A DNA stretch of 64,000 nucleotides from Puniceicoccaceae bacterium K14 (lineage in GTDB: Bacteria; Verrucomicrobiota; Verrucomicrobiia; Opitutales; Opitutaceae), in assembly GCA_022538095.1 (NCBI GenBank), contig JAKYXN010000018.1:1-64000 (forward strand), given 5' to 3'. Positions 1-64,000 of this stretch are shown here, one piece after another. Both the position numbers and the translations under genes were made by a program. Every line of letters begins with the position of its first letter. Positions within the stretch are counted from its first letter, which is position 1. Under the pieces are notes generated by a model that did no database searches, was not told the DNA's origin, and worked only from the letters and a program-made list of their open reading frames with translations.

Positions 1-104
1 TCGATTTACCATTGAATTCGAGGAAAGAATGCCTCTAAACTACAAATAACCGCGCATCAGAAAAAGCTAGTTACACAAAATAACTTACACCTCCACTCTT
101 GAGT

Positions 105-1127
105 TTATTGTAGCTCTTTTAGCATTTCGCTCTCGAGTTCGATGAAAGCCTGATCTTTCTTGCAGCGAAAGATCGCTGCGATGTCATGTTGGTTAGCGAA
201 TGCGAGGCCCCTTTGAATTCCCATTAGAAAAAGAGCGCTGGCAAAGGCATCGGCATCCATACAATTGTCGCAAAAGGTGGATACGCTGAGAAGTTCGACT
301 TCGTTTTGCTGGGTAAGCGAATGCGGAACGAGCAGGTGACCAATGATTTTTCCGTTTATGTTGTGGTAAAGTACGTAGTTACCTGAGGTGGCAATGGAGA
401 TATCGCAAGCAGCACAGAGGGTTTCTGGGAGTTGGGTTTGGCTGCCAGGAGGTTGGGCGATGGAGCACCACCATGGCTCGCCATTGGGCTTGCAACCACT
501 TCCTCGGGCTTCGCCTCCGATTTCTATATAGTAGTCGGTTATGTTGCTCTGCTTGAAGGTAGCGGCGATAAGATCGACAGTGTAGCCTTTGGCGATGGAG
601 CAGAGGTCTATGGCGAAATTGCCAGGCTGTAGAACTTGTTGAGTTGTGGAGTTGAGCTGAAGTTGGCGGTAGTCGCACTTATCGAGGGCAGCTCTTACTG
701 GAATGGATTCGGTGGATAGGACTTCTATTTCACTGGGGCCAAAGCCAAGTAAATCTACTGCTTGGGCAATCGTAGGGTCGTAGATTCCTTGGGTGAGTTG
801 CGCAATTTCTAGGCTTCGGCTGAGGACACTGAAGCTTTCGGGGGCAAATGTTACCCAAGTTCCTGGCGTGGCATTTCGGAAAAAACTTAGGTCGGATTCC
901 GGTTCCCAAGGGCTCATTTGTTGAATGACTGTATTCAAGGATTTAATAATTAGATCCTTGAGTCCGTCTGATTTAGTTTCGCTGGTGAGGGATACCTTTA
1001 CTAACCAACGGGTACCCATAGTGTCGCCAGAAAATGAGTGAACTTGACGATCTGGGCTGATGGATTCCCGCCGCAAGCTTTTGAGCGTGGGCGGGATTAG
1101 GATACGTCTTGAATGAGTGGAGGTCAC
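105..1127 (-). CDS. apbE: FAD:protein FMN transferase (ApbE)
   Basis: ApbE enzymes transfer FMN from FAD onto a Ser/Thr of extracytoplasmic proteins. The family signature is clear: TMGTRW (residues 36-41), GIYDPTI (114-120), AIDLCSIAKGY (172-182), EIGGEARG (202-209), ATSGNY (about 256-261) and the metal/flavin site ADAFASALFLMG (292-303). Length (340 aa) is normal. It is the last gene of a five-gene minus-strand operon; its GTG start overlaps the TAG stop of the DUF4198 gene by one base, implying translational coupling. Odd point: no signal peptide or lipobox is visible at the N-terminus, whereas most ApbE proteins are periplasmic, so export is unproven. The family call is firm; the acceptor protein is inferred to be an operon partner. 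Confidence 0.93.
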   Translation of the reverse strand: MTSTHSRRILIPPTLKSLRRESISPDRQVHSFSGDTMGTRWLVKVSLTSETKSDGLKDLIIKSLNTVIQQMSPWEPESDLSFFRNATPGTWVTFAPESFSVLSRSLEIAQLTQGIYDPTIAQAVDLLGFGPSEIEVLSTESIPVRAALDKCDYRQLQLNSTTQQVLQPGNFAIDLCSIAKGYTVDLIAATFKQSNITDYYIEIGGEARGSGCKPNGEPWWCSIAQPPGSQTQLPETLCAACDISIATSGNYVLYHNINGKIIGHLLVPHSLTQQNEVELLSVSTFCDNCMDADAFASALFLMGIQRGLAFANQHDIAAIFRCKKDQAFIELESEMLKELQ

Positions 1128-1939
1128 TATTCTGGCAGCACTTCAACCGTCAGCACATAGTCTGATCCGCAAGTGACGGGTTTTCCAAGAAATTCGCCTG
1201 GCTCGGTCTCTATGTAGGCTTCTATCCAGTAACGTCCAGCGCTGGGCCAGTTGATTTCGATAAAACCTTCTGAATCGCTTTTTACTTCGATTTCGTCGAC
1301 AGAATCGCGGAATCGATCATTGCCTTTGATTACGGTAACTGTGCACTCAGCTTGGGGTTCCCCATCAAGTAATACTTGGAAACGTGCGGTTTCGCCGAAG
1401 TAGAGGTCATTTGGGTGTGTTTCGAATGAGAATTCAACTCCGGTTCCTTTGAGTTTAAGGTCACTGGGAGTGCCGCTTGTGACAATGGTTTCTACTCGGG
1501 TGAAGTATTCTCCAAATTTTAATGCTTCCTTACCTTTGAGCTCCTTTTCTTCAGCTTGTTCTCTTGTTCCTCGGAAGCGTTTGTATTCGCCATTCTCTTT
1601 CCAAGAGACAAATAGCATTTTGTTTTCGTAGGCTATTCGATAGCTGCCTTTTTCTTCGAGCAGTACTTCGAATGAACTTCGTATTTTTCCTTCGGCAGTG
1701 CTTCTAAGCTCTAACTCTTTCCCGCTTGGGCTAGTCGCTTTGACAAATTTTAGGGGTACTGGGTAGTGGTTTGGAAAAAAGAGATCGTTGGATATGGCTG
1801 CCTCGACGGAGATCCACTGGTCTTCGCCTGAGAGGGTGGAGGTGGATGGAATCATCCAGATTCGGTGTGCTTCAGCGGTGCTGAGTAGTCCTATTATGGG
1901 TAGTGCGATGGTTAACAGTGTTTTTTTGATACGTTTCAT
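1127..1939 (-). CDS. DUF4198-type periplasmic protein
   Basis: 270-aa exported protein with an N-terminal signal peptide (KKTLLTIALPIIGLL, cleavage probably near AEA-H). The mature start AHRIWMIPS and the following beta-rich sequence fit DUF4198 (NikM-like) proteins, which are repeatedly encoded next to TonB receptors and metal uptake genes. Their biochemical role is not established; binding or presenting a metal or chelate in the periplasm is a common proposal. The gene starts 8 nt after the DUF2271 gene and its stop overlaps the ApbE start, so it is co-transcribed. The mature N-terminal His is a plausible metal ligand, but this is inference. Confidence 0.78.
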   Translation of the reverse strand: MKRIKKTLLTIALPIIGLLSTAEAHRIWMIPSTSTLSGEDQWISVEAAISNDLFFPNHYPVPLKFVKATSPSGKELELRSTAEGKIRSSFEVLLEEKGSYRIAYENKMLFVSWKENGEYKRFRGTREQAEEKELKGKEALKFGEYFTRVETIVTSGTPSDLKLKGTGVEFSFETHPNDLYFGETARFQVLLDGEPQAECTVTVIKGNDRFRDSVDEIEVKSDSEGFIEINWPSAGRYWIEAYIETEPGEFLGKPVTCGSDYVLTVEVLPE

Positions 1940-1947
1940 TGGATTGC

Positions 1948-2463
1948 TTACTTGCTTTGGATGTTGAGAGTTATTTTCCCAAGCTCGCGCTCGCCCGTGG
2001 CAGATTGTTTGATCGTTGTATTTTCGGCCCAGTCAAAGGGAATTCTTATAAGTTCACGTCCCCCGACTTCGCGAGATGCTTCCACAACGAAGTAGTAGGA
2101 GCCGGTATTCATTTTTGGAAGCTGGGCGTCTAAGGAATGCTCTCCAACGGGCTTTGTGGGGCCGCTGATGCCATCGATAGGCAATTCTTTGTTTCGGCCT
2201 GATTTACGCCACCATTGGCGTATATCCTTGAGCCAGGTTTCTCCTTCTTTGTTGGGCATTTCTACGTCGTACCAAACCGCGAGGTCGGCGACGATGGATC
2301 TGTCCGCTGCTTCTACCCAAGCGGCGATGTATGGGCGATGGTATTCGGCTACGTCAAGTCGTGGCACTTCGATTGTGGCAGTGAGATCTCCCGCATACGA
2401 AGTAGCACTGGATACGAGAGTGGCGACTAGCGGAATTAATTTTTGAGTAGTTTTAGATTTCAT
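1948..2463 (-). CDS. DUF2271 protein with flavinylation-like motif
   Basis: 171-aa exported protein: signal peptide through about residue 24 (SYAGD), then a DUF2271-type beta domain with YIAAWVEAADRSIVADLAVWYD (about residues 45-66) and the usual C-terminal GERELGKITL. DUF2271 genes commonly sit between PepSY and DUF4198 genes, as here. Residues 97-103 read DGISGPT, close to the Asp-x-x-Ser-Gly-Ala-Thr pattern to which ApbE attaches FMN, with Pro where Ala is usual. ApbE is encoded in the same operon, so this protein is the best candidate acceptor. The gene starts 5 nt after the PepSY gene ends. Family assignment is good; flavinylation is inference. Confidence 0.75.
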   Translation of the reverse strand: MKSKTTQKLIPLVATLVSSATSYAGDLTATIEVPRLDVAEYHRPYIAAWVEAADRSIVADLAVWYDVEMPNKEGETWLKDIRQWWRKSGRNKELPIDGISGPTKPVGEHSLDAQLPKMNTGSYYFVVEASREVGGRELIRIPFDWAENTTIKQSATGERELGKITLNIQSK

Positions 2464-2468
2464 TGAAG

Positions 2469-3101
2469 CTAGGGATGGACAAAAATTACAATTATAAGGA
2501 ATGGAATGATGAAGCCGGCTGCTACGATAGGCCAGGTGCTAGGGCGTCTTCTGGCATGTACCCAGAGAAGGGCTAATCCAGTAAGGCAAAAAATGATACA
2601 AGCGACGGAAAAAATGTCCATAAAGAGAACCCACTCGCTACCGGTATTGCGTCCTTTATGGAGGTCGTTGATGTAAGAGATAAACCCTCGGTTGGTGACT
2701 TCGTAGATGACATCACCGGTTTCTCGGTCGAGGCTCATCCACGCGTCGCCGCCTGGACGGGGAAGGTCAACGTAGATGTCGAATTCGGACCATTCGTAAG
2801 AGCGTCCGCCTAGGTCGACGCCAAATACGTCATGAAGCCAAGTTCTTACTTCGATAGGCAGTGGTTTCTTTTGATCGAGCTCATCACCTTCTTGGAATGC
2901 GAGAATTTCTTGTAGATTGGGCGGGAGGGATTCTTGTTTTTCGGTAGTTTGCGGCTTAGCCTTGATGCTGCCTGCGTGATTAAGAGTAATGCCTGTGAAA
3001 GCGAAAAGTATCATGGACACGAGACAGATAGCGCTGCTGACCCAGTGCCAGAGATAGAACTGTTTTGTCCAAAAGGCTTTGCTCTTTTTCTTTTTACTCA
3101 T
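2469..3101 (-). CDS. PepSY-associated TM helix protein
   Basis: 210-aa inner-membrane protein. The first membrane helix follows the FYLWHW start (about residues 16-40) and carries the FTGITLNHAGS motif typical of PepSY_TM proteins. A periplasmic PepSY-like domain follows (about 60-150), with AWMSLDRETGDVIYEV. Two more helices lie near the C-terminus (about 155-208). PepSY_TM proteins are thought to move electrons across the inner membrane, often with haem His ligands; His19, His42 and His183 are candidates. Position between a siderophore-type receptor and the DUF2271/ApbE genes suggests feeding electrons to a periplasmic flavoprotein for ferric reduction (inference). The 90-nt gap upstream holds a strong hairpin. 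No purine-rich ribosome site is visible before the ATG. Confidence 0.8.
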   Translation of the reverse strand: MSKKKKSKAFWTKQFYLWHWVSSAICLVSMILFAFTGITLNHAGSIKAKPQTTEKQESLPPNLQEILAFQEGDELDQKKPLPIEVRTWLHDVFGVDLGGRSYEWSEFDIYVDLPRPGGDAWMSLDRETGDVIYEVTNRGFISYINDLHKGRNTGSEWVLFMDIFSVACIIFCLTGLALLWVHARRRPSTWPIVAAGFIIPFLIIVIFVHP

Positions 3102-3124
3102 TGCGGAAGGAGGAAAAATAGAAT

Positions 3125-3160
3125 GTCCGCCAAGGCGAATTATTTTTCAGCTTGGCGGAC
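3125..3160 (-). terminator. Intra-operon hairpin, possible attenuator
   Basis: A perfect 10-bp inverted repeat, GTCCGCCAAG (3125-3134) and CTTGGCGGAC (3151-3160), encloses a 16-nt loop between the TonB receptor and the PepSY gene. On the minus strand it is followed by ATTCTATTTTT. This resembles a weak intrinsic terminator or processing stem that would lower expression of the downstream genes relative to the receptor. Confidence 0.5.
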
Positions 3161-3190
3161 GGCAGATTTAGACGTTATGGAGATTTAGGT

Positions 3191-5611
3191 CTAAAATTCG
3201 TACTTTACTGTGAGTTTGGCATTGCGAGCGTCTGCTGGCTGGCCACCCAAAAACATTGCCTTTGAGTAATAGCGTTCGTCAGTTAGGTTATAGACATTTA
3301 GGCGAAGGTTCCAATCATTGATCGTATAGCTGACACCTGCGTCGAACACGACATAGCTTGGGAGCATAGCGTCTGGAAGCCCGAATCCAGTAGAATTAAC
3401 TGTCCGTTCGTCTTCGTAGCTTAGGCCGAAATTAAAGGCTAGCGGTACGTCTGATTGACCCACTTTAATGCGATACTCCCCCCAAATACTGCCAAATTTC
3501 TGTGGAATTCCTTTGATTTGGACTGATTCAAAACCTGAGCGAATTGTAATAGCGTCGAGGTAGGTGGCGTTTGCATTTAGTGAGAATTGTTCCGTGAAGT
3601 CGATATTGATATCGAATTCGAATCCTTCCGAGTTGTTTTCATCGTCGAAGAAGTACTGAGGAACGTCTATGTTGAAGTCGGCATCTCCTTCGTTGTCATT
3701 GTATTCTGGATTCGAGTAGCGGAGATTTGTTAGGCGCGTTTCGTAGTAGGTGAAGGATGCAAGCAACTTATCATCGAAAGCCTGGTAGCGGATTCCGACA
3801 TCAAAGGACTTTGATTCAGAGTCTGGCCTGTCGTCAGAGCCTGCAATAGAACCGAGAATACTGTAGGCTGTGCGACCTTTTGCGATACTTGTGAACACTG
3901 AAAATTGGTCGTTGATCATGTAGTTCAGTCCGAGGTTGTATGTCGTGCCTGAGTCGCTTGTGTCTGCTTCAGGAGTCGCTGTTGGGGAGCGATCCGAGCC
4001 TTTGTGCTCATACGTTTGGTCGATAGTGTTGTATGCGTATCCGATTCGGGCTGTGAGGTTTTCATTGAATTGAACAATCTCTTGGAAACCAATACCCCAT
4101 GTTTCGACAGATTTGTCGTAGTTGGTGCGTAGGGACGGGCTGTAGTCCCAGAAGCTTCCTGTTGGCCAGTTGGGATCTCTGATGTCGTAGATATAGGGAA
4201 CTGGGTTGCCACCCTCTGCAGTGCCATCCTCATCCCAAATTGACCAAGACTTAACCTCGGATTCCAGGTTCAGGTATTGGAAGCTAAGAAGGTGTTCGCC
4301 GTTGAAGCGGTCAGATTCCCATTCGCTTTTAAGGTCTGCAAAGTACTGAAGTGAGGTTTCTTCGGCTTCTTGATGGCGATATTCCTGACGACGTGCGGAG
4401 AATGGGTAAATAACGCCATTCTCGTCAACTACGGGAGCGCGCGGATCCGCGTTGATTTCGCCATTACGGTTCCAATAGACGTAGTTGAAGGCACCTGTTT
4501 GGCGCGTAAAGTTAGATTCGTAAGTGCGGTACTGGAGCTGGTGTGTGAGCTCTGTCGTCTCCGAGAAAGTCCAGTCGTGGGTGACTTTGAATCTAAATTC
4601 TTCGCCTTGGTCTGGTTCGGCGATTGGAGAAATAAGGTCGCCGCTACCCAAGTCGTAAGGCTCTAGACCATCGATACTTGTAATTGAGTCGGCCAAAATT
4701 TGACGTTGCTCGTCGGTGAGTTGAACGCCTCGCTCACCGTCGCCATCAGCATCGAAATCATTGACTAAGTTTTCCCAAGTGTATCCGAGACTCGGATCTA
4801 TAAGGCTATCGAAATTGAGGATTCGAACGGGATCTCCCACGGAGTCGATTTGATTTTCATCGTCGAGGAAGCTCGCCAAGAATGAGAACTTGTGATTATC
4901 CGAAATCGAATGGCTCAGTGTTGCGTAGATTTCATTACGCTCACTGCTAAGGCCACGAAAACCATCTTCTGATTCGATAGAAGCAACTACACGGTACCCG
5001 GTGTTCTCACTCAAGGGGCCAGTGGTGTCTATTGTTCCTCGATAGTGGTCCCAGGCTCCGATGGCGAATTCGACTTCGTTGTAGTTGTAATCCAGTGGCT
5101 TCTTTTCGACGAAATTGACGATGCCTCCTGCTGAGCCTATTCCGTAGATTCCAGCTGCAGGACCTTTGATGACCTCTATACTCTCAACGTTTGTAAGCGT
5201 TCGAGTAGGGTTGTAGTTGTTGTTCAAGCCGCCTCCAGCGTACATCCCATCAGTCGTAAAATTGGCGGCGTGGCCGCGAACAATGATATTATCCCCGATG
5301 CCGTAGTTGTTACCTGCCTGAGAAACGCCGCTCAGGTTGCGGATTGCATCCTGTAGGGTAGTTATACCTTGTTGATCGAACAATACTTTGTCTATCGCGA
5401 TAAATGGAGCGGGTGTTTCCATTATATTGAGATTGGATTTTGTTGCTGAGAAAGATTCCAATATCAGAATGCTTGATTCTCCTTGTAGCGTGACTGGGTC
5501 TAGGTTGGCGCTAATCGTTTCGTCGTTTGCGAAACCCTGTACGCCGCAGGCAACTGAAGCTGTTAGAGCGCTAAGGAAAGCTCCTTGTCGTTTGATTTTT
5601 GATCGTATCAT
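3191..5611 (-). CDS. TonB-dependent siderophore-type receptor
   Basis: 806-aa outer-membrane receptor. It has a signal peptide (about residues 1-28), a plug domain (about 65-175, with IIVRGHAANFTTDGMY and VESIEVIKGPAAGIYGIGSAGGIVNFVEKK split over the usual plug signature), then a long beta-barrel ending in a C-terminal aromatic (VKYEF), as outer-membrane insertion requires. The plug resembles FhuE/FpvA-type ferric-siderophore receptors. It is first in the operon with PepSY, DUF2271, DUF4198 and ApbE, a context that points to iron. An inverted repeat lies about 20-50 nt upstream of the start and may be its operator. The exact ligand cannot be read from sequence; haem or another ferric chelate remains possible. 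Confidence 0.9.
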   Translation of the reverse strand: MIRSKIKRQGAFLSALTASVACGVQGFANDETISANLDPVTLQGESSILILESFSATKSNLNIMETPAPFIAIDKVLFDQQGITTLQDAIRNLSGVSQAGNNYGIGDNIIVRGHAANFTTDGMYAGGGLNNNYNPTRTLTNVESIEVIKGPAAGIYGIGSAGGIVNFVEKKPLDYNYNEVEFAIGAWDHYRGTIDTTGPLSENTGYRVVASIESEDGFRGLSSERNEIYATLSHSISDNHKFSFLASFLDDENQIDSVGDPVRILNFDSLIDPSLGYTWENLVNDFDADGDGERGVQLTDEQRQILADSITSIDGLEPYDLGSGDLISPIAEPDQGEEFRFKVTHDWTFSETTELTHQLQYRTYESNFTRQTGAFNYVYWNRNGEINADPRAPVVDENGVIYPFSARRQEYRHQEAEETSLQYFADLKSEWESDRFNGEHLLSFQYLNLESEVKSWSIWDEDGTAEGGNPVPYIYDIRDPNWPTGSFWDYSPSLRTNYDKSVETWGIGFQEIVQFNENLTARIGYAYNTIDQTYEHKGSDRSPTATPEADTSDSGTTYNLGLNYMINDQFSVFTSIAKGRTAYSILGSIAGSDDRPDSESKSFDVGIRYQAFDDKLLASFTYYETRLTNLRYSNPEYNDNEGDADFNIDVPQYFFDDENNSEGFEFDINIDFTEQFSLNANATYLDAITIRSGFESVQIKGIPQKFGSIWGEYRIKVGQSDVPLAFNFGLSYEDERTVNSTGFGLPDAMLPSYVVFDAGVSYTINDWNLRLNVYNLTDERYYSKAMFLGGQPADARNAKLTVKYEF

Positions 5612-5630
5612 ATTTGTATTAGTTTGAATG

Positions 5631-5661
5631 CAAATAACTGAATGATTACTTCAATTATTTG
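5631..5661. promoter_or_regulatory. Inverted repeat upstream of TonB receptor
   Basis: CAAATAACTGAA (5631-5642) and TTCAATTATTTG (5650-5661) form a 12-bp inverted repeat with one mismatch and a 7-nt spacer, 20 nt upstream of the receptor start. Size and AT-richness suit a dimeric repressor such as a Fur-family protein, but it is not a textbook Fur box. Confidence 0.4.
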
Positions 5662-6128
5662 TAATGATTTAATGATACGAAAATAGGATTATTGTTTCTA
5701 CCCCGTTACGGATTTTCGTAGCTCCAAGAGGGATTTTATTGAAATTGTGGTGTTGATGAGTTGGCACTAAATACTGTTAAAATTTTCACCATGTAGGGTT
5801 TAGCGATAAGTGATTGGTCGTTTTCACGGGCTTCATAGTACTAGCTAGGAGGAAGCCACTTTGTTGATCGTTCTAAGCGTCAGAGAAGTTAAAAAAGAGA
5901 CGTTTGGTTTTCTTCCGATCGGAGCACGCTTTTTACAGCTAGTTGTACCGCAAGGCGAGTGTGATTGGATCCTTCTAATTTATCCGGCTAGGAGCAGAAG
6001 TAATCCTTTATGGAGCGGAAGTAAGCGGTTCTTTGGGTTATTATATTGGATTATGAAGTGGTCCACTGCCTTGGCTGCTAAAACAAAGTAAGAGTACCAT
6101 TAGAATCAGAATCGAGACCGAATTTAGC
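5662..6128. other. Intergenic region between two divergent receptors
   Basis: This stretch separates the divergent receptor genes and should hold both promoters. A possible small reading frame (5861-6091, TTG start) follows a good AGGAGG at 5847-5852 but has no recognisable protein character. No riboswitch or terminator was recognised. Confidence 0.4.
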
Positions 6129-8267
6129 ATGAAGATACGATCACTATTAATTGCCCTAGCTTTAGGAATGCATGGAACGGCGTTTTCGCAGTTGGAATCA
6201 ACTGACAAAAATAAATTAGGAGATGTGATAGAGCTCGAAGAGTTTACAGTCTTTGGCGAGCAGCAGTCCTATTTTGAGCAGGCTCGTTCGACCGCCATGA
6301 AAATGGATGTAGGTGATATGCAAACTCCATTTAGTATAAGTGTAGTGAATGCAGCAATGCTAGAGGATTTGAAGGCAAACACTTTGGAGGACGCCTATCC
6401 GTATATTAGCAGTTTTTCGCGCAGTGGGACGAACGCCAATTCCTTTACAATAAGGGGGCATACTGCCGATCTGCAGAATCTGCAGGTAGATGGGCTTCCA
6501 GGGTTGGTTTCGCGCTTTGGGTCGCCTGTAACTGCCAATATTGAAAGAGTGGAGATTCTCAAGGGACCCGCTTCCGTTTTGTATGGCTGGATGGATCCAG
6601 GTGGTATGGTGAATATTATTACAAAGAAAGCGGAAGCGGATTCGGGTACAAATATCGATTTTACGTATCAGTTTTTCATTGATCAGGAAGAGCCTGGAAT
6701 CGAGGGCTCAATTGATACAGGTGGGTCATTCAATGGCTCGGGAACATTCAATTACCGCGTTGTTCTTGGCTTCGAGAAGGAAGATTCCTTTCGTAACTTT
6801 GTGGAAAACGACACATTCTATTTCTTCCCAAGCTTTTCCTGGATTGTAAGTGAAGATACCCGAATTGATTTACAGCTTGAATATCTTAAGGAGGAACGCA
6901 GTGCAGATAACGGTTTGTTTGTGGCTAACCAGGAAATTGATACAATTGCAGATATCGAAACCTACTACCAAGAACCCGGGGACTATGACAATGACGATGG
7001 CTTTGCATTAGCATGGAGCTTGGAGCATCGTTTTAATGAAACTGTTAAGGCTTCGGTAAAGTTTCGAAGTGTACAGCACGAAGACGACAGGCATTTATAT
7101 GAAAGCAACGCAGTGATCCAGGGGGACACTGTAGAGGAGACGACATTGCGTAGGCGAAATCGACACCAATTTAACGAACGTGACTATAATTATCTAGACG
7201 CGAATGTTTCGTTTGTTTTTGGGGGTGATATCACACATGAGGCATTGGTGGGCGTGAACGCTGGATATGAGTTCCGTCGTTTCGATCGGCTGGCCTTCGA
7301 TACGAGAGGAGCGAATGTGACGATATATAATCCTCAATACACCGGGTACATTCTTGAGGACGATCCTCAGAGCTTCAGAAGTTGGAATTTGTTCAACTAT
7401 GGAGCGTACGCCTTTGACAAAATTAGCTTTGGTGAGAATTGGACTGTTGTAGTGGGTACGAGATTTGATAAGCAAGATGGAGATTATAGCGTGTATTACT
7501 TAGATCTCGATACAACTGATTCTCAAGAAACGACGAGTTCTAGTACGACTTTTAATGGAGGCCTCGTCTATCAAATAAATCATAAGGTGTCTGCGTATGC
7601 AAGTTGGGCAGAATCGTTTAATCCACAGTCTGTGGGGAGTTTTGATATCAATAGGGAACAACTCGATGCAGAAGGCGGCGAGCAATTTGAGGTTGGTGTG
7701 AAGGTAAGTTTGCTAGACAATACCGTTAATTTGAATGTGTCCTATTTTGATGTGGTTAAGAATAATCTGTCAGAAGAAAACCCTGAAACTGGGTTTGATG
7801 AGTTGATTGGCGAAATTTCTAGCTCTGGGGTGGAATTGAATTTTCAATACCAGCCGACGGAAACACTACAATTTCAATTTGGATATACCTATCTTGACTC
7901 AGAAATTTCAGATACGTACAATGAGGATTCTGCAGGTAATTCTGCTCCGTTTGCTCCTAAAAACAATGTGTTCTTCTTTGGAAGATACAATCACCCGCAA
8001 GAGGTTTTCGGCGGCTTAGTTGGAGCAAGCCTTGGACTAAAGTATGAGTCAGAGCGATACACAGATGAGGAGACAAGCAAGCGTGTACTACTTCCGAGCT
8101 ATAGTTTGGTAGATATCGGGCTTTATTATGAAGTGAATTCGTTCAAATATGGATTGAATTTCTCAAACGTGACGAACGAAACGTATTATGTTGGAGGAAC
8201 GAACGACTATCGAATTTACGCAGGTCAACCGCAAAAGGTTTCGTTTTCAGTTAGCTACGACTTTTAG
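6129..8267 (+). CDS. TonB-dependent ferric-siderophore receptor
   Basis: 712-aa outer-membrane receptor with a signal peptide (MKIRSLLIALALGMHGTAFS), a TonB-box-like segment (DVIELEEFTVFG, about residues 32-43), and a plug domain (about 60-170) with SFTIRGHTADLQNLQVDG and RVEILKGPASVLYGWMDPGG. That is the classic siderophore-receptor (FhuA/FpvA/FoxA) pattern. A 22-stranded barrel region follows and the protein ends in SVSYDF. It is transcribed alone, converging on fbpC 36 nt downstream. Flanked on both sides by iron genes, it most likely imports a hydroxamate- or catecholate-type ferric siderophore; the substrate is inference. There is no strong ribosome site, but the ATG is supported by the signal peptide. 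Confidence 0.92.
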   Translation: MKIRSLLIALALGMHGTAFSQLESTDKNKLGDVIELEEFTVFGEQQSYFEQARSTAMKMDVGDMQTPFSISVVNAAMLEDLKANTLEDAYPYISSFSRSGTNANSFTIRGHTADLQNLQVDGLPGLVSRFGSPVTANIERVEILKGPASVLYGWMDPGGMVNIITKKAEADSGTNIDFTYQFFIDQEEPGIEGSIDTGGSFNGSGTFNYRVVLGFEKEDSFRNFVENDTFYFFPSFSWIVSEDTRIDLQLEYLKEERSADNGLFVANQEIDTIADIETYYQEPGDYDNDDGFALAWSLEHRFNETVKASVKFRSVQHEDDRHLYESNAVIQGDTVEETTLRRRNRHQFNERDYNYLDANVSFVFGGDITHEALVGVNAGYEFRRFDRLAFDTRGANVTIYNPQYTGYILEDDPQSFRSWNLFNYGAYAFDKISFGENWTVVVGTRFDKQDGDYSVYYLDLDTTDSQETTSSSTTFNGGLVYQINHKVSAYASWAESFNPQSVGSFDINREQLDAEGGEQFEVGVKVSLLDNTVNLNVSYFDVVKNNLSEENPETGFDELIGEISSSGVELNFQYQPTETLQFQFGYTYLDSEISDTYNEDSAGNSAPFAPKNNVFFFGRYNHPQEVFGGLVGASLGLKYESERYTDEETSKRVLLPSYSLVDIGLYYEVNSFKYGLNFSNVTNETYYVGGTNDYRIYAGQPQKVSFSVSYDF

Positions 8268-8303
8268 TAAGACTATTTCACAGAGGTTGATTTCCTTTAG
8301 CTT

Positions 8304-9326
8304 TTAAGCTTTGGGAAATGCAACCAGTGGGTGGTTTGCTTTTACGTAGGCTTGGACGCGGGTACCGAATGGAATTTGATCTTCGTGGGGGAGACGAGCG
8401 TCGATTGATTCACCCGTATCGAGCTTAGCAACGTGTCGTCGCGTTTCTCCTTCGTAGGCTTGAGCGATTATTATGGCATTGCCGGGAGATTTTATTTGAA
8501 GCCCGATATCGTGAGAGCGTATCAAAATTTCTACTTCGTTAGTGCTAGAGGATTCGAATGTGTCGACTTGGATATAGGGGTGTTGGCCAAGAGCGGTTTG
8601 GACGAATCCTTCTTTTATCTTACCCCCGACGAATCGTCCGTCTCCTAGGAAGTTGGCAACAAAGCGGCTTTGGGGCGATTCATAGCATTTTTCTGGTGTA
8701 TCCACTTGTTCGAGTTTGCCTTTGTTCATAATCGCGAGGCGATCAGCTATTGTGAGCGCTTCTTCTTGGTCATGAGTCACCCAGACGGCAGTTACGCCTG
8801 CTTCTTTGATGGCTTCGCGAATTTGCACGCGAAGGTCGATTTTTAGAGCGGCATCGAGGTTGGAAAGGGGTTCGTCAAGGAGAAGGATTTTAGGCTCGTG
8901 AGCGAGTGATCGCGCAAGGGCAACGCGTTGCTTTTGGCCGCCCGATAAGGTTTCCGGCATCGCTTTTCGAAATTCTTCTAAGCCGAGTTTGGAAATCCAT
9001 TTGTCGACCAGTTTTGGGTTTTTGACGCGGAAGCCTACATTGCTTTCGACGTTTAAGTGGGGGAAAAGAGCGAAGTCTTGGAACACCATGCCTGTGCTTC
9101 GCTTTTCCGGAGGGAGCATGCCGTTGGCGACGGTGGCTTTGCCGTCGATTAGGATTTCTCCGCCAATCGGTTCTATCAATCCTGCAATGGCTCTCAGAGC
9201 GCTGCTTTTGCCGCATCCAGTCGGGCCAACAAGAGCTAGAATTTCCCCTTTACCCACTTCGATGGTGAGGTCACGCACGGCAGGCAATTCGCTATAACTA
9301 ATGTTTAAATTCTGGATCGAAAGCAT
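8304..9326 (-). CDS. fbpC: Ferric iron ABC transporter ATPase
   Basis: 340-aa ABC ATPase of the FbpC/CysA/PotA class. Visible motifs: Walker A GPTGCGKSS (34-42), Q-loop VFQDFALFPHL (81-91), signature LSGGQKQRVALARSL (127-141), Walker B ILLLDEP (147-153) and the H-loop VWVTHDQEEAL (about 180-190). The C-terminal 100 residues are a TOBE-like regulatory domain. It energises the permease FbpB, encoded 17 nt upstream in the same operon. FbpC transporters import ferric ion delivered by FbpA. The neighbouring iron receptors make Fe3+ the likely substrate, although a related anion or thiamine-type substrate cannot be excluded by motifs alone. Confidence 0.9.
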   Translation of the reverse strand: MLSIQNLNISYSELPAVRDLTIEVGKGEILALVGPTGCGKSSALRAIAGLIEPIGGEILIDGKATVANGMLPPEKRSTGMVFQDFALFPHLNVESNVGFRVKNPKLVDKWISKLGLEEFRKAMPETLSGGQKQRVALARSLAHEPKILLLDEPLSNLDAALKIDLRVQIREAIKEAGVTAVWVTHDQEEALTIADRLAIMNKGKLEQVDTPEKCYESPQSRFVANFLGDGRFVGGKIKEGFVQTALGQHPYIQVDTFESSSTNEVEILIRSHDIGLQIKSPGNAIIIAQAYEGETRRHVAKLDTGESIDARLPHEDQIPFGTRVQAYVKANHPLVAFPKA

Positions 9327-9343
9327 GTGAGCGCTGAAACAAA

Positions 9344-10876
9344 CTAAGATTCTTTGTCGGCGGCAAGCCCAAGAAGTCGCTCGCTGCGTAGAAATAGTAT
9401 CATTGCGGAGAAAGATGTCGCAATTAGCAGGAGACCTGGGATCGCGGCTTCGCCGAAATATCCGGCTTCATAGACTTGCCAAAGGCGGGTTGTAAGAGTC
9501 TCGGATCCGGTAGGTCGAAGCAACAAGGTCAAAGGTAGTTCACGCATGGCTTCTAAAAAAACCAGGGCGGCTCCGCTCAAGGCTGCGGGCATAATCAAAG
9601 GCAGTTTTATGCGTCTAAAGGTTTCAAATGGAGAGGCTCCTAAGCTACGGGCGGCCGCTGACAAGTTGTTTTCAATGCGGTCGAGTCCTTCGCGTAAGGC
9701 GCCTGTTGCGAGCGGCAGGAAGCGAAGAATATAGCCTAAAACGAGCATAGCAGTTGTTTGATACATCCAAGGCAAGCGAAGACCTACGTAAACTAAAGCG
9801 GTTCCCATAACGATACCAGGAATGCCGAATCCGAAGGAAGTGATCCGCAACATCCAGCGTCCTGTACGTCCACCCTGTGATGCGACTCTCGCGATAGGGA
9901 GGGCAAATAGCACGGCGCAGATTGCAGCAAGTGCAGCTGGTGTGACTGAATAGAGTATTGTGGAGAGCTCGAAACTGCTTGCTCCCTCGCGGTAAAGCCA
10001 GAGGACAAACATGGCAATGGGAAGCCCAACTGCGGATAGCCAAATTACACTGATCGAAGTCCAGAGACTCGTTTTGAGGATCCGGTTGGGTTTCCAGCTA
10101 AGTGATCGGCCTGCTCGTTCACGGACGGTATTCGCTTTGGATTCAAGTATCAAAACGAAGAATACAAGTAGCATAAGTTGGAGAGAAAACCAGGCTGCTT
10201 GCGATAAACCGAAGGCGTTGTATTCTACGTAGATTGCTCGGGTAAAGGTGTCTAATCCTAGAATTGCCGGGGTCGCGAAATCTGACAGAGTGTAGAGCGC
10301 TACGAGTAGGGCTCCGGCTGCAATACCTCTTCGTATCCGTGGAAGTATGATGTGAAAAAAACAACCGAGAGGGCCGAGGCCAAGCGTACGTCCTGCTTCT
10401 ACCAAACTTGCATCGAGTCGCCGCAAGGATGCTCGAACGGACAGGAGAACAAAGGGGAAGGTGTAAAGGCACATTATCCAGGATGTTCCCAGAAGCCCTC
10501 TCACCTCGAAGGGCGCGATTCCGAGAAGAGAATCGATTTCGCCGCCGGGGCCTGTTGCGGCAAAATAAGTAAAGGCTCCCAAATAACTAGGAATTGCAAG
10601 CGGGGAGACCAAAGCTGCCAGAGCTGTGCCAGCGCGGGGCAAGCGAAGGCAAGTGGTCGCGAAAGCCAAGGGAACACCAATTGCAATCGCTCCAGTGACT
10701 GTGAGGCCGGTCAAGGCAAGCGTGTTGCCCAGAATTCTAAGATTGCGTGCTCCAATCTCCAAAGGCTCTTGTTGAGCGAGAATGATTAGCACGACTATCG
10801 GCGAGAACGCTAGTAGGACGATCGGAATTGCGGGAGCGAACAAGCCCCAACGATTTATGCGCGTGCGTGAAATCAT
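9344..10876 (-). CDS. fbpB: Ferric iron ABC transporter permease, fused two-domain
   Basis: 510-aa inner-membrane permease with two tandem binding-protein-dependent permease domains (about residues 50-240 and 300-500). Each ends in an EAA-type coupling loop: EAGRTLGLGPLGCFFHIILP (about 161-180) and AARSLGASPFETFRRIKLPL (about 406-425). This duplicated layout is typical of FbpB/SfuB ferric permeases. It sits between fbpA (127-nt gap) and fbpC (17-nt gap). The hydrophobic pattern supports roughly 12 helices. It forms the channel through which FbpA-bound iron passes into the cytoplasm. Confidence 0.9.
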   Translation of the reverse strand: MISRTRINRWGLFAPAIPIVLLAFSPIVVLIILAQQEPLEIGARNLRILGNTLALTGLTVTGAIAIGVPLAFATTCLRLPRAGTALAALVSPLAIPSYLGAFTYFAATGPGGEIDSLLGIAPFEVRGLLGTSWIMCLYTFPFVLLSVRASLRRLDASLVEAGRTLGLGPLGCFFHIILPRIRRGIAAGALLVALYTLSDFATPAILGLDTFTRAIYVEYNAFGLSQAAWFSLQLMLLVFFVLILESKANTVRERAGRSLSWKPNRILKTSLWTSISVIWLSAVGLPIAMFVLWLYREGASSFELSTILYSVTPAALAAICAVLFALPIARVASQGGRTGRWMLRITSFGFGIPGIVMGTALVYVGLRLPWMYQTTAMLVLGYILRFLPLATGALREGLDRIENNLSAAARSLGASPFETFRRIKLPLIMPAALSGAALVFLEAMRELPLTLLLRPTGSETLTTRLWQVYEAGYFGEAAIPGLLLIATSFSAMILFLRSERLLGLAADKES

Positions 10877-11003
10877 GGTCTTATGAGAAAAACCGGGATG
10901 TGAAAGAATTCCGCGAAGGATGGCGACTCTGTTTTTGCAAACAATCTGATGGAGCGAGAAATGTAAGGCTCGTTGTGCGACCTGTTAGGTCTCGAACTTT
11001 TCT

Positions 11004-12038
11004 CTACAAGATGCCGGTATCTCGCAGCAGAGCCAGTGTTGGCTTCATATTTGCGAGCTTGTCTAAGTCGACTTTGGGCGGCTTTATTTCAGAAATTGGC
11101 GGTAAGCCTTTTGGAGGCTCCAGACCCGCGACTAGTGGGATTTCGTAGGCCTCTCGCGAGAGGTAACTCTGTACTTCTTTGGTTAGTAAGTAACGTAGGA
11201 AGAGGTGAGTTTCTGGCCGACTTTTCATCAGAACTACGCCAGATGCGTTGAGGAGACAGCCCGCGTCGTTGTGAGTGAAGCCCAGGGCGAGGGGGGCGTC
11301 AGGGCGTCCCTTTTTAAGCCGAAGTGAGTAGTAGTGGTTTGCCAGGCCAATGTCTAAGTCTCCACTTGCGACAGCCATGACGACATTGAGCTCGCCGGCA
11401 AATGAGCGCGCTTTGGAGCGCATAGCCCGTAACCAATCGCGAGTGGTCTTTTCTCCCTCTGTCAAGAGTAGGGCGGTTACGAACGATTGGAATGCGGCGT
11501 AGGCCGGAGCCCAACCAATTTTTAGTCCGCTATCCGGCAAATCTAAAATTGATTTGGGTAGGTCTTCGGGGGTGACGCGGTTAGTATTGTAGGGAAGGGT
11601 GCGGATACGTCCGGAGATTGGAGCCCATGATTCCCTTTGAAATTCTGGTTTTAAGAGCGTGCGAATGTTGGAGGGGAGCGGCTCGGCGTTTGCGTCGTGG
11701 ACTACGCGGCCTATCGAGCCACTGTCTATTGCCCAAAAAACGTCAGCTCGTTTGAGACCCGCTCCGGATTCGGCAACGATCGTGTTTGCCAGAGCGGAGG
11801 ACGGGCCGCGTCGGATCTTAAGTTTAAGATCTGGGTTACGTTTCTCGATCGCTTCGAGAATATCTTCGTACAAGCCTCCTTCGCCTCGTCCTAAGTAAAG
11901 GGTGATCGTTCCTTTGATCTTAGGCAGGTTTTCGACGGACTCTGCCCCCGGTATAGCATTTGTTACCGAGGCTAGGAGTTTTGATGGGCCAAGCAGTCCA
12001 GCGGCAGCGAGGGTTTTTAGGCAAGTACGGCGATTCAT
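11004..12038 (-). CDS. fbpA: Ferric iron ABC transporter substrate-binding protein
   Basis: 344-aa periplasmic binding protein of the FbpA/IdiA (extracellular solute-binding family 1) type. The N-terminus NRRTCLKTLAAAGLLG has a twin-arginine pair and looks like a Tat signal, which would mean export after folding, possibly with cofactor. The mature part has IKGTITLYLGRGEG (about residues 40-53), the usual start for this family, and GLANHYYSLRLKKG (about 234-247), whose Tyr pair corresponds to the iron-binding tyrosines of FbpA. It is encoded upstream of fbpB-fbpC and downstream of the His-rich FTR1-N-like gene. Role: capture periplasmic Fe3+ and hand it to FbpBC. Confidence 0.88.
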   Translation of the reverse strand: MNRRTCLKTLAAAGLLGPSKLLASVTNAIPGAESVENLPKIKGTITLYLGRGEGGLYEDILEAIEKRNPDLKLKIRRGPSSALANTIVAESGAGLKRADVFWAIDSGSIGRVVHDANAEPLPSNIRTLLKPEFQRESWAPISGRIRTLPYNTNRVTPEDLPKSILDLPDSGLKIGWAPAYAAFQSFVTALLLTEGEKTTRDWLRAMRSKARSFAGELNVVMAVASGDLDIGLANHYYSLRLKKGRPDAPLALGFTHNDAGCLLNASGVVLMKSRPETHLFLRYLLTKEVQSYLSREAYEIPLVAGLEPPKGLPPISEIKPPKVDLDKLANMKPTLALLRDTGIL

Positions 12039-12105
12039 TGAATAGGTTTTTAGGTTCCGTATTTTAGAAACGGACTTTCCCCTTCAAATCCAGCATTTGT
12101 TAAAT

Positions 12106-12969
12106 TTAAAATACTGAAGAACGTTTTGCTTCGGCTTCCGCGAGGAGTTTCTTTGCTTGTAGCAGGCTTTCTTTCATTGATTCGACCTTGGCTTTTGCAT
12201 CGGATACGGAGCCGCCGTCTTTGAAAATCTTTGGAAGGCCAGCATTGAATTCTAGCTCGAGTGCGGTAACGAGGTCGGCGTTACTTTGGATAAGATCTCC
12301 TTCAAGCCCCTCGAAAATATCCATGTAGGCATCGAAAACGAGTTTTTCTGCTTTCTTTGAATCTCCATCGGCGTAGGCGCTGACTGCAGATTCGAGAGCA
12401 CTGATGATGGCTTCAACAGGTTGATCGTCGGTGTCTACTGAACCGTGATCATGATCGTCGTGGCTGTGGCCATGATCTCCATGGTCAGCGTGATCGTCTT
12501 CTGAAGGATTGGCAGCGAGTACGCGTAGACCGCCAAGTCCTTGCCAGAGGGCAGCCTTTGTTTGCTCTGCTGCCTTTTTCATATCTGCGATTGGGCCTTT
12601 GGCATCGACCACGCCTTTCATCGCGTAGATGCCTTGCCAGACTGGTGGGTAAAGGTAGGGAGCTTTTGTTTCAACTACACCGTGAAAGCCGACTGATTCC
12701 CAGAGATCGACCCATGCTTTGAAAGCTGCGTCCGTATCTTTGTCTTTTCTGTATGCCTTTAGGTAATCATCCGTTTGCGTGCTCATTTTGACCAGCTCGC
12801 TTTCGAACCTATCTAAATTTTCGGCGAATGCGGCGACCAGTTCGTAGTCGATTTCGCCATTGCCGTAAACGGATGCGGAAGGAGCGAATGCACTTGCTCC
12901 TAAGAGCAATGCTGTTGTGCATAGGCGGTTAAGACCTGTAGAAATTGATGGAAGCGATAAACGTTTCAT
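12106..12969 (-). CDS. His-rich periplasmic protein like FTR1 N-terminal domain
   Basis: 287-aa exported, helical protein with a signal peptide (about residues 1-37). It resembles the extracytoplasmic N-terminal region of FTR1/EfeU-type iron permeases: the segment AYMDIFEGLEGDL followed by LVTALELEFNAGLPKIF matches their AYxxxFExxE...lE..f pattern. No permease membrane domain follows. A linker near residues 165-185 is very rich in His and Asp (HADHGDHGHSHDDHDHG), suited to binding metal. It is the first gene of the fbpABC operon (67 nt before fbpA). A likely role is a periplasmic iron-binding or iron-transfer protein feeding FbpA; this is inference, and zinc or copper binding by the His tract is possible. 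Confidence 0.65.
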   Translation of the reverse strand: MKRLSLPSISTGLNRLCTTALLLGASAFAPSASVYGNGEIDYELVAAFAENLDRFESELVKMSTQTDDYLKAYRKDKDTDAAFKAWVDLWESVGFHGVVETKAPYLYPPVWQGIYAMKGVVDAKGPIADMKKAAEQTKAALWQGLGGLRVLAANPSEDDHADHGDHGHSHDDHDHGSVDTDDQPVEAIISALESAVSAYADGDSKKAEKLVFDAYMDIFEGLEGDLIQSNADLVTALELEFNAGLPKIFKDGGSVSDAKAKVESMKESLLQAKKLLAEAEAKRSSVF

Positions 12970-13007
12970 ATGTGTGTGCCCAAATGTGCTTATTGGAAAA
13001 AGGGCGA

Positions 13008-13029
13008 ATTGTAGCCTAAATTTTACAAT
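13008..13029. promoter_or_regulatory. Inverted repeat upstream of iron transport operon
   Basis: ATTGTA (13008-13013) and TACAAT (13024-13029) form a perfect 6-bp inverted repeat with a 10-nt spacer, about 40 nt upstream of the His-rich protein start. The spacing suits a dimeric regulator. Evidence is weak because the arms are short. Confidence 0.25.
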
Positions 13030-13041
13030 GCATCAACCCCA

Positions 13042-13070
13042 AGCCGGATAAATCGTACCCTCAGCCGGAT
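13042..13070. repeat. AGCCGGAT direct repeat, 21-nt period
   Basis: AGCCGGAT occurs at 13042-13049 and again at 13063-13070. The 21-nt period equals two helical turns, as for tandem activator or repressor sites. It lies in the divergent promoter region between the iron operon and the serine hydrolase gene. Confidence 0.3.
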
Positions 13071-13216
13071 TTTGTTCTTTTATGAACTTAAGTAGAGCTC
13101 ACGAGTTTGTTGAAAAGATTTGGTAACCTAATGGTCACATCGGTAGTCTAAACTTGTTGAGATCGAAATTTGCATTTCCGCCATTTTGAACTCTGTTGAA
13201 AAGAGGAATCCCGTTT

Positions 13217-15580
13217 ATGAAAATGAAAAAATATTTAGCTCTTGTATGCTTTGGAACTTTATTAATTTCCGGATGTGGAAATGTGAATGTGGCTCATTAC
13301 GAGTCTGTTGTTGAGGGGGAGTTTTGGACTAAGTGGACTTGTCTTCAGGCTGTACCGACAGGGGATTCCAAAGCTGAATTGAAAGAGGCTTTTGACCAGG
13401 AGACTTACACAGTCGATGAGCTTTGGGATTCGGTGGAGAAGGGCGGAGTATCTATTAACAATCAAAAATACAGATGGGAGACGTATGAATCTGATCAGAA
13501 TGCGTTCTACTTCATGTATCTGCTCGAGAATCGCGAATTCGCCTATACCTATGCGCTCGCAGAAGTGCATGCCTCAGAGAGGAAAGAGCTTTATTTGGGG
13601 GTCGGAAGTGATGATGCAGTCAAGCTTTGGGTGAACGGAGAATTGGTCCATAAAAATTGGACTTTCCGAGGTACGAAAGAAGACCAAGACCTCGTACCCA
13701 TTGTTCTGGAAACGGGAGCGAATCGAGTTGTCGTTAAAATCTTGAATGGGGAATCTGGCTGGGGGATGTCGATAAGGCCACTTAACAGCGAGCAGGTGGT
13801 GATCGCTTTTGCGGATGCGGCTTCAGAAATGGATTTGGACGTTTTAGATTCAATGTTAGAATCTGGGTTCGATATTAATTCGCGTAATCAAAATGGGCTT
13901 ACTGCTTTGCATATGGCGCGATTGCTCGGACTGACAGTGAGGACGCAGCAGTTAATTGAGCGAGGAGCGGACCCTGATTTGGAAATACCAAAGCCCGAGG
14001 AGTCGATTCCTTCGTTATTGGAGAGCGTTGTTGAGTCCGAGTCTGCTGGACTTAGTTATTTGGTCGCAAAGCAAGGTAAGGTCATCAGTACCGGTGCATT
14101 TGGCATGGCGGATGTGGAAAAGGGAATTTTGCTCGATGAGAATTACAAGTTTCGAATTGGTTCGGTGACTAAGCAATTCGCCTCGGTAGCGATATTGCTG
14201 CTACAAGAAAAAGGGATGCTCTCGATTGATGATCCTCTGAGCAAGTACATTGAAGACTTTCCAAAAGGTGACGAAGTGACGCTGCGTCATTTGCTAAACC
14301 ATACATCTGGTATTCACAGTTATACAAACGAAAGAGATTTTATATCAGGAGTGACGCGTCCGGTTGCGCAAGAACGTTTGATTAATAAAATAAAGAATTT
14401 CGAATATGATTTCGAACCCGGTGTTGATTGGGCGTATAATAATTCAGGGTACTTTTTGATTGGTTATGTAATAGAGAAAGCCTCGGGTATGCCATTGGGT
14501 GAGTTCTGGAAGGCTGCTCTTTTTGAGCCTTTGGGGATGGATGATACGGGGGTGTATATTAATGGGCAAGTCTATGAAAATGAAGCCTTAGGTTATTCAC
14601 TCGAAGATGGTAATACTACGAGAGCATTGAATTGGGATATGTCTCATGCTGGGGCAGCGGGAAATTTGTATTCGACTGTGTATGACTTGTATCTTTGGAA
14701 TGAGGCTCTGTTTGGAGGAAAACTTTTAAGTGAAAGCTCCTTTAGCGATATGATCGAGCCATGTGTGCTTTCTGACGGCACTAAGGCTGAACGTTTTGGA
14801 ACTTATTATGGCTTAGGAGTAATGATATCTGATGTGCATGGTTATAAATCGATTTCGCACGGAGGTGGCTTGCAGGGTTTCTTGTCTGCACTGACTCGAT
14901 TTGTGGACGAAGAAATCACTGTCGTGACACTGAGCAATTCTCATCCTACGACGATAAAATATAGCGGTTCCTATAGCAATCAAATCGGTTTGCTCGCGAT
15001 AGATTTGCCGCCTTTGGGGACGGTTGAGATAATCGATAAGGAATTGGATACAGATTGGAGTGAGTACGTGGGACGTTATGATTACGGGCAGGCGGTCAAT
15101 ACGGTAAGCTTAGAAGACGACCAACTGTATACTCGTTTGACAGGTCAGCGAAGTTTCAAGCTCTACAATGCATCGGAGGATAAGTTCTATTTAAAGGAGG
15201 TCGTCGCTGAATGCGAATTCCAGAGAGACGGGTCAGGGAATGTTACTGGGCTGAGACACACCCAGAATGGTCGTTCGTTTATCGCCCAAAAGATGGAGCC
15301 TATCGAGGTTGTGGAAATCGATAAGGGCGTATACGAATTGTTTCTTGGCGATTACGAGCTAAATGACCAATTAACTGTAAGCATAACAAAAGATGAAGAC
15401 AAACTTTGGGCTCAAGCGACAGGGCAGGGGCGTTTCGAAATAGTTCCGGTGTCAAAATTTGAATACCAAGCTAAGGAAGTAAATGCTAAGATCGTGTTTA
15501 GCGAGAATGGTGAGGGAGAAGTCGATTCCTTTACACTTTATCAAGCGGGAGCAGTTATGAAAGCTCCGCGAATTAAGTGA
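13217..15580 (+). CDS. Lipoprotein serine hydrolase with ankyrin and beta-lactamase domains
   Basis: About 787 aa. The ATG at 13217 is chosen over 13196 because AAGAGGAA lies at the right distance and a clean lipoprotein signal ending LISGC follows. Domain order: a beta-sandwich with DDAVKLWVNGELV (a jelly-roll type common in this phylum), ankyrin repeats (LDSMLESGFDINSRNQNGLTALHMA...), then a class C beta-lactamase/esterase domain with catalytic Ser316-Val-Thr-Lys319, Tyr407-Asn-Asn and SHGGG as the HxG element. Two C-terminal repeats similar to DUF3471 follow. Such proteins act as D-Ala peptidases, esterases or amidases; antibiotic resistance should not be assumed. It is transcribed alone and converges on the S9 peptidase gene. 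Confidence 0.85.
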   Translation: MKMKKYLALVCFGTLLISGCGNVNVAHYESVVEGEFWTKWTCLQAVPTGDSKAELKEAFDQETYTVDELWDSVEKGGVSINNQKYRWETYESDQNAFYFMYLLENREFAYTYALAEVHASERKELYLGVGSDDAVKLWVNGELVHKNWTFRGTKEDQDLVPIVLETGANRVVVKILNGESGWGMSIRPLNSEQVVIAFADAASEMDLDVLDSMLESGFDINSRNQNGLTALHMARLLGLTVRTQQLIERGADPDLEIPKPEESIPSLLESVVESESAGLSYLVAKQGKVISTGAFGMADVEKGILLDENYKFRIGSVTKQFASVAILLLQEKGMLSIDDPLSKYIEDFPKGDEVTLRHLLNHTSGIHSYTNERDFISGVTRPVAQERLINKIKNFEYDFEPGVDWAYNNSGYFLIGYVIEKASGMPLGEFWKAALFEPLGMDDTGVYINGQVYENEALGYSLEDGNTTRALNWDMSHAGAAGNLYSTVYDLYLWNEALFGGKLLSESSFSDMIEPCVLSDGTKAERFGTYYGLGVMISDVHGYKSISHGGGLQGFLSALTRFVDEEITVVTLSNSHPTTIKYSGSYSNQIGLLAIDLPPLGTVEIIDKELDTDWSEYVGRYDYGQAVNTVSLEDDQLYTRLTGQRSFKLYNASEDKFYLKEVVAECEFQRDGSGNVTGLRHTQNGRSFIAQKMEPIEVVEIDKGVYELFLGDYELNDQLTVSITKDEDKLWAQATGQGRFEIVPVSKFEYQAKEVNAKIVFSENGEGEVDSFTLYQAGAVMKAPRIK

Positions 15581-15628
15581 AACGCGTGGCAGTCAAAGAA
15601 TAATTGCTTAGCTAGGATAGTTCTCAAG

Positions 15629-17575
15629 TTAATTTGAGCCTATATGTTCAGCAAGAAACTCCTCGATTTTGGAATAAGCTTTCACGTTGTCTTTGAGGCT
15701 GGCGATGGAGTGGCTTTGCCAGCTCATAAAGAATGTTTCCGGTTTGTTGTCGTTTTTTGTCAGTTCTTTGGCGAGCTTACGAGATTGGGTATGGGAAACG
15801 ATTCTATCGGATCTGCCGTGGATGAGGAAAACGGGAACTTTTATTTTATCGGTATGATAAATTGGAGAAATCGATTTTATGTAAGCTTCTTCGCTTTTGG
15901 GATCGCCCAATGTTTCAACCCAACTGTCGTAAGCATATGTTCCTTGGCGTTGTTTCCAGAAGCGGCTTTTCCAGTTGTCCATTTGTTTTTCGATATCAAA
16001 GACTCCCGCCATGGAAATAGCGCATTGGTAGAGATCCGGGTCAAAGGCAGCTGAAGCAATTGCAGCATAGCCCCCGAAACTTGCTCCCATGATCGCGAGG
16101 CGTTCAGGATCTGCGATTCCTCCTTTAACAAGGTGGCGGGTGGCTTCTGATAGATCGTCAACCATCCCTTTGAAGTCTCCGCTATATTCATCAGTAATTT
16201 TTCGAGAATAACCAGTTGAGCCACGGAAATTTAGTTGAAGAACCGCATAGCCTCGATTCGCAAGGAACTGCGTTACAGAATCAAACCCCCAAGTGTCCCG
16301 TGCCCATGGACCACCATGAGCCAAGGTTATCATTGGGTAGGGGCCTTCTTCTTTGGGGCCAGGAAGTGTTACATAACCTTCCAGCTTAAGGCCGTCTCGC
16401 ATTTTCATATTCAACACAAGTTGTTTCGCCATGTCACTTGGATTGATCCAAGATCGCGTGCTATCTTTAAGCAATACGGCATTGGCCTCTAGGTCGATTA
16501 TACGATAATTGCCAGGCACGCGATCAGAGTAAGCATAGACTACAATTCGTTTACGGTCCTTATCTGTATCTATTATCAAATTCACTGAGTCTTTGAATGT
16601 GGAGTCCAATTTCAATTGGAGTTCCTTGTACTCAGGGTCGAACCACACTATTTGAGGTCCTTTCCCTTGATACCTGAGGCCCACTACCTGTTCCAATTTC
16701 TTGCAATACCGAAGGCTACAATTACTATAGAGATCGTATTCTTTGACGGTGAAAATTGGTTCACTCAGAGTTTTGTCCTTTAGAAAATAATGATACAGGC
16801 TAGCTGTTTGGTCGCCTTCTTTGTAACCGACGACCCAATACGCATTTTTGGCTTCGTCAAATTCTAGCGCTTTCGCTTTCACCAGATCTGTATGGGCGGT
16901 TGGTTTAATCTCTTTCCAAGGGCTGTCGTTGTTGATTCGGTGCAAAAGCACTTCCTGCCCATCGCGATAAACAGTTGCTTCGATTATATCTCCGGACGAG
17001 TTTGTGTCCAATCCGAGAATTTTTCCTTCGAGGCCTTTTTTTAACGGCACCGTACGCACTAAGCCGCTTTCAATATTGTATTTCACTAGGCGTTGCCCAC
17101 CTTCTATGGCATCAACGATCCAGACCAAAATATGTTTGGGGTCGTCAATGAGTGTATCGATGATTCGAACTACGTCGCCTCTGTTCAGAACTTCGACCTT
17201 TTGCGTGCCGCGTTTCAAAGAATAGATACCGCTCGCGTAAATATTGTCTTTAATAACAGAAAGAACCATATGTTCGTTGCTTGCCCATTCGACTCGATTT
17301 ACATCTTGGCTTGCGGAACCTCGCACGCCTTTGACTTCCATTGTGTCGATATTTATAGTGACGGCAGATTTTATGTCTTTGTATGGGGTAATGCATCCAA
17401 CAAATTTCCCATCCGGAGAAATTCGCATGTTTGATATCGTTGGCTCTTTGAAGAAGTCTTCAATTGGTAACTTCTTAGTGGCATATCCTTGTGCCATTAT
17501 TATGAAACCGAGAATGCAGAAAAGAAATTTAAGGTTAGTCTTTAGTTTGGTGTGAGGGGAACAGGAGCAAGGCAT
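15629..17575 (-). CDS. S9 family peptidase (prolyl oligopeptidase-like)
   Basis: 648-aa exported peptidase: a signal peptide within the first 33 residues, an N-terminal beta-propeller-like region, and a C-terminal alpha/beta hydrolase domain. The nucleophile motif GASFGGYA places catalytic Ser at 499; Asp590 in GRSDR and His622 in SWQSHS complete the triad. LAHGGPWARDTWGFD is the conserved S9C oxyanion region. These enzymes release dipeptides or acyl-amino acids from short peptides, probably in the periplasm here. The N-terminal MPCSCSPHTK extension may not be translated; a start nearer the hydrophobic segment is possible. The family is certain; the precise substrate is unknown. Confidence 0.9.
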   Translation of the reverse strand: MPCSCSPHTKLKTNLKFLFCILGFIIMAQGYATKKLPIEDFFKEPTISNMRISPDGKFVGCITPYKDIKSAVTINIDTMEVKGVRGSASQDVNRVEWASNEHMVLSVIKDNIYASGIYSLKRGTQKVEVLNRGDVVRIIDTLIDDPKHILVWIVDAIEGGQRLVKYNIESGLVRTVPLKKGLEGKILGLDTNSSGDIIEATVYRDGQEVLLHRINNDSPWKEIKPTAHTDLVKAKALEFDEAKNAYWVVGYKEGDQTASLYHYFLKDKTLSEPIFTVKEYDLYSNCSLRYCKKLEQVVGLRYQGKGPQIVWFDPEYKELQLKLDSTFKDSVNLIIDTDKDRKRIVVYAYSDRVPGNYRIIDLEANAVLLKDSTRSWINPSDMAKQLVLNMKMRDGLKLEGYVTLPGPKEEGPYPMITLAHGGPWARDTWGFDSVTQFLANRGYAVLQLNFRGSTGYSRKITDEYSGDFKGMVDDLSEATRHLVKGGIADPERLAIMGASFGGYAAIASAAFDPDLYQCAISMAGVFDIEKQMDNWKSRFWKQRQGTYAYDSWVETLGDPKSEEAYIKSISPIYHTDKIKVPVFLIHGRSDRIVSHTQSRKLAKELTKNDNKPETFFMSWQSHSIASLKDNVKAYSKIEEFLAEHIGSN

Positions 17576-17644
17576 TCGTTGATGGTTTTATTTTTTCTAA
17601 GCTGGTGACAATAAAAAAGATACTTTATTGAACTAGGAAAATGA

Positions 17645-18358
17645 ATGACTCGAAGGGTGGTGCGGCAGCAGTTGGGCTATAGTAAAATGAAAAACGAAAT
17701 GATTGAGGCAGCTATTTTTGATATGGATGGGCTGTTAATTGACTCGGAACCCATGTGGAAGGCAGCGGAAAGCTCTGTATTCACATCATTAGGTGTTGAT
17801 TTAAATGAGGTCTTAACAGCGAAGACAGCAACGATGACGACTCGAGAGGTTGCTGAATTTTGGTACAGTCAAAGCCCATGGGCTGGCAAATCATTGGAAG
17901 CAGTTGAAGACGATGTGATAACTGAAGTTAAAAGGCAAATACTTGCCGAAGGCACGGAGATGCCAAGCGTTAGTAATACGCTTGAATTCTTCAAAGAAAG
18001 AAGAATCGCGATTGGGTTAGCAACGAATTCGCCTTTTAAGCTTATTTCGGTCGTATTCAATAAGCTTGGAATTGCTGACTATTTTGATGCGATTTCTTCA
18101 TCTGAATTCGAGGCTAGAGGAAAGCCAGCCCCTGATGTCTATGTGTCGGCAGCGAAAAAGCTGGGCAAGCCCGTTGAGGATTGTCTTGCGTTTGAGGATT
18201 CTTTTACAGGCTTATCTGCCGCTAAAGAAGCAGGGATGAAAACTGTAGTTGTGCCTTGCTTGCAGGAATTTGAAGATCCGAGATTCGATATAAGCGATCT
18301 TAAGTTAAGGTCGTTGGCCGAATTTGATGAAGATTGTTTGATGCGGTTGGGTGGCTGA
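17645..18358 (+). CDS. hxpB: HAD hydrolase, hexitol/2-deoxyglucose-6-phosphatase type
   Basis: 237-aa cytosolic HAD phosphatase. Motif I is DMDGLLIDSEPMWKAAE, motif II is ATNSPF, the motif III lysine is in GKPAPDVY, and motif IV is EDSFTGLSAAKEAGM. The cap region (LWY/FWYSQSPWAGKS) and overall layout closely follow E. coli YniC (HxpB), which dephosphorylates 2-deoxyglucose-6-P and hexitol phosphates. ATG at 17645 has AGGAAA upstream; an in-frame ATG at 17687 is an alternative. It is a lone plus-strand gene followed by a bidirectional terminator. It lies about 6 kb from the polyol operon, so hexitol-phosphate detoxification is attractive but unproven. Confidence 0.82.
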   Translation: MTRRVVRQQLGYSKMKNEMIEAAIFDMDGLLIDSEPMWKAAESSVFTSLGVDLNEVLTAKTATMTTREVAEFWYSQSPWAGKSLEAVEDDVITEVKRQILAEGTEMPSVSNTLEFFKERRIAIGLATNSPFKLISVVFNKLGIADYFDAISSSEFEARGKPAPDVYVSAAKKLGKPVEDCLAFEDSFTGLSAAKEAGMKTVVVPCLQEFEDPRFDISDLKLRSLAEFDEDCLMRLGG

Positions 18359-18374
18359 TAGCTGTACCCCAAAA

Positions 18375-18400
18375 AAACGCGTCCAGAAATGGACGCGTTT
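18375..18400. terminator. Bidirectional intrinsic terminator
   Basis: AAACGCGTCCA and TGGACGCGTTT form an 11-bp stem with a GAAA tetraloop. It is preceded by an A-run (T-run on the minus strand) and followed by TTTGCTT. It lies between the converging hxpB-like gene and the TonB receptor and should stop both. Confidence 0.85.
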
Positions 18401-18426
18401 GCTTAAAAAAGTAAATGGCAGAACTG

Positions 18427-20547
18427 TCAGAATCTGTACTTGGCCGTAACGCCGATTTGTCTTGGGTCTGCAGGGTCTTCGTAACGAGTTGGAATCCAGT
18501 CGGGTTGAGCGTTGCCGAAGTAGAAGAGTCGTTTTTGATATTCTTCGTCTAAGAGGTTCTTCGCCCAGACGGTGATCGTCCAGTTATCGTATTGGTATCC
18601 AATTTTTGCGTTAACTACGTTGTAGGAATCGCGTTGCTGATTGTTGTCCGCGCTATTGGATTCAAAATAGCTATCGCGGCCTACGAATTCGATATTGGAT
18701 AGGAAGCCGTTGTCTCCCGTGTAGTCTAGGCTAGCTGAGTAGGAGTAGCTTGGAGCGTTGGAGAGTTCACGATCAGCCCCGTCTAGTTCTGCTTCGAGAA
18801 GGCCCAGCCCAACGTTCGCTTTGAGGTTCGAGGAAATCGACCAGCTTGCTTCCGCTTCGAGGCCGAAGTGTTCTGCTCCCCCTTGGTTGGAAGTGAAATA
18901 GCGGAAGAATCCGCCTGCTCCAGCGGAGTCGCGCATTTGAGCCTCGCTGCGGTCTAAGTAGAAAACGGTAACTTTTGTAAATACCGCGTTATCTAACCAT
19001 AAACTGCGAAGCCCGATTTCATAGTTCCAAAGAGTTTCGTCACCGTAAGTTAGCGGATCACCTTCTTCAAGGAATGCTGCCACGTTTGCGCCGCCCGCTT
19101 TGTACCCGCGAGCTAATGTTGCGAAGACCATATGCTGTTCGCTCAAGTCGTGCTCGAATGTTATATTGCCGCCGAATAGAGTTCCAGACTCGCTCCCAGT
19201 TCCTGTAGGAAGGGGTGAACCGTAGTAGAGTCCGTCTGATTGCGCTTCAATCGAGTAGTACTCAGAGCGCAGGCCTATGGTGACGCGAGAGTTTTCGGAG
19301 AAGTCGTGAGCGATCTGGCCAAAGAGTGCGTAGTTTTCGCTTTCATACGTGCTGTCTGCGAGAACAGGCCACTCGTCACTGCTCCACATGTCACGGTAGT
19401 CGATGTCGCTCGATTCATCGAGGACTCCTAAATATACTCCAATGGTCCAGCGGTCCGCCCAACCGAGGGCGTCTTCTTGCACGCTGGAATCAACGCGAAA
19501 TTCTTGGGAGAATACTTCGCGTTCGCGTGCGATTTGCATGAAGCCGTCGTATGAGCGAGGATCGATGCTGTTGAGTGTTGTCCAGTCGGAGTCGTAACTG
19601 TAAAAGGAATCTGTGTCACCGAAGCTTGTGATCGTGGTGAAGTCGAAGTAGTCACCACTCGTGTACGTTCCGCGCAAGCTGCCAGCTATAGACTCTTGTT
19701 CGTCACGACCAGGCTCGTCGGAGAAGACTTCGAAGCCTGTGTTGTCCAATGACCATTCGTCGTATCCGTTATTTACATCGGCGTAAAAGAGGGTGGTGTC
19801 CCATTGCCAAGCTTCGCTGGCGTTCCAACGAAGTTTGAAACGGGTAGTGAGCTCGTCGCGTTCGTTGGTGTCGTCACGGTTTAACGTCTTGTTTTCGCGC
19901 CAGCCGTCTTGCTGCAATTGGTGCACTGATACGCGGAAAGTGAGGTCTTCCCCGCTGAGAGGCCCACTAAAGGCAAGGCCGGTGGAAAGGAGGCTGTCTT
20001 CGCCTATGGTTGTTTCGATTTGTCCGTTCCAGTATGGAGTCGGGGCAGTTGAGACGAGTTTGATTACTCCGCCGGCAGCGTTGAGACCGAAAGCGCCTGC
20101 TTGAGGACCTCGAAGGACTTCAACTTGTTGGAGGTCGAAGAGGTTTCCGATAGTTCCGATGCCGGTAAAGTCTAAGTCATCAACGACCATACGGACGGAT
20201 GAGTCGGGCGTTTCGCCTTCAAATTGGGAATTTTCACCGATTCCACGAATTTGGATGTAGCGTGGGCGGGAAGTGCCGCCTGTCCAAGTGACATTTGGGA
20301 TGGAACCGATAATATCTTCGAAGTGTAGGCTCCCATCCGCGTCGAATCGTGATTCGTCTAAAACTGTGATACTAGCTGTGGTATCCTGAAGCTCCGTTTG
20401 CCAAAGTTCACCTGTGACGATGAGGGAGGGAAGGTCTACAACCTCCGCTAAATCGTCTGATGCAACTTGTGCATATGGTTGCGTAGCAGCAGTAAGGGAA
20501 AATACTCCGAATACAGTCCATGCGTGTAAGTTGTTGGTTTTCTTCAT
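18427..20547 (-). CDS. TonB-dependent receptor, probably thiamine
   Basis: About 706-aa outer-membrane receptor. The ATG at 20547 is chosen rather than the TTG at 20559, which lies inside an upstream hairpin arm. It has a signal peptide ending near PYAQ, a TonB-box-like VDLPSLIVTGEL, a plug with RYIQIRGIGENSQF and VEVLRGPQAGAFGLNAAGG, and a barrel ending VTAKYRF. The leader carries a TPP riboswitch, so the expected ligand is thiamine or a phosphorylated derivative. It lies divergent from a PnuC-family transporter and a kinase. Receptor class is certain; the substrate rests on the riboswitch. Confidence 0.88.
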   Translation of the reverse strand: MKKTNNLHAWTVFGVFSLTAATQPYAQVASDDLAEVVDLPSLIVTGELWQTELQDTTASITVLDESRFDADGSLHFEDIIGSIPNVTWTGGTSRPRYIQIRGIGENSQFEGETPDSSVRMVVDDLDFTGIGTIGNLFDLQQVEVLRGPQAGAFGLNAAGGVIKLVSTAPTPYWNGQIETTIGEDSLLSTGLAFSGPLSGEDLTFRVSVHQLQQDGWRENKTLNRDDTNERDELTTRFKLRWNASEAWQWDTTLFYADVNNGYDEWSLDNTGFEVFSDEPGRDEQESIAGSLRGTYTSGDYFDFTTITSFGDTDSFYSYDSDWTTLNSIDPRSYDGFMQIAREREVFSQEFRVDSSVQEDALGWADRWTIGVYLGVLDESSDIDYRDMWSSDEWPVLADSTYESENYALFGQIAHDFSENSRVTIGLRSEYYSIEAQSDGLYYGSPLPTGTGSESGTLFGGNITFEHDLSEQHMVFATLARGYKAGGANVAAFLEEGDPLTYGDETLWNYEIGLRSLWLDNAVFTKVTVFYLDRSEAQMRDSAGAGGFFRYFTSNQGGAEHFGLEAEASWSISSNLKANVGLGLLEAELDGADRELSNAPSYSYSASLDYTGDNGFLSNIEFVGRDSYFESNSADNNQQRDSYNVVNAKIGYQYDNWTITVWAKNLLDEEYQKRLFYFGNAQPDWIPTRYEDPADPRQIGVTAKYRF

Positions 20548-20550
20548 TTT

Positions 20551-20579
20551 GGATCTCAATAATTAGTTGTTTGAGATCC
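20551..20579 (-). promoter_or_regulatory. Start-proximal hairpin, riboswitch expression platform
   Basis: Read on the minus strand, GGATCTCAA and TTGAGATCC (20571-20579 and 20551-20559) form a perfect 9-bp stem with an 11-nt loop that ends three bases before the ATG. It contains the only purine-rich segment (GAGA) able to act as a ribosome site, so it could block initiation when thiamine pyrophosphate is bound upstream. Confidence 0.55.
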
Positions 20580-20629
20580 GGTGAATAGCGAAGAAAAGCG
20601 AAGCGAACCAGGTAACTAGAGCGGCTTCG

Positions 20630-20746
20630 TTCCTTTTCCTACGCCGGTGTCAACCGGATCAGGTTCTAAGGGACCGCTACTGCGCTGCTCGGTTTTTCGA
20701 ACAGCGGGGAAGCATCTCAGACCCATTCCAGGTCGCCCCTAAGGAT
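20630..20746 (-). ncRNA. TPP (thiamine pyrophosphate) riboswitch
   Basis: On the minus strand the leader contains the conserved THI-box elements in order: TTAGGGGCGACC, GGGTCTGAGATGC, a variable stem-loop (GCTGTTCG...CGAGCAGC), CCCTTAGAACCTGATCCGG and CACCGGCGTAGGAAAAGGAA. CTGAGA and ACCTGATC are the pyrimidine- and pyrophosphate-sensing core, and the ATCCTT/AAGGAA ends can form P1. It precedes the TonB receptor and should shut it off when TPP is abundant. The divergent transporter gene has no such element. Confidence 0.95.
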
Positions 20747-20865
20747 GGGTGAAGGGGGTTAAAGCCGAATTTGGAATTGTCAACCTCTTGTGAGGTGCAA
20801 TTTTGCTTAGGGTCATTTCGGGGATGGACAGATGATGGCAAATTCTTTTTCGAATAGCGTGTCTT

Positions 20866-21477
20866 ATGGAAACAATCCTAAACCAGATTCAGCAAACGAC
20901 ATTGGTCGAATGGCTCGGCACTGCAACTGGACTCATTGGAGTCTACCTTAGTATTAAGGAAAAGGCGGCGGCGTGGCCAATGTTCATTTTTTGCTATGGT
21001 CTGTACGCATACCTAAGCTATGCGGCTTCGTTGAATGCCGCGTTGGTGTTGAATGCGTGTTTTATTCCGATTTCGGTTTACGGGTGGTGGCAGTGGTCAA
21101 AGGCGGCTAAGGGTGAGCAAGAAAGCGATTCTGGCGAAGGTAGCTTAATGATCGCCCGGATGAGCTCTAAGGAAATTCGTGTTTCTTTTTGTATTGTTAT
21201 TTTTGGTACAGGTGTCATCGGGCTAGCCCTTTCTCATTTTGCGGGAGGCGCGATGCCGTATCTCGATGCGTTTGCCACGATGTGTTCGTTTACGGGGCAA
21301 TGGTGGCTTACTCGGAAACGTTTGGAAAACTGGCTTTTTTGGTTGGCTGCCGATTTTGCATTTATTTACCTTTGGGGTGCCCAAGGGTATTGGGTTTCTG
21401 TGTTGATGTTCAGTGTATTCATTTGGTTGGCAACAACGGGATATTTGAGTTGGAAAAAGGAGCTAGCGAAAGCTTGA
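20866..21477 (+). CDS. PnuC-family vitamin transporter (PnuT-like)
   Basis: 203-aa inner-membrane protein with about seven hydrophobic helices. The PnuC signature is present: WLGTATGLIGVYLSIKEK (15-32), PMFIFCYGLYAYLSY (about 35-49), FIPISVYGWWQW (about 64-75) and TGQWWLTRKRLENWLFWLAADFAFIYLW (in two parts, about 143-170). PnuC proteins carry nicotinamide riboside, PnuT relatives thiamine. The divergent thiamine-type receptor under TPP control argues for PnuT; the downstream NadR-like kinase could argue for nicotinamide riboside. Its stop overlaps the start of that kinase, so trapping by phosphorylation is the likely mechanism. Confidence 0.85.
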   Translation: METILNQIQQTTLVEWLGTATGLIGVYLSIKEKAAAWPMFIFCYGLYAYLSYAASLNAALVLNACFIPISVYGWWQWSKAAKGEQESDSGEGSLMIARMSSKEIRVSFCIVIFGTGVIGLALSHFAGGAMPYLDAFATMCSFTGQWWLTRKRLENWLFWLAADFAFIYLWGAQGYWVSVLMFSVFIWLATTGYLSWKKELAKA

Positions 21478-22001
21478 AGTCTGGGAATTCAGAGGTAAAG
21501 CGTGTTGTGTTTATCGGTGCGGAATGCACAGGTAAGAGCACTATCGCCAGAGCGATTGCAACTCGTTTGGGGGAACCTTGTTCTACCGAGTATGTGCGCC
21601 ACTATGTCGATCAATTGGATCGACCGCTTATTCAAGATGATTTGGATCCGATTGCTCGTGGTCAGTTAAGCTTAGAAGATGAAGCGTTTTCTGAAGCGTC
21701 TCACTATGTGATTCACGACACCAATATACTTTCTTCAATACTGTACGCAGAGCATTATTTCTCAACCCATATCGATTGGGTGGATGATACGTTTAGTAAA
21801 CGACTTTATGATACCTACTTCCTGTGCCAGCCGGATATGCTTTGGGTGGCTGATCCAGGGCAACGAGAAGGTCCTCGAGAACGAGAGGAAATGCAAAAAC
21901 GGTTTGAAGAGATATTGAATCGATATGAGATTCAGTATGAATCGCTTGGTGGGAGCGTAGAGCAGCGTCTAGAAACCGTGGTTCGTTGTTTGAGGGGTTG
22001 A
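21474..22001 (+). CDS. NadR-like P-loop kinase, coupled to transporter
   Basis: 175 aa from a TTG start at 21474, which overlaps the transporter stop (TTGA) and is preceded by AAGGAG at a suitable distance. No nearer ATG fits. A P-loop GAECTGKST lies at the N-terminus, followed by STEYVRHYVDQL, and the C-terminal half keeps the NadR ribosylnicotinamide-kinase layout (WVADPGQREGPREREEMQKRF in two parts). The adenylyltransferase and DNA-binding parts of NadR are absent. Substrate is nicotinamide riboside by homology or thiamine by context: a PnuT partner would need thiamine phosphorylation. The thiamine-kinase reading is inference. Confidence 0.78.
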   Translation: MKSGNSEVKRVVFIGAECTGKSTIARAIATRLGEPCSTEYVRHYVDQLDRPLIQDDLDPIARGQLSLEDEAFSEASHYVIHDTNILSSILYAEHYFSTHIDWVDDTFSKRLYDTYFLCQPDMLWVADPGQREGPREREEMQKRFEEILNRYEIQYESLGGSVEQRLETVVRCLRG

Positions 22002-22060
22002 GATAATTTTACAGTAACAGCGTTTCGGCTAGCCGAGGTCCGCGGGTTGCCGCTTATCGT

Positions 22061-22717
22061 TTAGTCGCTTAGGATTACTTTTCGTGACCACTGGGATGGA
22101 TTGCTACGCTTGTCCCTTAGGGCTCCTGGTGAGCTTTGTTCAAAATCTACATTTCGAGGAAATAGAAAAATGGATCCCAGCAGCTGTTCGCACTTACTTA
22201 TTCCGAGGTATTCAAATATTTCGGGGGTTCGTAGAGCTCCTCCACTGGACCAGTAATTGGGTATTTCACGTGAGGTGGCAGCGAGCAGCATATTTTGAAT
22301 CGCAGCGGATGCGGCGGCGATATTTTCTACATTTCCGAGAGTAGGTGCGAATGCTTGTCCCGAAATCGCAGATGCGTCAGGCGTTGGGAGCCAGGTAAAT
22401 TGTATTAGAAACGAAGATACTGCTAGCATCTTAGGGATTTTCGTTTTGTCGCCTAATTGCAAAAGATGTTCACGCAAATGTCGACACTGTGCGGCGTCTA
22501 AGATGTAGCAGCGCCAGGGTTCAACTCCACTGAGGTCGGTAGATTTGTGGGAACTATGGGCGGGTTTGTGGAAGGGGGCCCATGCGGCGGCTGAAATAAG
22601 CTCATCGATAGGCAAATCGTCTTGATCGATGGGGAGAGGTGTCTCTGAAAGAGTTTTAAGAGTTTTTCGATCGCGGATTACTTGGTCTATCGTTCGTGGT
22701 TCGCTAGAATCGGTCAT
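22061..22717 (-). CDS. Nitroreductase family protein
   Basis: 218-aa cytosolic flavoprotein. The N-terminal IDQVIRDRKTLKTLS matches the FMN-phosphate-binding Arg region of nitroreductases (usually RRSxR; here RDRKT). AAAWAPFHKPAHS replaces the usual AAxxAPSxxNxQPW, and the C-terminal GIS-LGSIFLFPR region follows. It probably transfers hydride from NAD(P)H to quinones or nitro compounds. It stands alone, converging on the kinase gene 59 nt away; the terminator upstream belongs to the porin transcript. Substrate unknown. Confidence 0.8.
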   Translation of the reverse strand: MTDSSEPRTIDQVIRDRKTLKTLSETPLPIDQDDLPIDELISAAAWAPFHKPAHSSHKSTDLSGVEPWRCYILDAAQCRHLREHLLQLGDKTKIPKMLAVSSFLIQFTWLPTPDASAISGQAFAPTLGNVENIAAASAAIQNMLLAATSREIPNYWSSGGALRTPEIFEYLGISKCEQLLGSIFLFPRNVDFEQSSPGALRDKRSNPSQWSRKVILSD

Positions 22718-22780
22718 GGCGATTTTCTAGTTGGGTGAGGTCCTGGACTGCAACTAGATTAATCCAACTTAAAACGAAAT

Positions 22781-22809
22781 GAGGCACTCGGTCTCCCTCC
22801 GAGTGCCTC
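22781..22809 (-). terminator. Intrinsic terminator after porin gene
   Basis: GAGGCACTCGG and CCGAGTGCCTC form a perfect 11-bp stem with a 7-nt loop. On the minus strand it is followed by ATTTCGTTTT. It lies about 80 nt after the porin stop and should end the polyol operon transcript. Confidence 0.8.
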
Positions 22810-22887
22810 GCTACCCTAACTATCTTGCGATAAGAAATAGTTTCGAAAACTGGACCGTATCAGTAAGGATACGACAGTGATTTTGGT

Positions 22888-24246
22888 TTAGAATTTTACT
22901 GAAAGTTCTGAGGTGAAGCCGTCAAAGCCTCTGCCTATTTGGCCGCCTGAATTCGCTCCTTCGTCTTGGTCGACGTACTCAAATTTCAAGAGTGTTTTAT
23001 CATTGATCCAATAACCTGCACCGACTTGAAGGCGTTCTGCTGAGTTATCAGGCTGAGAGATTAAGTCAGACGTGTTTTCAGCTTCAGCGTAACGAGCGGC
23101 TACGAAAAACTTATCAGAAAGGTACTGAGAAGCTTCGAGTATCCAGTATTCAACAGAAGAATCTGCTCTAATGACACTGGCTGAATCGAAGGTTGTCCCT
23201 GTAGCGTCTGCCACTCCGTTTTCATCGCCGAAGTATGTGATGCCTGCTACAGCGTTACCTTCAGTATCCGCGAATGTGTAGTCGTCTGTGGATTCGCCGA
23301 TCATGAAAATGATGCTGGTCTTTGAGGTCGGCTGATACGCCAAATTCAACTGTAGGATGGACTGGTCGAGACCTGGTAACGCTCCAATATGGGTATCGCG
23401 CTCGCTAGAACCTGAGGCAGAGAAGTTGTAATTCTCGCCATCACCAAAACGGTAGTTGGTAGTGGTGACGCCTGCCATGCTCGCGATGCCATCGACGAAG
23501 CGTAATTGATCGCCTTGATTTGCTTGGAACATATTCAGGCCTGCCTTGAATCCGCCTGCGAATTCGAGCGTACCTTGAAGGCGGAAATTATAGCCACGGT
23601 CCTCTTGGAAGGCTTCGCCAAAACTTGAAGTAGTCATGTGACCGGCTACACTGTAGCCAGTTATCGGACCGTCTTCATAGGATTTGTTGTAGCTCAATTG
23701 GATACCATTTTCCGCGGTTGCGTAGTCAATCATACCATTGCCAATTAGGGCATTGCCTTGATTATCGGCTCCGTCTTGGAATCCTTTGAATTGGAAAGGA
23801 GCGGCTCCGATATTTCCTACGCGAAGGACCAAGTCAGCGTCTTCCTGCTCGGACCCAGTGAGACCAAAGAGATCAAACTCGATACCTGCGAAGTCTTGGT
23901 GGAATGCGAAGTCACGATCCCCGTTGTTTCCGAAGTCGTTGGGTTCCTCCGCGATGTCGACGTCTGCCGTAATGTGTTCAGTAATATGGAATTTGAACTG
24001 TAGGTTAAGTCTCAGGCGACCAAAACCGTCGGACTGCTCTTCGTCTGCTGGGCGGAATGCACCGTCTTTTGCTTGAATGGACTGGTAGTTTTGCAGAGCT
24101 AGGAAGTTAAGCTCTACCCGGCCATCTAGCCATTCATTGATATCGTTTGCTTGAACGTGCATGGGTGCTGCGGCGGCGATAGCTGCCGCCAAGGCCCCTG
24201 CGTATATTCTCTTGGACTTACTACTGTTAGTTTTGAGTGTAGTCAT
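22888..24246 (-). CDS. Outer-membrane porin-like beta-barrel
   Basis: 452-aa exported beta-barrel: a signal peptide with an Ala-rich core (YAGALAAAIAAAAPMHVQA), acidic and aromatic amphipathic strands throughout (for example FGRLRLNLQFKFHITEHITADVDIAEEP, in two strands), and a C-terminal SELSVKF as required for BAM-dependent insertion. It resembles carbohydrate or general porins without a TonB plug. It lies 141 nt after the mannitol-dehydrogenase-type gene on the same strand and before a strong terminator, so it is probably the last gene of the polyol operon and lets the substrate cross the outer membrane. A palindrome in the gap could allow separate regulation. Confidence 0.75.
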   Translation of the reverse strand: MTTLKTNSSKSKRIYAGALAAAIAAAAPMHVQANDINEWLDGRVELNFLALQNYQSIQAKDGAFRPADEEQSDGFGRLRLNLQFKFHITEHITADVDIAEEPNDFGNNGDRDFAFHQDFAGIEFDLFGLTGSEQEDADLVLRVGNIGAAPFQFKGFQDGADNQGNALIGNGMIDYATAENGIQLSYNKSYEDGPITGYSVAGHMTTSSFGEAFQEDRGYNFRLQGTLEFAGGFKAGLNMFQANQGDQLRFVDGIASMAGVTTTNYRFGDGENYNFSASGSSERDTHIGALPGLDQSILQLNLAYQPTSKTSIIFMIGESTDDYTFADTEGNAVAGITYFGDENGVADATGTTFDSASVIRADSSVEYWILEASQYLSDKFFVAARYAEAENTSDLISQPDNSAERLQVGAGYWINDKTLLKFEYVDQDEGANSGGQIGRGFDGFTSELSVKF

Positions 24247-24338
24247 TTTTCAATTTATTTGGGTTATTTGTATTCGTTTAGTGCTTGTTGGATTTTCGAT
24301 CAGATATTTTTGATTCGAAAGATGGGGGGAGCGCTGCA

Positions 24339-24352
24339 CCTGTATTTACAGG
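24339..24352. promoter_or_regulatory. Palindrome between dehydrogenase and porin genes
   Basis: CCTGTATTTACAGG is a 6-bp inverted repeat with a 2-nt centre in the 141-nt gap upstream of the porin start. It may be an operator or a small processing hairpin; no family consensus was recognised. Confidence 0.25.
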
Positions 24353-24387
24353 CGTTTTGGATAGTTAGTAAGGTTTGTAAATTTGGA

Positions 24388-25938
24388 CTAATCTCGACCG
24401 AATAGGACCGTTTGCATTTGGTGAGCGACGTCTGGGGTTTCGTAGAGCTCGGTAGTCATTCGCGTGTATTCATCTGTGAACACCTTATTGTCGATAAGAT
24501 CTCCAAAGATAGGTTTTAGCTTCAGGAATGAAAGTGCGTCGGTCGAGGTTCCTGCTGCCGCCAAATGCAGCTCCTCTTTCATGTCGTCGACTATTTCCAA
24601 TTTTTTTCCTAAACGATTTGTGGCTTTATCCGAGTAGTAACACCATGCGGCGATAACAAGAGTCGCGTATCCGATGCTGCCGCCTTTCTCGAGGTTTTCC
24701 TTGATGGTGGGGATTAAGAATTTTGGTAGTTTGGCTGAGCTTTCCAAACAGATGCGCACAAGGTTATCCTTAATATTTGGATTTCCAAAGCGCTCTATTA
24801 AAGAGTCTTTGTATTCATCGAGTTCGATTCCTTCGACTGGCTCCAAAATGGGAGTGGCTTCAAAATCCATGAACCGACGTAAATAAGTGGCGAAAAGAGG
24901 ATCTTGCATACATTCGTCAATTGACTCATGCCCCTGCAAGGATCCGAGTAGTCCGAGAACTGAATGCCCTGCGTTTAGCAAGCGAATTTTCATTTTCTCG
25001 TAAGGTGTGACGTCAGGCACGAATTGGGCACCGACAGCTTCCCACTGTGGTCTACCGTTCGGAAATTTGTCTTCGATGACCCATTGGGAAAATGGTTCGG
25101 AGGTAACCGGCCATTTATCTTTGAGTCCTGCCTCGTTTCTAAGGGTCTCAATGTCGATAATTGTAGTAACCGGTGTGATACGATCTACCATAGCATTCGG
25201 GAACCTAACCTCATTTTCAATCCATTTGGCGAGTTCGGCGTCTTGTTTTTGAGTGAACGCCATTAGCACCTTCCGAGTCATATCGCCATTGTGCTGAATA
25301 TTATCGCACGATTGGATGGTGAAAGCGGGAAGGCCGCTTGCTCTACGTTTTCTTAATGCCTCGGTAAGGTACCCGAAAACGGTAATTGGATTATTTGGAT
25401 TTTTGAGGTCGTGTTGGACCTCGGGATTGCTGAAATCAAATCTACCAGTGGCCTGGTTGAAGTTATATCCTCCTTCAGTAATAGTGAGAGATACTATTTT
25501 GGTAGTCTCACTTGCCATCTTATTGGTGACAGCGGCAGGATCATCGGAACCGAGCATGAAATCGATGAGTGATCCGATTACTCGGTTTTCGATACGCCCA
25601 TCGGCATGCTTGACGATGAGCGTATAGAGATAGTCTTGTTTTTTTAATACATCTGCGATTTTCCGATCGGCATCCCGGAGTCCGACACCACAGATTGCCC
25701 AATCGGTTGTGCCGGTTTTTGCGAGTAATTCGTCCGTGTAGTAGGCTTGGTGGGAGCGATGAAATCCTCCGACGCCGATGTGTACAATGCCTGCTGTCAG
25801 TATGCTCCGGTCATAGCTTGGTCGAACAATCGAATCTGGAAGTAACGAGAGGTTCTCTTGTTTCAAGCGGATAAGTTTATCCTTATGTTGATCCTGTTGC
25901 ATCGAATGTTCGGTTATAGCTATTTCCGGCAGTGACAT
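24388..25938 (-). CDS. Mannitol 2-dehydrogenase family polyol dehydrogenase
   Basis: 516-aa long-chain polyol dehydrogenase. The nucleotide-binding turn is HIGVGGFHRSHQAYYTDEL (about 53-71). The catalytic pattern Lys317-x4-Asn322-x2-His325 in KIRLLNAGHS matches the Lys/Asn/His triad of Pseudomonas fluorescens mannitol 2-dehydrogenase. The reaction is polyol + NAD+ to ketose (mannitol to fructose) or, in related enzymes, fructuronate/tagaturonate reduction. The fructokinase in the same operon supports a fructose product, so mannitol, sorbitol or arabitol uptake is likelier than uronate metabolism. It starts 3 nt after the permease stop. Confidence 0.9.
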   Translation of the reverse strand: MSLPEIAITEHSMQQDQHKDKLIRLKQENLSLLPDSIVRPSYDRSILTAGIVHIGVGGFHRSHQAYYTDELLAKTGTTDWAICGVGLRDADRKIADVLKKQDYLYTLIVKHADGRIENRVIGSLIDFMLGSDDPAAVTNKMASETTKIVSLTITEGGYNFNQATGRFDFSNPEVQHDLKNPNNPITVFGYLTEALRKRRASGLPAFTIQSCDNIQHNGDMTRKVLMAFTQKQDAELAKWIENEVRFPNAMVDRITPVTTIIDIETLRNEAGLKDKWPVTSEPFSQWVIEDKFPNGRPQWEAVGAQFVPDVTPYEKMKIRLLNAGHSVLGLLGSLQGHESIDECMQDPLFATYLRRFMDFEATPILEPVEGIELDEYKDSLIERFGNPNIKDNLVRICLESSAKLPKFLIPTIKENLEKGGSIGYATLVIAAWCYYSDKATNRLGKKLEIVDDMKEELHLAAAGTSTDALSFLKLKPIFGDLIDNKVFTDEYTRMTTELYETPDVAHQMQTVLFGRD

Positions 25939-25941
25939 CGT

Positions 25942-26913
25942 TTACGATTCCTTGCGATTTTGTAGGCAATCGAGCGCTACAGCGAGCATCAAAACAGTGC
26001 CTTTAATTACCATTTGTACGAATTGACTGATGTCGAGTAAGACGAGGCCATTGCTGAGTACGCCGAGTATGAGTACTCCGGCGAGTACGTTGGAAATTTT
26101 GCCAACACCACCGGTTACGCTAACTCCTCCAAGTACGCAGGCTGTGAGGACATCAAATTCGAATCCTTTTCCTGAGAGGACTTGGCCAGAATTTGTTCTA
26201 GATAGTATTACGATTCCCGCTACGCCAGCGAAGAACCCAGATAAAGTATAGACCAAATATTTGACTCGTTTGACATCGATACCTGAAAGCTTGGCTGCTT
26301 CCTCGTTGCCACCTACGGCATAGAAGTAGCGGCCGAAGTAGGTCTTGTTTAGAATAAATCCTCCAAGCCCCATTATTACGACCATTATGATGACGGGAAT
26401 TGGTATAGGGCCGACGTATCCTTGACCAATGACGGCGAATGATTTTGCGAACCCATAGATTGGTAGACCACCGGATATCAGGTAAGCAATACCCTCGATA
26501 ATAATCATCATAGCGAGTGTTACGATGATTGGAGGCATGTTGATGTTTGCGATTATCCAGCCATTGGAAAACCCAAGTGCGGCGGACAGTGCTAATGCTA
26601 TGATGACGGCGAGGAATGGGGGCATCCCAAGGTTTACCATGAAGTAAGCGGCTACGATATTCACGAGTGTGATGACGGAGCCAACAGATAAATCGATGCC
26701 GCCCAGGAGGAGGACGAACGAGAATCCGACGGCTGCGATACCCATCATTGATACCTGACGTGCAACATTCAATAGGTTGCTGCTAACCAAAAAGTTTTCC
26801 GAGGCGATTGAAAAGAAAACGAGGAGCGCCAGAAGGACGATGTATATCCCAAATTGTTTGGCGTATTTAGAAGCTAGTTTTCCTGCTCCGTTTAGTGTAT
26901 CCGAATTGTCCAT
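25942..26913 (-). CDS. Ribose/polyol-type ABC transporter permease
   Basis: 323-aa RbsC-family inner-membrane permease with about eight to ten hydrophobic helices. The family signature segment LLGGIDLSVGSVITLVNIVAAYF (about 68-90, in two parts) and GLGGFILNKTYFGRYFYAVGGNEEAAKLSGI contain the cytoplasmic coupling region, and TACVLGGVSVTGGVGKI is near the C-terminus. It pairs with the ATPase encoded 26 nt upstream and the binding protein before that. The downstream dehydrogenase suggests a sugar alcohol substrate. Confidence 0.9.
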   Translation of the reverse strand: MDNSDTLNGAGKLASKYAKQFGIYIVLLALLVFFSIASENFLVSSNLLNVARQVSMMGIAAVGFSFVLLLGGIDLSVGSVITLVNIVAAYFMVNLGMPPFLAVIIALALSAALGFSNGWIIANINMPPIIVTLAMMIIIEGIAYLISGGLPIYGFAKSFAVIGQGYVGPIPIPVIIMVVIMGLGGFILNKTYFGRYFYAVGGNEEAAKLSGIDVKRVKYLVYTLSGFFAGVAGIVILSRTNSGQVLSGKGFEFDVLTACVLGGVSVTGGVGKISNVLAGVLILGVLSNGLVLLDISQFVQMVIKGTVLMLAVALDCLQNRKES

Positions 26914-26939
26914 TTTATAGTGTAGGGGTTTGTTGAGAG

Positions 26940-28415
26940 TTAGTTTTGCGAAGCGAAGCCCATTATCGTTTCTTGATCGAAATCGTTCCTATCCAGTTCG
27001 CCGGTGATTCGCCCTTCGCGTAAAACGAGAATGCGATCTGACATTCCCATCACTTCTTCCATTTCAGAAGAAATCATGAGCACTGCTTTTCCGTCTTCTA
27101 CAAGGCTGTTGACGAGAGCATAGATTTCCGACTTGGCTCCGACGTCGATTCCGCGAGTGGGTTCGTCGAATATCACTAAGCTTGGCTCAGTGGCGAGCCA
27201 TTTGGCGATGATGACTTTCTGCTGATTGCCTCCGCTGAGATTCTTAATTTTTTGCTCTAGATTGGGAGTCTTAATTCGAATGGCATCCTTGTAATGGACA
27301 GCTATCCGCTGTTCTTCCTTTTTGTCTCGTGTGAAAAATTTGGATATCCGTTCTATTATAGAAATACAAATGTTTCCGCGAATAGTAACATCTAATAAGG
27401 CACCAAGACGTTTTCTATCTTCGGGAACTAAAGCGATTCCATATCCGATAGCTTCTTTGGGAAGTTTTGGGTCAATTTCGTTTCCGTGTAGAGTAACGCT
27501 TCCCCCGGATTTGGATTTAACTCCAAACAAGAGTTCGGCTAATTCTGTACGACCGGCCCCGATTAAGCCTGCTAATCCTAAGACTTCGCCTCTTCTGATT
27601 TTTAGGTTGATGCCATTGACCCCGTTACCGGAGAGATTGTTTACTTCAAGAAGGATTTCGTCTGAGATGCAGTCTTTTCTGTCCGGATAGGTCTCTGTTA
27701 ATTCGCGACCGACCATGAGTGTTACGAGGTCATCTAGATTTGTGTCCGAAGTATTGATTGTTGATACCTTTTCTCCGTCACGAAGGACAGTGATGCGGTC
27801 GCATAGTTTGAAGATTTCATCCATGCGGTGTGAAATGTACACGATAGTGACGCCGGAAGCTTTTAGCTTTTCCACCATAGCATGGAGTGCTAGGGCTTCT
27901 GTTTGCGTAAGCGGTGCGGAGGGCTCGTCCATGATCAGAAGCTTGGCGTTTTGCGATATGGCTTTAGCGATTTCAACGAGTTGCTGGTATCCGATCGTTA
28001 GATTGCCAACTAATTCCCGTGGATTGATCTTGATATCGAACTGCTTGAAAATTTTGGCAGCTTCGACCTCCATTGCTTTCTGATCGATGACGAATCCTTT
28101 GCGAATTGCACGGCCAAGAAAGATATTTTCTGCCACGGTGAGTTCATCAACTAAGTTAAACTCTTGGTATATAACTCCAACGCCCATTTGCTCTGAACTT
28201 TTTGGCGTAAGGGAAGTGAACTCTTGTCCTTTTATTACGATGGTTCCCTCGTTTGGAGCGATGGCTCCGGTGCAGGTTTTAATCAATGTAGATTTACCTG
28301 CACCGTTTTCGCCCACTAACGCGTGGACTTCGCCTTCGTGGATATCTAGGCTTACGTTGTTTAATGCAACTACGCCCGGATATCGCTTTGTAATGTTTTT
28401 AAGTTGCAAGAACAT
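26940..28415 (-). CDS. Sugar ABC transporter ATPase, duplicated (RbsA-type)
   Basis: 491-aa ATPase with two ABC domains. The first has a full Walker A (VGENGAGKST, about 34-43), Q-loop IYQEFNLV and signature LTIGYQQLVEIAKAIS. The second has the variant P-loop GLIGAGRTELAELLFG and signature LSGGNQQKVIIAKWL, with Walker B LVIFDEPTRGID. The unequal pair is normal for RbsA/XylG/MglA proteins. It drives sugar or polyol import with the adjacent permease. The start is 4 nt after the binding-protein stop. Confidence 0.92.
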   Translation of the reverse strand: MFLQLKNITKRYPGVVALNNVSLDIHEGEVHALVGENGAGKSTLIKTCTGAIAPNEGTIVIKGQEFTSLTPKSSEQMGVGVIYQEFNLVDELTVAENIFLGRAIRKGFVIDQKAMEVEAAKIFKQFDIKINPRELVGNLTIGYQQLVEIAKAISQNAKLLIMDEPSAPLTQTEALALHAMVEKLKASGVTIVYISHRMDEIFKLCDRITVLRDGEKVSTINTSDTNLDDLVTLMVGRELTETYPDRKDCISDEILLEVNNLSGNGVNGINLKIRRGEVLGLAGLIGAGRTELAELLFGVKSKSGGSVTLHGNEIDPKLPKEAIGYGIALVPEDRKRLGALLDVTIRGNICISIIERISKFFTRDKKEEQRIAVHYKDAIRIKTPNLEQKIKNLSGGNQQKVIIAKWLATEPSLVIFDEPTRGIDVGAKSEIYALVNSLVEDGKAVLMISSEMEEVMGMSDRILVLREGRITGELDRNDFDQETIMGFASQN

Positions 28416-28419
28416 ATGC

Positions 28420-29382
28420 TTAGCGGTTGGCCGTGTAGTATTTGTCTACGTTTTCTGCTGTAACCGGAATTACATTACGGTATACTCTCGCTGGAACTTC
28501 TACTCCTGTCGCAAGTTTTTCGACGAATCCGTATACTTGTGTGGCTACATCTTCATCTGTACCGGTGACGATCATACTCATTTTTACGGCTTCACCGTTT
28601 TTGATTGCGTCTAGCTCTGGCTTAGTGGCATCAACCGCGAATACTCCAAAGTCTGGTGCGTTTTTCCCGGCAGCTTTAGCAGCTTCGTTTGCTCCGATTG
28701 ATCCACCTCCTCCGATGCAAGCAACTACCTTCACATCAGGGTTTGATTGGAAAATGGTTTCCATTTTTGTAATGCCTTCATCTGGGTTGATGGCACTTGT
28801 TTCCGCAATGATCTTAGCATTTGGAGCGTATTTTGTGATTGAGTCACGAATACCATTTCCTCTGGCGAGAAGAACGGGGAGCTGTGGGTAGTTGAGAATC
28901 GCAACTTCGGTAGTTCCTCCATGTTTGGAATTGATGAAGTTCGATGCTTCTTTACCGACTTGGTATCCGAGGTCGTAGTTGTCAATCAACCACCGAACAT
29001 CAGCATTTTCAATGTCATCATCCCAAGCGAGAATTTTTACGCCACGCGACATCGCTTCTTTGCAAGCGTTTTCGATTCCTGCTGGATCTGCGGGGTGAAC
29101 GATGATAACATCTACGCCACGTGCGACGAAGTTTTCAATTTGCATGATCTGCTTGGAGACATTGCTTTCACAAGCTACGTAACTCATTTTGGCTCCGTTT
29201 GCTTCAGCCTTCGTTTGAATAGCTTTACAGTAACCAGACCAAGTGGGGTTGCTGAGGTCTTGAACGGTCATGCCGATCTTTATTTGATCGTTGCCGGCGT
29301 CTGTGTTGTCTTTGTTTCCGCTGCATCCGGTGAATGCGAAGGTAGCGACTAAGACTAATAATCCTATTAGTTTGTTTTTCAT
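28420..29382 (-). CDS. Sugar/polyol-binding lipoprotein (RbsB-type)
   Basis: About 320-aa periplasmic binding lipoprotein. The ATG at 29382 is preferred over a GTG at 29415 because it gives a compact signal ending in the lipobox FTGCSGN. The mature region starts IKIGMTVQDLSNPTWSGYCK and has IIVHPADPAGIENACKEA, features of the ribose/galactose-type binding family. It delivers substrate to the permease. It is the first transporter gene, 93 nt downstream of the fructokinase start gap, so it may have its own ribosome site or promoter. The ligand is inferred from the dehydrogenase to be a hexitol or pentitol. Confidence 0.88.
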   Translation of the reverse strand: MKNKLIGLLVLVATFAFTGCSGNKDNTDAGNDQIKIGMTVQDLSNPTWSGYCKAIQTKAEANGAKMSYVACESNVSKQIMQIENFVARGVDVIIVHPADPAGIENACKEAMSRGVKILAWDDDIENADVRWLIDNYDLGYQVGKEASNFINSKHGGTTEVAILNYPQLPVLLARGNGIRDSITKYAPNAKIIAETSAINPDEGITKMETIFQSNPDVKVVACIGGGGSIGANEAAKAAGKNAPDFGVFAVDATKPELDAIKNGEAVKMSMIVTGTDEDVATQVYGFVEKLATGVEVPARVYRNVIPVTAENVDKYYTANR

Positions 29383-29474
29383 AGTGTAGTGTATCAGTTT
29401 TGGGTTAAATTTCACCTTATAAGGGGAAATTTTTTGAATTTATGCCATTCGGGGTACGGCATGATGGAATAGAT

Positions 29475-30416
29475 TTAGTGGACTTCGGTTTGAAGAAGTT
29501 CTGCGGGAAGTTTAGGGGTAGCGCCTTTTTCGGTACAGACATAGCCTGCAACTAGGTTGGCGTAGAGGTTTACTCTTTTTAGGGGCCAACCTCTTAGGAG
29601 GCCCGTACAAAGAGCTGCGGTAAACGAGTCGCCGGCGCCGACAGAGTCAGTGGCGTCGACATTGAAGCCATCTGAAACATCAGTTTCAGCGACACCGTTC
29701 AAAATGCTTCCGTCTCCACCGCGAGTGTAGGCAATGAGATCCAGAGCGAATTTTTCTCTGAGAAGGGTGAGTTGGCTATCGATAGAACCGGAGAGAGAAA
29801 AATAGTCTGCCAGAGTAGGGAGCTCTTCGTCGCTCACCTTTAAGACGTTAGCGATTTGAAGTGAATCGCTTATTGTTTCACAGTTATAAAAATTTTGGCG
29901 TAAGTTTACGTCGAAGATGCGTAGCGCTTTTTCTGGAGTCGCTTTGACGAATGCTTGGATCGCGGCCCGTGAGGGGGCAGATCTTTGACCGAGTGATCCA
30001 AAGCAAATTGCATCTACAGTTGTCGCAAATTGGCGAAGCTCAGAAGTGAGGCTGATTTTGTCCCATGCCACTGAGCTGGGAAATTGGTAAGTTGGTTTTC
30101 CATCATCATCGAGCTGGACGTCAACCGACCCGGTGGGGCTATCGTCGTCACGCGAGATGTGCGAAGTGTCGACTCCCATCTCCTTAAGTTCGATTAGCGC
30201 TTGATCGCCCAATTCATCATAACCGACACAACTCACAACACTAGAATTAGCTCCCATTTGCTTGCAGTGGAATGCGAAGTTTGCAGGGGCTCCACCTAGC
30301 TGGCGGTTATCTGGGAAAATGTCCCATAGAACTTCGCCTAGCCCGGCTATGATGTACCGAGGCTCTGCGTCTTCGTTCTTTGATTTGTTTTCGGGGCTTA
30401 TCATTTTTGACGGCAT
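29475..30416 (-). CDS. PfkB family fructokinase
   Basis: 313-aa sugar kinase of the ribokinase/PfkB family. It has GLGEVLWDIFPDNRQLGGAPANFAFH (in two parts; GGAPANFA is the substrate-binding turn), a lid region, and the ATP/catalytic motif DATDSVGAGDSFTAAL near the C-terminus with the anion-hole GAGD. The GEVLWD start is typical of bacterial fructokinases. It would convert fructose from the polyol dehydrogenase to fructose-6-phosphate. It is the first gene of the minus-strand operon, divergent from the regulator. Confidence 0.88.
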   Translation of the reverse strand: MPSKMISPENKSKNEDAEPRYIIAGLGEVLWDIFPDNRQLGGAPANFAFHCKQMGANSSVVSCVGYDELGDQALIELKEMGVDTSHISRDDDSPTGSVDVQLDDDGKPTYQFPSSVAWDKISLTSELRQFATTVDAICFGSLGQRSAPSRAAIQAFVKATPEKALRIFDVNLRQNFYNCETISDSLQIANVLKVSDEELPTLADYFSLSGSIDSQLTLLREKFALDLIAYTRGGDGSILNGVAETDVSDGFNVDATDSVGAGDSFTAALCTGLLRGWPLKRVNLYANLVAGYVCTEKGATPKLPAELLQTEVH

Positions 30417-30439
30417 TAACTTGTCATATTGATATAGTT

Positions 30440-30462
30440 ATGTAAAGTGATTTTGTTTACAT
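30440..30462. promoter_or_regulatory. Candidate operator of polyol operon
   Basis: ATGTAAA (30440-30446) and TTTACAT (30456-30462) form a perfect 7-bp inverted repeat around a 9-nt spacer, midway between the divergent fructokinase and regulator genes. A GntR/LacI hybrid regulator encoded 40 nt away is the obvious candidate to bind it. Confidence 0.5.
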
Positions 30463-30502
30463 TAAGTATTGCATAACATTACATTTAGTTAACAAATGAT
30501 TC

Positions 30503-31603
30503 ATGAGTTCTTCAAAACCAACATACTTACAAATTTTTGATGAAGTTAAAAAAAATATCAGAAATAGAAATTTGAGTCCTGGCGATATGCTGCCGACGGA
30601 CAATGAATTGGCTGAACGCTACGGCGTATCACGTCCAACAGTGGCGAAAGCCCTAGGGCTTCTTAGTAAAGAGAAGCTAATAATCAGGCGTCCGGGTTTT
30701 GGGACTCAGGTCTTGGCTCCTGGCAAATCAGATCTCACTGTTGGTTTGCTCATGCCTCATATGCATGAAACTGAAATTTTTGAGCCAATATGCTCTAGCA
30801 TAACAGAAACGGCGAATCTGGATGGAATGCAGATCGTGCATCCTTCGGAATTGAATTTACGGAACGATAGTCGAGCGATAGCCGAAGCGCTTACACAGAA
30901 GTTTATAGATTTAAAGGTGCACGGTGTTTTTTTCACGCCTGTGGAGCATTTGGATGATCATCAGGAAGAGTTTAACCTTTCCATTTTGGAGAGACTCCAT
31001 GAGGCCGGGATTCGGGTGGTTTTAATCGATCGCGATGTGTATCCCTGGCCCCGTCGGACGCCTTATGATTTAATCGGGATCGATAATATAGAGGCGGGTT
31101 ACGTAATGACCAATCACTTGATACAAAATGGCTGCCGCAACCTTGCCTTTGTAACTGAGGGGAACCCTGCGATGACTGTTCAACAAAGAATTATCGGAAG
31201 CCGTGAAGCTCATGTTCAGAATGGGTTGCGAGCTCGTGATCTCTCTATGATGGAATGTGACTTGCGTGCTCAGGAGCAGGTGGCGAAGCAACTTATAGAG
31301 AGTAAAATTGATGGAGTCATGTGCGCCAATGATGCCACAGCGGCACCTTTGTTGAGAGCTCTTTTGAACCTCGGAGTTGAGATCCCAAAAGATATGAAAG
31401 TTTGTGGAATTGACGATGTAAAGTACGCCTCATTATTAAGTATTCCCCTCTCTAGCTATCACCAGCCGTGTAAGGACCTTGGTAAAATCGCAGCGAAGAC
31501 AATGATGGATCGAATATTATCCCCTGATCGCCCGCCTCACCGAGTCACTCTAAGTGGAGATATCATGGTTCGCAGTTCATCTTGCATCGAAGAGTCTCGT
31601 TAA
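30503..31603 (+). CDS. GntR-LacI hybrid transcriptional regulator
   Basis: 366-aa cytosolic regulator. The N-terminal winged helix (about 5-72) is GntR-type: YLQIFDEVKKNIRNRNLSPGD, LPTDNELAERYGVSRPTVAKAL, and a wing IIRRPGFGTQVL. The rest is a LacI/periplasmic-binding-like sensor with TVGLLMPHM, GVMCANDATAAPLLRALLNLG and the usual IPLSSYHQPCKDLGKIAA. This AraR-like arrangement is common in sugar operon repressors. It is divergent from the fructokinase/ABC/dehydrogenase operon with an inverted repeat in between, so it most likely represses that operon until its sugar ligand appears. Confidence 0.88.
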   Translation: MSSSKPTYLQIFDEVKKNIRNRNLSPGDMLPTDNELAERYGVSRPTVAKALGLLSKEKLIIRRPGFGTQVLAPGKSDLTVGLLMPHMHETEIFEPICSSITETANLDGMQIVHPSELNLRNDSRAIAEALTQKFIDLKVHGVFFTPVEHLDDHQEEFNLSILERLHEAGIRVVLIDRDVYPWPRRTPYDLIGIDNIEAGYVMTNHLIQNGCRNLAFVTEGNPAMTVQQRIIGSREAHVQNGLRARDLSMMECDLRAQEQVAKQLIESKIDGVMCANDATAAPLLRALLNLGVEIPKDMKVCGIDDVKYASLLSIPLSSYHQPCKDLGKIAAKTMMDRILSPDRPPHRVTLSGDIMVRSSSCIEESR

Positions 31604-31979
31604 ATTGAGGGTGCGCTCAGATGAGCATTTGAAGGTGGAGAACGCTCAGTGAGAACAGGGCGCGTCGATGTATCCAAAATTACCTAGAATGATAATTTTC
31701 TGCCGAAAAAATAGGTTTTGGAACGAGTTTAAAAACATAAGACGGCAATCAGTAAGAAGGAACGGGTAGGGGGAGCGGAATAATAAAGTATGAGTCAATG
31801 GCGAGGCAACTTATTCCTCTACAATGACGATATATATTATGACTGGTAATCTTAGCTTCCGATTTTGGGTGACAGATTTGATGTATCTGCGGTAGTTATC
31901 AATCAATCCCTTCAATGCGAATTTATCTTAACCCTAAGTCTGACTATTTTGTCTGATAGTTTAATTATCTGAACCATTT
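31604..31979. other. Intergenic region before hflK
   Basis: About 375 nt without a credible gene. Near the hflK end a direct repeat GTCTGA occurs twice 13 nt apart (ending about 25 nt before the start). It presumably holds the hflKC promoter. No hairpin terminator was recognised. Confidence 0.4.
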
Positions 31980-32966
31980 ATGAGTAAACAAATTCAAATC
32001 GATTTGCCCGATGGCTTAAAAGACCTGAAGGGCACAATAGGCTCCTTGGTCACTATCCTCTTGATAATGCTAGTTATCGTGGGAGGTTTCACTAGTTTTT
32101 ACACGGTTCCTGCTGAATCCCAAGGAGTTGTGCTACGTTTTGGGAAATATGTACGTACGAGCCCAGCGGGACTTCATTTTAAGTTACCGTTTGGCATCGA
32201 GCAAAAATATGTTTTGCCGGTTGAAAGGCAGTTACAGCTTGAGTTCGGTTTTGGGACGCCTGGTGGGACCAATCCGGCTCAATTTTCAAACTCGCGAGCC
32301 GGCCAGCTCGAAGAGCGAAACATGGTGACGGGCGATTTGAATGCAGCGACAGTGGAGTGGACCGTCCAATATCGAATTGCAGACCCACGAGCATTCTTGT
32401 TTGAGGTGCGTAATCCAGAGGAGGCAATGCGCCACATCTCGGAGTCGGTAATGCGAGCTGTTGTGGGTGACCGCACGGTAGACGAGGTTATTACGATCGG
32501 TCGCCAAGAAATCGAAAGCGAGTCTTTGGTGAAGATGCAGGAAGTCGCAAATTTGTACAACCTAGGGCTAAGTATCGACCAAGTACAGTTAAAGGATGTG
32601 AATCCTCCTGAGTTGGTTAGGCCTTCGTTCAATGAAGTGAACGAAGCTCAGCAGCAACGTGAGAAGTTGATTAACATCGCAAAAGGGGAATACAACAAGG
32701 TGATCCCACGAGCTCGCGGTCGAGCAGACCAAAAAATTCAAGCGGCGGAAGGTTACGCCTTGAAGCGTGTAAATGAAGCAGAGGGTGATGTCGCTCTATT
32801 CAATGCGGTTTTTGAGGAATACTTAAAGGCTCCTGAGGTGACCAAGCGTCGCATGTATTTGGAGACGATGCAAAAGGTCCTACCTGGTATAGAAGGTAAA
32901 GTGATTATGGATTCGGAAACGACGCAGATCCTGCCATTTATGCAGATTGCGGCTGAAAAGAAATAA
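31980..32966 (+). CDS. hflK: FtsH protease modulator HflK
   Basis: 328-aa SPFH/band-7 membrane protein: one N-terminal transmembrane helix (about 20-42), then YTVPAESQGVVLRFGKYVRTSPAGLHFKLPF (in two parts), the hallmark HflK start of the SPFH domain. A coiled-coil region rich in Glu/Ala/Gln follows (NEVNEAQQQREKLINIAKGEYNK...). With HflC it forms a periplasmic complex that cages and modulates the FtsH protease. hflC follows with an 18-nt gap. Length is slightly below E. coli HflK, which has a longer Gly/Gln-rich N-terminus. Confidence 0.95.
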   Translation: MSKQIQIDLPDGLKDLKGTIGSLVTILLIMLVIVGGFTSFYTVPAESQGVVLRFGKYVRTSPAGLHFKLPFGIEQKYVLPVERQLQLEFGFGTPGGTNPAQFSNSRAGQLEERNMVTGDLNAATVEWTVQYRIADPRAFLFEVRNPEEAMRHISESVMRAVVGDRTVDEVITIGRQEIESESLVKMQEVANLYNLGLSIDQVQLKDVNPPELVRPSFNEVNEAQQQREKLINIAKGEYNKVIPRARGRADQKIQAAEGYALKRVNEAEGDVALFNAVFEEYLKAPEVTKRRMYLETMQKVLPGIEGKVIMDSETTQILPFMQIAAEKK

Positions 32967-32984
32967 TTGATTGAGAAAAACATT

Positions 32985-33932
32985 ATGAAACCAATCGCAC
33001 AATTTTTGAGTATTATTATTTTAGTAGTTGGCATCGTCGTCATCTATAAATCTGCCTACGTCGTGTACGAAGCCGAACAGGTTTTGATCACACAATTTGG
33101 CAAGCCTGTGGGCGAAGCTGTAACGGAGGCTGGGCTTTATTTCAAAGTACCCTTTGTCCAAGAGAAGAATGTTATGGATAAGCGCGTATTGAATTGGGAT
33201 GGACGTCCCAATGAAATGTCTACCAAGGAGAAAACCTATATTACGGTGGATACCTATGGACGTTGGCGTATTTCCGACGCGAAGCAGTATTTTCTTCGCT
33301 TGAGTAATGAGCGGAGCGCTCAATCTCGTATCGATAATATTCTAGGTTCGGAAACACGAAGCGCAATTGCGAATCATGAGTTGATCGAAGTGATCCGTAC
33401 GGAAATAGATCGCGAACCGAAAAATCTTGAAGAAGTGGAAGGCGCAATTGGGCAGCTCGGAAAGATAGAGAAGGGGCGTAGCAAAATTGAGGAAGAGATA
33501 TTGGCGAATGCGGCTCCAAAGTTAGTCGAATTTGGTATCGAACTTTTGGATGTTCGCTTTAAACGAATTAATTACCAAGAGAGCGTTAGGCGCCAGATTT
33601 ACGAGCGCATGATTTCGGAACGTCAACAAATTGCTGAGCGATTCCGCTCTGAAGGAGCGGGAGAAGCGGCAAAGATAACGGGTAGCCGTGAACGTGAATT
33701 GCAGAAGATCGAATCGGAAGCTTATCGCACAGTCCAGGAAATCCAAGGTGATGCGGATGCGAAAGCGACAGAGATTTACGCTGACGCCTATAATAAGTCG
33801 CCTGAAGCGGTGAAATTCTACGAATTCAAAATGTCAATGGAGGGGTACGAAACGATTCTTTCTGAGGATACTACTCTGGTTCTGACAACCGACAGCGATT
33901 TGTTCAAGTACCTTAAGGGAGCCGATCAGTAG
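32985..33932 (+). CDS. hflC: FtsH protease modulator HflC
   Basis: About 315-aa SPFH protein, partner of HflK. A single N-terminal helix (FLSIIILVVGIVVIYKSAYVV) is followed by YEAEQVLITQFGKPVGEAVTEAGLYFKVPF (in two parts) and the strongly conserved RVLNWDGRPNEMSTKEKTYITVD. The coiled-coil SERQQIAERFRSEGAGEAAKI is typical of HflC. The ATG at 32985 is preferred; a TTG at 32967 directly abuts the hflK stop and would add six residues. A GH-like gene begins 8 nt after its stop. Confidence 0.95.
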   Translation: MKPIAQFLSIIILVVGIVVIYKSAYVVYEAEQVLITQFGKPVGEAVTEAGLYFKVPFVQEKNVMDKRVLNWDGRPNEMSTKEKTYITVDTYGRWRISDAKQYFLRLSNERSAQSRIDNILGSETRSAIANHELIEVIRTEIDREPKNLEEVEGAIGQLGKIEKGRSKIEEEILANAAPKLVEFGIELLDVRFKRINYQESVRRQIYERMISERQQIAERFRSEGAGEAAKITGSRERELQKIESEAYRTVQEIQGDADAKATEIYADAYNKSPEAVKFYEFKMSMEGYETILSEDTTLVLTTDSDLFKYLKGADQ

Positions 33933-33939
33933 TATATAA

Positions 33940-34965
33940 ATGGGGCTCCCGATCGTATCAATTGTTGGAGACGCCTTTCAGATAAACGGCCAGCCTACCT
34001 ATGCTGGTCGTTATTGGGAGGGAAACAAGATAGAGGGACTTTTGTTGAATTCTCGAATGGTGCAAGGCGTCTTCGATGATGAAAATCCTGATACACGAGA
34101 TCTCTTCAAGTACTCTGATACGAGAACGTGGGACCCAAATCGAAATACCGATGAGTTTGTGGCCGCGATGGATTCTTGGGTATCGTATGGTCTCAACTGC
34201 TTTACGCTCAATCTTCAGGGAGGGAGCCCTACGGGCTACGGAAATGCTGAATGGCTAAATTCAGCATTTACCTCCGACGGCTCGCTCAAACCAGCTTATG
34301 TTGAGCGCTTAAATCGTATTCTGGCAAAAGCGGAGGAATTGGATATGGTTGTTATCCTCGGCCTTTATTACTTCGGACAGGATCAACATTTGGAAGACGA
34401 AGCGGCCGTGGTAAGAGGTGTGGATGAGGTAGTGAATTGGGTATTGGTGGAAGGATATCGCAATGTCATGATCGAAATTTGTAACGAGTGTGATATACCA
34501 GAATACACCCATGAGGTCCTAAGGCCTTCCCGCGTTCATGAGCTGATCGAGCGAGTAAAGTGCTATGAAGTGGATGGTCAGCGTTTGCTCGCAAGCGTAA
34601 GCTTTCGAGGAGGGGCTATTCCTACAGCCAAGGTTGTGGCGTCGGCAGATTTTATTTTGCTGCATGGGAACGATGTCGAGGATACAGAGTTCATAAAGGA
34701 AATGGTTGTTCAAACAAAGGCGATCTCTGGCTATAGAGGGCAGCCAATAGTTTTTAACGAAGACGACCACTACGATTATGATAAGCCTGAGTCTAATTTT
34801 CGTAGTGCCATCGAATCGTACGCCTCTTGGGGGTATTTTGACTATCGCCGCTCGAATGAAAAAGATATTTCAATTGGGTATCAATCAGTGCCCGTAGATT
34901 GGGGTGTTAATGATTCCAGAAAGAGAGCGTTTTTTGAATACGTAAAAGTAATAGCTGGTTTGTAA
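33940..34965 (+). CDS. Cytosolic GH5/GH-A clan-like TIM-barrel protein
   Basis: 341 aa with no signal peptide. The layout is that of a clan GH-A glycosidase: an N-terminal DAFQINGQPTYAGRYWEGN, an Asn-Glu pair after strand 4 (IEICNECDIP, Glu183 as candidate acid/base) and a second Glu after strand 7 (IVFNEDDHYDYD, Glu274 as candidate nucleophile). It fits cellulase/GH5-like or related hypothetical glycosidases, but I do not recognise the exact family. It begins 8 nt after hflC, an odd partner for a membrane protease modulator, and has no secretion signal, so a cytosolic oligosaccharide or glycoside substrate is implied. Catalytic assignments are inference. Confidence 0.6.
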   Translation: MGLPIVSIVGDAFQINGQPTYAGRYWEGNKIEGLLLNSRMVQGVFDDENPDTRDLFKYSDTRTWDPNRNTDEFVAAMDSWVSYGLNCFTLNLQGGSPTGYGNAEWLNSAFTSDGSLKPAYVERLNRILAKAEELDMVVILGLYYFGQDQHLEDEAAVVRGVDEVVNWVLVEGYRNVMIEICNECDIPEYTHEVLRPSRVHELIERVKCYEVDGQRLLASVSFRGGAIPTAKVVASADFILLHGNDVEDTEFIKEMVVQTKAISGYRGQPIVFNEDDHYDYDKPESNFRSAIESYASWGYFDYRRSNEKDISIGYQSVPVDWGVNDSRKRAFFEYVKVIAGL

Positions 34966-35054
34966 TTTTGCTGGGTGTGCAAACGCATGCCAAACCGTAT
35001 CTCGATAAATCCTGATTAAGGCTATTGAGAATCAGAGTAAACGGTGGAAACTAT

Positions 35055-37037
35055 TTAGTCGATTCTTGGGAGATCGGAATGCTGGATCTCCCAGTCTGGT
35101 AGGGATTCGTGTTCCAATATCCAATGCCCTTTAGCTCCTGATTTAACTTTCCAAGGAGTCGATTCTTCTTTGGAAACACCGGTCCACATAAGAGCTGCAA
35201 GGGTTAGGTTATCGCCTGAAATTTCGTCAGACCTCAAAACAGGAACCTTGTGGTAGGGATTTCGGATATTGAGGCGAGGCGTTTTGTTATCGAGCCTCTC
35301 TTCGTAGGCTAAGGAGGTGAATCCACTGAGGTTTTGCACGGCGACCGAACGCTCTTCTGAGCTGGCGATCGAGTATAGCTCAGTAGTCTTGCTTACTAGA
35401 GAGCTTGGATCGTTGGATCCGATAGAATAACCTCCAAAGTTAAATACGGAAGGTGATTGGGACGAAACTCGATTGAGGCAAAGCGTCCAACCTTCGTTCC
35501 AAAAAAGGGTCGATTTTATCTGCGTAATGAAGGGGTCTTCGCGTAAGCCGTAGCTATACATGTAAGAAATATAGTCGGTTCCTACGTGTATTGGAAAAGT
35601 GGAGTTGCGGCCATAGCGTTGTTTTCCGTCTGAGGATGCAACCGTGAGCGCTGCGTCAAAGGGCGTGAACGATGCATCGTGCGTGATATTAAAACCGTTT
35701 CCAGTACGGTAACTTACACGTCCCCAGTTAGCGGATCCGTAGCGTCGAACATTGCCGAGGGAAATGTTGGAACCTGCGTTGAGTAGCTCTATTTCTCCGT
35801 CAATTCCGCGGAGGACGAAACCAGGTGCCTTAATCGCGTGAACGAAATCGCCGCGTTCCGCAGGGTAAGGTTTCTCGTCCTCAGTCCAAAACGGATGCGA
35901 AGGCGGAAGCATCATCATCATAAGCCCTTTGGAGGCCCAGTAAGGTGATGCTGCGCAGCTATAGGGTTCGACCATCTCGGGAAATTCATCCGTCCAGCCA
36001 AGAGACAGACAGCCTTGCTCTTGGGTTATGGGGTGACTCATGAAAAACTCCAAATTCTTGCGACAGATGCGACGCATTTCCCCGTAGGGGATGGAGTCGA
36101 GTTCATGTTTAGCGGCTAGCCCAAAGACACCGAGTGCGTTGAAGCGGTAGGTGATGGATCTGCCATAAGCGATATGCTGCCCACTGGCGGCAAAGAAATG
36201 GGCGTAGTCCTTTACGAAGGCCTTTGACCATGCGAGCCAACGTTTGGTCCTCTCTGGATTGTTGTGTCCGTATTTGAGAGCCCACCACATGCCGTAGGTG
36301 TGGAAGGCGTATGCGTTGTAGTGATCGAAGCTCTGGTTAGAGCCATCGATAAACCAGCCACCACCTTGGTGCATGGTTTCGAGTTGGCGGAACATGTAGT
36401 CGAGGAGAGCGGCGTCCTCTGGTTCTTCGAAGCCGTTGTTCCGTAAAAACTCTAGAGTGAGTACACCGAAGAACAAATGATTATTCCAGTAGCGGGCACT
36501 ACCACGCATCGATTTTAGCCAGTCGGCTATTTGTTGTTTTTCGGATTCTGTGAGGGGCTCCCAAAGCTGTTCCTTGGCGACCTCAAGGGACAGGGTGATG
36601 ATTGCCATTTCTACCCCATGTTGGTGATAGTTCCTGAGATGGCCCCAGAATTTAGGACTCTCTGGATTCGTCCCGAGTACGAGGGCGTCTCTAACCCATT
36701 TAGCGACTTCTTCGCGATCGAGGCCAATCGCGTCGCGGTCTGTGGGAACAGGGGTAGACTGGAGCCAAAGAGCTGTTAGGAGGCACGGGCGAGAAAAACT
36801 CTCTAATTCGTCCGCCATCAGATCATGATCGCTCGCGGGGCCGATCATTGGGAGGGTGGACTCGCCTGGCTCCATGAGTGCGACGAGCGGTCTTACCAAC
36901 TCCTGAGTCGTTTGTTCAAACTGGATATATGCCTCTGGTAACTCGGATGCCTTGGGGTTTGAAGCAAAGGCGGTTGCGATGAGGCTCAAACAAAAGAAGA
37001 GCCCTGATTTGGTTTGGGAAGTAAGTATTCGGATCAT
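35055..37037 (-). CDS. DUF2264 family exported protein
   Basis: 660-aa exported protein with a signal peptide (about 1-30). The N-terminal two-thirds is an alpha/alpha-barrel of the DUF2264 type: RPCLLTALWLQSTP, WLAWSKAFVKDYAHFFAASGQHIAYGRSITYRFN (in parts) and GCLSLGWTDEFPEMVEPYSCAASPYWASKGLM (in parts). A beta-rich C-terminal domain follows. DUF2264 proteins are carbohydrate-active, some linked to uronic acid release; I cannot assign a reaction here. It stands alone on the minus strand and converges on the GH-like gene. A REP-like element lies upstream. Confidence 0.75.
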   Translation of the reverse strand: MIRILTSQTKSGLFFCLSLIATAFASNPKASELPEAYIQFEQTTQELVRPLVALMEPGESTLPMIGPASDHDLMADELESFSRPCLLTALWLQSTPVPTDRDAIGLDREEVAKWVRDALVLGTNPESPKFWGHLRNYHQHGVEMAIITLSLEVAKEQLWEPLTESEKQQIADWLKSMRGSARYWNNHLFFGVLTLEFLRNNGFEEPEDAALLDYMFRQLETMHQGGGWFIDGSNQSFDHYNAYAFHTYGMWWALKYGHNNPERTKRWLAWSKAFVKDYAHFFAASGQHIAYGRSITYRFNALGVFGLAAKHELDSIPYGEMRRICRKNLEFFMSHPITQEQGCLSLGWTDEFPEMVEPYSCAASPYWASKGLMMMMLPPSHPFWTEDEKPYPAERGDFVHAIKAPGFVLRGIDGEIELLNAGSNISLGNVRRYGSANWGRVSYRTGNGFNITHDASFTPFDAALTVASSDGKQRYGRNSTFPIHVGTDYISYMYSYGLREDPFITQIKSTLFWNEGWTLCLNRVSSQSPSVFNFGGYSIGSNDPSSLVSKTTELYSIASSEERSVAVQNLSGFTSLAYEERLDNKTPRLNIRNPYHKVPVLRSDEISGDNLTLAALMWTGVSKEESTPWKVKSGAKGHWILEHESLPDWEIQHSDLPRID

Positions 37038-37179
37038 TGTGGGGATGCAGTTTAAGTTGCAGATCGATCTTTAGAAAACGGAGAATTTACCAGATAGCGA
37101 TTATATTTCTTTTCGCTTGGCTTGAAATCGGAGCAGATGGCTGCGGGGGGGAGAAATATGAACACACACGCTTCGTTTA

Positions 37180-37300
37180 TCCGACTGCGTCGGACATAGG
37201 GATCTTTGATCCGACACATTCTGCAGGATCAATTCGTAGGGCTCGAGCTTGCTCGATGCCGTTGTTGGATGGACGGCACTCAGCGAGCTGAGGCCCCTAC
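37180..37300. repeat. REP/BIME-like intergenic hairpin cluster
   Basis: Several strong stems are packed together. TCCGAC-TGC-GTCGGA lies at 37180-37194, and GTCGGA (37189-37194) can alternatively pair with TCCGAC at 37210-37215. GGATC-TTT-GATCC lies at 37200-37212. A long imperfect hairpin bounded by GTAGGG (37236) and CCCCTAC (ending 37300) has inner arms GCCGT/ACGGC. The 324-nt gap has no gene. Such compound hairpins are typical of dispersed extragenic palindromes; copies elsewhere in the genome would be expected. Confidence 0.5.
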
Positions 37301-37361
37301 TGGTTGTGAGGGTGTGGGCGAGTGTTTCTGAGCTAAATTAGAAGAGGAGAATTCGTTTTTT

Positions 37362-39959
37362 CTAATTGGCTTTATATTGATTTTTCCAACTTGTGCGAAC
37401 TTGGCTAGTCCTAGTTGGGTGCTGATCATTGAAGAGTGCGAGGAGATTTTTTTCGAGTGTTTGAATGACGTCGTGGTCGCATGGATATGCGGACATTGCT
37501 TTTTCTAGGCCTTCAATTGTATTGGCAAGGTCAGCATGAAAGTTTAGCTCCTTTGCTTGGGGAGTTAAGAATTTTCCAAGCATATTGGCAAAGCGAAGTT
37601 CTTCAGGACTTGAATAGTTCCCTTCGAATTGACGCCAAGCAGTTTGATGTTCTTCTAGGACTGTGTGATAGTTTGTTACGCGATCGTTTTCCCAACGGTT
37701 TGTATACCCGTCGGACCATGTTTGAACGGTGTAATAAATAGTTGTCACTGGAATAACAACAGTTGGGCGTCCAACGCAATTGGAGTATCGTTTCGTGTAG
37801 TTGACAACGAGGTACGCAAGCAAAGAATCATAGGCATGCGTGTCTTTGATCTTAGAAATGAATAGGTCGCTCAACTTAAAATCCTTAAGCAGTCCACCAC
37901 TAAATAGGGTGCCTAGTGCATCGATAGCTCCTCCTTCAAACATTGGAGAAACAAACTCAATCAGCTGAGCCTGGTAGGCGGAATCTTCTTGGTTGATTGT
38001 GTGGGTATCGCCTCGATACAGTGCGTTTAAGTAGATTGCCCCCGGATAGTGGGGGCCGAAGGGACCGTCTCCGACACGCGCAAGATAGGCATCCCAATCG
38101 ATTTCTTTGATACGCTGCTCTTTAAGAGCTTTTATGCCCCGCCAGGTCGGGCTTGTGGAATTGTCGAGGGAGATTGAGAACGCGTTGCCGAAGGCTACTG
38201 CGTTCTGTCTGTTCTCGAGGGCTGTGATCTGCTTGGAGAATTCCTCATTGAGTTCTTGATAAGCCGATTCCCGTTGGGCTGAAAATTGTTTAACGAAATT
38301 CTGGTATACAGGTCTGTCGCTGATATGCGGCAGAGCGTAGGTGTAAGATTCATACCATTTTTTTCCGAGTGATAAAGTGTCTTTGGCTGTGGAAGTGCTG
38401 GCGAAGTTTTCTAATTGTTCACCTAAATACGAACTGAGAGCCGGGTCTGCCTTACTCCAAAATCCTTCGAAAAATTCCTCTGAGAATTGAGGAGTGATTT
38501 TCCGAAACAGCTCACCGTTGAGAAGTATAGCTAAGTTTTGCAGAGCCTTTGTATCGGAGGTTCTTAGTTGGCTGATGATTGTATCAAGTTCGCTATGAAT
38601 TGCGTCATTTACCTTGGCGTAAATGACCGATACCATTCGGTCTGCGGCTTCCGTTTGTTCTTTTGGCCACAGGGCATTCGCGAGAGTAGCTCGTTGTGTT
38701 TCGTAGGCTTCTGTAGTGGCTAAATTGGATTTCGCAGCAACCGTTTGCGTTGTCGCATCTTGCCAATTTGCCAGAATGTCGAGTGCCATGGCAGCTGAGG
38801 CAGCGTCGAATCGCCCGAATCCGCGAATGTCTTTGAAAGCACCGCTTAGGCTTGTCGCTACCCGCGAATGATAGAGAGGAGTATTGGGGACGAGGCAACG
38901 TAGTTGAAAAGTCTGTGCGACTTTCATGGCTTGCTGTTTATTGAAGTCGCGAAAAGGCTTATCGAAATGGGGCACGAAATAGTCGTCTCGAAAGAGATTG
39001 GCTACTCGGGTCAAACCGACGAATTCTTGATGCGTGTCTCCGTTTGTTTGGACTTCATCGGTCCAATTTAGAATGTGTTCAGGGCAGCCGTTTTTTTGTT
39101 TTGGTATTGAGATTCCTGAGTCCTCTGGAATTTCTCCTCGTTGGATTGCGGCAAGCGTTTGAGAGAGCTCTTGGATCTCCAGTTGAATTTCTTGGGCACG
39201 CTCGTAGTTTCGGGCTTGCATTTCTTTTGCCATATCTTGCTGAAGCTCGCGGATTTTTGGCAGGTATTGTTGTACGGCTTTTTGTATCGCTTGCTGGGTT
39301 TGCTGAGCGGCTTTTTGAGCCTGGCGTTGCTGCTGTTGGGCTTGAATTATATTGATAGGATTGGCTATAGCTGGTCGTGCGTTCGGATTGCCGCTTAGTC
39401 CTGCTAGCTTTTTAAGAGTTGGATCGACTGAGTTTCCACGTGACAGGACATAGGGAAGGGCGTTTTTCGCTGCCATGCCTGTATGGAAAAGGGCGAGTGA
39501 TTTTCCTTTGGGATCGATTATGCCGACTTGCCCATTGTGGAAATTGATTCGATTCCCGGTTTTAAAATAGAGGTGGAGAATGTCTATTTCTGGGAAATAG
39601 ATGATTTGTACTGGGCGGTTGTCTGCGTACCCTTTGTGATTTCTCTGGCCGGGGACTGTGAAAATCATTTCGCCCGTTAGTATTTGAGTTTCAAGTTCGC
39701 CTAGAGCCATAGTCAGATGGCGGGGAAGTTGAGGCATCTCGCTTTGGGGAGCTGGATTGAGACTGAGCGTTACTTCGCGCAACTGTCCTCGATTGTTGGA
39801 TTTGTCTAGTCCGGTCCAATCTCCACTGAGGGTTTGAGCGGCTACTAAACTAAACTGTGGAGTTAAGAGGGAAATAAATAGAAAAAGTATCCGCAGCATG
39901 TGCTTGGGTTTAGGTGAGTTTAGCATAGTTGATTCCAAGTTTAAATGTGATTTATCCAT
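37362..39959 (-). CDS. Secreted Gln-rich coiled-coil protein, unknown function
   Basis: 865 aa in the longest form; a hydrophobic signal (MLRILFLFISLLTPQFSLVAA) begins at residue 21, so ATG starts at residue 12 or 21 are also possible. The N-terminal part (about 40-190) is beta-rich (LSGDWTGLDKSN...). Residues about 205-285 form a Gln/Ala coiled coil (QAQQQQRQAQKAAQQTQQAI) containing EMQARNYERAQEIQLEIQEL, a UvrB/UvrC-like helical hairpin. The remainder is helical with no recognised motif. Its start overlaps the PcfJ-like gene by 19 nt, implying coupling. I do not recognise the family; a periplasmic or outer-membrane scaffold is one guess. Confidence 0.65.
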   Translation of the reverse strand: MDKSHLNLESTMLNSPKPKHMLRILFLFISLLTPQFSLVAAQTLSGDWTGLDKSNNRGQLREVTLSLNPAPQSEMPQLPRHLTMALGELETQILTGEMIFTVPGQRNHKGYADNRPVQIIYFPEIDILHLYFKTGNRINFHNGQVGIIDPKGKSLALFHTGMAAKNALPYVLSRGNSVDPTLKKLAGLSGNPNARPAIANPINIIQAQQQQRQAQKAAQQTQQAIQKAVQQYLPKIRELQQDMAKEMQARNYERAQEIQLEIQELSQTLAAIQRGEIPEDSGISIPKQKNGCPEHILNWTDEVQTNGDTHQEFVGLTRVANLFRDDYFVPHFDKPFRDFNKQQAMKVAQTFQLRCLVPNTPLYHSRVATSLSGAFKDIRGFGRFDAASAAMALDILANWQDATTQTVAAKSNLATTEAYETQRATLANALWPKEQTEAADRMVSVIYAKVNDAIHSELDTIISQLRTSDTKALQNLAILLNGELFRKITPQFSEEFFEGFWSKADPALSSYLGEQLENFASTSTAKDTLSLGKKWYESYTYALPHISDRPVYQNFVKQFSAQRESAYQELNEEFSKQITALENRQNAVAFGNAFSISLDNSTSPTWRGIKALKEQRIKEIDWDAYLARVGDGPFGPHYPGAIYLNALYRGDTHTINQEDSAYQAQLIEFVSPMFEGGAIDALGTLFSGGLLKDFKLSDLFISKIKDTHAYDSLLAYLVVNYTKRYSNCVGRPTVVIPVTTIYYTVQTWSDGYTNRWENDRVTNYHTVLEEHQTAWRQFEGNYSSPEELRFANMLGKFLTPQAKELNFHADLANTIEGLEKAMSAYPCDHDVIQTLEKNLLALFNDQHPTRTSQVRTSWKNQYKAN

Positions 39960-41464
39960 TGTTTGATGGCTGCTAGTTCTACTTCGTTCGCTGGACGATT
40001 TAGCTTACCTCTGGCTTGAAGGATCTTTTTAGATGAGGGAGCAACTTCGATTGTTATAGTGCGGACATTGTTTTTCTTAAGTGAGAAAATAGCGGAATAG
40101 CCATTTTGACAACGATAGGAATAAGTAGATACGCAGTGACGCATTGTTCGTCCTTCCTCTGCTAGGGCTGCGGATGATGTTAGTTCTGTGATATTCCAGT
40201 TGTTTTTGTATTCGTCAGTGAATTGCTTGTTCCAATCTTGGCCTTTCCATCGCGAAACGGGGGAGTGTTGGTTCAAACTATCAAAGTAGGCATCGGTTCG
40301 TAGTCTGCAGGCAGCTACGCTGCGGTTTTTCCATGTAAATCGTTGATTGTTTGCGGCTCGATCATTTTCTGTTTTTTCATGAATGGCCCATTGTAGGATG
40401 TCATGGCTGTCGTCATCTGTGAGCTGCTCTTCGTGTTTTACTAGCCAACGAAGTGTTTCTTCCCAAAAGGAACGATTTAGGTATCGCGGATCGGTTGGGT
40501 CGAAATTGAAATAGGCAAATTGAGCCAAGCGTCGGTAGGCGGTCATCGTGCCTCCCAGTCGTTTTACTTCTGCTAGCATGGCTGCGTCTTCTGGCGAGAA
40601 ATGATCTGGAGTTTCTACGAGATGACGTTGCAAGTTTTTGGGTACGGCCCAATCAAAATGCTTAGAGGCTCGTTTCAGGCTGCCGCCTTGTCCTATGAGT
40701 ATGAACCAAATAAGCCACTTGAGGTGGACTTCGCTTATTGAACTGGCTTCCAACCAGGCCGGAAAGAGAAAACCGGGAGTTTCGTGTTCGATAAAAAGAA
40801 AACTCAACAACTCGAAAATGGACTGATCTTGGGGAGAATCTAGTGGATCGCGTAGCCAAAATGGACTGAAGAGTAGAATCATTCGAGCGAGCTGAGGACT
40901 GCCTGTTTCGATGCATTTTTGCGAAATTTTGCGAGGGCGACGGCTATCTTGAGTTACGAGTTCGATCGCGTTTTGTATAGGAGTTGGGGATTGGCTAACT
41001 GACATTAATTGATTGATGTGCTTAACCAGTCGCTCTTCTATGCTATCTGAATTTTTATTGGGAGTCCACGTTTGGGACAAGTCGACTTTATGGAGAGAGG
41101 CTTTTACGGCATCAAGTTCTGTTTGCCAGGTGGTCGGTTGTAAGAGTGAATCGATTATTTGCCGAAAAGAGAACTCAGACCTATCTTCTTCATCTGCGTA
41201 CCCAACACTCTCTTGGTAGCAGGTTTCACAGCAATAGTCAGCGATCTCATAAGGCCAGATGCCTAAGTCTGCTGGATCGGTATCATTTTCAGAATGAGAG
41301 AATTCACTCGAAAGAGACTTTGCAGTATCTCGCGCACGTAGGAAGCGGCGACGTAGCTCGAACCTTCCTAGTGGGCGGTGCCAGTTGTAGACTTTTTTTC
41401 CGTATCGTCGCTGTTTCATCGTGAGTTGGATGGACTGAAGGGGGAGAGTTGCTCTTTCCCGCAC
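39941..41464 (-). CDS. PcfJ-like protein
   Basis: 507 aa from a GTG start; an ATG at 41419 would remove 15 residues. The C-terminal 110 residues carry the PcfJ signature: LAEEGRTMRHCVSTYSYRCQNGYSAIFSLK, then TITIEVAPSSKKILQARGKLNRPANEVELAAIKQW (in parts). An N-terminal CCETC near residues 93-97 could bind a metal. PcfJ was named on an enterococcal conjugative plasmid, but most homologues are chromosomal and of unknown function. No conjugation gene is near. The overlapping downstream gene encodes a secreted coiled-coil protein, so the pair may form a two-gene system. Confidence 0.75.
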   Translation of the reverse strand: MRERATLPLQSIQLTMKQRRYGKKVYNWHRPLGRFELRRRFLRARDTAKSLSSEFSHSENDTDPADLGIWPYEIADYCCETCYQESVGYADEEDRSEFSFRQIIDSLLQPTTWQTELDAVKASLHKVDLSQTWTPNKNSDSIEERLVKHINQLMSVSQSPTPIQNAIELVTQDSRRPRKISQKCIETGSPQLARMILLFSPFWLRDPLDSPQDQSIFELLSFLFIEHETPGFLFPAWLEASSISEVHLKWLIWFILIGQGGSLKRASKHFDWAVPKNLQRHLVETPDHFSPEDAAMLAEVKRLGGTMTAYRRLAQFAYFNFDPTDPRYLNRSFWEETLRWLVKHEEQLTDDDSHDILQWAIHEKTENDRAANNQRFTWKNRSVAACRLRTDAYFDSLNQHSPVSRWKGQDWNKQFTDEYKNNWNITELTSSAALAEEGRTMRHCVSTYSYRCQNGYSAIFSLKKNNVRTITIEVAPSSKKILQARGKLNRPANEVELAAIKQWINHI

Positions 41465-41550
41465 GGTTCGACGATTAAGAAAATTGATTATTCATTTTCT
41501 CAAAAGATTTTTTTTCGAGCTTAGCTGGCGCTTTTTAAAACGGAAGCGAT

Positions 41551-44500
41551 TCAGGCCCAGTCGCACAAGTTTTCAATATGAGATGCTGAGCCGTCCTGTA
41601 CCCAGCTGTCGAGTTGAGCTTGGTCTTTGAGTTGTTGTCCGCGGTGCCGTGGGACGATTGCGAAACCGGCGTCTATGTCTGGGAGACTGGTCATGTCTCC
41701 CCACAGTTTTTCGAATTGGCTGACGGGAAACACGTCCTCTTGCCCTTCTCCCCAGCGTTTTTTGACATCTTTGAGGGTGATGATGGTTGGCATGCGGAGG
41801 GCAACTGTTCGAATTGCTTCCTCTACTTTGTTGGGGTCGTTTAGATCCTCTTTGCTGAGCTTAAAGAAGGCGAGGAGCTTTGAGAGGCTGATCCAGCTGG
41901 TATTGGTGTTGTAGAAGGTGAGTTCAAATTCGTCTTGTTCGCGTGGCAGAGCCATGCCCTCTACCAAGCGAATGCGTCCATCAATGGTCGCGAGTCCACC
42001 TCCACGATCCTCGGAACGCTTCGAGATGACTTCGAAGGAAAGATGATTATTTGATTGGATATGCCAACCGAGTAGAGCGGGGTCAACAGATGCTCCAAGA
42101 GTGTCGATGTTGTGAGCAAGTATGTACTCGATGCTGGGGTGCTTTTCGAGAAGCTTTAAAAGCGTGCCATTTTTTAAGAGGTTTGGGATCTCGTACCAGT
42201 GACCTACTGGGTGTAGGCATTGGGAAGGGAGGTTGTCTCGATAGTCGGCAGTTTCACCGCTTTGCTTGGCCCAGTTTAGCAATGCTGAGCGAAGGCTGTC
42301 CTGCATCTTCTGCTTTTGTTCGTCTAGCTTTTGTTGGGCGATTTCTTCCCACGCAAATCGAAGGTCGCGCTCGGTCGGAATCATTCTCAAACCGATTGAA
42401 CGGCCGGGTGACAGAAATGCAGTCTCTTCATATTGTTTGCCGTAGCGATTTTTCAAAAATGTTTCGATAGGGCTATGAGTGAGATAACTGGTAGTGAATA
42501 CATGTGGAATCTCTGTTTTGTAGGTAAGGGCTGTCTTGCGAGACTTGGCTAAGTGGATATCGATGAAGTTTCGGTGTTTGCCATCGAGTCGTGCAAAGGA
42601 ATGGAGGGATTTCACAACTCCAGCTCCTTGTGTCCACCTACTTCCAACACCTGCTGCAAAAGTAATTGCTGCTACTTTGCCGTCACGGAGAGCTTGCTCT
42701 CCTAGTTTTTCGAGCTTACTTGTATCAGATGTTTGGACATTGAAAAGTTCCGACTTATCTACGTCTTCGATCGTGGTGCTGGTAGGAAGACGGTTCATCG
42801 CCATTCCAATACGACCAGCTCGTATATCTGTGCGGATTTGTTCGTGTTGTTCTGGATCAAACCCATTGTTGGATAAAAGTGTATCCAAGTTGTGAGACTT
42901 TTCTTCTTCCTTGGTGACCTCCGGTAAGAGGCGTTGGATGACGTTGCTCAGAGACGATTCGAATCCTCGTTTTTCGCTTTGCGAAGCGAGGGAGAATTGC
43001 TGAAGATCGGAGCGTTGAGCGTCGGTCAAGTTTCGCGGATCTGCTCTTAGGGCTGATGGAATCGTTTGGTGGTAAAACTCGCTTGGTAGGAGAGAGTCTT
43101 CGCCCTCGAGCATTGTGCCAAACGTTCCATTTTCGTTTATCTTGAAATCATAAACGACAGGGTTCATTGCGAACGGGAGCGATGCTTCAAATTCGCGTTT
43201 TCGCTTGAGCATGTTCTCCGCTAGAAATGCTTGGCCCTCTGCTTTGCGTTCTGGAGCGAATATAAAGCCCATGCCACCCCCGGACATGCCTCCAAGCATC
43301 CAGAATCCCCAGAAATCTTGGCCAAAGTTTTCCTTAACGTCCGCAATAAGCGTTTCTGTGTAAATATTCGATACCCAAGGGATGATGTCGTGAAGTGGGC
43401 CAAAGAAATTTTCTGTGAGCGATTTGCCAAGGCCTTTGATGTCTCCGGCTCTTAATTGTTCGACGATTTTGTCAATTGTATCGAGTGATTGATGACGTGC
43501 TTTCCATTCCTTTGATCCACGAACGAGGTATTTTTCGGTAACCATTTCCAGAATCGGACCGACGTTTTGGGCCATGCCTCCGTGGACAAGCACCAGACTG
43601 TCTTGCAGTTTTTGGCGAGCATTCGCGTCGATAGTTTGGTGATCCAGAATCGTATGGCGCGGCAGTAAGCGGCCACGACTGGCACCATATTCTGAATCTC
43701 CTTTTTTAACCTCTTCGCCTTCGATGAGTTTGATTCCTGGCCAGACACCACCGGAGTCTTGCCAACCTCCACCAGAGCCACCGAGCCATTCACCGAGGAT
43801 TGCTCGAGCGGCGACTATACGGCGTTCAATCTCTTGGAGGGAACCGGTTAGCGCCTGTGTTTGGCCGGTTGCACGCATGCAGAGGGAGATAAGAGCCCCT
43901 AACAAGTTAGTGGATACAGCGAGTCGGGACCCTTTTGGGATGCGATTAACATTGGAGACGATCTCGATGCCTTTGCCTTGGCCGATTACGTTTTCAAATA
44001 CAGATGCCAATGAAAGTCCTGATCCCTCTAAGCCCGGTGGAATAATCCCAGCGGAAATGACGGCCGCTTTGAGGAGACCTAGGTAATCTCGTGCGAAATC
44101 GAATACGTCGTCGACGCTGGTGAGCTCAGCAGATGCCCCGAGGTCTACGCTGGTAAGGCGGAGGATGGGTTCTTCAATTATGCGGAAGTATGCTTCGACA
44201 GGCGGTTTTGTTTCTGGGTCACGCCCATGCACACCTAGGTCGACGGATACGTTGATCACTCTCGCTCCATCAGGAAAATCCATTCCGAGAAAAAAGATAT
44301 CGGACCATGCGCAGTGGGTGAGGTCCATGCGAACGGCGGTTTGTTCTCGGAGAATTGGGTAAACGTTTTGCGATCCGCTTTTAACGAGAAGTTCTTGGCG
44401 TATTTTGAGCGGGTGGTCCAGGCTGTGTCCCATGCGAAATATCCAAGTATTGCCGGAAGTGGAACGGACTGTTTTGCGAACTTGGTCTGCGAGTGTCTGG

Positions 44501-44871
44501 AAGGCTAGCTGATGATAGGCTTCAGCTAAAGACGAAGAAAGGGTATCATTGGGACCGTTCTCTTTGAGCTCGTCGAGCATGATAGCGATAGCTTCTTCAA
44601 AGCGACGTTCCAAAAGGAACTCGTGGGCTTTGAAGGAGAGTTTCCCTTGGTCCGGAAAACCGTGGCGGCATGGCAACTGATAGCGATGGATCGCGTTGAG
44701 AAAGAACAGAGCTCGTACTTTGTGATAGAGGCTATCTTCTTTTCGGCGAAATTGGTCGAGGGCGTTGGCTTCCTGTAGAAGTTGTTCGACGCTCAGTGTG
44801 GAGCAAGCTTCAGCGAGTGAGGTGTTGCGAATTTTCTCTTCTTGGCTCGAGATGATTTGGACAAGGGACAT
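41551..44871 (-). CDS. Fused GHMP sugar kinase and UDPGP uridylyltransferase
   Basis: 1106-aa cytosolic fusion. After a helical N-terminus, a GHMP kinase half resembles L-fucokinase/FKP: RMDLTHCAWSD (181-191), a modified phosphate loop IPKGSRLAVST (311-321; usually PxGSGLGTSS) and GGSGGGWQDSGG (364-375). The C-terminal half is a UDPGP-family nucleotidyltransferase: AAGVGSRW near residue 740, TTSYLTHSP, then LHPVGHWYEIPNLLKNG and ILAHNIDTLGASVDPALLGWH (in parts). It probably phosphorylates a free sugar and activates it as UDP- or GDP-sugar. In FKP the pyrophosphorylase is N-terminal; here the order is reversed. A GalU-like gene lies 55 nt upstream. The sugar is unknown; fucose, galactose or a uronate are options. 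Confidence 0.78.
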   Translation of the reverse strand: MSLVQIISSQEEKIRNTSLAEACSTLSVEQLLQEANALDQFRRKEDSLYHKVRALFFLNAIHRYQLPCRHGFPDQGKLSFKAHEFLLERRFEEAIAIMLDELKENGPNDTLSSSLAEAYHQLAFQTLADQVRKTVRSTSGNTWIFRMGHSLDHPLKIRQELLVKSGSQNVYPILREQTAVRMDLTHCAWSDIFFLGMDFPDGARVINVSVDLGVHGRDPETKPPVEAYFRIIEEPILRLTSVDLGASAELTSVDDVFDFARDYLGLLKAAVISAGIIPPGLEGSGLSLASVFENVIGQGKGIEIVSNVNRIPKGSRLAVSTNLLGALISLCMRATGQTQALTGSLQEIERRIVAARAILGEWLGGSGGGWQDSGGVWPGIKLIEGEEVKKGDSEYGASRGRLLPRHTILDHQTIDANARQKLQDSLVLVHGGMAQNVGPILEMVTEKYLVRGSKEWKARHQSLDTIDKIVEQLRAGDIKGLGKSLTENFFGPLHDIIPWVSNIYTETLIADVKENFGQDFWGFWMLGGMSGGGMGFIFAPERKAEGQAFLAENMLKRKREFEASLPFAMNPVVYDFKINENGTFGTMLEGEDSLLPSEFYHQTIPSALRADPRNLTDAQRSDLQQFSLASQSEKRGFESSLSNVIQRLLPEVTKEEEKSHNLDTLLSNNGFDPEQHEQIRTDIRAGRIGMAMNRLPTSTTIEDVDKSELFNVQTSDTSKLEKLGEQALRDGKVAAITFAAGVGSRWTQGAGVVKSLHSFARLDGKHRNFIDIHLAKSRKTALTYKTEIPHVFTTSYLTHSPIETFLKNRYGKQYEETAFLSPGRSIGLRMIPTERDLRFAWEEIAQQKLDEQKQKMQDSLRSALLNWAKQSGETADYRDNLPSQCLHPVGHWYEIPNLLKNGTLLKLLEKHPSIEYILAHNIDTLGASVDPALLGWHIQSNNHLSFEVISKRSEDRGGGLATIDGRIRLVEGMALPREQDEFELTFYNTNTSWISLSKLLAFFKLSKEDLNDPNKVEEAIRTVALRMPTIITLKDVKKRWGEGQEDVFPVSQFEKLWGDMTSLPDIDAGFAIVPRHRGQQLKDQAQLDSWVQDGSASHIENLCDWA

Positions 44872-44926
44872 AGTTGGAGTCTTTTAGCTAATGTGGGTGG
44901 CTCAATATTTCGCCGATTAGTGGCGG

Positions 44927-45763
44927 CTATCGTGTTGCGAGCATTTCGACGAGTCCACTCATCACGCGATCGCGGTCTTTGCCCGAGAACGCTAGAGCCA
45001 GTTGGCTGAATAGGAGGCCGTAGTCTGAGCCGATGTCGTAGCGATGTCCTTCGATTTCGTAGGCTAGCAATTTTTCGTTTTTGCTGAGCTTATTGAGAGC
45101 GGTTGAAAGGTAATTCGCTTCCTTGCCATCGAGTTGAGTTGTTTCTTCTAGTATTTTAAAAATGGAAGGTTTCAAAATATGAATACCGAAAAAGCAAAGG
45201 TAGAACCCAGCTCTCAAGCCAGGGACCGAGAGTTTGAGTTCAGCTTCAGTGGGAGTCGGTTTTTCTAAAACAGCATCGACTTCATACAGTCGGTCGGATC
45301 CTCTAAGAAGCTGACCTCCTATGGCACCGAAGGAAGTCAGATGTTTCTCACGAGTAGCTTGAACAGCTGAGACCGAAGCATCGTTTTCGATTGCTATTTG
45401 GGCGAGTTGCTTCGCGCAGCGAAGGGAGCCTTCTGCGATACAAAGGTGGTCGCCGACAAAATGGAGGAAGGTGTCATTTCCGACAAATTCCCTACCGAGT
45501 AGAATTGCTTGAGCGTAACCTTCTGGCTTGGGTTGTTCGATGAAGCGCAGGCGGTCAGAATAGGAACCAGCCGCTTGAGAGTAAGCCTCTTGGTCTCCTG
45601 GGCAAACGATTAAGCCAATTTCATTGATGTCGGCTGCAGCTGCTTCTTGAAGCACGATCTCGAGGGCGGCTTTTTTCGTACCATCCTGATCGATTAGAGT
45701 TTGAAGCGGAAGGGTGCGTTGCTGCGGGTCTGCGGCTGTTATGAGGGCTTTGTTGATCTTCAT
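44927..45763 (-). CDS. GalU-like nucleotidyltransferase with altered signature
   Basis: 278-aa cytosolic protein with the length and layout of UTP-glucose-1-phosphate uridylyltransferases: an N-terminal nucleotide-binding strand (NKALITAADPQQRTLPLQTL), PKPEGYAQAILLGREFVG, FLHFVGDHLC with the metal Asp, VLEKPTP, and a final YDIGSDYGLL. The usual GxGTRxxPxTK signature is degenerate (ADPQQRTLPLQTLID), keeping Arg and Pro but lacking the Gly loop and the usual Lys. It may have another specificity or work with, or regulate, the fusion enzyme encoded 55 nt downstream. Family placement is good; activity is uncertain. Confidence 0.75.
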   Translation of the reverse strand: MKINKALITAADPQQRTLPLQTLIDQDGTKKAALEIVLQEAAAADINEIGLIVCPGDQEAYSQAAGSYSDRLRFIEQPKPEGYAQAILLGREFVGNDTFLHFVGDHLCIAEGSLRCAKQLAQIAIENDASVSAVQATREKHLTSFGAIGGQLLRGSDRLYEVDAVLEKPTPTEAELKLSVPGLRAGFYLCFFGIHILKPSIFKILEETTQLDGKEANYLSTALNKLSKNEKLLAYEIEGHRYDIGSDYGLLFSQLALAFSGKDRDRVMSGLVEMLATR

Positions 45764-46194
45764 TTCAAATCGTTTTGTTTGTGGCTATTACAAGAGTTTT
45801 GCTTGGAGAATTGGGAGATTGTCCGAAATTAGCTATAACGGGTCGGTTGTGAGGTTGTGAGGTTTGCTTAGCCTGTAAATCGTTAATTTATAAGACTCCT
45901 TCATCGGTAAAGGAGTAGAGTTAAGTGAGGGAATTCGAATATATATGACTTTCGAGCAACTCGAACAAAGGTTGTTTAGGTGAAAGCAGTAGACTTGTTG
46001 TGTGTGGCCGTGGGATTGGGTATCTGGCGATGGTTTTTATTGGGCTGTATTGTTGGCTGAATTTGTAGCTCTAATGAGCTAAGAATAAATCAGGTTAACT
46101 GTGTAATTGGATTAAATTCTATGCTTCTTGCTAGTTCGGTACCCCTGCGATTGGGTTCGAGACAACCCCCTTCCAATTTTTCTTAGAATACCCT
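45764..46194. other. Intergenic region, divergent promoters
   Basis: About 430 nt with no plausible gene. One small stem, ACTCCTT (45895-45901) with AAGGAGT (45910-45916), was seen. It separates the minus-strand sugar-nucleotide genes from the large secreted protein on the plus strand and presumably holds both promoters. Confidence 0.4.
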
Positions 46195-49100
46195 ATGCTT
46201 TATTCAAAATTTGATGCACTCCGCACTCTCGATTTAGTGTGGAAAGGAGTGCTTTGTTTTCTGTGCCTAACGGCTTGCTCTTGGCTGCAGGCAGCTGAAA
46301 TCGTGTGGGAGACGCCTCAAGATATTACCGGCACATTGGTTGACTTTGATGTGGAAGGTGAGCTTGTCGAAGCTTGGAATGGTGGTGGCTCTTTTTTGAC
46401 GATTGGCTCTGGCTCCTTGGATATTCCATTCGAACCCGGTCCAGATTTGGCCAATGGTGGATTCGATAACGCTGATCCTCAAAATAGGAATGAGGACCAG
46501 GATTACGAAACCTTGCTCGGAACTATGACCTGGGCTTCATCCAATGAGAGTTTGTCGTTTACTGGATTAACGAGTGGAGGTTTCTACAGGGTGCAGTTAT
46601 GGATTGCTGACACTCGGACTCGGTCGAGCCATCGTCAAAAAACCTATGATTCAGGAGAGGGCACGCAATCGGTCGTTTTGGACAGCGGGCCACCATCGCA
46701 ATTTGTAATCGGTAACTTTGTTGCAGATGGATCGACTCAGGAAATTCGCTTTGTCGGAACCAGTGGAGCAACGCACCCTCAATACAATGCACTGATGCTG
46801 CGAGAGATTGGTCCGCCCGTACCGGATATTGAAGAGCTAAGCATAACGTTCGGAGCGATAAAGTCGGATAAAGGGGTTCTGATTTTTAGCGGTGAGAGCG
46901 CACGTTTGACTTGGACGGTAACCAACTCGGATTCGGTTGTTCTCCAGCCCGGTTCGATCGCCTTATCAGAAAGTGGAACACGAGATTTAAGCCCAAGCGA
47001 AACGCAAACCTATCGCTTAGTAGCGACTAACAGTGACGGCGTGGAAGAACGTACGTTTACTATTTATGTCGACGAGCAGGAAGAGCCACTGGTTTTGAAT
47101 GAAATCCAAAGTTCAAACGATCGAGGTGTCACCGACGAGGATGGGGACGAGGAAGATTGGATTGAATTGCGAAACCCGAATTCCTTTGCTTTGAGCTTGG
47201 GGGGCTATGAGTTAAGTGATGATGAGGATTTGGTCGAGACATGGTCACTTCCAAATTCGGCGATTATCCCAGCAGGTGGCTACTTATTAGTTTTCGCTTC
47301 CGAGAAAGACAGGACCGGAGACGAATTACATACAAATTTTAAGCTGTCATCGGATGGTGAATACTTGGCTCTCTTAAAAGAAGAGGTGGTTGTTTCGCAA
47401 TTGCCGGAAAATCACCCGGAGGAGAGTGTGTTTCCGGCAATAAAGACAGACTTTAGCTATGGCGTAAACTCGGATGGCTTGCTTCGTTTCTTTGCCAATC
47501 CAACTCCTGGGGAAGAAAATAGCGAAGGCTACTTAGGATTTGTTGAGGAGGTTGAGTTTAGTGTGGAGCGCGGCATTTACGAGAATAGCCAAAGTGTATC
47601 CTTGTCTTGCGAAACTGAGGGTGCCCAGATTCGTTATACTCAAGATGGCACTTTTCCTAGTTTAAGTAATGGGATCTTGTATTCGGCGCCGATCGATGTT
47701 GATGAAACGATGGTAGTGCGAGCGGTTGCAGTTTTGAATGAGTACGCAGACTCGGAAATTAGTTCTCATACTTACATTATCCCAAGCGACGTCATCGCGT
47801 CGGATGTGATGGATACGTCTATTACTGAATCAAATGAATACGGGCCTCTCATGGAGGACGGACTTCTCTCGTTGCCATCGCTTTCCTTGAGTATTCCAGA
47901 GTTAGATTCGGTTGATAATAGCACGGAGCAGCTGACTTCGGTTGAATTTCTACCCAACGACGGAGAAGAAGGGTTTCAAGTGGATGCTGGAGTATCTCAT
48001 TTTGGAGGGTATTTTACTGATTTTGATAAAAAGAGTTTTAGATTGTATTTCAGGAAAGACTATGGACCTGGAAAATTAGGGTATCCACTTTTTGATGGGT
48101 TCGAGAACGGAATGCCGGTTGTCGATGAATTTGATGCGCTCGATTTACGTAGTGGTTCTCATGATATGGAAATGCGTGGAGCCTATCTTTCGAATCGATT
48201 TACGGATGATTCCATGCTTGAAATGGGACATTTTAATCCACACGGGCGATTTGTTCACTTGTACATAAACGGAGTTTATTGGGGGCAGTATCACCTTCGA
48301 GAGCGTTGGGCCGCGGCGATGGCGGCGGAATACTTTGGTGGAGATAAGGACGATTACGAAGCGATCAACGGTAATGCGAATAATGGAAATGATACTCCTG
48401 GCGGCTGGTCTCCAGGTGTAGCCTATGATGGGGATGGTAGTAGTTGGGAATATATCAAAAGTTTGGCGGAGGGAAGTACTCCATGGGAAGACTTGCCGGC
48501 ACGAGTAGATTTGGATGCGTATATCGATTATGTGCTGCTTTATGCGACAGGGTCGTGTGAAAATGAATATCGAAATATTAGCCAACCGGTTGACGGGGGA
48601 GTCGGATTGCAGATTTATCTAAATGATGCAGATGGCTATTTGAGGTCAATCAACGGCAGTCGTGCAGACAATCCTGGTCCCGGTAATATTATGGGTGCGC
48701 TAATGAGCCAAGCTCACCCCGAATTTATGATGTATTTGGCGGATAGAATTCAGATGCACTATTTTCAAGGAGGTGCGCTCTCGCCCAATCGAATGGTTGC
48801 ACGGCTCCAGAAACACATTGATGCAACAGAATTGAGCTTTTTGGCGGAGTCCGCTCGTTGGGGATATCGCACGCCAGAGTCTTGGCGAAGCTATCAGGAT
48901 AACCTTCTAGAAAACGATTTGCCCTCACGTGCTGGAACGATGATCTCCGCTTATCGATCTGCAGGATTATATCCAAGTATTGATGCTCCATCGATGAATC
49001 AATTTGGGGGCAATGTTGATGCTGGGTTTGAATTAAAAATTACAAACCCTTTGGGCGGAACTACCTATTTTACAATCAATGGCGAAGATCCTCGTTTGAC

Positions 49101-50658
49101 GGGTGGAGCGGTGAATTCGAAAGCAACCGCCCTTGTAGAGGATGCTACTGGAAATGTTTTGGTTTCAAAAGGCTCCGATTGGAGGTATTTGGACGATGGT
49201 TCTAATCAAGGGACTGCTTGGCGTGGGAGTTTTTTCAATGATAGTAGTTGGTCTGTTGGTACAGCTGAACTGGGCTACGGGGACGGTGATGAGAATACGA
49301 CAGTTTCCTATGGATCGAACTCAAACAACAAACATATAACTACTTACTTTAGAAAGACTATCGAGGTTGAAAATGTCTCCAGTCTTTCAGGCTTAACGCT
49401 CGAATTGATGAGAGATGACGGGGCGGTGGTATACATCAATGGGGTCGAGATAATGAGAAGCAATATGCCTGGAGGGACCGTTACAAGTAGTACTCTCGCT
49501 TCGTCTGCAGCTAGCGGCGGTGGGGAATCGACATTCATTGCAGTCGAGTTGGATGCGAGTATGTTGGATGAAGGCAACAACGTAATCGCAGTAGAAGTAC
49601 ACCAAAGTTCTGTAACGAGTTCCGATGTGAGTTTTGATTTAAAGTTGAGTGGCCAGTCAGAATCAGATGTGGAACCTGCTTACATCGTAGGAGAGGGAAG
49701 TACTATTGTCCAAGCAAGAACACTACGCGATGGAGAATGGAGTGCTTTGCGAAGTGTTGTTTTTAGCACAGCAAAGGAAACAACAGGTCCAGTAGCGGGA
49801 GATCTTGTCGTTACGGAAATTCATTACCATCCTTTGGATCCAACTGAAGACGAACTTTTGGACGCTCCTGATTTGGATGACGGCGATTTCGAATTTTTGG
49901 AGCTGCTCAATGTTAGCTCGAAGCAATTGATCTTAGATGGCGTAGCATTTACGACCGGGGTAGAGTTTGTATTTCCAATAGATAGTAGAATGCAGCCTGG
50001 TGAGAGGATTGTGTTGTGTCGTAATCTGGAGACATTTCCTTTGCGTTATTCAGAGTCGCCATTTGGTGAGTATGGGGGTGCCCTTAGCAACAGTGGAGAG
50101 ACATTGGTATTGGTTGATGCTGAAGGGAACGTTTTGTTGGATTTGAATTATGGTGACAGCTCTGTTGGAGGGTGGCCGATTGAGGCAGATGGCGACGGAC
50201 GGAGTTTGGTGTTGATAGATGCTTTCGAAGGAAGTGACCAAAACGATCCCGCGTCGTGGAGCGCGAGCGTTTCGATTCATGGGTCACCGGGAATTGGAGA
50301 CGGAGCGGAGAGTAATCTTTACGTCGATGAAGACGGAGATGGCTTTCCTCGGATTTTGGAAGCTCTGCTGCTGAGTTCTGACAAAGATGCTGCGGATTTG
50401 CCGCAAGTTGAACAGTTTGTCGCTGAGCATGAAGACGGGAACGATTACCTATATTTAAGCTTCGTTCGCAGCCTTTCTATCAATGCAAATCTCTTAGTCC
50501 AAGGGTCTCGTGATTTGATCGATTGGAATGCGCAAGGAGTGGAAGTAAGTCGAACTCAAAACGTTGATGATCGTGAATCCCTAATGTATCGAATACCCCT
50601 AGAGCTACGCAATGAAACAGACACGGTATTCGTGCGAATCATGGTCGTGGAAGAGTAA
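46195..50658 (+). CDS. Large secreted LTD/CotH multidomain protein
   Basis: 1487 aa with a signal (GVLCFLCLTACSWLQAAE). Domains in order: an N-terminal Ig/beta region; a first lamin-tail domain (about 298-400, LVLNEIQSSNDRG...WIELRNP); a chitobiase-type beta domain (about 450-525, GAQIRYTQDGTFPS); a CotH-like kinase region (about 565-900, with FRLYFRKDYGPGKLGYPLF and NGVYWGQYHLRERWAAAMA); a jelly-roll insert (about 995-1160, DDGAVVYINGVEIMRS); and a second lamin-tail domain (about 1203-1370). Such proteins are typical of marine Verrucomicrobia and Planctomycetes, probably cell-surface or spore-coat-like with unknown target; CotH kinases phosphorylate secreted proteins. The second lamin-tail region is duplicated downstream. 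Confidence 0.82.
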   Translation: MLYSKFDALRTLDLVWKGVLCFLCLTACSWLQAAEIVWETPQDITGTLVDFDVEGELVEAWNGGGSFLTIGSGSLDIPFEPGPDLANGGFDNADPQNRNEDQDYETLLGTMTWASSNESLSFTGLTSGGFYRVQLWIADTRTRSSHRQKTYDSGEGTQSVVLDSGPPSQFVIGNFVADGSTQEIRFVGTSGATHPQYNALMLREIGPPVPDIEELSITFGAIKSDKGVLIFSGESARLTWTVTNSDSVVLQPGSIALSESGTRDLSPSETQTYRLVATNSDGVEERTFTIYVDEQEEPLVLNEIQSSNDRGVTDEDGDEEDWIELRNPNSFALSLGGYELSDDEDLVETWSLPNSAIIPAGGYLLVFASEKDRTGDELHTNFKLSSDGEYLALLKEEVVVSQLPENHPEESVFPAIKTDFSYGVNSDGLLRFFANPTPGEENSEGYLGFVEEVEFSVERGIYENSQSVSLSCETEGAQIRYTQDGTFPSLSNGILYSAPIDVDETMVVRAVAVLNEYADSEISSHTYIIPSDVIASDVMDTSITESNEYGPLMEDGLLSLPSLSLSIPELDSVDNSTEQLTSVEFLPNDGEEGFQVDAGVSHFGGYFTDFDKKSFRLYFRKDYGPGKLGYPLFDGFENGMPVVDEFDALDLRSGSHDMEMRGAYLSNRFTDDSMLEMGHFNPHGRFVHLYINGVYWGQYHLRERWAAAMAAEYFGGDKDDYEAINGNANNGNDTPGGWSPGVAYDGDGSSWEYIKSLAEGSTPWEDLPARVDLDAYIDYVLLYATGSCENEYRNISQPVDGGVGLQIYLNDADGYLRSINGSRADNPGPGNIMGALMSQAHPEFMMYLADRIQMHYFQGGALSPNRMVARLQKHIDATELSFLAESARWGYRTPESWRSYQDNLLENDLPSRAGTMISAYRSAGLYPSIDAPSMNQFGGNVDAGFELKITNPLGGTTYFTINGEDPRLTGGAVNSKATALVEDATGNVLVSKGSDWRYLDDGSNQGTAWRGSFFNDSSWSVGTAELGYGDGDENTTVSYGSNSNNKHITTYFRKTIEVENVSSLSGLTLELMRDDGAVVYINGVEIMRSNMPGGTVTSSTLASSAASGGGESTFIAVELDASMLDEGNNVIAVEVHQSSVTSSDVSFDLKLSGQSESDVEPAYIVGEGSTIVQARTLRDGEWSALRSVVFSTAKETTGPVAGDLVVTEIHYHPLDPTEDELLDAPDLDDGDFEFLELLNVSSKQLILDGVAFTTGVEFVFPIDSRMQPGERIVLCRNLETFPLRYSESPFGEYGGALSNSGETLVLVDAEGNVLLDLNYGDSSVGGWPIEADGDGRSLVLIDAFEGSDQNDPASWSASVSIHGSPGIGDGAESNLYVDEDGDGFPRILEALLLSSDKDAADLPQVEQFVAEHEDGNDYLYLSFVRSLSINANLLVQGSRDLIDWNAQGVEVSRTQNVDDRESLMYRIPLELRNETDTVFVRIMVVEE

Positions 50659-50685
50659 GTGCTTAATGATACGAATTCTGGAAAA

Positions 50686-51111
50686 CTATGAGGAAGGGGG
50701 GATCGGAGTTAAGTGTAGTGCACGCAAGTACATGAGATCCTCATCAGGTATTCCTTCGCTGAAAATTTCGAGCAATTGTTGACCTTTTGAAATCTCTATC
50801 TGTCCGATCTTTTGCTTTGCGAAGGTGGCATTCTTAGCGGTTCCGGTACTTTCCGTCATAGCCGTTAGTTTGTTCCCGCTAATCGTAACGCTGTATTGGT
50901 TCAAGGGGGCGCCTTCCTTTAGTGAGTATTCAGCTTCCACTGCATAGGTCCCCGATTCCTGGAGGTAAACGGGCCATGTGAGTTTTTGCTTCTCAGTTTC
51001 CCAACCACGGACCGCGTTAGTCCGGATTTTACCTTGGCCAAACCTGAATTCGTCACCAATCACAATTGCGTCAAATGTACGGAGTACATTGGGTTGCTTT
51101 GCTGAAATGAA
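50686..51111 (-). pseudogene. C-terminal remnant of a glycoside hydrolase
   Basis: An open minus-strand stretch of about 140 codons, preceded by an in-frame stop at 51112-51114 and lacking a credible start (a GTG at 51063 is the only option). It reads FDAIVIGDEFRFGQGK, RGWETEKQKLTWPVYLQESG, TYAVEAEYSL and LRALHLTPIP, the pattern of C-terminal beta-sandwich domains on fucosidase-like glycosidases of this phylum. The catalytic part is missing. It sits between a gene and its duplicate, consistent with decay after rearrangement. The GH29-type parentage is inference. Confidence 0.5.
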
Positions 51112-51421
51112 CTAAAGTTCTTTAAAGGTCGTGAATGTGAGGCAGGCTCGTGTTACCGATGGGACTGGTTCATTTATAAGAGCGTTTGGGTTGCTATTCG
51201 AATTACTCAGAGCAAACTCGTGGTCCTGAGAAGTGGCGGGTGATGATGAATAAGGAGCAATGTGCTCCAACAATACTTTTCATAGTAGGAAAATAGGGGT
51301 GAAAATTGAAAATCCCAATGTAGAGCCCACTCAGAGAGTGTTATTAGGCTTTGGGAAATCTTATTATTCGAAGGTATTATCTTGCCTCTTGTAATGGCCA
51401 GCGTGAGACTCCGCACTCAGT

Positions 51422-52287
51422 TGCGGAAGATCTTTTTATTACGGAAATTCATTACCATCCTTTGGATCAGACTGAAGACGAACTTTCGGACGCTCCTGAT
51501 TTGAATGATGGAGACTTTGAATTTTTGGAGCTGCTCAATGTTAGCTCGAAGCAATTGATCTTAGATGCCGTCGCATTTACGACCGGGGTTGAGTTTGTGT
51601 TTCCAATAGATAGTAGAATGCAGCCTGGTGGGAGGATTGTGTTGTGTCGTAATCTGGAGACATTTCCTTTGCGTTATTCAGAGTCGCCGTTTGGTGAGTA
51701 TGGGGGTGTCCTTATCAACAGTGGAGAGGCATTGGTATTGGTTGATGCTGAAGGGAACGTTTTGTTGGATCTGAGTTATGGAGACAGCTATGTTGGAGGG
51801 TGGGGTGATTGAGGCAGATGGCGACGGACGGAGTTTGGTGTTGATAGATGCTTTCGAAGGAAGTGAGCTAAACGATCCCGCGTCGTGGAGCGTGAGCGTT
51901 TCGATTCATGGGTCACCGGGAATTGGAGACGGAGCGAAGAGTAATTCTTACGTCGATGAAGACGGAGGTGGTTTTGCTCGAATTGTGGAAGATCTGTTGA
52001 TGAGTTCAGACGTCGATGCTTCAAGTTTGCCTGAGATTGAGCAATTCCTAGTTGAGCATGATAATGGTAAGGAGTATCTCCATATAGCACTTACTCAAAG
52101 CTTGTCTGCTTCGGGAGATCTTGGTGTAAAACCTTCTGGTGGCTTGCTAGATTGGAAGGCTGCGGTTATCGAATTTGGTCGAACGCAGAATGGAGAAATT
52201 AGCGAAACCAAAGAGTATTGGGTATCTCAAGAGATTCACGATGAGAGCGATTTAGTGTTTGCCCGTCTATTTGTCATTATGGAATAG
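51422..52287 (+). pseudogene. Frameshifted duplicate of the LTD protein C-terminus
   Basis: This segment aligns with 49797-50658 of the large LTD/CotH gene from the second lamin-tail domain to the end. In the lamin-tail part only 10 of 121 residues differ. An extra base near 51795 (GGGTGGGGTGATT against GGGTGGCCGATT) shifts the frame, so translation ends at GGWGD-stop while the rest stays open in another frame to 52287. The last 100 codons are far more divergent than the lamin-tail part. It lacks an N-terminus and signal peptide, so it is a remnant, not a functional gene. Confidence 0.8.
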
Positions 52288-53163
52288 TTAGTGTGTGTTC
52301 GCTTCTTGCCCTAACCAATCTTCAGGGCAAAGGGGGTGGATATTTAATCTCGAGAAAATTCATATTTGTAATTTTTAATTGTATACGAAAGTCAGATGCG
52401 ATTTAATCTGGGTGTGACGATTACCAGCGCAAATACGTTGCATGATGTGTTTAGATGTAACTCTGAAATTTGTATGTATTACTTGGCGCTCTGTTGGACT
52501 ACTACCAGAAGGTGTCCGTAATTACGTCTAGCATAGAGTTCTTTTTTGTATCGAGGGCTGTTCATTTGTAAAATTAGATAAGGCGAGCGGGCGTTGTAGA
52601 TGTTGTATTACAGTGTAAATAATTTTTGCGTTGAGGGTGACTGTTAGGTTTATCTCAATTTCTCCTTGAGTAAAAATTGGGAATTGGAGCATCAGATGCT
52701 CGATTTAGCATCGACCTGACGGCAGTTCCTACTCGCACAACCTCAAATACCCTCAAAAATATAAACCCCAATAATTTTCTGACTGGCGAGAGCTCTCGCT
52801 AGAAATATCATCCGCTGCGAAATTGGTTGCAGCGTTTTTGCTCTTGATGAGTGCCGCGGCTTTGGTCTCTACCATAAGTGGTGGTTAACTTTTTGAGTCT
52901 CTAATACCCCACTTCGATGATGCAATTTCAATGTCAAGCTGACTATTGTTGTCTGCATCGTTGAGTTGGACAATATTAACATTAATATGTATCCAAATTA
53001 CAATGATTAGGTAAATTGGGTAGATATAACATTCTTCACTTTGTGTGGAGGGCACGCCTGTGGCTTTGGTTACGTGATCATAAACCGGCAGCGTAAAATC
53101 AAACAAGCAAATGATCGAATGCGATCACACGATAACTGGTATATAATAAAGGAAAGATAAATT
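52288..53163. other. Gene-poor region after the duplicated segment
   Basis: About 875 nt, AT-rich, with no protein I can support. A perfect palindrome GCGAGAGCTCTCGC lies near 52787-52800. A small stem CGCTGC/GCAGCG followed by TTTTT (52813-52839) looks terminator-like but has no obvious gene to end. AAGGAAAG before 53164 is the ribosome site of the next gene. Confidence 0.45.
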
Positions 53164-54837
53164 ATGAAAAGAATCTTAATTAGATTATTTGTAGTAGTCC
53201 AATTATTGGGACTCGGAAGCCTGTTAAATGCTCAGACTTACATCACTCACGATTTTAATGATGGGAATTTCACCCCTTATGAAGTTAATAAAGCAGACCA
53301 AGAGGCTCGAGTTAACATTGTAAATAGTGCCGTTGAAACCCACTGGGACGAAACTCTTTACAATGGTACTAACTCAGGTAGGAAGGCGCAATTTAGGCCC
53401 ATCAATGACATCATCTTCACTCAACACATATGGATGGGTCTAAGGATTAAGATCCATAGCGACTATATGCAGAACAATACGAATACAAATGCAGGGTTGA
53501 TGCAGATTTGGGGATATAATGGTTCTTCTGGAGCTGCAAATCACATGTGCATGCTTAAGTTTGATGGACGCAATGGCGGTGCACTGGTTTGGCAGCACCG
53601 ATACAATAGTGTTGCCAATAAGACGCACTATCTTGTGGAAGGTAATTTTCCACGAGACCAGTTTGTTGATGTGGTCGTTCACGTAAAACTGGCTGAATAC
53701 AATAAAGGTACGGTTCAAGTCTGGGTGGATGATGTATTAAAACTGAACAAAACCAACCAAACCATAGGATGGGGAGACATGAATTCAAGCGGTATGATTA
53801 ACGGAACGTATTGTTTTGGAACTTCAATTGGGCAGTATAACTTTTTCGTTAACGCGGGGTATGATGATGCGTATGACGGTGATGACCATTGGTTTGACGG
53901 ACATTTAGCGGGCGAAACAAGAACTGTTACCTATGATAATGTTTCCCTTTATAATGGAGCGAATGGTTATGACCTTGTGGATCCCACTAGTAATAATGGC
54001 GGGGGGACGAATGTTGCCTTAGGTGGAACTGTGACGCAAAGCTCTACTGCCTACTCAGGCGTTGCCAGTCGTGCGATCGATGGTGACACCAATGGCGCGT
54101 GGAGTGATGGTTCTGTGACGCATACGGCTAACGAAGCACAGCCTTGGTTAAAGGTGGACCTTGGGTCTTCACACGACATTGATGAGATCGTTGTTTGGGG
54201 GCGTACGGATAGTTGCTGTGCTAATCGGTTAAGCAACTACGATGTTTCGATTCTCGACAGCGGAAACAACGTGGTATGGTCTAACTACCAAAGCGGTACT
54301 CCTTCTCCATCTGTATCCATAGACGCCAATGGCGCGACAGGACGTTACGTATTGATCGAGCTCAACGGAACGAATCCATTGAGCGTGGCTGAATTAGAAG
54401 TGTTTGGCGAGCAGTCTTCCGGTAGTCCAATTACCAATTTGGCTGAGAATCAACCTGTTACAGTATCGGGTGAACAGTCCGGAAATCCTGGATCGAACGC
54501 AGTCGACGACGACACGAACACGCGTTGGTCTGTGTCTGGTTTTCCGCAATGGTTGGAAGTGGATTTGGGGTCAGTGAAGAGTATCAGCAAGACCGAGCTC
54601 GTTTGTTTTTCGGATCGCGCGTATCAGTTTATCGTTGAGTCGAAGACTAGCTCAGGCGGATCATACACGCAGATTGTAGACCGTAGCAGCAACACCACAA
54701 GTGGTACTGAAGCGTCTCCAATAACCGATACCTTTTCGGCGACGGACGCTCGCTACGTTCGAATCACCGTGCAAGGGGCCAGTGGATACTCTGGTTCCTG
54801 GGTTAGCCAGTTGGAATTCCGTGTATTCGGAAACTAG
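53164..54837 (+). CDS. Secreted lyase-like jelly roll with fucolectin and F5/8 domains
   Basis: 557 aa with a signal peptide (to about LNAQ, 24). Residues about 25-275 resemble beta-jelly-roll polysaccharide lyases (PF14099-like): FNDGNFTPYEV, WMGLRIKIHSDYM and VDVVVHVKLAEYNKGTVQVWVDD (in parts). Residues about 280-415 form a fucolectin-type (CBM47/FTP) domain: NVALGGTVTQSS, AIDGDTNGAWSDGSVTHT, PWLKVDLG, and the diagnostic GRTDSCCANRLSNY, like eel fucolectin. Residues about 420-557 are a second F5/8 type C domain. Probably a secreted enzyme tethered to fucose-containing glycans. The catalytic residue is not assigned. A terminator follows. Confidence 0.7.
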   Translation: MKRILIRLFVVVQLLGLGSLLNAQTYITHDFNDGNFTPYEVNKADQEARVNIVNSAVETHWDETLYNGTNSGRKAQFRPINDIIFTQHIWMGLRIKIHSDYMQNNTNTNAGLMQIWGYNGSSGAANHMCMLKFDGRNGGALVWQHRYNSVANKTHYLVEGNFPRDQFVDVVVHVKLAEYNKGTVQVWVDDVLKLNKTNQTIGWGDMNSSGMINGTYCFGTSIGQYNFFVNAGYDDAYDGDDHWFDGHLAGETRTVTYDNVSLYNGANGYDLVDPTSNNGGGTNVALGGTVTQSSTAYSGVASRAIDGDTNGAWSDGSVTHTANEAQPWLKVDLGSSHDIDEIVVWGRTDSCCANRLSNYDVSILDSGNNVVWSNYQSGTPSPSVSIDANGATGRYVLIELNGTNPLSVAELEVFGEQSSGSPITNLAENQPVTVSGEQSGNPGSNAVDDDTNTRWSVSGFPQWLEVDLGSVKSISKTELVCFSDRAYQFIVESKTSSGGSYTQIVDRSSNTTSGTEASPITDTFSATDARYVRITVQGASGYSGSWVSQLEFRVFGN

Positions 54838-54871
54838 GAACGAGTAGTTTTTACTCTTATTTACTTGATGT

Positions 54872-54904
54872 AGCCCTGCCTTTTTGGAGGTGGGGCTTTT
54901 TGTT
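54872..54904 (+). terminator. Intrinsic terminator
   Basis: AGCCCTGCC (54872-54880) pairs with GGTGGGGCT (54889-54897), including two G-U pairs, and is followed by TTTTTGTTTTT. It lies 35 nt after the secreted lyase-like gene. Confidence 0.85.
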
Positions 54905-55459
54905 TTTAATCGCTAGTTGAACACCGATAAGTGCTGCATCGAGATTCGCCGCTTTTTGCCATAATTACAAACTGCAGTTTTTGATCCATAGGTGTAACTT
55001 TATTCTAGGGCATAAGGGCATTAAAGTCTTACCTGTGTCTCTGGTATAGCTGTTACCGATGTCCGAGATTGGTAGTGATCCCGATCTTTAAAATTAAAGA
55101 TGAGGCCCTTCAGGTCCACTTCGTTTACTCAAACTCTCACTACGCTATACACACAGTTTGCCCACTTTGCGAGCCTTCGAAAGATCGGGTTAATGACGGA
55201 TTAGATTGTGCTTAGTGGAATTACGTTGACGCAGATCACTGCTCCGAAAAAATAGAAAGATCTCATTTTACGAATGTAACGACGCCTCTCAACAGCCCCC
55301 ACAATGCTATCAATAAGGAGATTTAATTAATATTAGAGATCAAAGATAATTACCCAATTGGCCCACGACTGATTGCAGACGGGTTATCATAAACGTATCC
55401 GATCTTCGACTATACGAGCAACACAGTATACCTCTCAATTTTTGCGACGAATCAAACAT
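54905..55459. other. Intergenic region with palindromes
   Basis: About 555 nt without a credible gene. It holds an 18-nt palindrome ATCTTTAA-AA-TTAAAGAT (55084-55101) and a perfect 10-bp inverted repeat, CCCGATCTTT (55080-55089) with AAAGATCGGG (55180-55189). Either may be operator or RNA structure upstream of the GHL6 gene. The TTG at 55373 is not used as start because the signal peptide begins at 55460. Confidence 0.4.
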
Positions 55460-57586
55460 ATGAAGTACCTCAAGTATATTTCCTTTCTAGTTCTATCGGC
55501 TCTCATTCTTCCCATCAACTACGCGACACCGGTTGATTTATCTTCGATTGACCCAGGTGAGTATGATTCCACTTGGTACAATCGAAAACCGATAAGGCTC
55601 ATCCAAACAAACCTCAGAGAGATTGATGCGGCCATGAACATCGATGCCTATGTCGAAGAGCTCGTTGATACCTCTGTCAATGCCGTGTTGTTCAATGTAG
55701 GCGGCATCAGGGCTTCGTATCCCACCGAATACCCATTTCATTACCTAAACCCATATTCCCAAGGCGATTTGGTTGGCGAAGTCATCGAAAAACTCCACGA
55801 GAACGGGATCAAGTTCATTGCCCGCTTCGACATGAGCAAAGTCAATGAGTCGATTGCTACACAACATCCAGAGTGGCTCTACGTCGGCACCGATGGAAAG
55901 AACGTTAATTACAATGGGGAGGTGCATACGTGCTTCACGGGAGAATACCAACAAGAGCACGCATTTAAGATTCTAGAGGAAGCGATTTCGGCTTATCCAT
56001 TCGACGGTGTTTTCTTCAATAGCAGAGGGTTTCAAACGAGCGATTACAATCAGGTTGAACACGGGCTTTGCCAGTGCAATAATTGTGCGACGAGTTTCAA
56101 ACAGGCCACTGGCTTGAAACTTCCAATACATCCGGATGTAACCGACTCGACCTACTTGGTGTACCGAGGTTGGCAGAGGAGCGTGAGGGCGGCATACACT
56201 GAGAGAGTCAAAACACTCTTCAAGACTCTTGACCCCGAACTTGTGTATATGAACGCACAGGGCCCACTTAGGCGCAGTGAGTCAGGAACGCCGTTTACCT
56301 CGGCAGACTATTGGACCTACAGCGCGACGGAAAATACGAAACGAATCCTAGATTCAAACACCGCTCAAATGCCGGCTGATAATTTCAATTACCACATGGG
56401 CATGGACTATCGTCATATCGCGACGTCTCCTAACATTGCCAGAGTCTACCTTGCGCAACATATGCTAAATGGAGCTGGCCCGGCGGTCGCTTTTAGTGGG
56501 CGGGTTGAAAACCAACTCGACAGAGTTTTTATACCGAAAATCAAAGAACTTTTTGCCTTTCATAAAACCTATGAGAAGCTCTTCACCAATGTGCAAAGCG
56601 TCGCAAAGGTCGGCCTTGTTATGGGATCATCACGCGACTACCGCGGTATCATGAGGATCCTTACGGAAGAGCACATTATGTATGATCTCCTCCAGTCACA
56701 ACTCCTCGGAAGTGATAATCTACCCAAATCACTCGATTCCTACGATGTATTGATTCTTAGCAACGTAACCGAGATGAGTGACGATACCATCACGCTTATA
56801 GATGACTATGTTAAAGGTGGCGGCAAGCTACTCGCGACAGGCTCTCCTGGAGTATCCATTGGATTTGATGTAAAGTACCCGAGAGAAGAAATCGCCCTCC
56901 GCAGTCTCGGAATTATGCCTCAAGTCGAGACTTTCGCTAAGTCCAAGTCCACCTATCTCAAACTCGAGACCGATGATAAATTTGCTTTGGGCGAGGGAGT
57001 GTTTAACGATTTTGACGTTGTCATGATGCATTCGGACTTTTTGAAGTGCCAACTTGGTCCATCGGCGAAAGGCTATATGGGGCTTGTTCCTAATGCGATG
57101 CATGGTCCTCCAGAAAAATGCTACTTCACCGATTCTGATGTAACAGAATTCTCAGGACTTATTTTCAACACGTATGGTCAAGGTAGGTCCGTCTTTATCC
57201 CTTGGCAAATAGGAGTCCAATACAATTGGAAGGGAAACAACGCTCATAGAGAACTGTTCCGTTCTTCACTGCTAAATTTGCTAGGGCATACGGTTGGCTT
57301 GGTCACGGATAGTTCGCCCTTGATCGAGATGACTCATATTAAAAACTGTAATGGAGCCTTCGAGTGGTTTGGTATGATCAATCATTCTGGGCAAATAGGA
57401 AACGTATTCCGGGACCCCATCCCTGTCCACAATTCAACCGTTCGTTTCAAGCCACAAAAGCCCGTTGAGTCTCTTTATCTCCTATGTGCAGGCATCCAGC
57501 TGGACTTCACGGAGAGTGAGGGATGGATTGAATACACTGTCCCAGAAGTCGATGATTTCGAGATGGTGCTTTGCCTTTACAAGTAG
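55460..57586 (+). CDS. GHL6-type putative glycosidase
   Basis: About 708 aa from the ATG at 55460, which starts a signal peptide (KYLKYISFLVLSALILPINY). The N-terminal half is a TIM barrel of the hypothetical glycosyl hydrolase 6 (GHL6) type: RLIQTNLREIDAAM, VNAVLFNVGGIRASYPTEYPFHY, GIKFIARFDMSK, HPEWLYVG, HTCFTGEYQQEH and FDGVFFNSRGFQTS, with a CQCNNC cysteine cluster. A beta-galactosidase trimerisation-like domain follows (DVLILSNVTEMSDDTITLIDDYVKGGGKLLATGSPG in parts). It is a GH42/GH29-related fold with unknown substrate. Its codons end in C more often than the neighbours, a hint of transfer. The fucose-type neighbourhood suggests a glycan role. Confidence 0.7.
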   Translation: MKYLKYISFLVLSALILPINYATPVDLSSIDPGEYDSTWYNRKPIRLIQTNLREIDAAMNIDAYVEELVDTSVNAVLFNVGGIRASYPTEYPFHYLNPYSQGDLVGEVIEKLHENGIKFIARFDMSKVNESIATQHPEWLYVGTDGKNVNYNGEVHTCFTGEYQQEHAFKILEEAISAYPFDGVFFNSRGFQTSDYNQVEHGLCQCNNCATSFKQATGLKLPIHPDVTDSTYLVYRGWQRSVRAAYTERVKTLFKTLDPELVYMNAQGPLRRSESGTPFTSADYWTYSATENTKRILDSNTAQMPADNFNYHMGMDYRHIATSPNIARVYLAQHMLNGAGPAVAFSGRVENQLDRVFIPKIKELFAFHKTYEKLFTNVQSVAKVGLVMGSSRDYRGIMRILTEEHIMYDLLQSQLLGSDNLPKSLDSYDVLILSNVTEMSDDTITLIDDYVKGGGKLLATGSPGVSIGFDVKYPREEIALRSLGIMPQVETFAKSKSTYLKLETDDKFALGEGVFNDFDVVMMHSDFLKCQLGPSAKGYMGLVPNAMHGPPEKCYFTDSDVTEFSGLIFNTYGQGRSVFIPWQIGVQYNWKGNNAHRELFRSSLLNLLGHTVGLVTDSSPLIEMTHIKNCNGAFEWFGMINHSGQIGNVFRDPIPVHNSTVRFKPQKPVESLYLLCAGIQLDFTESEGWIEYTVPEVDDFEMVLCLYK

Positions 57587-57787
57587 CAAAGCCGAACGGC
57601 TGGACTGGACGAAATTCAAAGGTATTATTTCACTCGGAGTGTGAAATGTCGCTTCTATCTGAAACTCAAAAAAATGACGTTTGATCTCAGTATCCAATTT
57701 TCGAGGATTCAGTCCGTTTTTTGTTGAATGGAACTAGTAAATATCACTCAAAATTAGTGACGATTAAACATCATTTGTAGAGTGATT

Positions 57788-58726
57788 CTATTTATGATTA
57801 CTCTCATCTGGCTCGTAGCGAAACACGAGGAGCTTGAGCTGGCGTTCGGGGTCGATATCTGGGAAGTCAGTGCTGGGGGAGAGGCGTTCGACGAATGTGC
57901 AACTAGGGCTGGCTTCGGTGAACATCTCTTTGAAGTATTCGAAGCCGAGTTCAGGAGCATTTAGGCTGGCGAGGATTTCGCCACCAGGACGGAGAAGTTG
58001 GGGAATTCGTTTGATTACTTTTGGGTAATCTTTTTTAGCGACGAAGCTGCCAGGTTGGTGAGAGGGTGGATCGATTACCAATAGGTCGTAGGGTGCTTGC
58101 GTTTTTAATCGACCCCAGGACTTGAATACGTTTCCATCAAAAAACGTGGCTCGTCTGGGGTCGAGATTGTTGAGACGATGATTCTTTCGACCTTGATTGA
58201 TGGCGCCGCTGGCCATGTCATTGTTAAATACGCTGCGGGCGCCAGCTCCTAGAGCGACGACGGAAAAGGTACAGGTATAGGCAAAAAGGTTGAGTACGCT
58301 TTTCCCTTCACACTGTTTTTCGAGCCAGGCTCGACCGGGTTCCATGTCGAGAAAGAAACCAACATTTTGGCGCGTTCCTAGTTTGAGCTGAAAACGTTGG
58401 TTTCCCCGATGCGCAAAGATCTCGTCCGGAAGCGTTCCATAGATTGTTTCTGATGGTGCGCCCTTTAGGTAGCGTCGTTGAAGCTGGATCGCCTCGATAC
58501 GAGTGGACTTAGTGATTTTCTTGAATTGAACGATGAAAGGTTCTTCCCATTTCACGGGAGGAGGAGTGAAGAAAGTGACGACGAGGACGGGGTCGAATAG
58601 GTCGATGCTTAGAAATTCCAAGTCAGGATAACTGTGCCCGCGGCCATGAAAAACTCGTCGACTATCAACGGGAAATTCGGGGAGATCGTTTACAACTGAT
58701 TCGAGTTGATTGAATACACATTCCAT
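57788..58726 (-). CDS. Class I SAM methyltransferase, RlmI/RlmK-like
   Basis: 312-aa cytosolic methyltransferase. The SAM-binding motif is VLNLFAYTCTFSVVALGAGARSV, the acidic loop is NNDMA, and the active-site loop is DLLVIDPPSH. VGFFLDMEPGRAW and the FAHRGNQRFQLKLGTRQN stretch match 23S rRNA (cytosine-C5 or guanine-N7) methyltransferases of the RlmI/RlmK group. The gene stands alone, converging on the GHL6 gene. The exact target base is not determined. Confidence 0.82.
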   Translation of the reverse strand: MECVFNQLESVVNDLPEFPVDSRRVFHGRGHSYPDLEFLSIDLFDPVLVVTFFTPPPVKWEEPFIVQFKKITKSTRIEAIQLQRRYLKGAPSETIYGTLPDEIFAHRGNQRFQLKLGTRQNVGFFLDMEPGRAWLEKQCEGKSVLNLFAYTCTFSVVALGAGARSVFNNDMASGAINQGRKNHRLNNLDPRRATFFDGNVFKSWGRLKTQAPYDLLVIDPPSHQPGSFVAKKDYPKVIKRIPQLLRPGGEILASLNAPELGFEYFKEMFTEASPSCTFVERLSPSTDFPDIDPERQLKLLVFRYEPDESNHK

Positions 58727-58935
58727 TTACCGGGAAGAGAAAGGAGAAGGACGATTACGTCAGTACAATTCATGCGCAAGGGAGCGAGGCGTATTTGGCG
58801 TCAAGGTATGCTTTGTAAATGCTATCTCAATTTTCTTCGCTTCGTTAAGGAGCTACGCCGGAATATGAGCAGCGATTAGGTTTTCTAGAGTAGATTGATC
58901 TTTTTTATTTTTCCAATTTAGGATAGCCCCGTCTC

Positions 58936-59289
58936 ATGAGTATTCTGCGACAAGAAACAAAGAAACGTATGAGCCGTATCGTCATTCACAATGACACCGT
59001 CTATCTATGCGGTCAGGTGTGCAAGGATGCCACGAAAGACATTGCGGAGCAGACTGAGACAATGCTCGAGAAAGTGGATGAGCTTCTGCTTCAAGCTGGG
59101 TCAGATCGTGAGCATATGCTATCGGCAACTGTGTACGTGCGAGATATGAAAGATTTTGCAGCGATGAATGAAGTCTGGGACGTTTGGGTGCCCGAAGGCC
59201 ATGCTCCTGCTCGAGCCTGCGTAGAAGCCCGTATGGCACGGCCTGAGCTTCTCGTGGAAATCTCTGTGATCGCAGCTGTGAAGAAATAG
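58936..59289 (+). CDS. ridA: RidA family enamine/imine deaminase
   Basis: 117-aa protein of the YjgF/RidA family, which hydrolyses reactive enamines such as 2-aminoacrylate. It has VYLCGQV near the start, the central [21 protein letters not shown], and [23 protein letters not shown] with the conserved active-site Arg. Length is slightly short of typical 125-130 aa. It is transcribed alone and ends 18 nt before the toxin gene on the other strand. Confidence 0.92.
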
Positions 59290-59307
59290 ATAAGTTGCAT
59301 GGCTGCA

Positions 59308-59589
59308 TTATCTTGCTTCGCGACTGTGCCAAATGCGGACGATTAAGATGTGGTCATTGGCGATATAGTACCTGAGGACATAGGCACTTGCTCCAAAGGG
59401 AATAATGAGCTCTCTTCTCCCTGAATCATCCTGCATAAGGTGACCAATCTCTGGGAATTCTGTGATGAGATTCGATTTCTCAAGAATTCCTTCCATGGCC
59501 TTTGCAGCAGCGTTAGGGCTCTTTTCGAATAGGAATTCGAATAGCCGTTGGAGGTCGTCGGCTGTTTCTTTAGCCCAAACAAGCTTCAT
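59308..59589 (-). CDS. RelE/ParE family toxin
   Basis: 93-aa basic protein with the RelE/ParE fold pattern: VWAKETADDLQRLFEFLFEKSP, IGHLMQDDSGRRELIIPFGASAYVLRYYI (in parts), ending IVRIWHSREAR. This is typical of a ribosome-dependent RNase or gyrase poison. It overlaps the antitoxin gene by four bases (ATGA), the usual toxin-antitoxin layout. Activity is inferred from family. Confidence 0.85.
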   Translation of the reverse strand: MKLVWAKETADDLQRLFEFLFEKSPNAAAKAMEGILEKSNLITEFPEIGHLMQDDSGRRELIIPFGASAYVLRYYIANDHILIVRIWHSREAR

Positions 59590-59852
59590 TGTGCAGCTTT
59601 ATCGGCCTTCTTGAGAAGAGAATGAATTTTTGATTTCATGGCTTTGTGGCTGATGTGTTCGCCCGTATCCAAAAAATGTTGCAATCGATCTTTGTCTTCT
59701 TGCTTTTCACGTTCGAAAGCTTCTTCATCATCTAAGAAGCGGTTGATTGCCTCTTTAATTAGGTAATTCATACTACGATCTTTTCGCTCAGCCAGCCATT
59801 TCAATCGGAGCTGGGTTTCCTGTTCGAGCCTTATCCCTTGTGTGTTCGCCAT
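59586..59852 (-). CDS. Ribbon-helix-helix (CopG/RelB-type) antitoxin
   Basis: About 88-aa antitoxin from the ATG at 59852; an earlier in-frame codon would lie inside the operator repeats. The N-terminal ribbon-helix-helix GIRLEQETQLRLKWLAERKDRSMNYLIKEAI (in parts) binds DNA, and the acidic, helical C-terminus (FEREKQEDKDRLQHFLDTGE) would wrap the toxin. Two direct repeats just upstream of the start fit autoregulation. Toxin and antitoxin overlap by four bases. Confidence 0.85.
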   Translation of the reverse strand: MANTQGIRLEQETQLRLKWLAERKDRSMNYLIKEAINRFLDDEEAFEREKQEDKDRLQHFLDTGEHISHKAMKSKIHSLLKKADKAAQ

Positions 59853-59865
59853 AATAAAATTTACA

Positions 59866-59884
59866 TGTCGCACACTGTCGCACA
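59866..59884. promoter_or_regulatory. Direct-repeat operator of toxin-antitoxin pair
   Basis: TGTCGCACA occurs at 59866-59874 and again at 59876-59884, a 10-nt period of one helical turn, 14-32 nt upstream of the antitoxin start. Tandem sites on one face suit cooperative binding of ribbon-helix-helix dimers. Confidence 0.6.
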
Positions 59885-59885
59885 A

Positions 59886-60238
59886 ATGTCAATTTATTGG
59901 AAATGAGTTTTTCTTGTGTGGCATGATCGCAAGTGTCGAGAAGACTGCCTAAGCAGTATGTTCACTGGTTGTGCCACCGTTTATTTATGCGAGCAACGAC
60001 CTTGCCAACTCTCTCTTTGAGCCGAATCTGAATAGTCGGAATAGGGTGCGGCTCGCTTGTATAGACTCTTTTTTTTGGGGGGCTGAAGGCGGTCCGCTTA
60101 TGATCCTAGAGGTGCCTTACGGACTCTAATGCTTTTAACATGAGGTAGTACTGTGCTAACTTAGTGAGAGAATCTTACTTTCCAAAGTAAGCCGTATTCG
60201 GTTCGCTAGTCAGGGAGAGGGCATTATCAAGTAGCCCT
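59886..60238. other. Intergenic region before GH95 gene
   Basis: About 350 nt without a credible gene. An 18-nt palindrome CTTACTTTCCAAAGTAAG lies at 60174-60191, 47 nt upstream of the fucosidase start, and may be an operator. A T-run near 60067-60075 is not preceded by a clear stem. Confidence 0.4.
60174..60191. promoter_or_regulatory. Palindromic candidate operator for GH95 operon
   Basis: CTTACTTT (60174-60181) and AAAGTAAG (60184-60191) form a perfect 8-bp palindrome with a CC centre, upstream of the alpha-L-fucosidase. A LacI- or GntR-type repressor site is plausible. Confidence 0.4.
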
Positions 60239-62647
60239 ATGCCCTTTCTTATGTCTTCGTTTTCTAAGGTTCTCTTTGTCTTCGCGGCAGTTGCAAGCTG
60301 CGTGTTTATCGAAAATTCCGCACACGCCGGATCGAGCGAACGGGTGTATACTCTTTGGGATGATCAGCCTGCTCCCAACCGGGGAGGGAATTACGATATC
60401 AGGAAGGCTCGAGGCTATCCGTATGACGAGGATTGGGAGCTACACTCGTACCCACTGGGAAATGGATACATGGGTATCAATTTCTTCGGGCAAACCGATG
60501 TAGAGCGTATTCAGCTCACGGAGAAGACCATATGTAATGAGGGTCTCTATGGAATTGGTGGCATGGCGAGCTGCGCGGAGATCTTTTTGGATTTCGGTCA
60601 TTCGGCTCGGAAGAATTACAGTCGCTCTATTAACATCAACGAAGCGGTGGCAACTGTGGCCTATAATCACGGAGGAGTGGACTATACGCGTGAGCTCTTT
60701 ATGAGCTACCCGGATAATGTCTTGGCCATTCGCCTGACTGCCAGTGGTGAAGGGAATCTGTCATTTACTCTGCGTCCGGAAATTCCTTATCTAAATCCTG
60801 AGAACGAAGGGAATGCAAAAACAGGTACGGTGATCGCTGAGGCTGATCTGATTACATTGTTTGGATCTGTGAAGCACTTCAGCGTGAACTACGAGGTGCA
60901 GATCAAGGTTCTCAACGATGGGGGCACTCTCACTCCAAGAACTCGAGATGGAAAGGATGAGATTCGAGTGGAGAACGCGGATAGCGTTGTTTTGCTGGTC
61001 TGTGCGGACACGAACTATAAGTTGAGCGAAGACGTTTTTGCGGAGGTGGTTAACTCCAAGAAACTAGATCTTTCTGAAACTCCCCATGATGCGGTTTCGA
61101 AGTTAATTAGCAACGCCGTGACCCATGGATATGAGTCGCTCAAGCAGCGGCATTTGCAGGATTACCAAACTCTCTTTAGCCGCGTTGAACTAGGCTTCAA
61201 CCAAGATATTCCGGAGGAGCCTACGCGGGTTTTGTTGGAAACGTACCAAAGCGAGCCTTCGGATCATTATCTGGAGGAGCTTATGTTTCATTATGGTCGT
61301 TACTTGCTGATTTCAACGTCTCGGGAAGGAGCGTTGCCCTGCGGATTGCAAGGCGTCTGGAGTTCGTATGAAGTCACTCCGTTTACGGGAGGATTTTGGC
61401 ACAATATCAATGTGCAGATGAACTACTGGGGAGCTTTTAATACGAATTTGGCTGAGACCTTTACACCGTATGTGGAATTCCATGAGGCCTACCGCCGGGA
61501 GGCTCAAACGCTCGCCACGAGTTACTTACAGACGCATAAGCCTGAGAATGTTGAAGATGGGTCCACTGACAACGGTTGGACCATTGGTACGGGGGCGACG
61601 CCTTATCGAATCCAAGGCCCAGGCGGTCATTCCGGTCCCGGTACAGGAGCTCTGACTACCAAGCTCTTTTGGGATTATTACGACTACACTCGTGACGAAA
61701 CGTTTTTGCGTGAGAGCGCTTATCCTGCGATTCGAGGAATGAGCCAGTTTCTCGCTAAGACTTTGGTACCTGCGGAAGATGGCTCGCTCTTGGTCGGACA
61801 CTCGGCTTCACCGGAGCAAAAACATGAAGGCAGTTACTATATAACGAGCGGAACAACTTTTGATCAGGGGCTCGTTTGGGAAAACCACAATGACTTGATC
61901 AAGACTGCAGAGATTCTAGATATTACAGATGAGGTGGTGGAGCTGGCAAAGGAGCAGGTCGGAAAGCTCGATCCTATTCTTATCGGTAAATCTGGGCAGA
62001 TTAAGGAGTTCCGTGAAGAAGAGTACTACGGAGAGATTGGTCAGAAGGCGCATCGCCACATCTCTCACCTCTGTGCTTTGTATCCAGGCACGCTAATTAA
62101 TTCGAACACAAAGGAATGGCTTGATGGTTCTATCGTCACGCTTGATCTGCGTGGCAATCGCACAACTGGCTGGGCTATGGCACATCGCATGAACTGCAGA
62201 GCCCGTACGAAGGAAGCGGAAAAGGCTCACGAAGTCTATGTTAAGTTTATCCGAGAACGCACCTTGCCCAATCTTTGGACGACGCACCCTCCGTTTCAAA
62301 TTGATGGAAACTTTGGAACTATGGCCGGAGTCGCTGAAATGTTGATACAAAGTCACGAGAAATACATTGAGCTTTTGCCTGCTCTACCCAGTGCGTGGAG
62401 TAGCGGCCATTACCAGGGCTTGGTTGCTCGAGGAAATTTCGAGATCTCGGCAATTTGGGAAGATGGCCAGGCGAAGAGTTTTGAAATTACTTCGAATAAG
62501 GGGGAGGCTTGTACTCTAAAGTATCCTGGAATTGGGGATGTTCAATTAGTGGACACCTCTGGAGAAGCAGTGCCCTACACGCGTGAAGGAGATGACGTAA
62601 TTTATTTCGCTACGAAGAGCGGAGAGAGCTATGCATTGGATTTTTAG
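60239..62647 (+). CDS. GH95 alpha-L-fucosidase (or alpha-L-galactosidase)
   Basis: 802-aa exported glycosidase of family GH95, with a signal peptide to about residue 30 and an N-terminal glycosyl hydrolase domain (ELHSYPLGNGYMGINFFG). The active-site NINVQMNYW places Asn389 and Asn391; IDGNFG places Asp689, equivalent to the catalytic Asp of Bifidobacterium AfcA; Glu526 in SPEQ is the candidate general acid. GH95 enzymes invert alpha-1,2-L-fucosidic or L-galactosidic bonds. It is first in a plus-strand operon with the truncated glycosidase 34 nt downstream. A fucolectin domain protein is encoded 5.4 kb away, supporting fucosylated glycan use. Confidence 0.9.
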   Translation: MPFLMSSFSKVLFVFAAVASCVFIENSAHAGSSERVYTLWDDQPAPNRGGNYDIRKARGYPYDEDWELHSYPLGNGYMGINFFGQTDVERIQLTEKTICNEGLYGIGGMASCAEIFLDFGHSARKNYSRSININEAVATVAYNHGGVDYTRELFMSYPDNVLAIRLTASGEGNLSFTLRPEIPYLNPENEGNAKTGTVIAEADLITLFGSVKHFSVNYEVQIKVLNDGGTLTPRTRDGKDEIRVENADSVVLLVCADTNYKLSEDVFAEVVNSKKLDLSETPHDAVSKLISNAVTHGYESLKQRHLQDYQTLFSRVELGFNQDIPEEPTRVLLETYQSEPSDHYLEELMFHYGRYLLISTSREGALPCGLQGVWSSYEVTPFTGGFWHNINVQMNYWGAFNTNLAETFTPYVEFHEAYRREAQTLATSYLQTHKPENVEDGSTDNGWTIGTGATPYRIQGPGGHSGPGTGALTTKLFWDYYDYTRDETFLRESAYPAIRGMSQFLAKTLVPAEDGSLLVGHSASPEQKHEGSYYITSGTTFDQGLVWENHNDLIKTAEILDITDEVVELAKEQVGKLDPILIGKSGQIKEFREEEYYGEIGQKAHRHISHLCALYPGTLINSNTKEWLDGSIVTLDLRGNRTTGWAMAHRMNCRARTKEAEKAHEVYVKFIRERTLPNLWTTHPPFQIDGNFGTMAGVAEMLIQSHEKYIELLPALPSAWSSGHYQGLVARGNFEISAIWEDGQAKSFEITSNKGEACTLKYPGIGDVQLVDTSGEAVPYTREGDDVIYFATKSGESYALDF

Positions 62648-62681
62648 GATTGTTTGTTGATATAGTATCAGGACTAATTTT

Positions 62682-64000
62682 ATGAAAAATTTGACTATAG
62701 TTTTTTCTCTGTTTTTTGCGTTCACAACAGTCGTTTTTTCCGGAGAGATTCGTTTTCCGAAGGACATGCCTACTGCCGTTTTTGCGGGTGAGCATATTCA
62801 AGGTGCTATGGATCAGCAAGAGCTTACAGGTTGGCAGGTCGACCTGGAATTGGATACAGAGCTTGGCGAGCAGGCTTACCGTATCACCCGCAGTGGTAAA
62901 ACTGTGAGGGTAGCGGGCGGTGATACTCGCGGCGTCATGTACGGTGGCTTGGAGTTGGCTGAACGTATTCGGTTTGGTAAGGCACTGGATTTTGATATTG
63001 TCGAAAACAAGCCTTCAATCGAGAAGCGTGGTATTAAGTTTAATATTCCCCTAGACGCGCGTACGCCGAGTTTTCATGATGCTGGTCATGCGGCCCAGAA
63101 TAACATCCTTGAAATGTGGAACTGGGATTTCTGGGAGCAGTTTCTAGATGATATGGCGCTGAACCGTTACAACGCCTTGACTTTTTGGAATGCCCATCCT
63201 TTTCCGTCCTTGGTAGACATCCCAGAGTACGAAGATGTGGCTTTAGATGATGTAGCGGTGTGTCGTTTAGATTTGTGGACGGAGCACAGTGGATTCCAAC
63301 CTTCGCAGCTCGTTTCGAAATCCGTTTTGAACAATCTAAAGATCGTCAAAGTGATGCCCATTGAGGAGAAGATTGATTTCTGGCGTAAGGTTATGAGCTA
63401 TGCGAAGGATCGCGGCATCGACATCTATTTCATCACTTGGAATATCTGTGCTAACAGCGTGGCGGCCGGCGTTGAGTCGGACTACAAATCTTGGGAGACG
63501 ACCCGCAAGGATGTCCACGAGCCTGGCAAGTATGGGATTACTCACGAAATCGATAATCCGATCACTTTGGATTATTACCGGAAGGCAGTGAAGACGCTCT
63601 TGTTGACTTACCCCGACTTGAAGGGGATTGGCGTAACGGCGGGCGAACATATGCCAAAGGACGAAGAACCGGGAGCTGAGATGACTCGCGAACGTTGGCT
63701 CTGGGAGGCGTATGGTCTGGGAATTCTCGATGCTAAGAAAGAGCAGCCAAATCGTGAAGTGCACTTCATCCATCGTGTTTGGTTTTCGGATATGGACGAA
63801 ATTATGAAGTATTGGGGCGCGTATCCCGATCCGTTCGAAGTGAGTTTCAAGTACGCCAAGGCCCGTTTGTATTCTGCTCCAGAGGTTCCCTTTGCAAAAT
63901 CCTTGGTCGATGACCTTGAGCCGTTAGGGCTCAAATCCTGGTGGAACCTGCGGAACGACGACATTTTCTATCACCGCTGGGGTGATCCAGATTATGTGCG
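62682..64000 (+). CDS. GH67N-like glycosidase, truncated at window edge
   Basis: The frame is open from the ATG at 62682 to the end of the window (at least 439 codons), so only the N-terminal part is seen. It has a signal peptide (LTIVFSLFFAFTTVVFSGE), then a GH67N/GH20b-like domain (about 20-115) with GKTVRVAGGDTRGVMYGG, a nucleotide-like AGGD turn typical of such N-terminal domains. A TIM barrel follows: RGIKFNIPLDARTPS, ALNRYNALTFWN, IDIYFITWNIC and GIGVTAGEHMP, with Glu in AGEHM as a candidate catalytic residue. It is related to alpha-glucuronidase-like enzymes. It shares the GH95 operon. Substrate inferred to be a uronic- or fucose-bearing glycan. Confidence 0.7.
   Translation, partial: MKNLTIVFSLFFAFTTVVFSGEIRFPKDMPTAVFAGEHIQGAMDQQELTGWQVDLELDTELGEQAYRITRSGKTVRVAGGDTRGVMYGGLELAERIRFGKALDFDIVENKPSIEKRGIKFNIPLDARTPSFHDAGHAAQNNILEMWNWDFWEQFLDDMALNRYNALTFWNAHPFPSLVDIPEYEDVALDDVAVCRLDLWTEHSGFQPSQLVSKSVLNNLKIVKVMPIEEKIDFWRKVMSYAKDRGIDIYFITWNICANSVAAGVESDYKSWETTRKDVHEPGKYGITHEIDNPITLDYYRKAVKTLLLTYPDLKGIGVTAGEHMPKDEEPGAEMTRERWLWEAYGLGILDAKKEQPNREVHFIHRVWFSDMDEIMKYWGAYPDPFEVSFKYAKARLYSAPEVPFAKSLVDDLEPLGLKSWWNLRNDDIFYHRWGDPDYV

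Follow-up and report, generated by a model that had tools for sequence, protein, structure and literature searches.

A gene neighbourhood of the same plan as the one described here is known from Bacteroides, where OMthi, pnuT, and tnr3 make up TPP-controlled thiamine uptake operons, Tnr3 being termed a thiamine pyrophosphorylase (PMC5613172). The two systems share a TPP riboswitch, an outer-membrane receptor, a PnuC-family permease, and a phosphorylating enzyme, which is Tnr3 in Bacteroides, whereas it is a NadR-type kinase here. ThiK (YcfN) resembles this kinase in the reaction proposed below, that is, thiamine to thiamine monophosphate (TMP) with ThiL downstream, but belongs to a different family; Tnr3 we take to be a thiamine pyrophosphokinase (TPK). 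With the kinase domain of NadR, the kinase shares its fold, alignable P-loop and DT motifs, and a partner PnuC, whereas it has neither the NMN adenylyltransferase nor the DNA-binding part of NadR and is linked to TPP-controlled receptors. As for the transporter, a 2018 JGP paper, to go by its title, reportedly found that PnuT, a PnuC-family protein (presumably of Shewanella woodyi), takes up thiamine by facilitated diffusion; the PnuC described here is likened to it by family and by this reported uptake.

Thus, the neighbourhood logic of a receptor, a PnuT-like permease, and a trapping enzyme is already known, and it is the NadR-type enzyme in the trapping place that is new to us in this role. 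A reading made from the letters of the DNA alone (hereafter, the sequence-only reading) had known of no thiamine kinase of this fold, and we likewise found none in the open-access literature searched; a prediction of this kind may already stand in subscription papers, for example in a comparative study of thiamine genes from 2002.

Anatomy of the locus

The stretch of DNA analysed (the window) comprises the first 64,000 nucleotides of a contig of Puniceicoccaceae bacterium K14 (JAKYXN010000018.1). On its forward strand, a PnuC-family transporter gene (20866..21477; PF04973, E 1.9e-44, 152.2 bits against a cut-off of 27.3; TIGR01528, 78.4 bits) is followed by a gene for a stand-alone P-loop kinase of the ribosylnicotinamide-kinase type (21474..22001; PF13521 AAA_28, E 2.5e-34, 119.3 bits against a cut-off of 27, profile positions 1–164 of 164). 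The first T of the kinase's TTG start immediately precedes the PnuC stop (TTGA), so that the two genes overlap by 4 bases; with this start, the N-terminus of the kinase is as long as those of four relatives translated from ATG (L066, L067, L089, and L099). A nitroreductase-family gene (22061–22717; PF00881) lies convergent with the kinase. On the reverse strand, a TonB-dependent outer-membrane receptor (18427..20559; Plug and TonB_dep_Rec_b-barrel), probably an OMR1-like thiamine receptor, is preceded just upstream by a full-length TPP riboswitch aptamer (20619..20750, reverse strand; RF00059, 71.1 bits against a gathering score of 54.3); for the receptor start, ATG at 20547 is as likely as TTG at 20559. 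These data bear out the sequence-only reading, which had placed a PnuC-type transporter and a TTG-started NadR-like kinase overlapping its stop beside a TPP-controlled receptor.

The divergent intergenic stretch between riboswitch and pnuC (20751..20865) holds no second TPP aptamer on the pnuC side, and Rfam gave no other match at gathering score in the whole window. Since the only aptamer lies on the receptor strand, the pnuC–kinase pair is divergent from, and not controlled by, that riboswitch. Elsewhere in the same genome another TPP aptamer lies upstream of thiC, and ThiC, ThiE, and ThiL each score above their model cut-offs; thus, the organism can probably make thiamine, and the unit would add salvage.

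Family and fold of the kinase

The NadR model TIGR01526 matched the window kinase over its kinase half only (positions 162–316 of 325), with 79.1 bits against a cut-off of 341.15; the adenylyltransferase domain of a full NadR is missing from it, and the NMN adenylyltransferase half was absent from all three stand-alone kinases of the receptor-linked types that were scanned (window, L066, and L145). Neither the ThiK model (TIGR02721) nor that of the TPK catalytic domain (PF04263) matched the window kinase at E 1. An AlphaFold2 model built from 15 relatives had a mean pLDDT of 90.3, and its best structural match was the kinase domain of NadR in entry 8x7f (Z 23.7; 175 aligned residues at an rmsd of 1.7; 24–25 % identity), followed by the NadR entries 6gyf, 6gye, 6gzo, and 1lw7 (Z 19.3–20.1). 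After these five, the best structure other than NadR was a deoxycytidine kinase at Z 16.0, which thymidylate kinases did not exceed either, and Foldseek likewise ranked NadR first. By this ranking, the window kinase has the ribosylnicotinamide-kinase fold, and the adenylyltransferase half is absent. NadR, deoxynucleoside kinases, and thymidylate kinases transfer one phosphate. No feature favouring thiamine over nicotinamide riboside was found in the sequence examined.

The kinase might belong to an ordinary nicotinamide riboside uptake unit, in which PnuC and a ribosylnicotinamide kinase would yield NMN and which would stand beside a thiamine receptor by chance. Its fold and the best families of both proteins (NadR and PnuC) are those of such a unit, and the window pair lacks a riboswitch. 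Moreover, PnuC accompanies a longer NadR-like protein in Nostoc, Leptospira, Tritonibacter, and an E. coli plasmid, and the Tritonibacter region, which was the one of the four searched for a TPP aptamer, gave no match. PnuC near a NadR-type kinase is ordinary in itself. A single-query search (E 1e-8) through 387 genomes from the phylum matched the kinase in 57 of them. Of the 60 matches listed outside the window, 31 neighbourhoods were fetched, 11 of close and 20 of more distant relatives, and in all 31 a PnuC relative lay within 1 kb of the kinase. An initial scan of the genome collection with the kinase as query had found nothing.

Types of kinase and of PnuC

Alignments and trees of kinase and PnuC resolved several types, which we call window, operon, DPQR, and NadR. 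The trees omit L099 and L145 as repeats of L036 and L059, L116, which has no kinase in its DNA, and the E. coli PnuC (L149). The window type (19 rows; motifs DTN-LSS and DPGQR) has 87/87 support as a whole in the kinase tree and 99/98 in an 11-row core. The operon type, made up of loci titled Prosthecobacter, Akkermansia, and Verrucomicrobiaceae together with G081 (L064), is supported by 100/99 in the kinase tree and 100/100 in the PnuC tree; in L064 no TPP aptamer was found within the fetched DNA. In the kinase tree this type joins Persicobacter with 93/93 support, and the PnuC tree, which carries a warning of meeting long branches, leaves Persicobacter unplaced, so that its placement there is unsure. 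The DPQR type comes from the window's own family. The best database families of these three stand-alone types are NAD enzymes.

The closest solved structure to the window PnuC is the nicotinamide riboside transporter PnuC 4qtn (E 1e-9). The clade of the window PnuC has 100/100 support, and all of its 19 rows come from genomes or loci with a TPP-controlled receptor; the genomic context thus favours thiamine transport by this putative PnuT-like permease. One position considered as a marker of specificity (Asn/Asp; Asp in the window) was discarded, since the NadR-type pairs L060 and L061 have Asp as well.

Linkage to TPP-controlled receptors

The window receptor was aligned with three relatives, and a scan of the genome collection with this alignment provided the best 80 of 119 loci, whose titles name groups that we take to be Verrucomicrobiota. 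An initial regular expression for the TPP core suggested wrongly that many of the receptors had no riboswitch; Rfam scans and a model of our own (R1, 14 base pairs) found the aptamer. With R1, it was detected upstream of the receptor in 78 of these best 80 loci, the other two (L079 and L129) having the receptor at a contig edge. R1 was built from the aptamers of some of the same loci and is for those no independent test; Rfam's own TPP model, which is independent of it, was positive in 10/10, 14/15, and 9/11 chosen loci.

PnuC and the kinase stood beside the receptor in 13 of the best 80 loci, seven of them divergent as in the window (L066, L067, L077, L087, L089, L099, and L136, one of which is apparently G310) and six co-directional; the window itself and G223 (L035) are two further divergent cases. 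In the six co-directional loci (L097, L100, L112, L115, L144, and L145), TPP aptamer, receptor, PnuC, and kinase follow one another on one strand, with ATGA overlaps between PnuC and kinase. The pair lies about 3.6 kb from the receptor in L076, the contig ends inside PnuC in L116, and the other 65 loci showed no such pair in the DNA at hand, some of which is short. In L067, an ORF about 2.9 kb downstream of the receptor resembles by eye a phosphotransferase of the aminoglycoside/choline-kinase type, possibly another thiamine kinase of that strain.

A comparable arrangement was found in two plasmids of Persicobacter (Bacteroidota; CP012861.1 and NZ_AP025293.1), where PnuC and a kinase of 172 or 173 residues, again with an ATGA overlap, are followed directly by a TPP aptamer and a TonB receptor. 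The aptamer was identified by the Rfam model in CP012861.1 and by R1, as a weaker match (E 7e-8, 46.7 bits), in NZ_AP025293.1. BLASTP gave no significant similarity between the CP012861.1 receptor and that of the window, and the link of the kinase to TPP control is thus independent of one close receptor family; Persicobacter provides an independent case from another phylum. The survey for TPP riboswitches that the sequence-only reading had called for thus yielded a shared cluster in six Verrucomicrobiota loci and a flanking position in two Bacteroidota plasmids. Two kinase subfamilies and two phyla show this linkage, and the receptors involved are dissimilar; this argues against a nicotinamide riboside unit placed there by chance, as does the lack of the NMN adenylyltransferase half in the three stand-alone kinases scanned.

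Second pairs and pairs apart from the receptor

Two genomes, G039 and G048, each contain two pairs, one of the window type (L041 and L042) and one in which a two-domain NadR-like protein has a PnuC of its own (L060 and L061). The two-domain proteins match both halves of TIGR01526 with 152.6 and 143.4 bits, below the cut-off of 341.15, and in L060 (G039; 2631–5515) genes for NUDIX, ADP-ribosylglycohydrolase, PnuC, and the NadR-like protein stand in a row, which is likely an NAD salvage locus. Such a duplication fits one pair serving NAD and the other serving something else, and counts further against nicotinamide riboside as the substrate of the window-type pair.

In nine loci, relatives of the window pair stand apart from the receptor, and no TPP aptamer of the pair's own was found there. 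A ThrH-like (phosphatase) gene lies near the pair in eight of the nine (L038–L045; e.g., L042:3375–4364), and in seven of those eight a small Dabb-like gene separates it from pnuC; these labels were given by eye, the families being checked in L042 and, for the ThrH-like gene, in L045. Neither neighbour is known to be tied to thiamine.

Co-occurrence of kinase and receptor

Co-occurrence was counted across the window's family and order, in the 61 genomes listed by name, using a threshold of E 1e-90 for the receptor and, for the kinase, a profile of all stand-alone types at E 1e-4. Among the genomes listed, the kinase profile matched 34 of 35 with the receptor but 9 of 26 without it; since the profile is blind to types, the 34 include types never seen linked. 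Both genes were thus present in 34 of the 61 genomes listed, the receptor alone in 1, the kinase alone in 9, and neither in at least 17 (Fisher p 8e-8). Collapsing to genera, which is the one correction made for relatedness, left both genes in 19 of the genera listed, the receptor alone in 1, the kinase alone in 4, and neither in at least 11 (p 3e-5). The sequence-only reading would have been contradicted by homologues that do not track with thiamine genes; among the genomes listed, they do track with them. These profile counts, restricted to family and order, replace earlier single-query counts made by hand (32/43 receptor genomes against 25/344 others), and the profile found a kinase in G075, G169, and G330, where the single query at E 1e-8 had suggested its absence.

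In two of the nine genomes with the kinase alone (G348 and G375), a different TonB plug protein, unmatched by the window receptor, lies behind a TPP aptamer (L181 and L179) and is perhaps a second type of thiamine receptor. In G363 the receptor is present, ThiE and ThiC are absent, and the kinase was not detected. A related receptor occurs in seven genomes of other families (G015, G023, G093, G157, G177, G186, and G189) in which the kinase search gave no match, so that the receptor does not always accompany the kinase; of the five fetched, a TPP aptamer stood by the receptor at gathering score in L183, L184, L185, and L186 (G015, G023, G177, and G157), and none was found in L187.

A gap in the thiamine pathway

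Thiamine pathway genes were searched for in 71 genomes. TPK (PF04263) was found in none of them, in which they differ from Bacteroides, and in 7 of 14 controls. ThiK (TIGR02721) was above cut-off in none of the 71 and gave weaker matches in eight, with no match in the window genome; its model is narrow (above cut-off in 1 of the 14 controls), and a distant ThiK could be missed. ThiL was matched in 70 of the 71 genomes, above cut-off in 61. One genome in a single contig, G018, has receptor and kinase and no ThiL match.

Thirteen genomes carry the two linked kinase types (G000, G223, G310, G366, G381, G172, G108, G039, G048, G001, G146, G204, and G316), and in all 13 a TPP aptamer stands by the receptor. 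ThiE and ThiC were both absent in nine of them (all but G000, G172, G039, and G048), each of which is 97–99 % complete. ThiL was matched in all 13, above cut-off in all but G223; TPK was found in none, and ThiK in none above cut-off, G316 giving a sub-cut-off match (E 6e-7). In G108, the TPP-linked receptor (G108:C3:306423–307544) was matched in part and contains three in-frame stops, and the kinase frame is open. A table of ThiE against kinase in 43 genomes (27/28 versus 10/15) is biased, the genomes having been hand-chosen mostly for possessing the kinase or the receptor, and was not used as a test.

Where ThiE is absent, salvage of HMP or the thiazole is of no help and intact thiamine must come in. 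Because ThiL acts on TMP, a thiamine kinase is then required unless TMP itself is imported, and the PnuC-linked kinase fits this step as the only candidate that our searches brought up in the ThiE-less genomes; the argument proceeds by elimination among known families, so that a kinase of another, unrelated family may fill the step. A nicotinamide riboside unit would leave the conversion of thiamine to TMP in these genomes without a gene, and we consider that explanation improbable, though the least so of the three alternatives.

Much the same gap bears on the possibility that PnuC carries HMP or hydroxyethylthiazole and that the kinase phosphorylates this precursor. TPP riboswitches also control vitamer salvage genes (in G207, ThiE and, by eye, a ThiM-like gene lie behind one), the window genome keeps ThiE, and the legend of a published B1 survey gives the specificity of the transporter omr1 as unclear (PMC12442306); in the nine of 13 linked-type genomes with neither ThiE nor ThiC, however, the half-molecule could not be joined, which makes precursor salvage very unlikely. 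We give equally little credence to a direct conversion of thiamine and ATP to TPP and AMP, like that of the presumed TPK beside PnuT in Bacteroides, which the same neighbourhood logic as in pnuT–tnr3 and the ThiL-less G018 would suit, since the fold relatives move one phosphate and ThiL, needless in that case, is kept in 70 of the 71 genomes (61 above cut-off), including the nine ThiE-less ones.

Proposed function and implications

Comparative genomics thus argues for a B1 salvage unit. The TonB receptor, presumably repressed by TPP, would bring thiamine across the outer membrane, the PnuT-like protein would pass it through the inner membrane, the co-translated NadR-type kinase would trap it as TMP, and ThiL would convert TMP to TPP; the kinase, its substrate having changed to thiamine, would replace ThiK or TPK. 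We regard this combination of import, thiamine kinase of the ribosylnicotinamide-kinase fold, and ThiL as probable, and the thiamine kinase activity of the NadR-type protein as probable to the same degree. The change of substrate from nicotinamide riboside to thiamine, which the sequence-only reading had made conditional on PnuT carrying thiamine, thereby gains support from linkage, co-occurrence, and the pathway gap, the substrate itself being one that we infer. Against it stand the window pair and the nine unlinked pairs with no riboswitch, G363, G018, L064, and the seven receptor genomes in which no kinase was found.

Two surveys describe genomes to which such a unit would be relevant: those of Flavobacteriales and Cytophagales with ThiL and omr1 but lacking key synthesis genes, which are read as salvagers (PMC12236431), and clusters in which B1 synthesis and transport systems of any described kind are lacking (PMC10881298). 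Genomes of this sort would depend on a thiamine kinase, and an enzyme concealed by an NAD annotation would supply the step. With somewhat less assurance than for the locus itself, we favour the view that the stand-alone NadR-like branch (window, operon/Persicobacter, and DPQR types) consists of thiamine kinases feeding ThiL and provides, together with PnuT-like permeases, the main way in which thiamine-dependent Verrucomicrobiota, and some Bacteroidota, salvage B1. If this is true, the annotation of many PnuC–NadR pairs would be corrected, B1 dependence would become readable from genomes, and the kinase would represent a vitamin kinase that changed its substrate together with its transporter.
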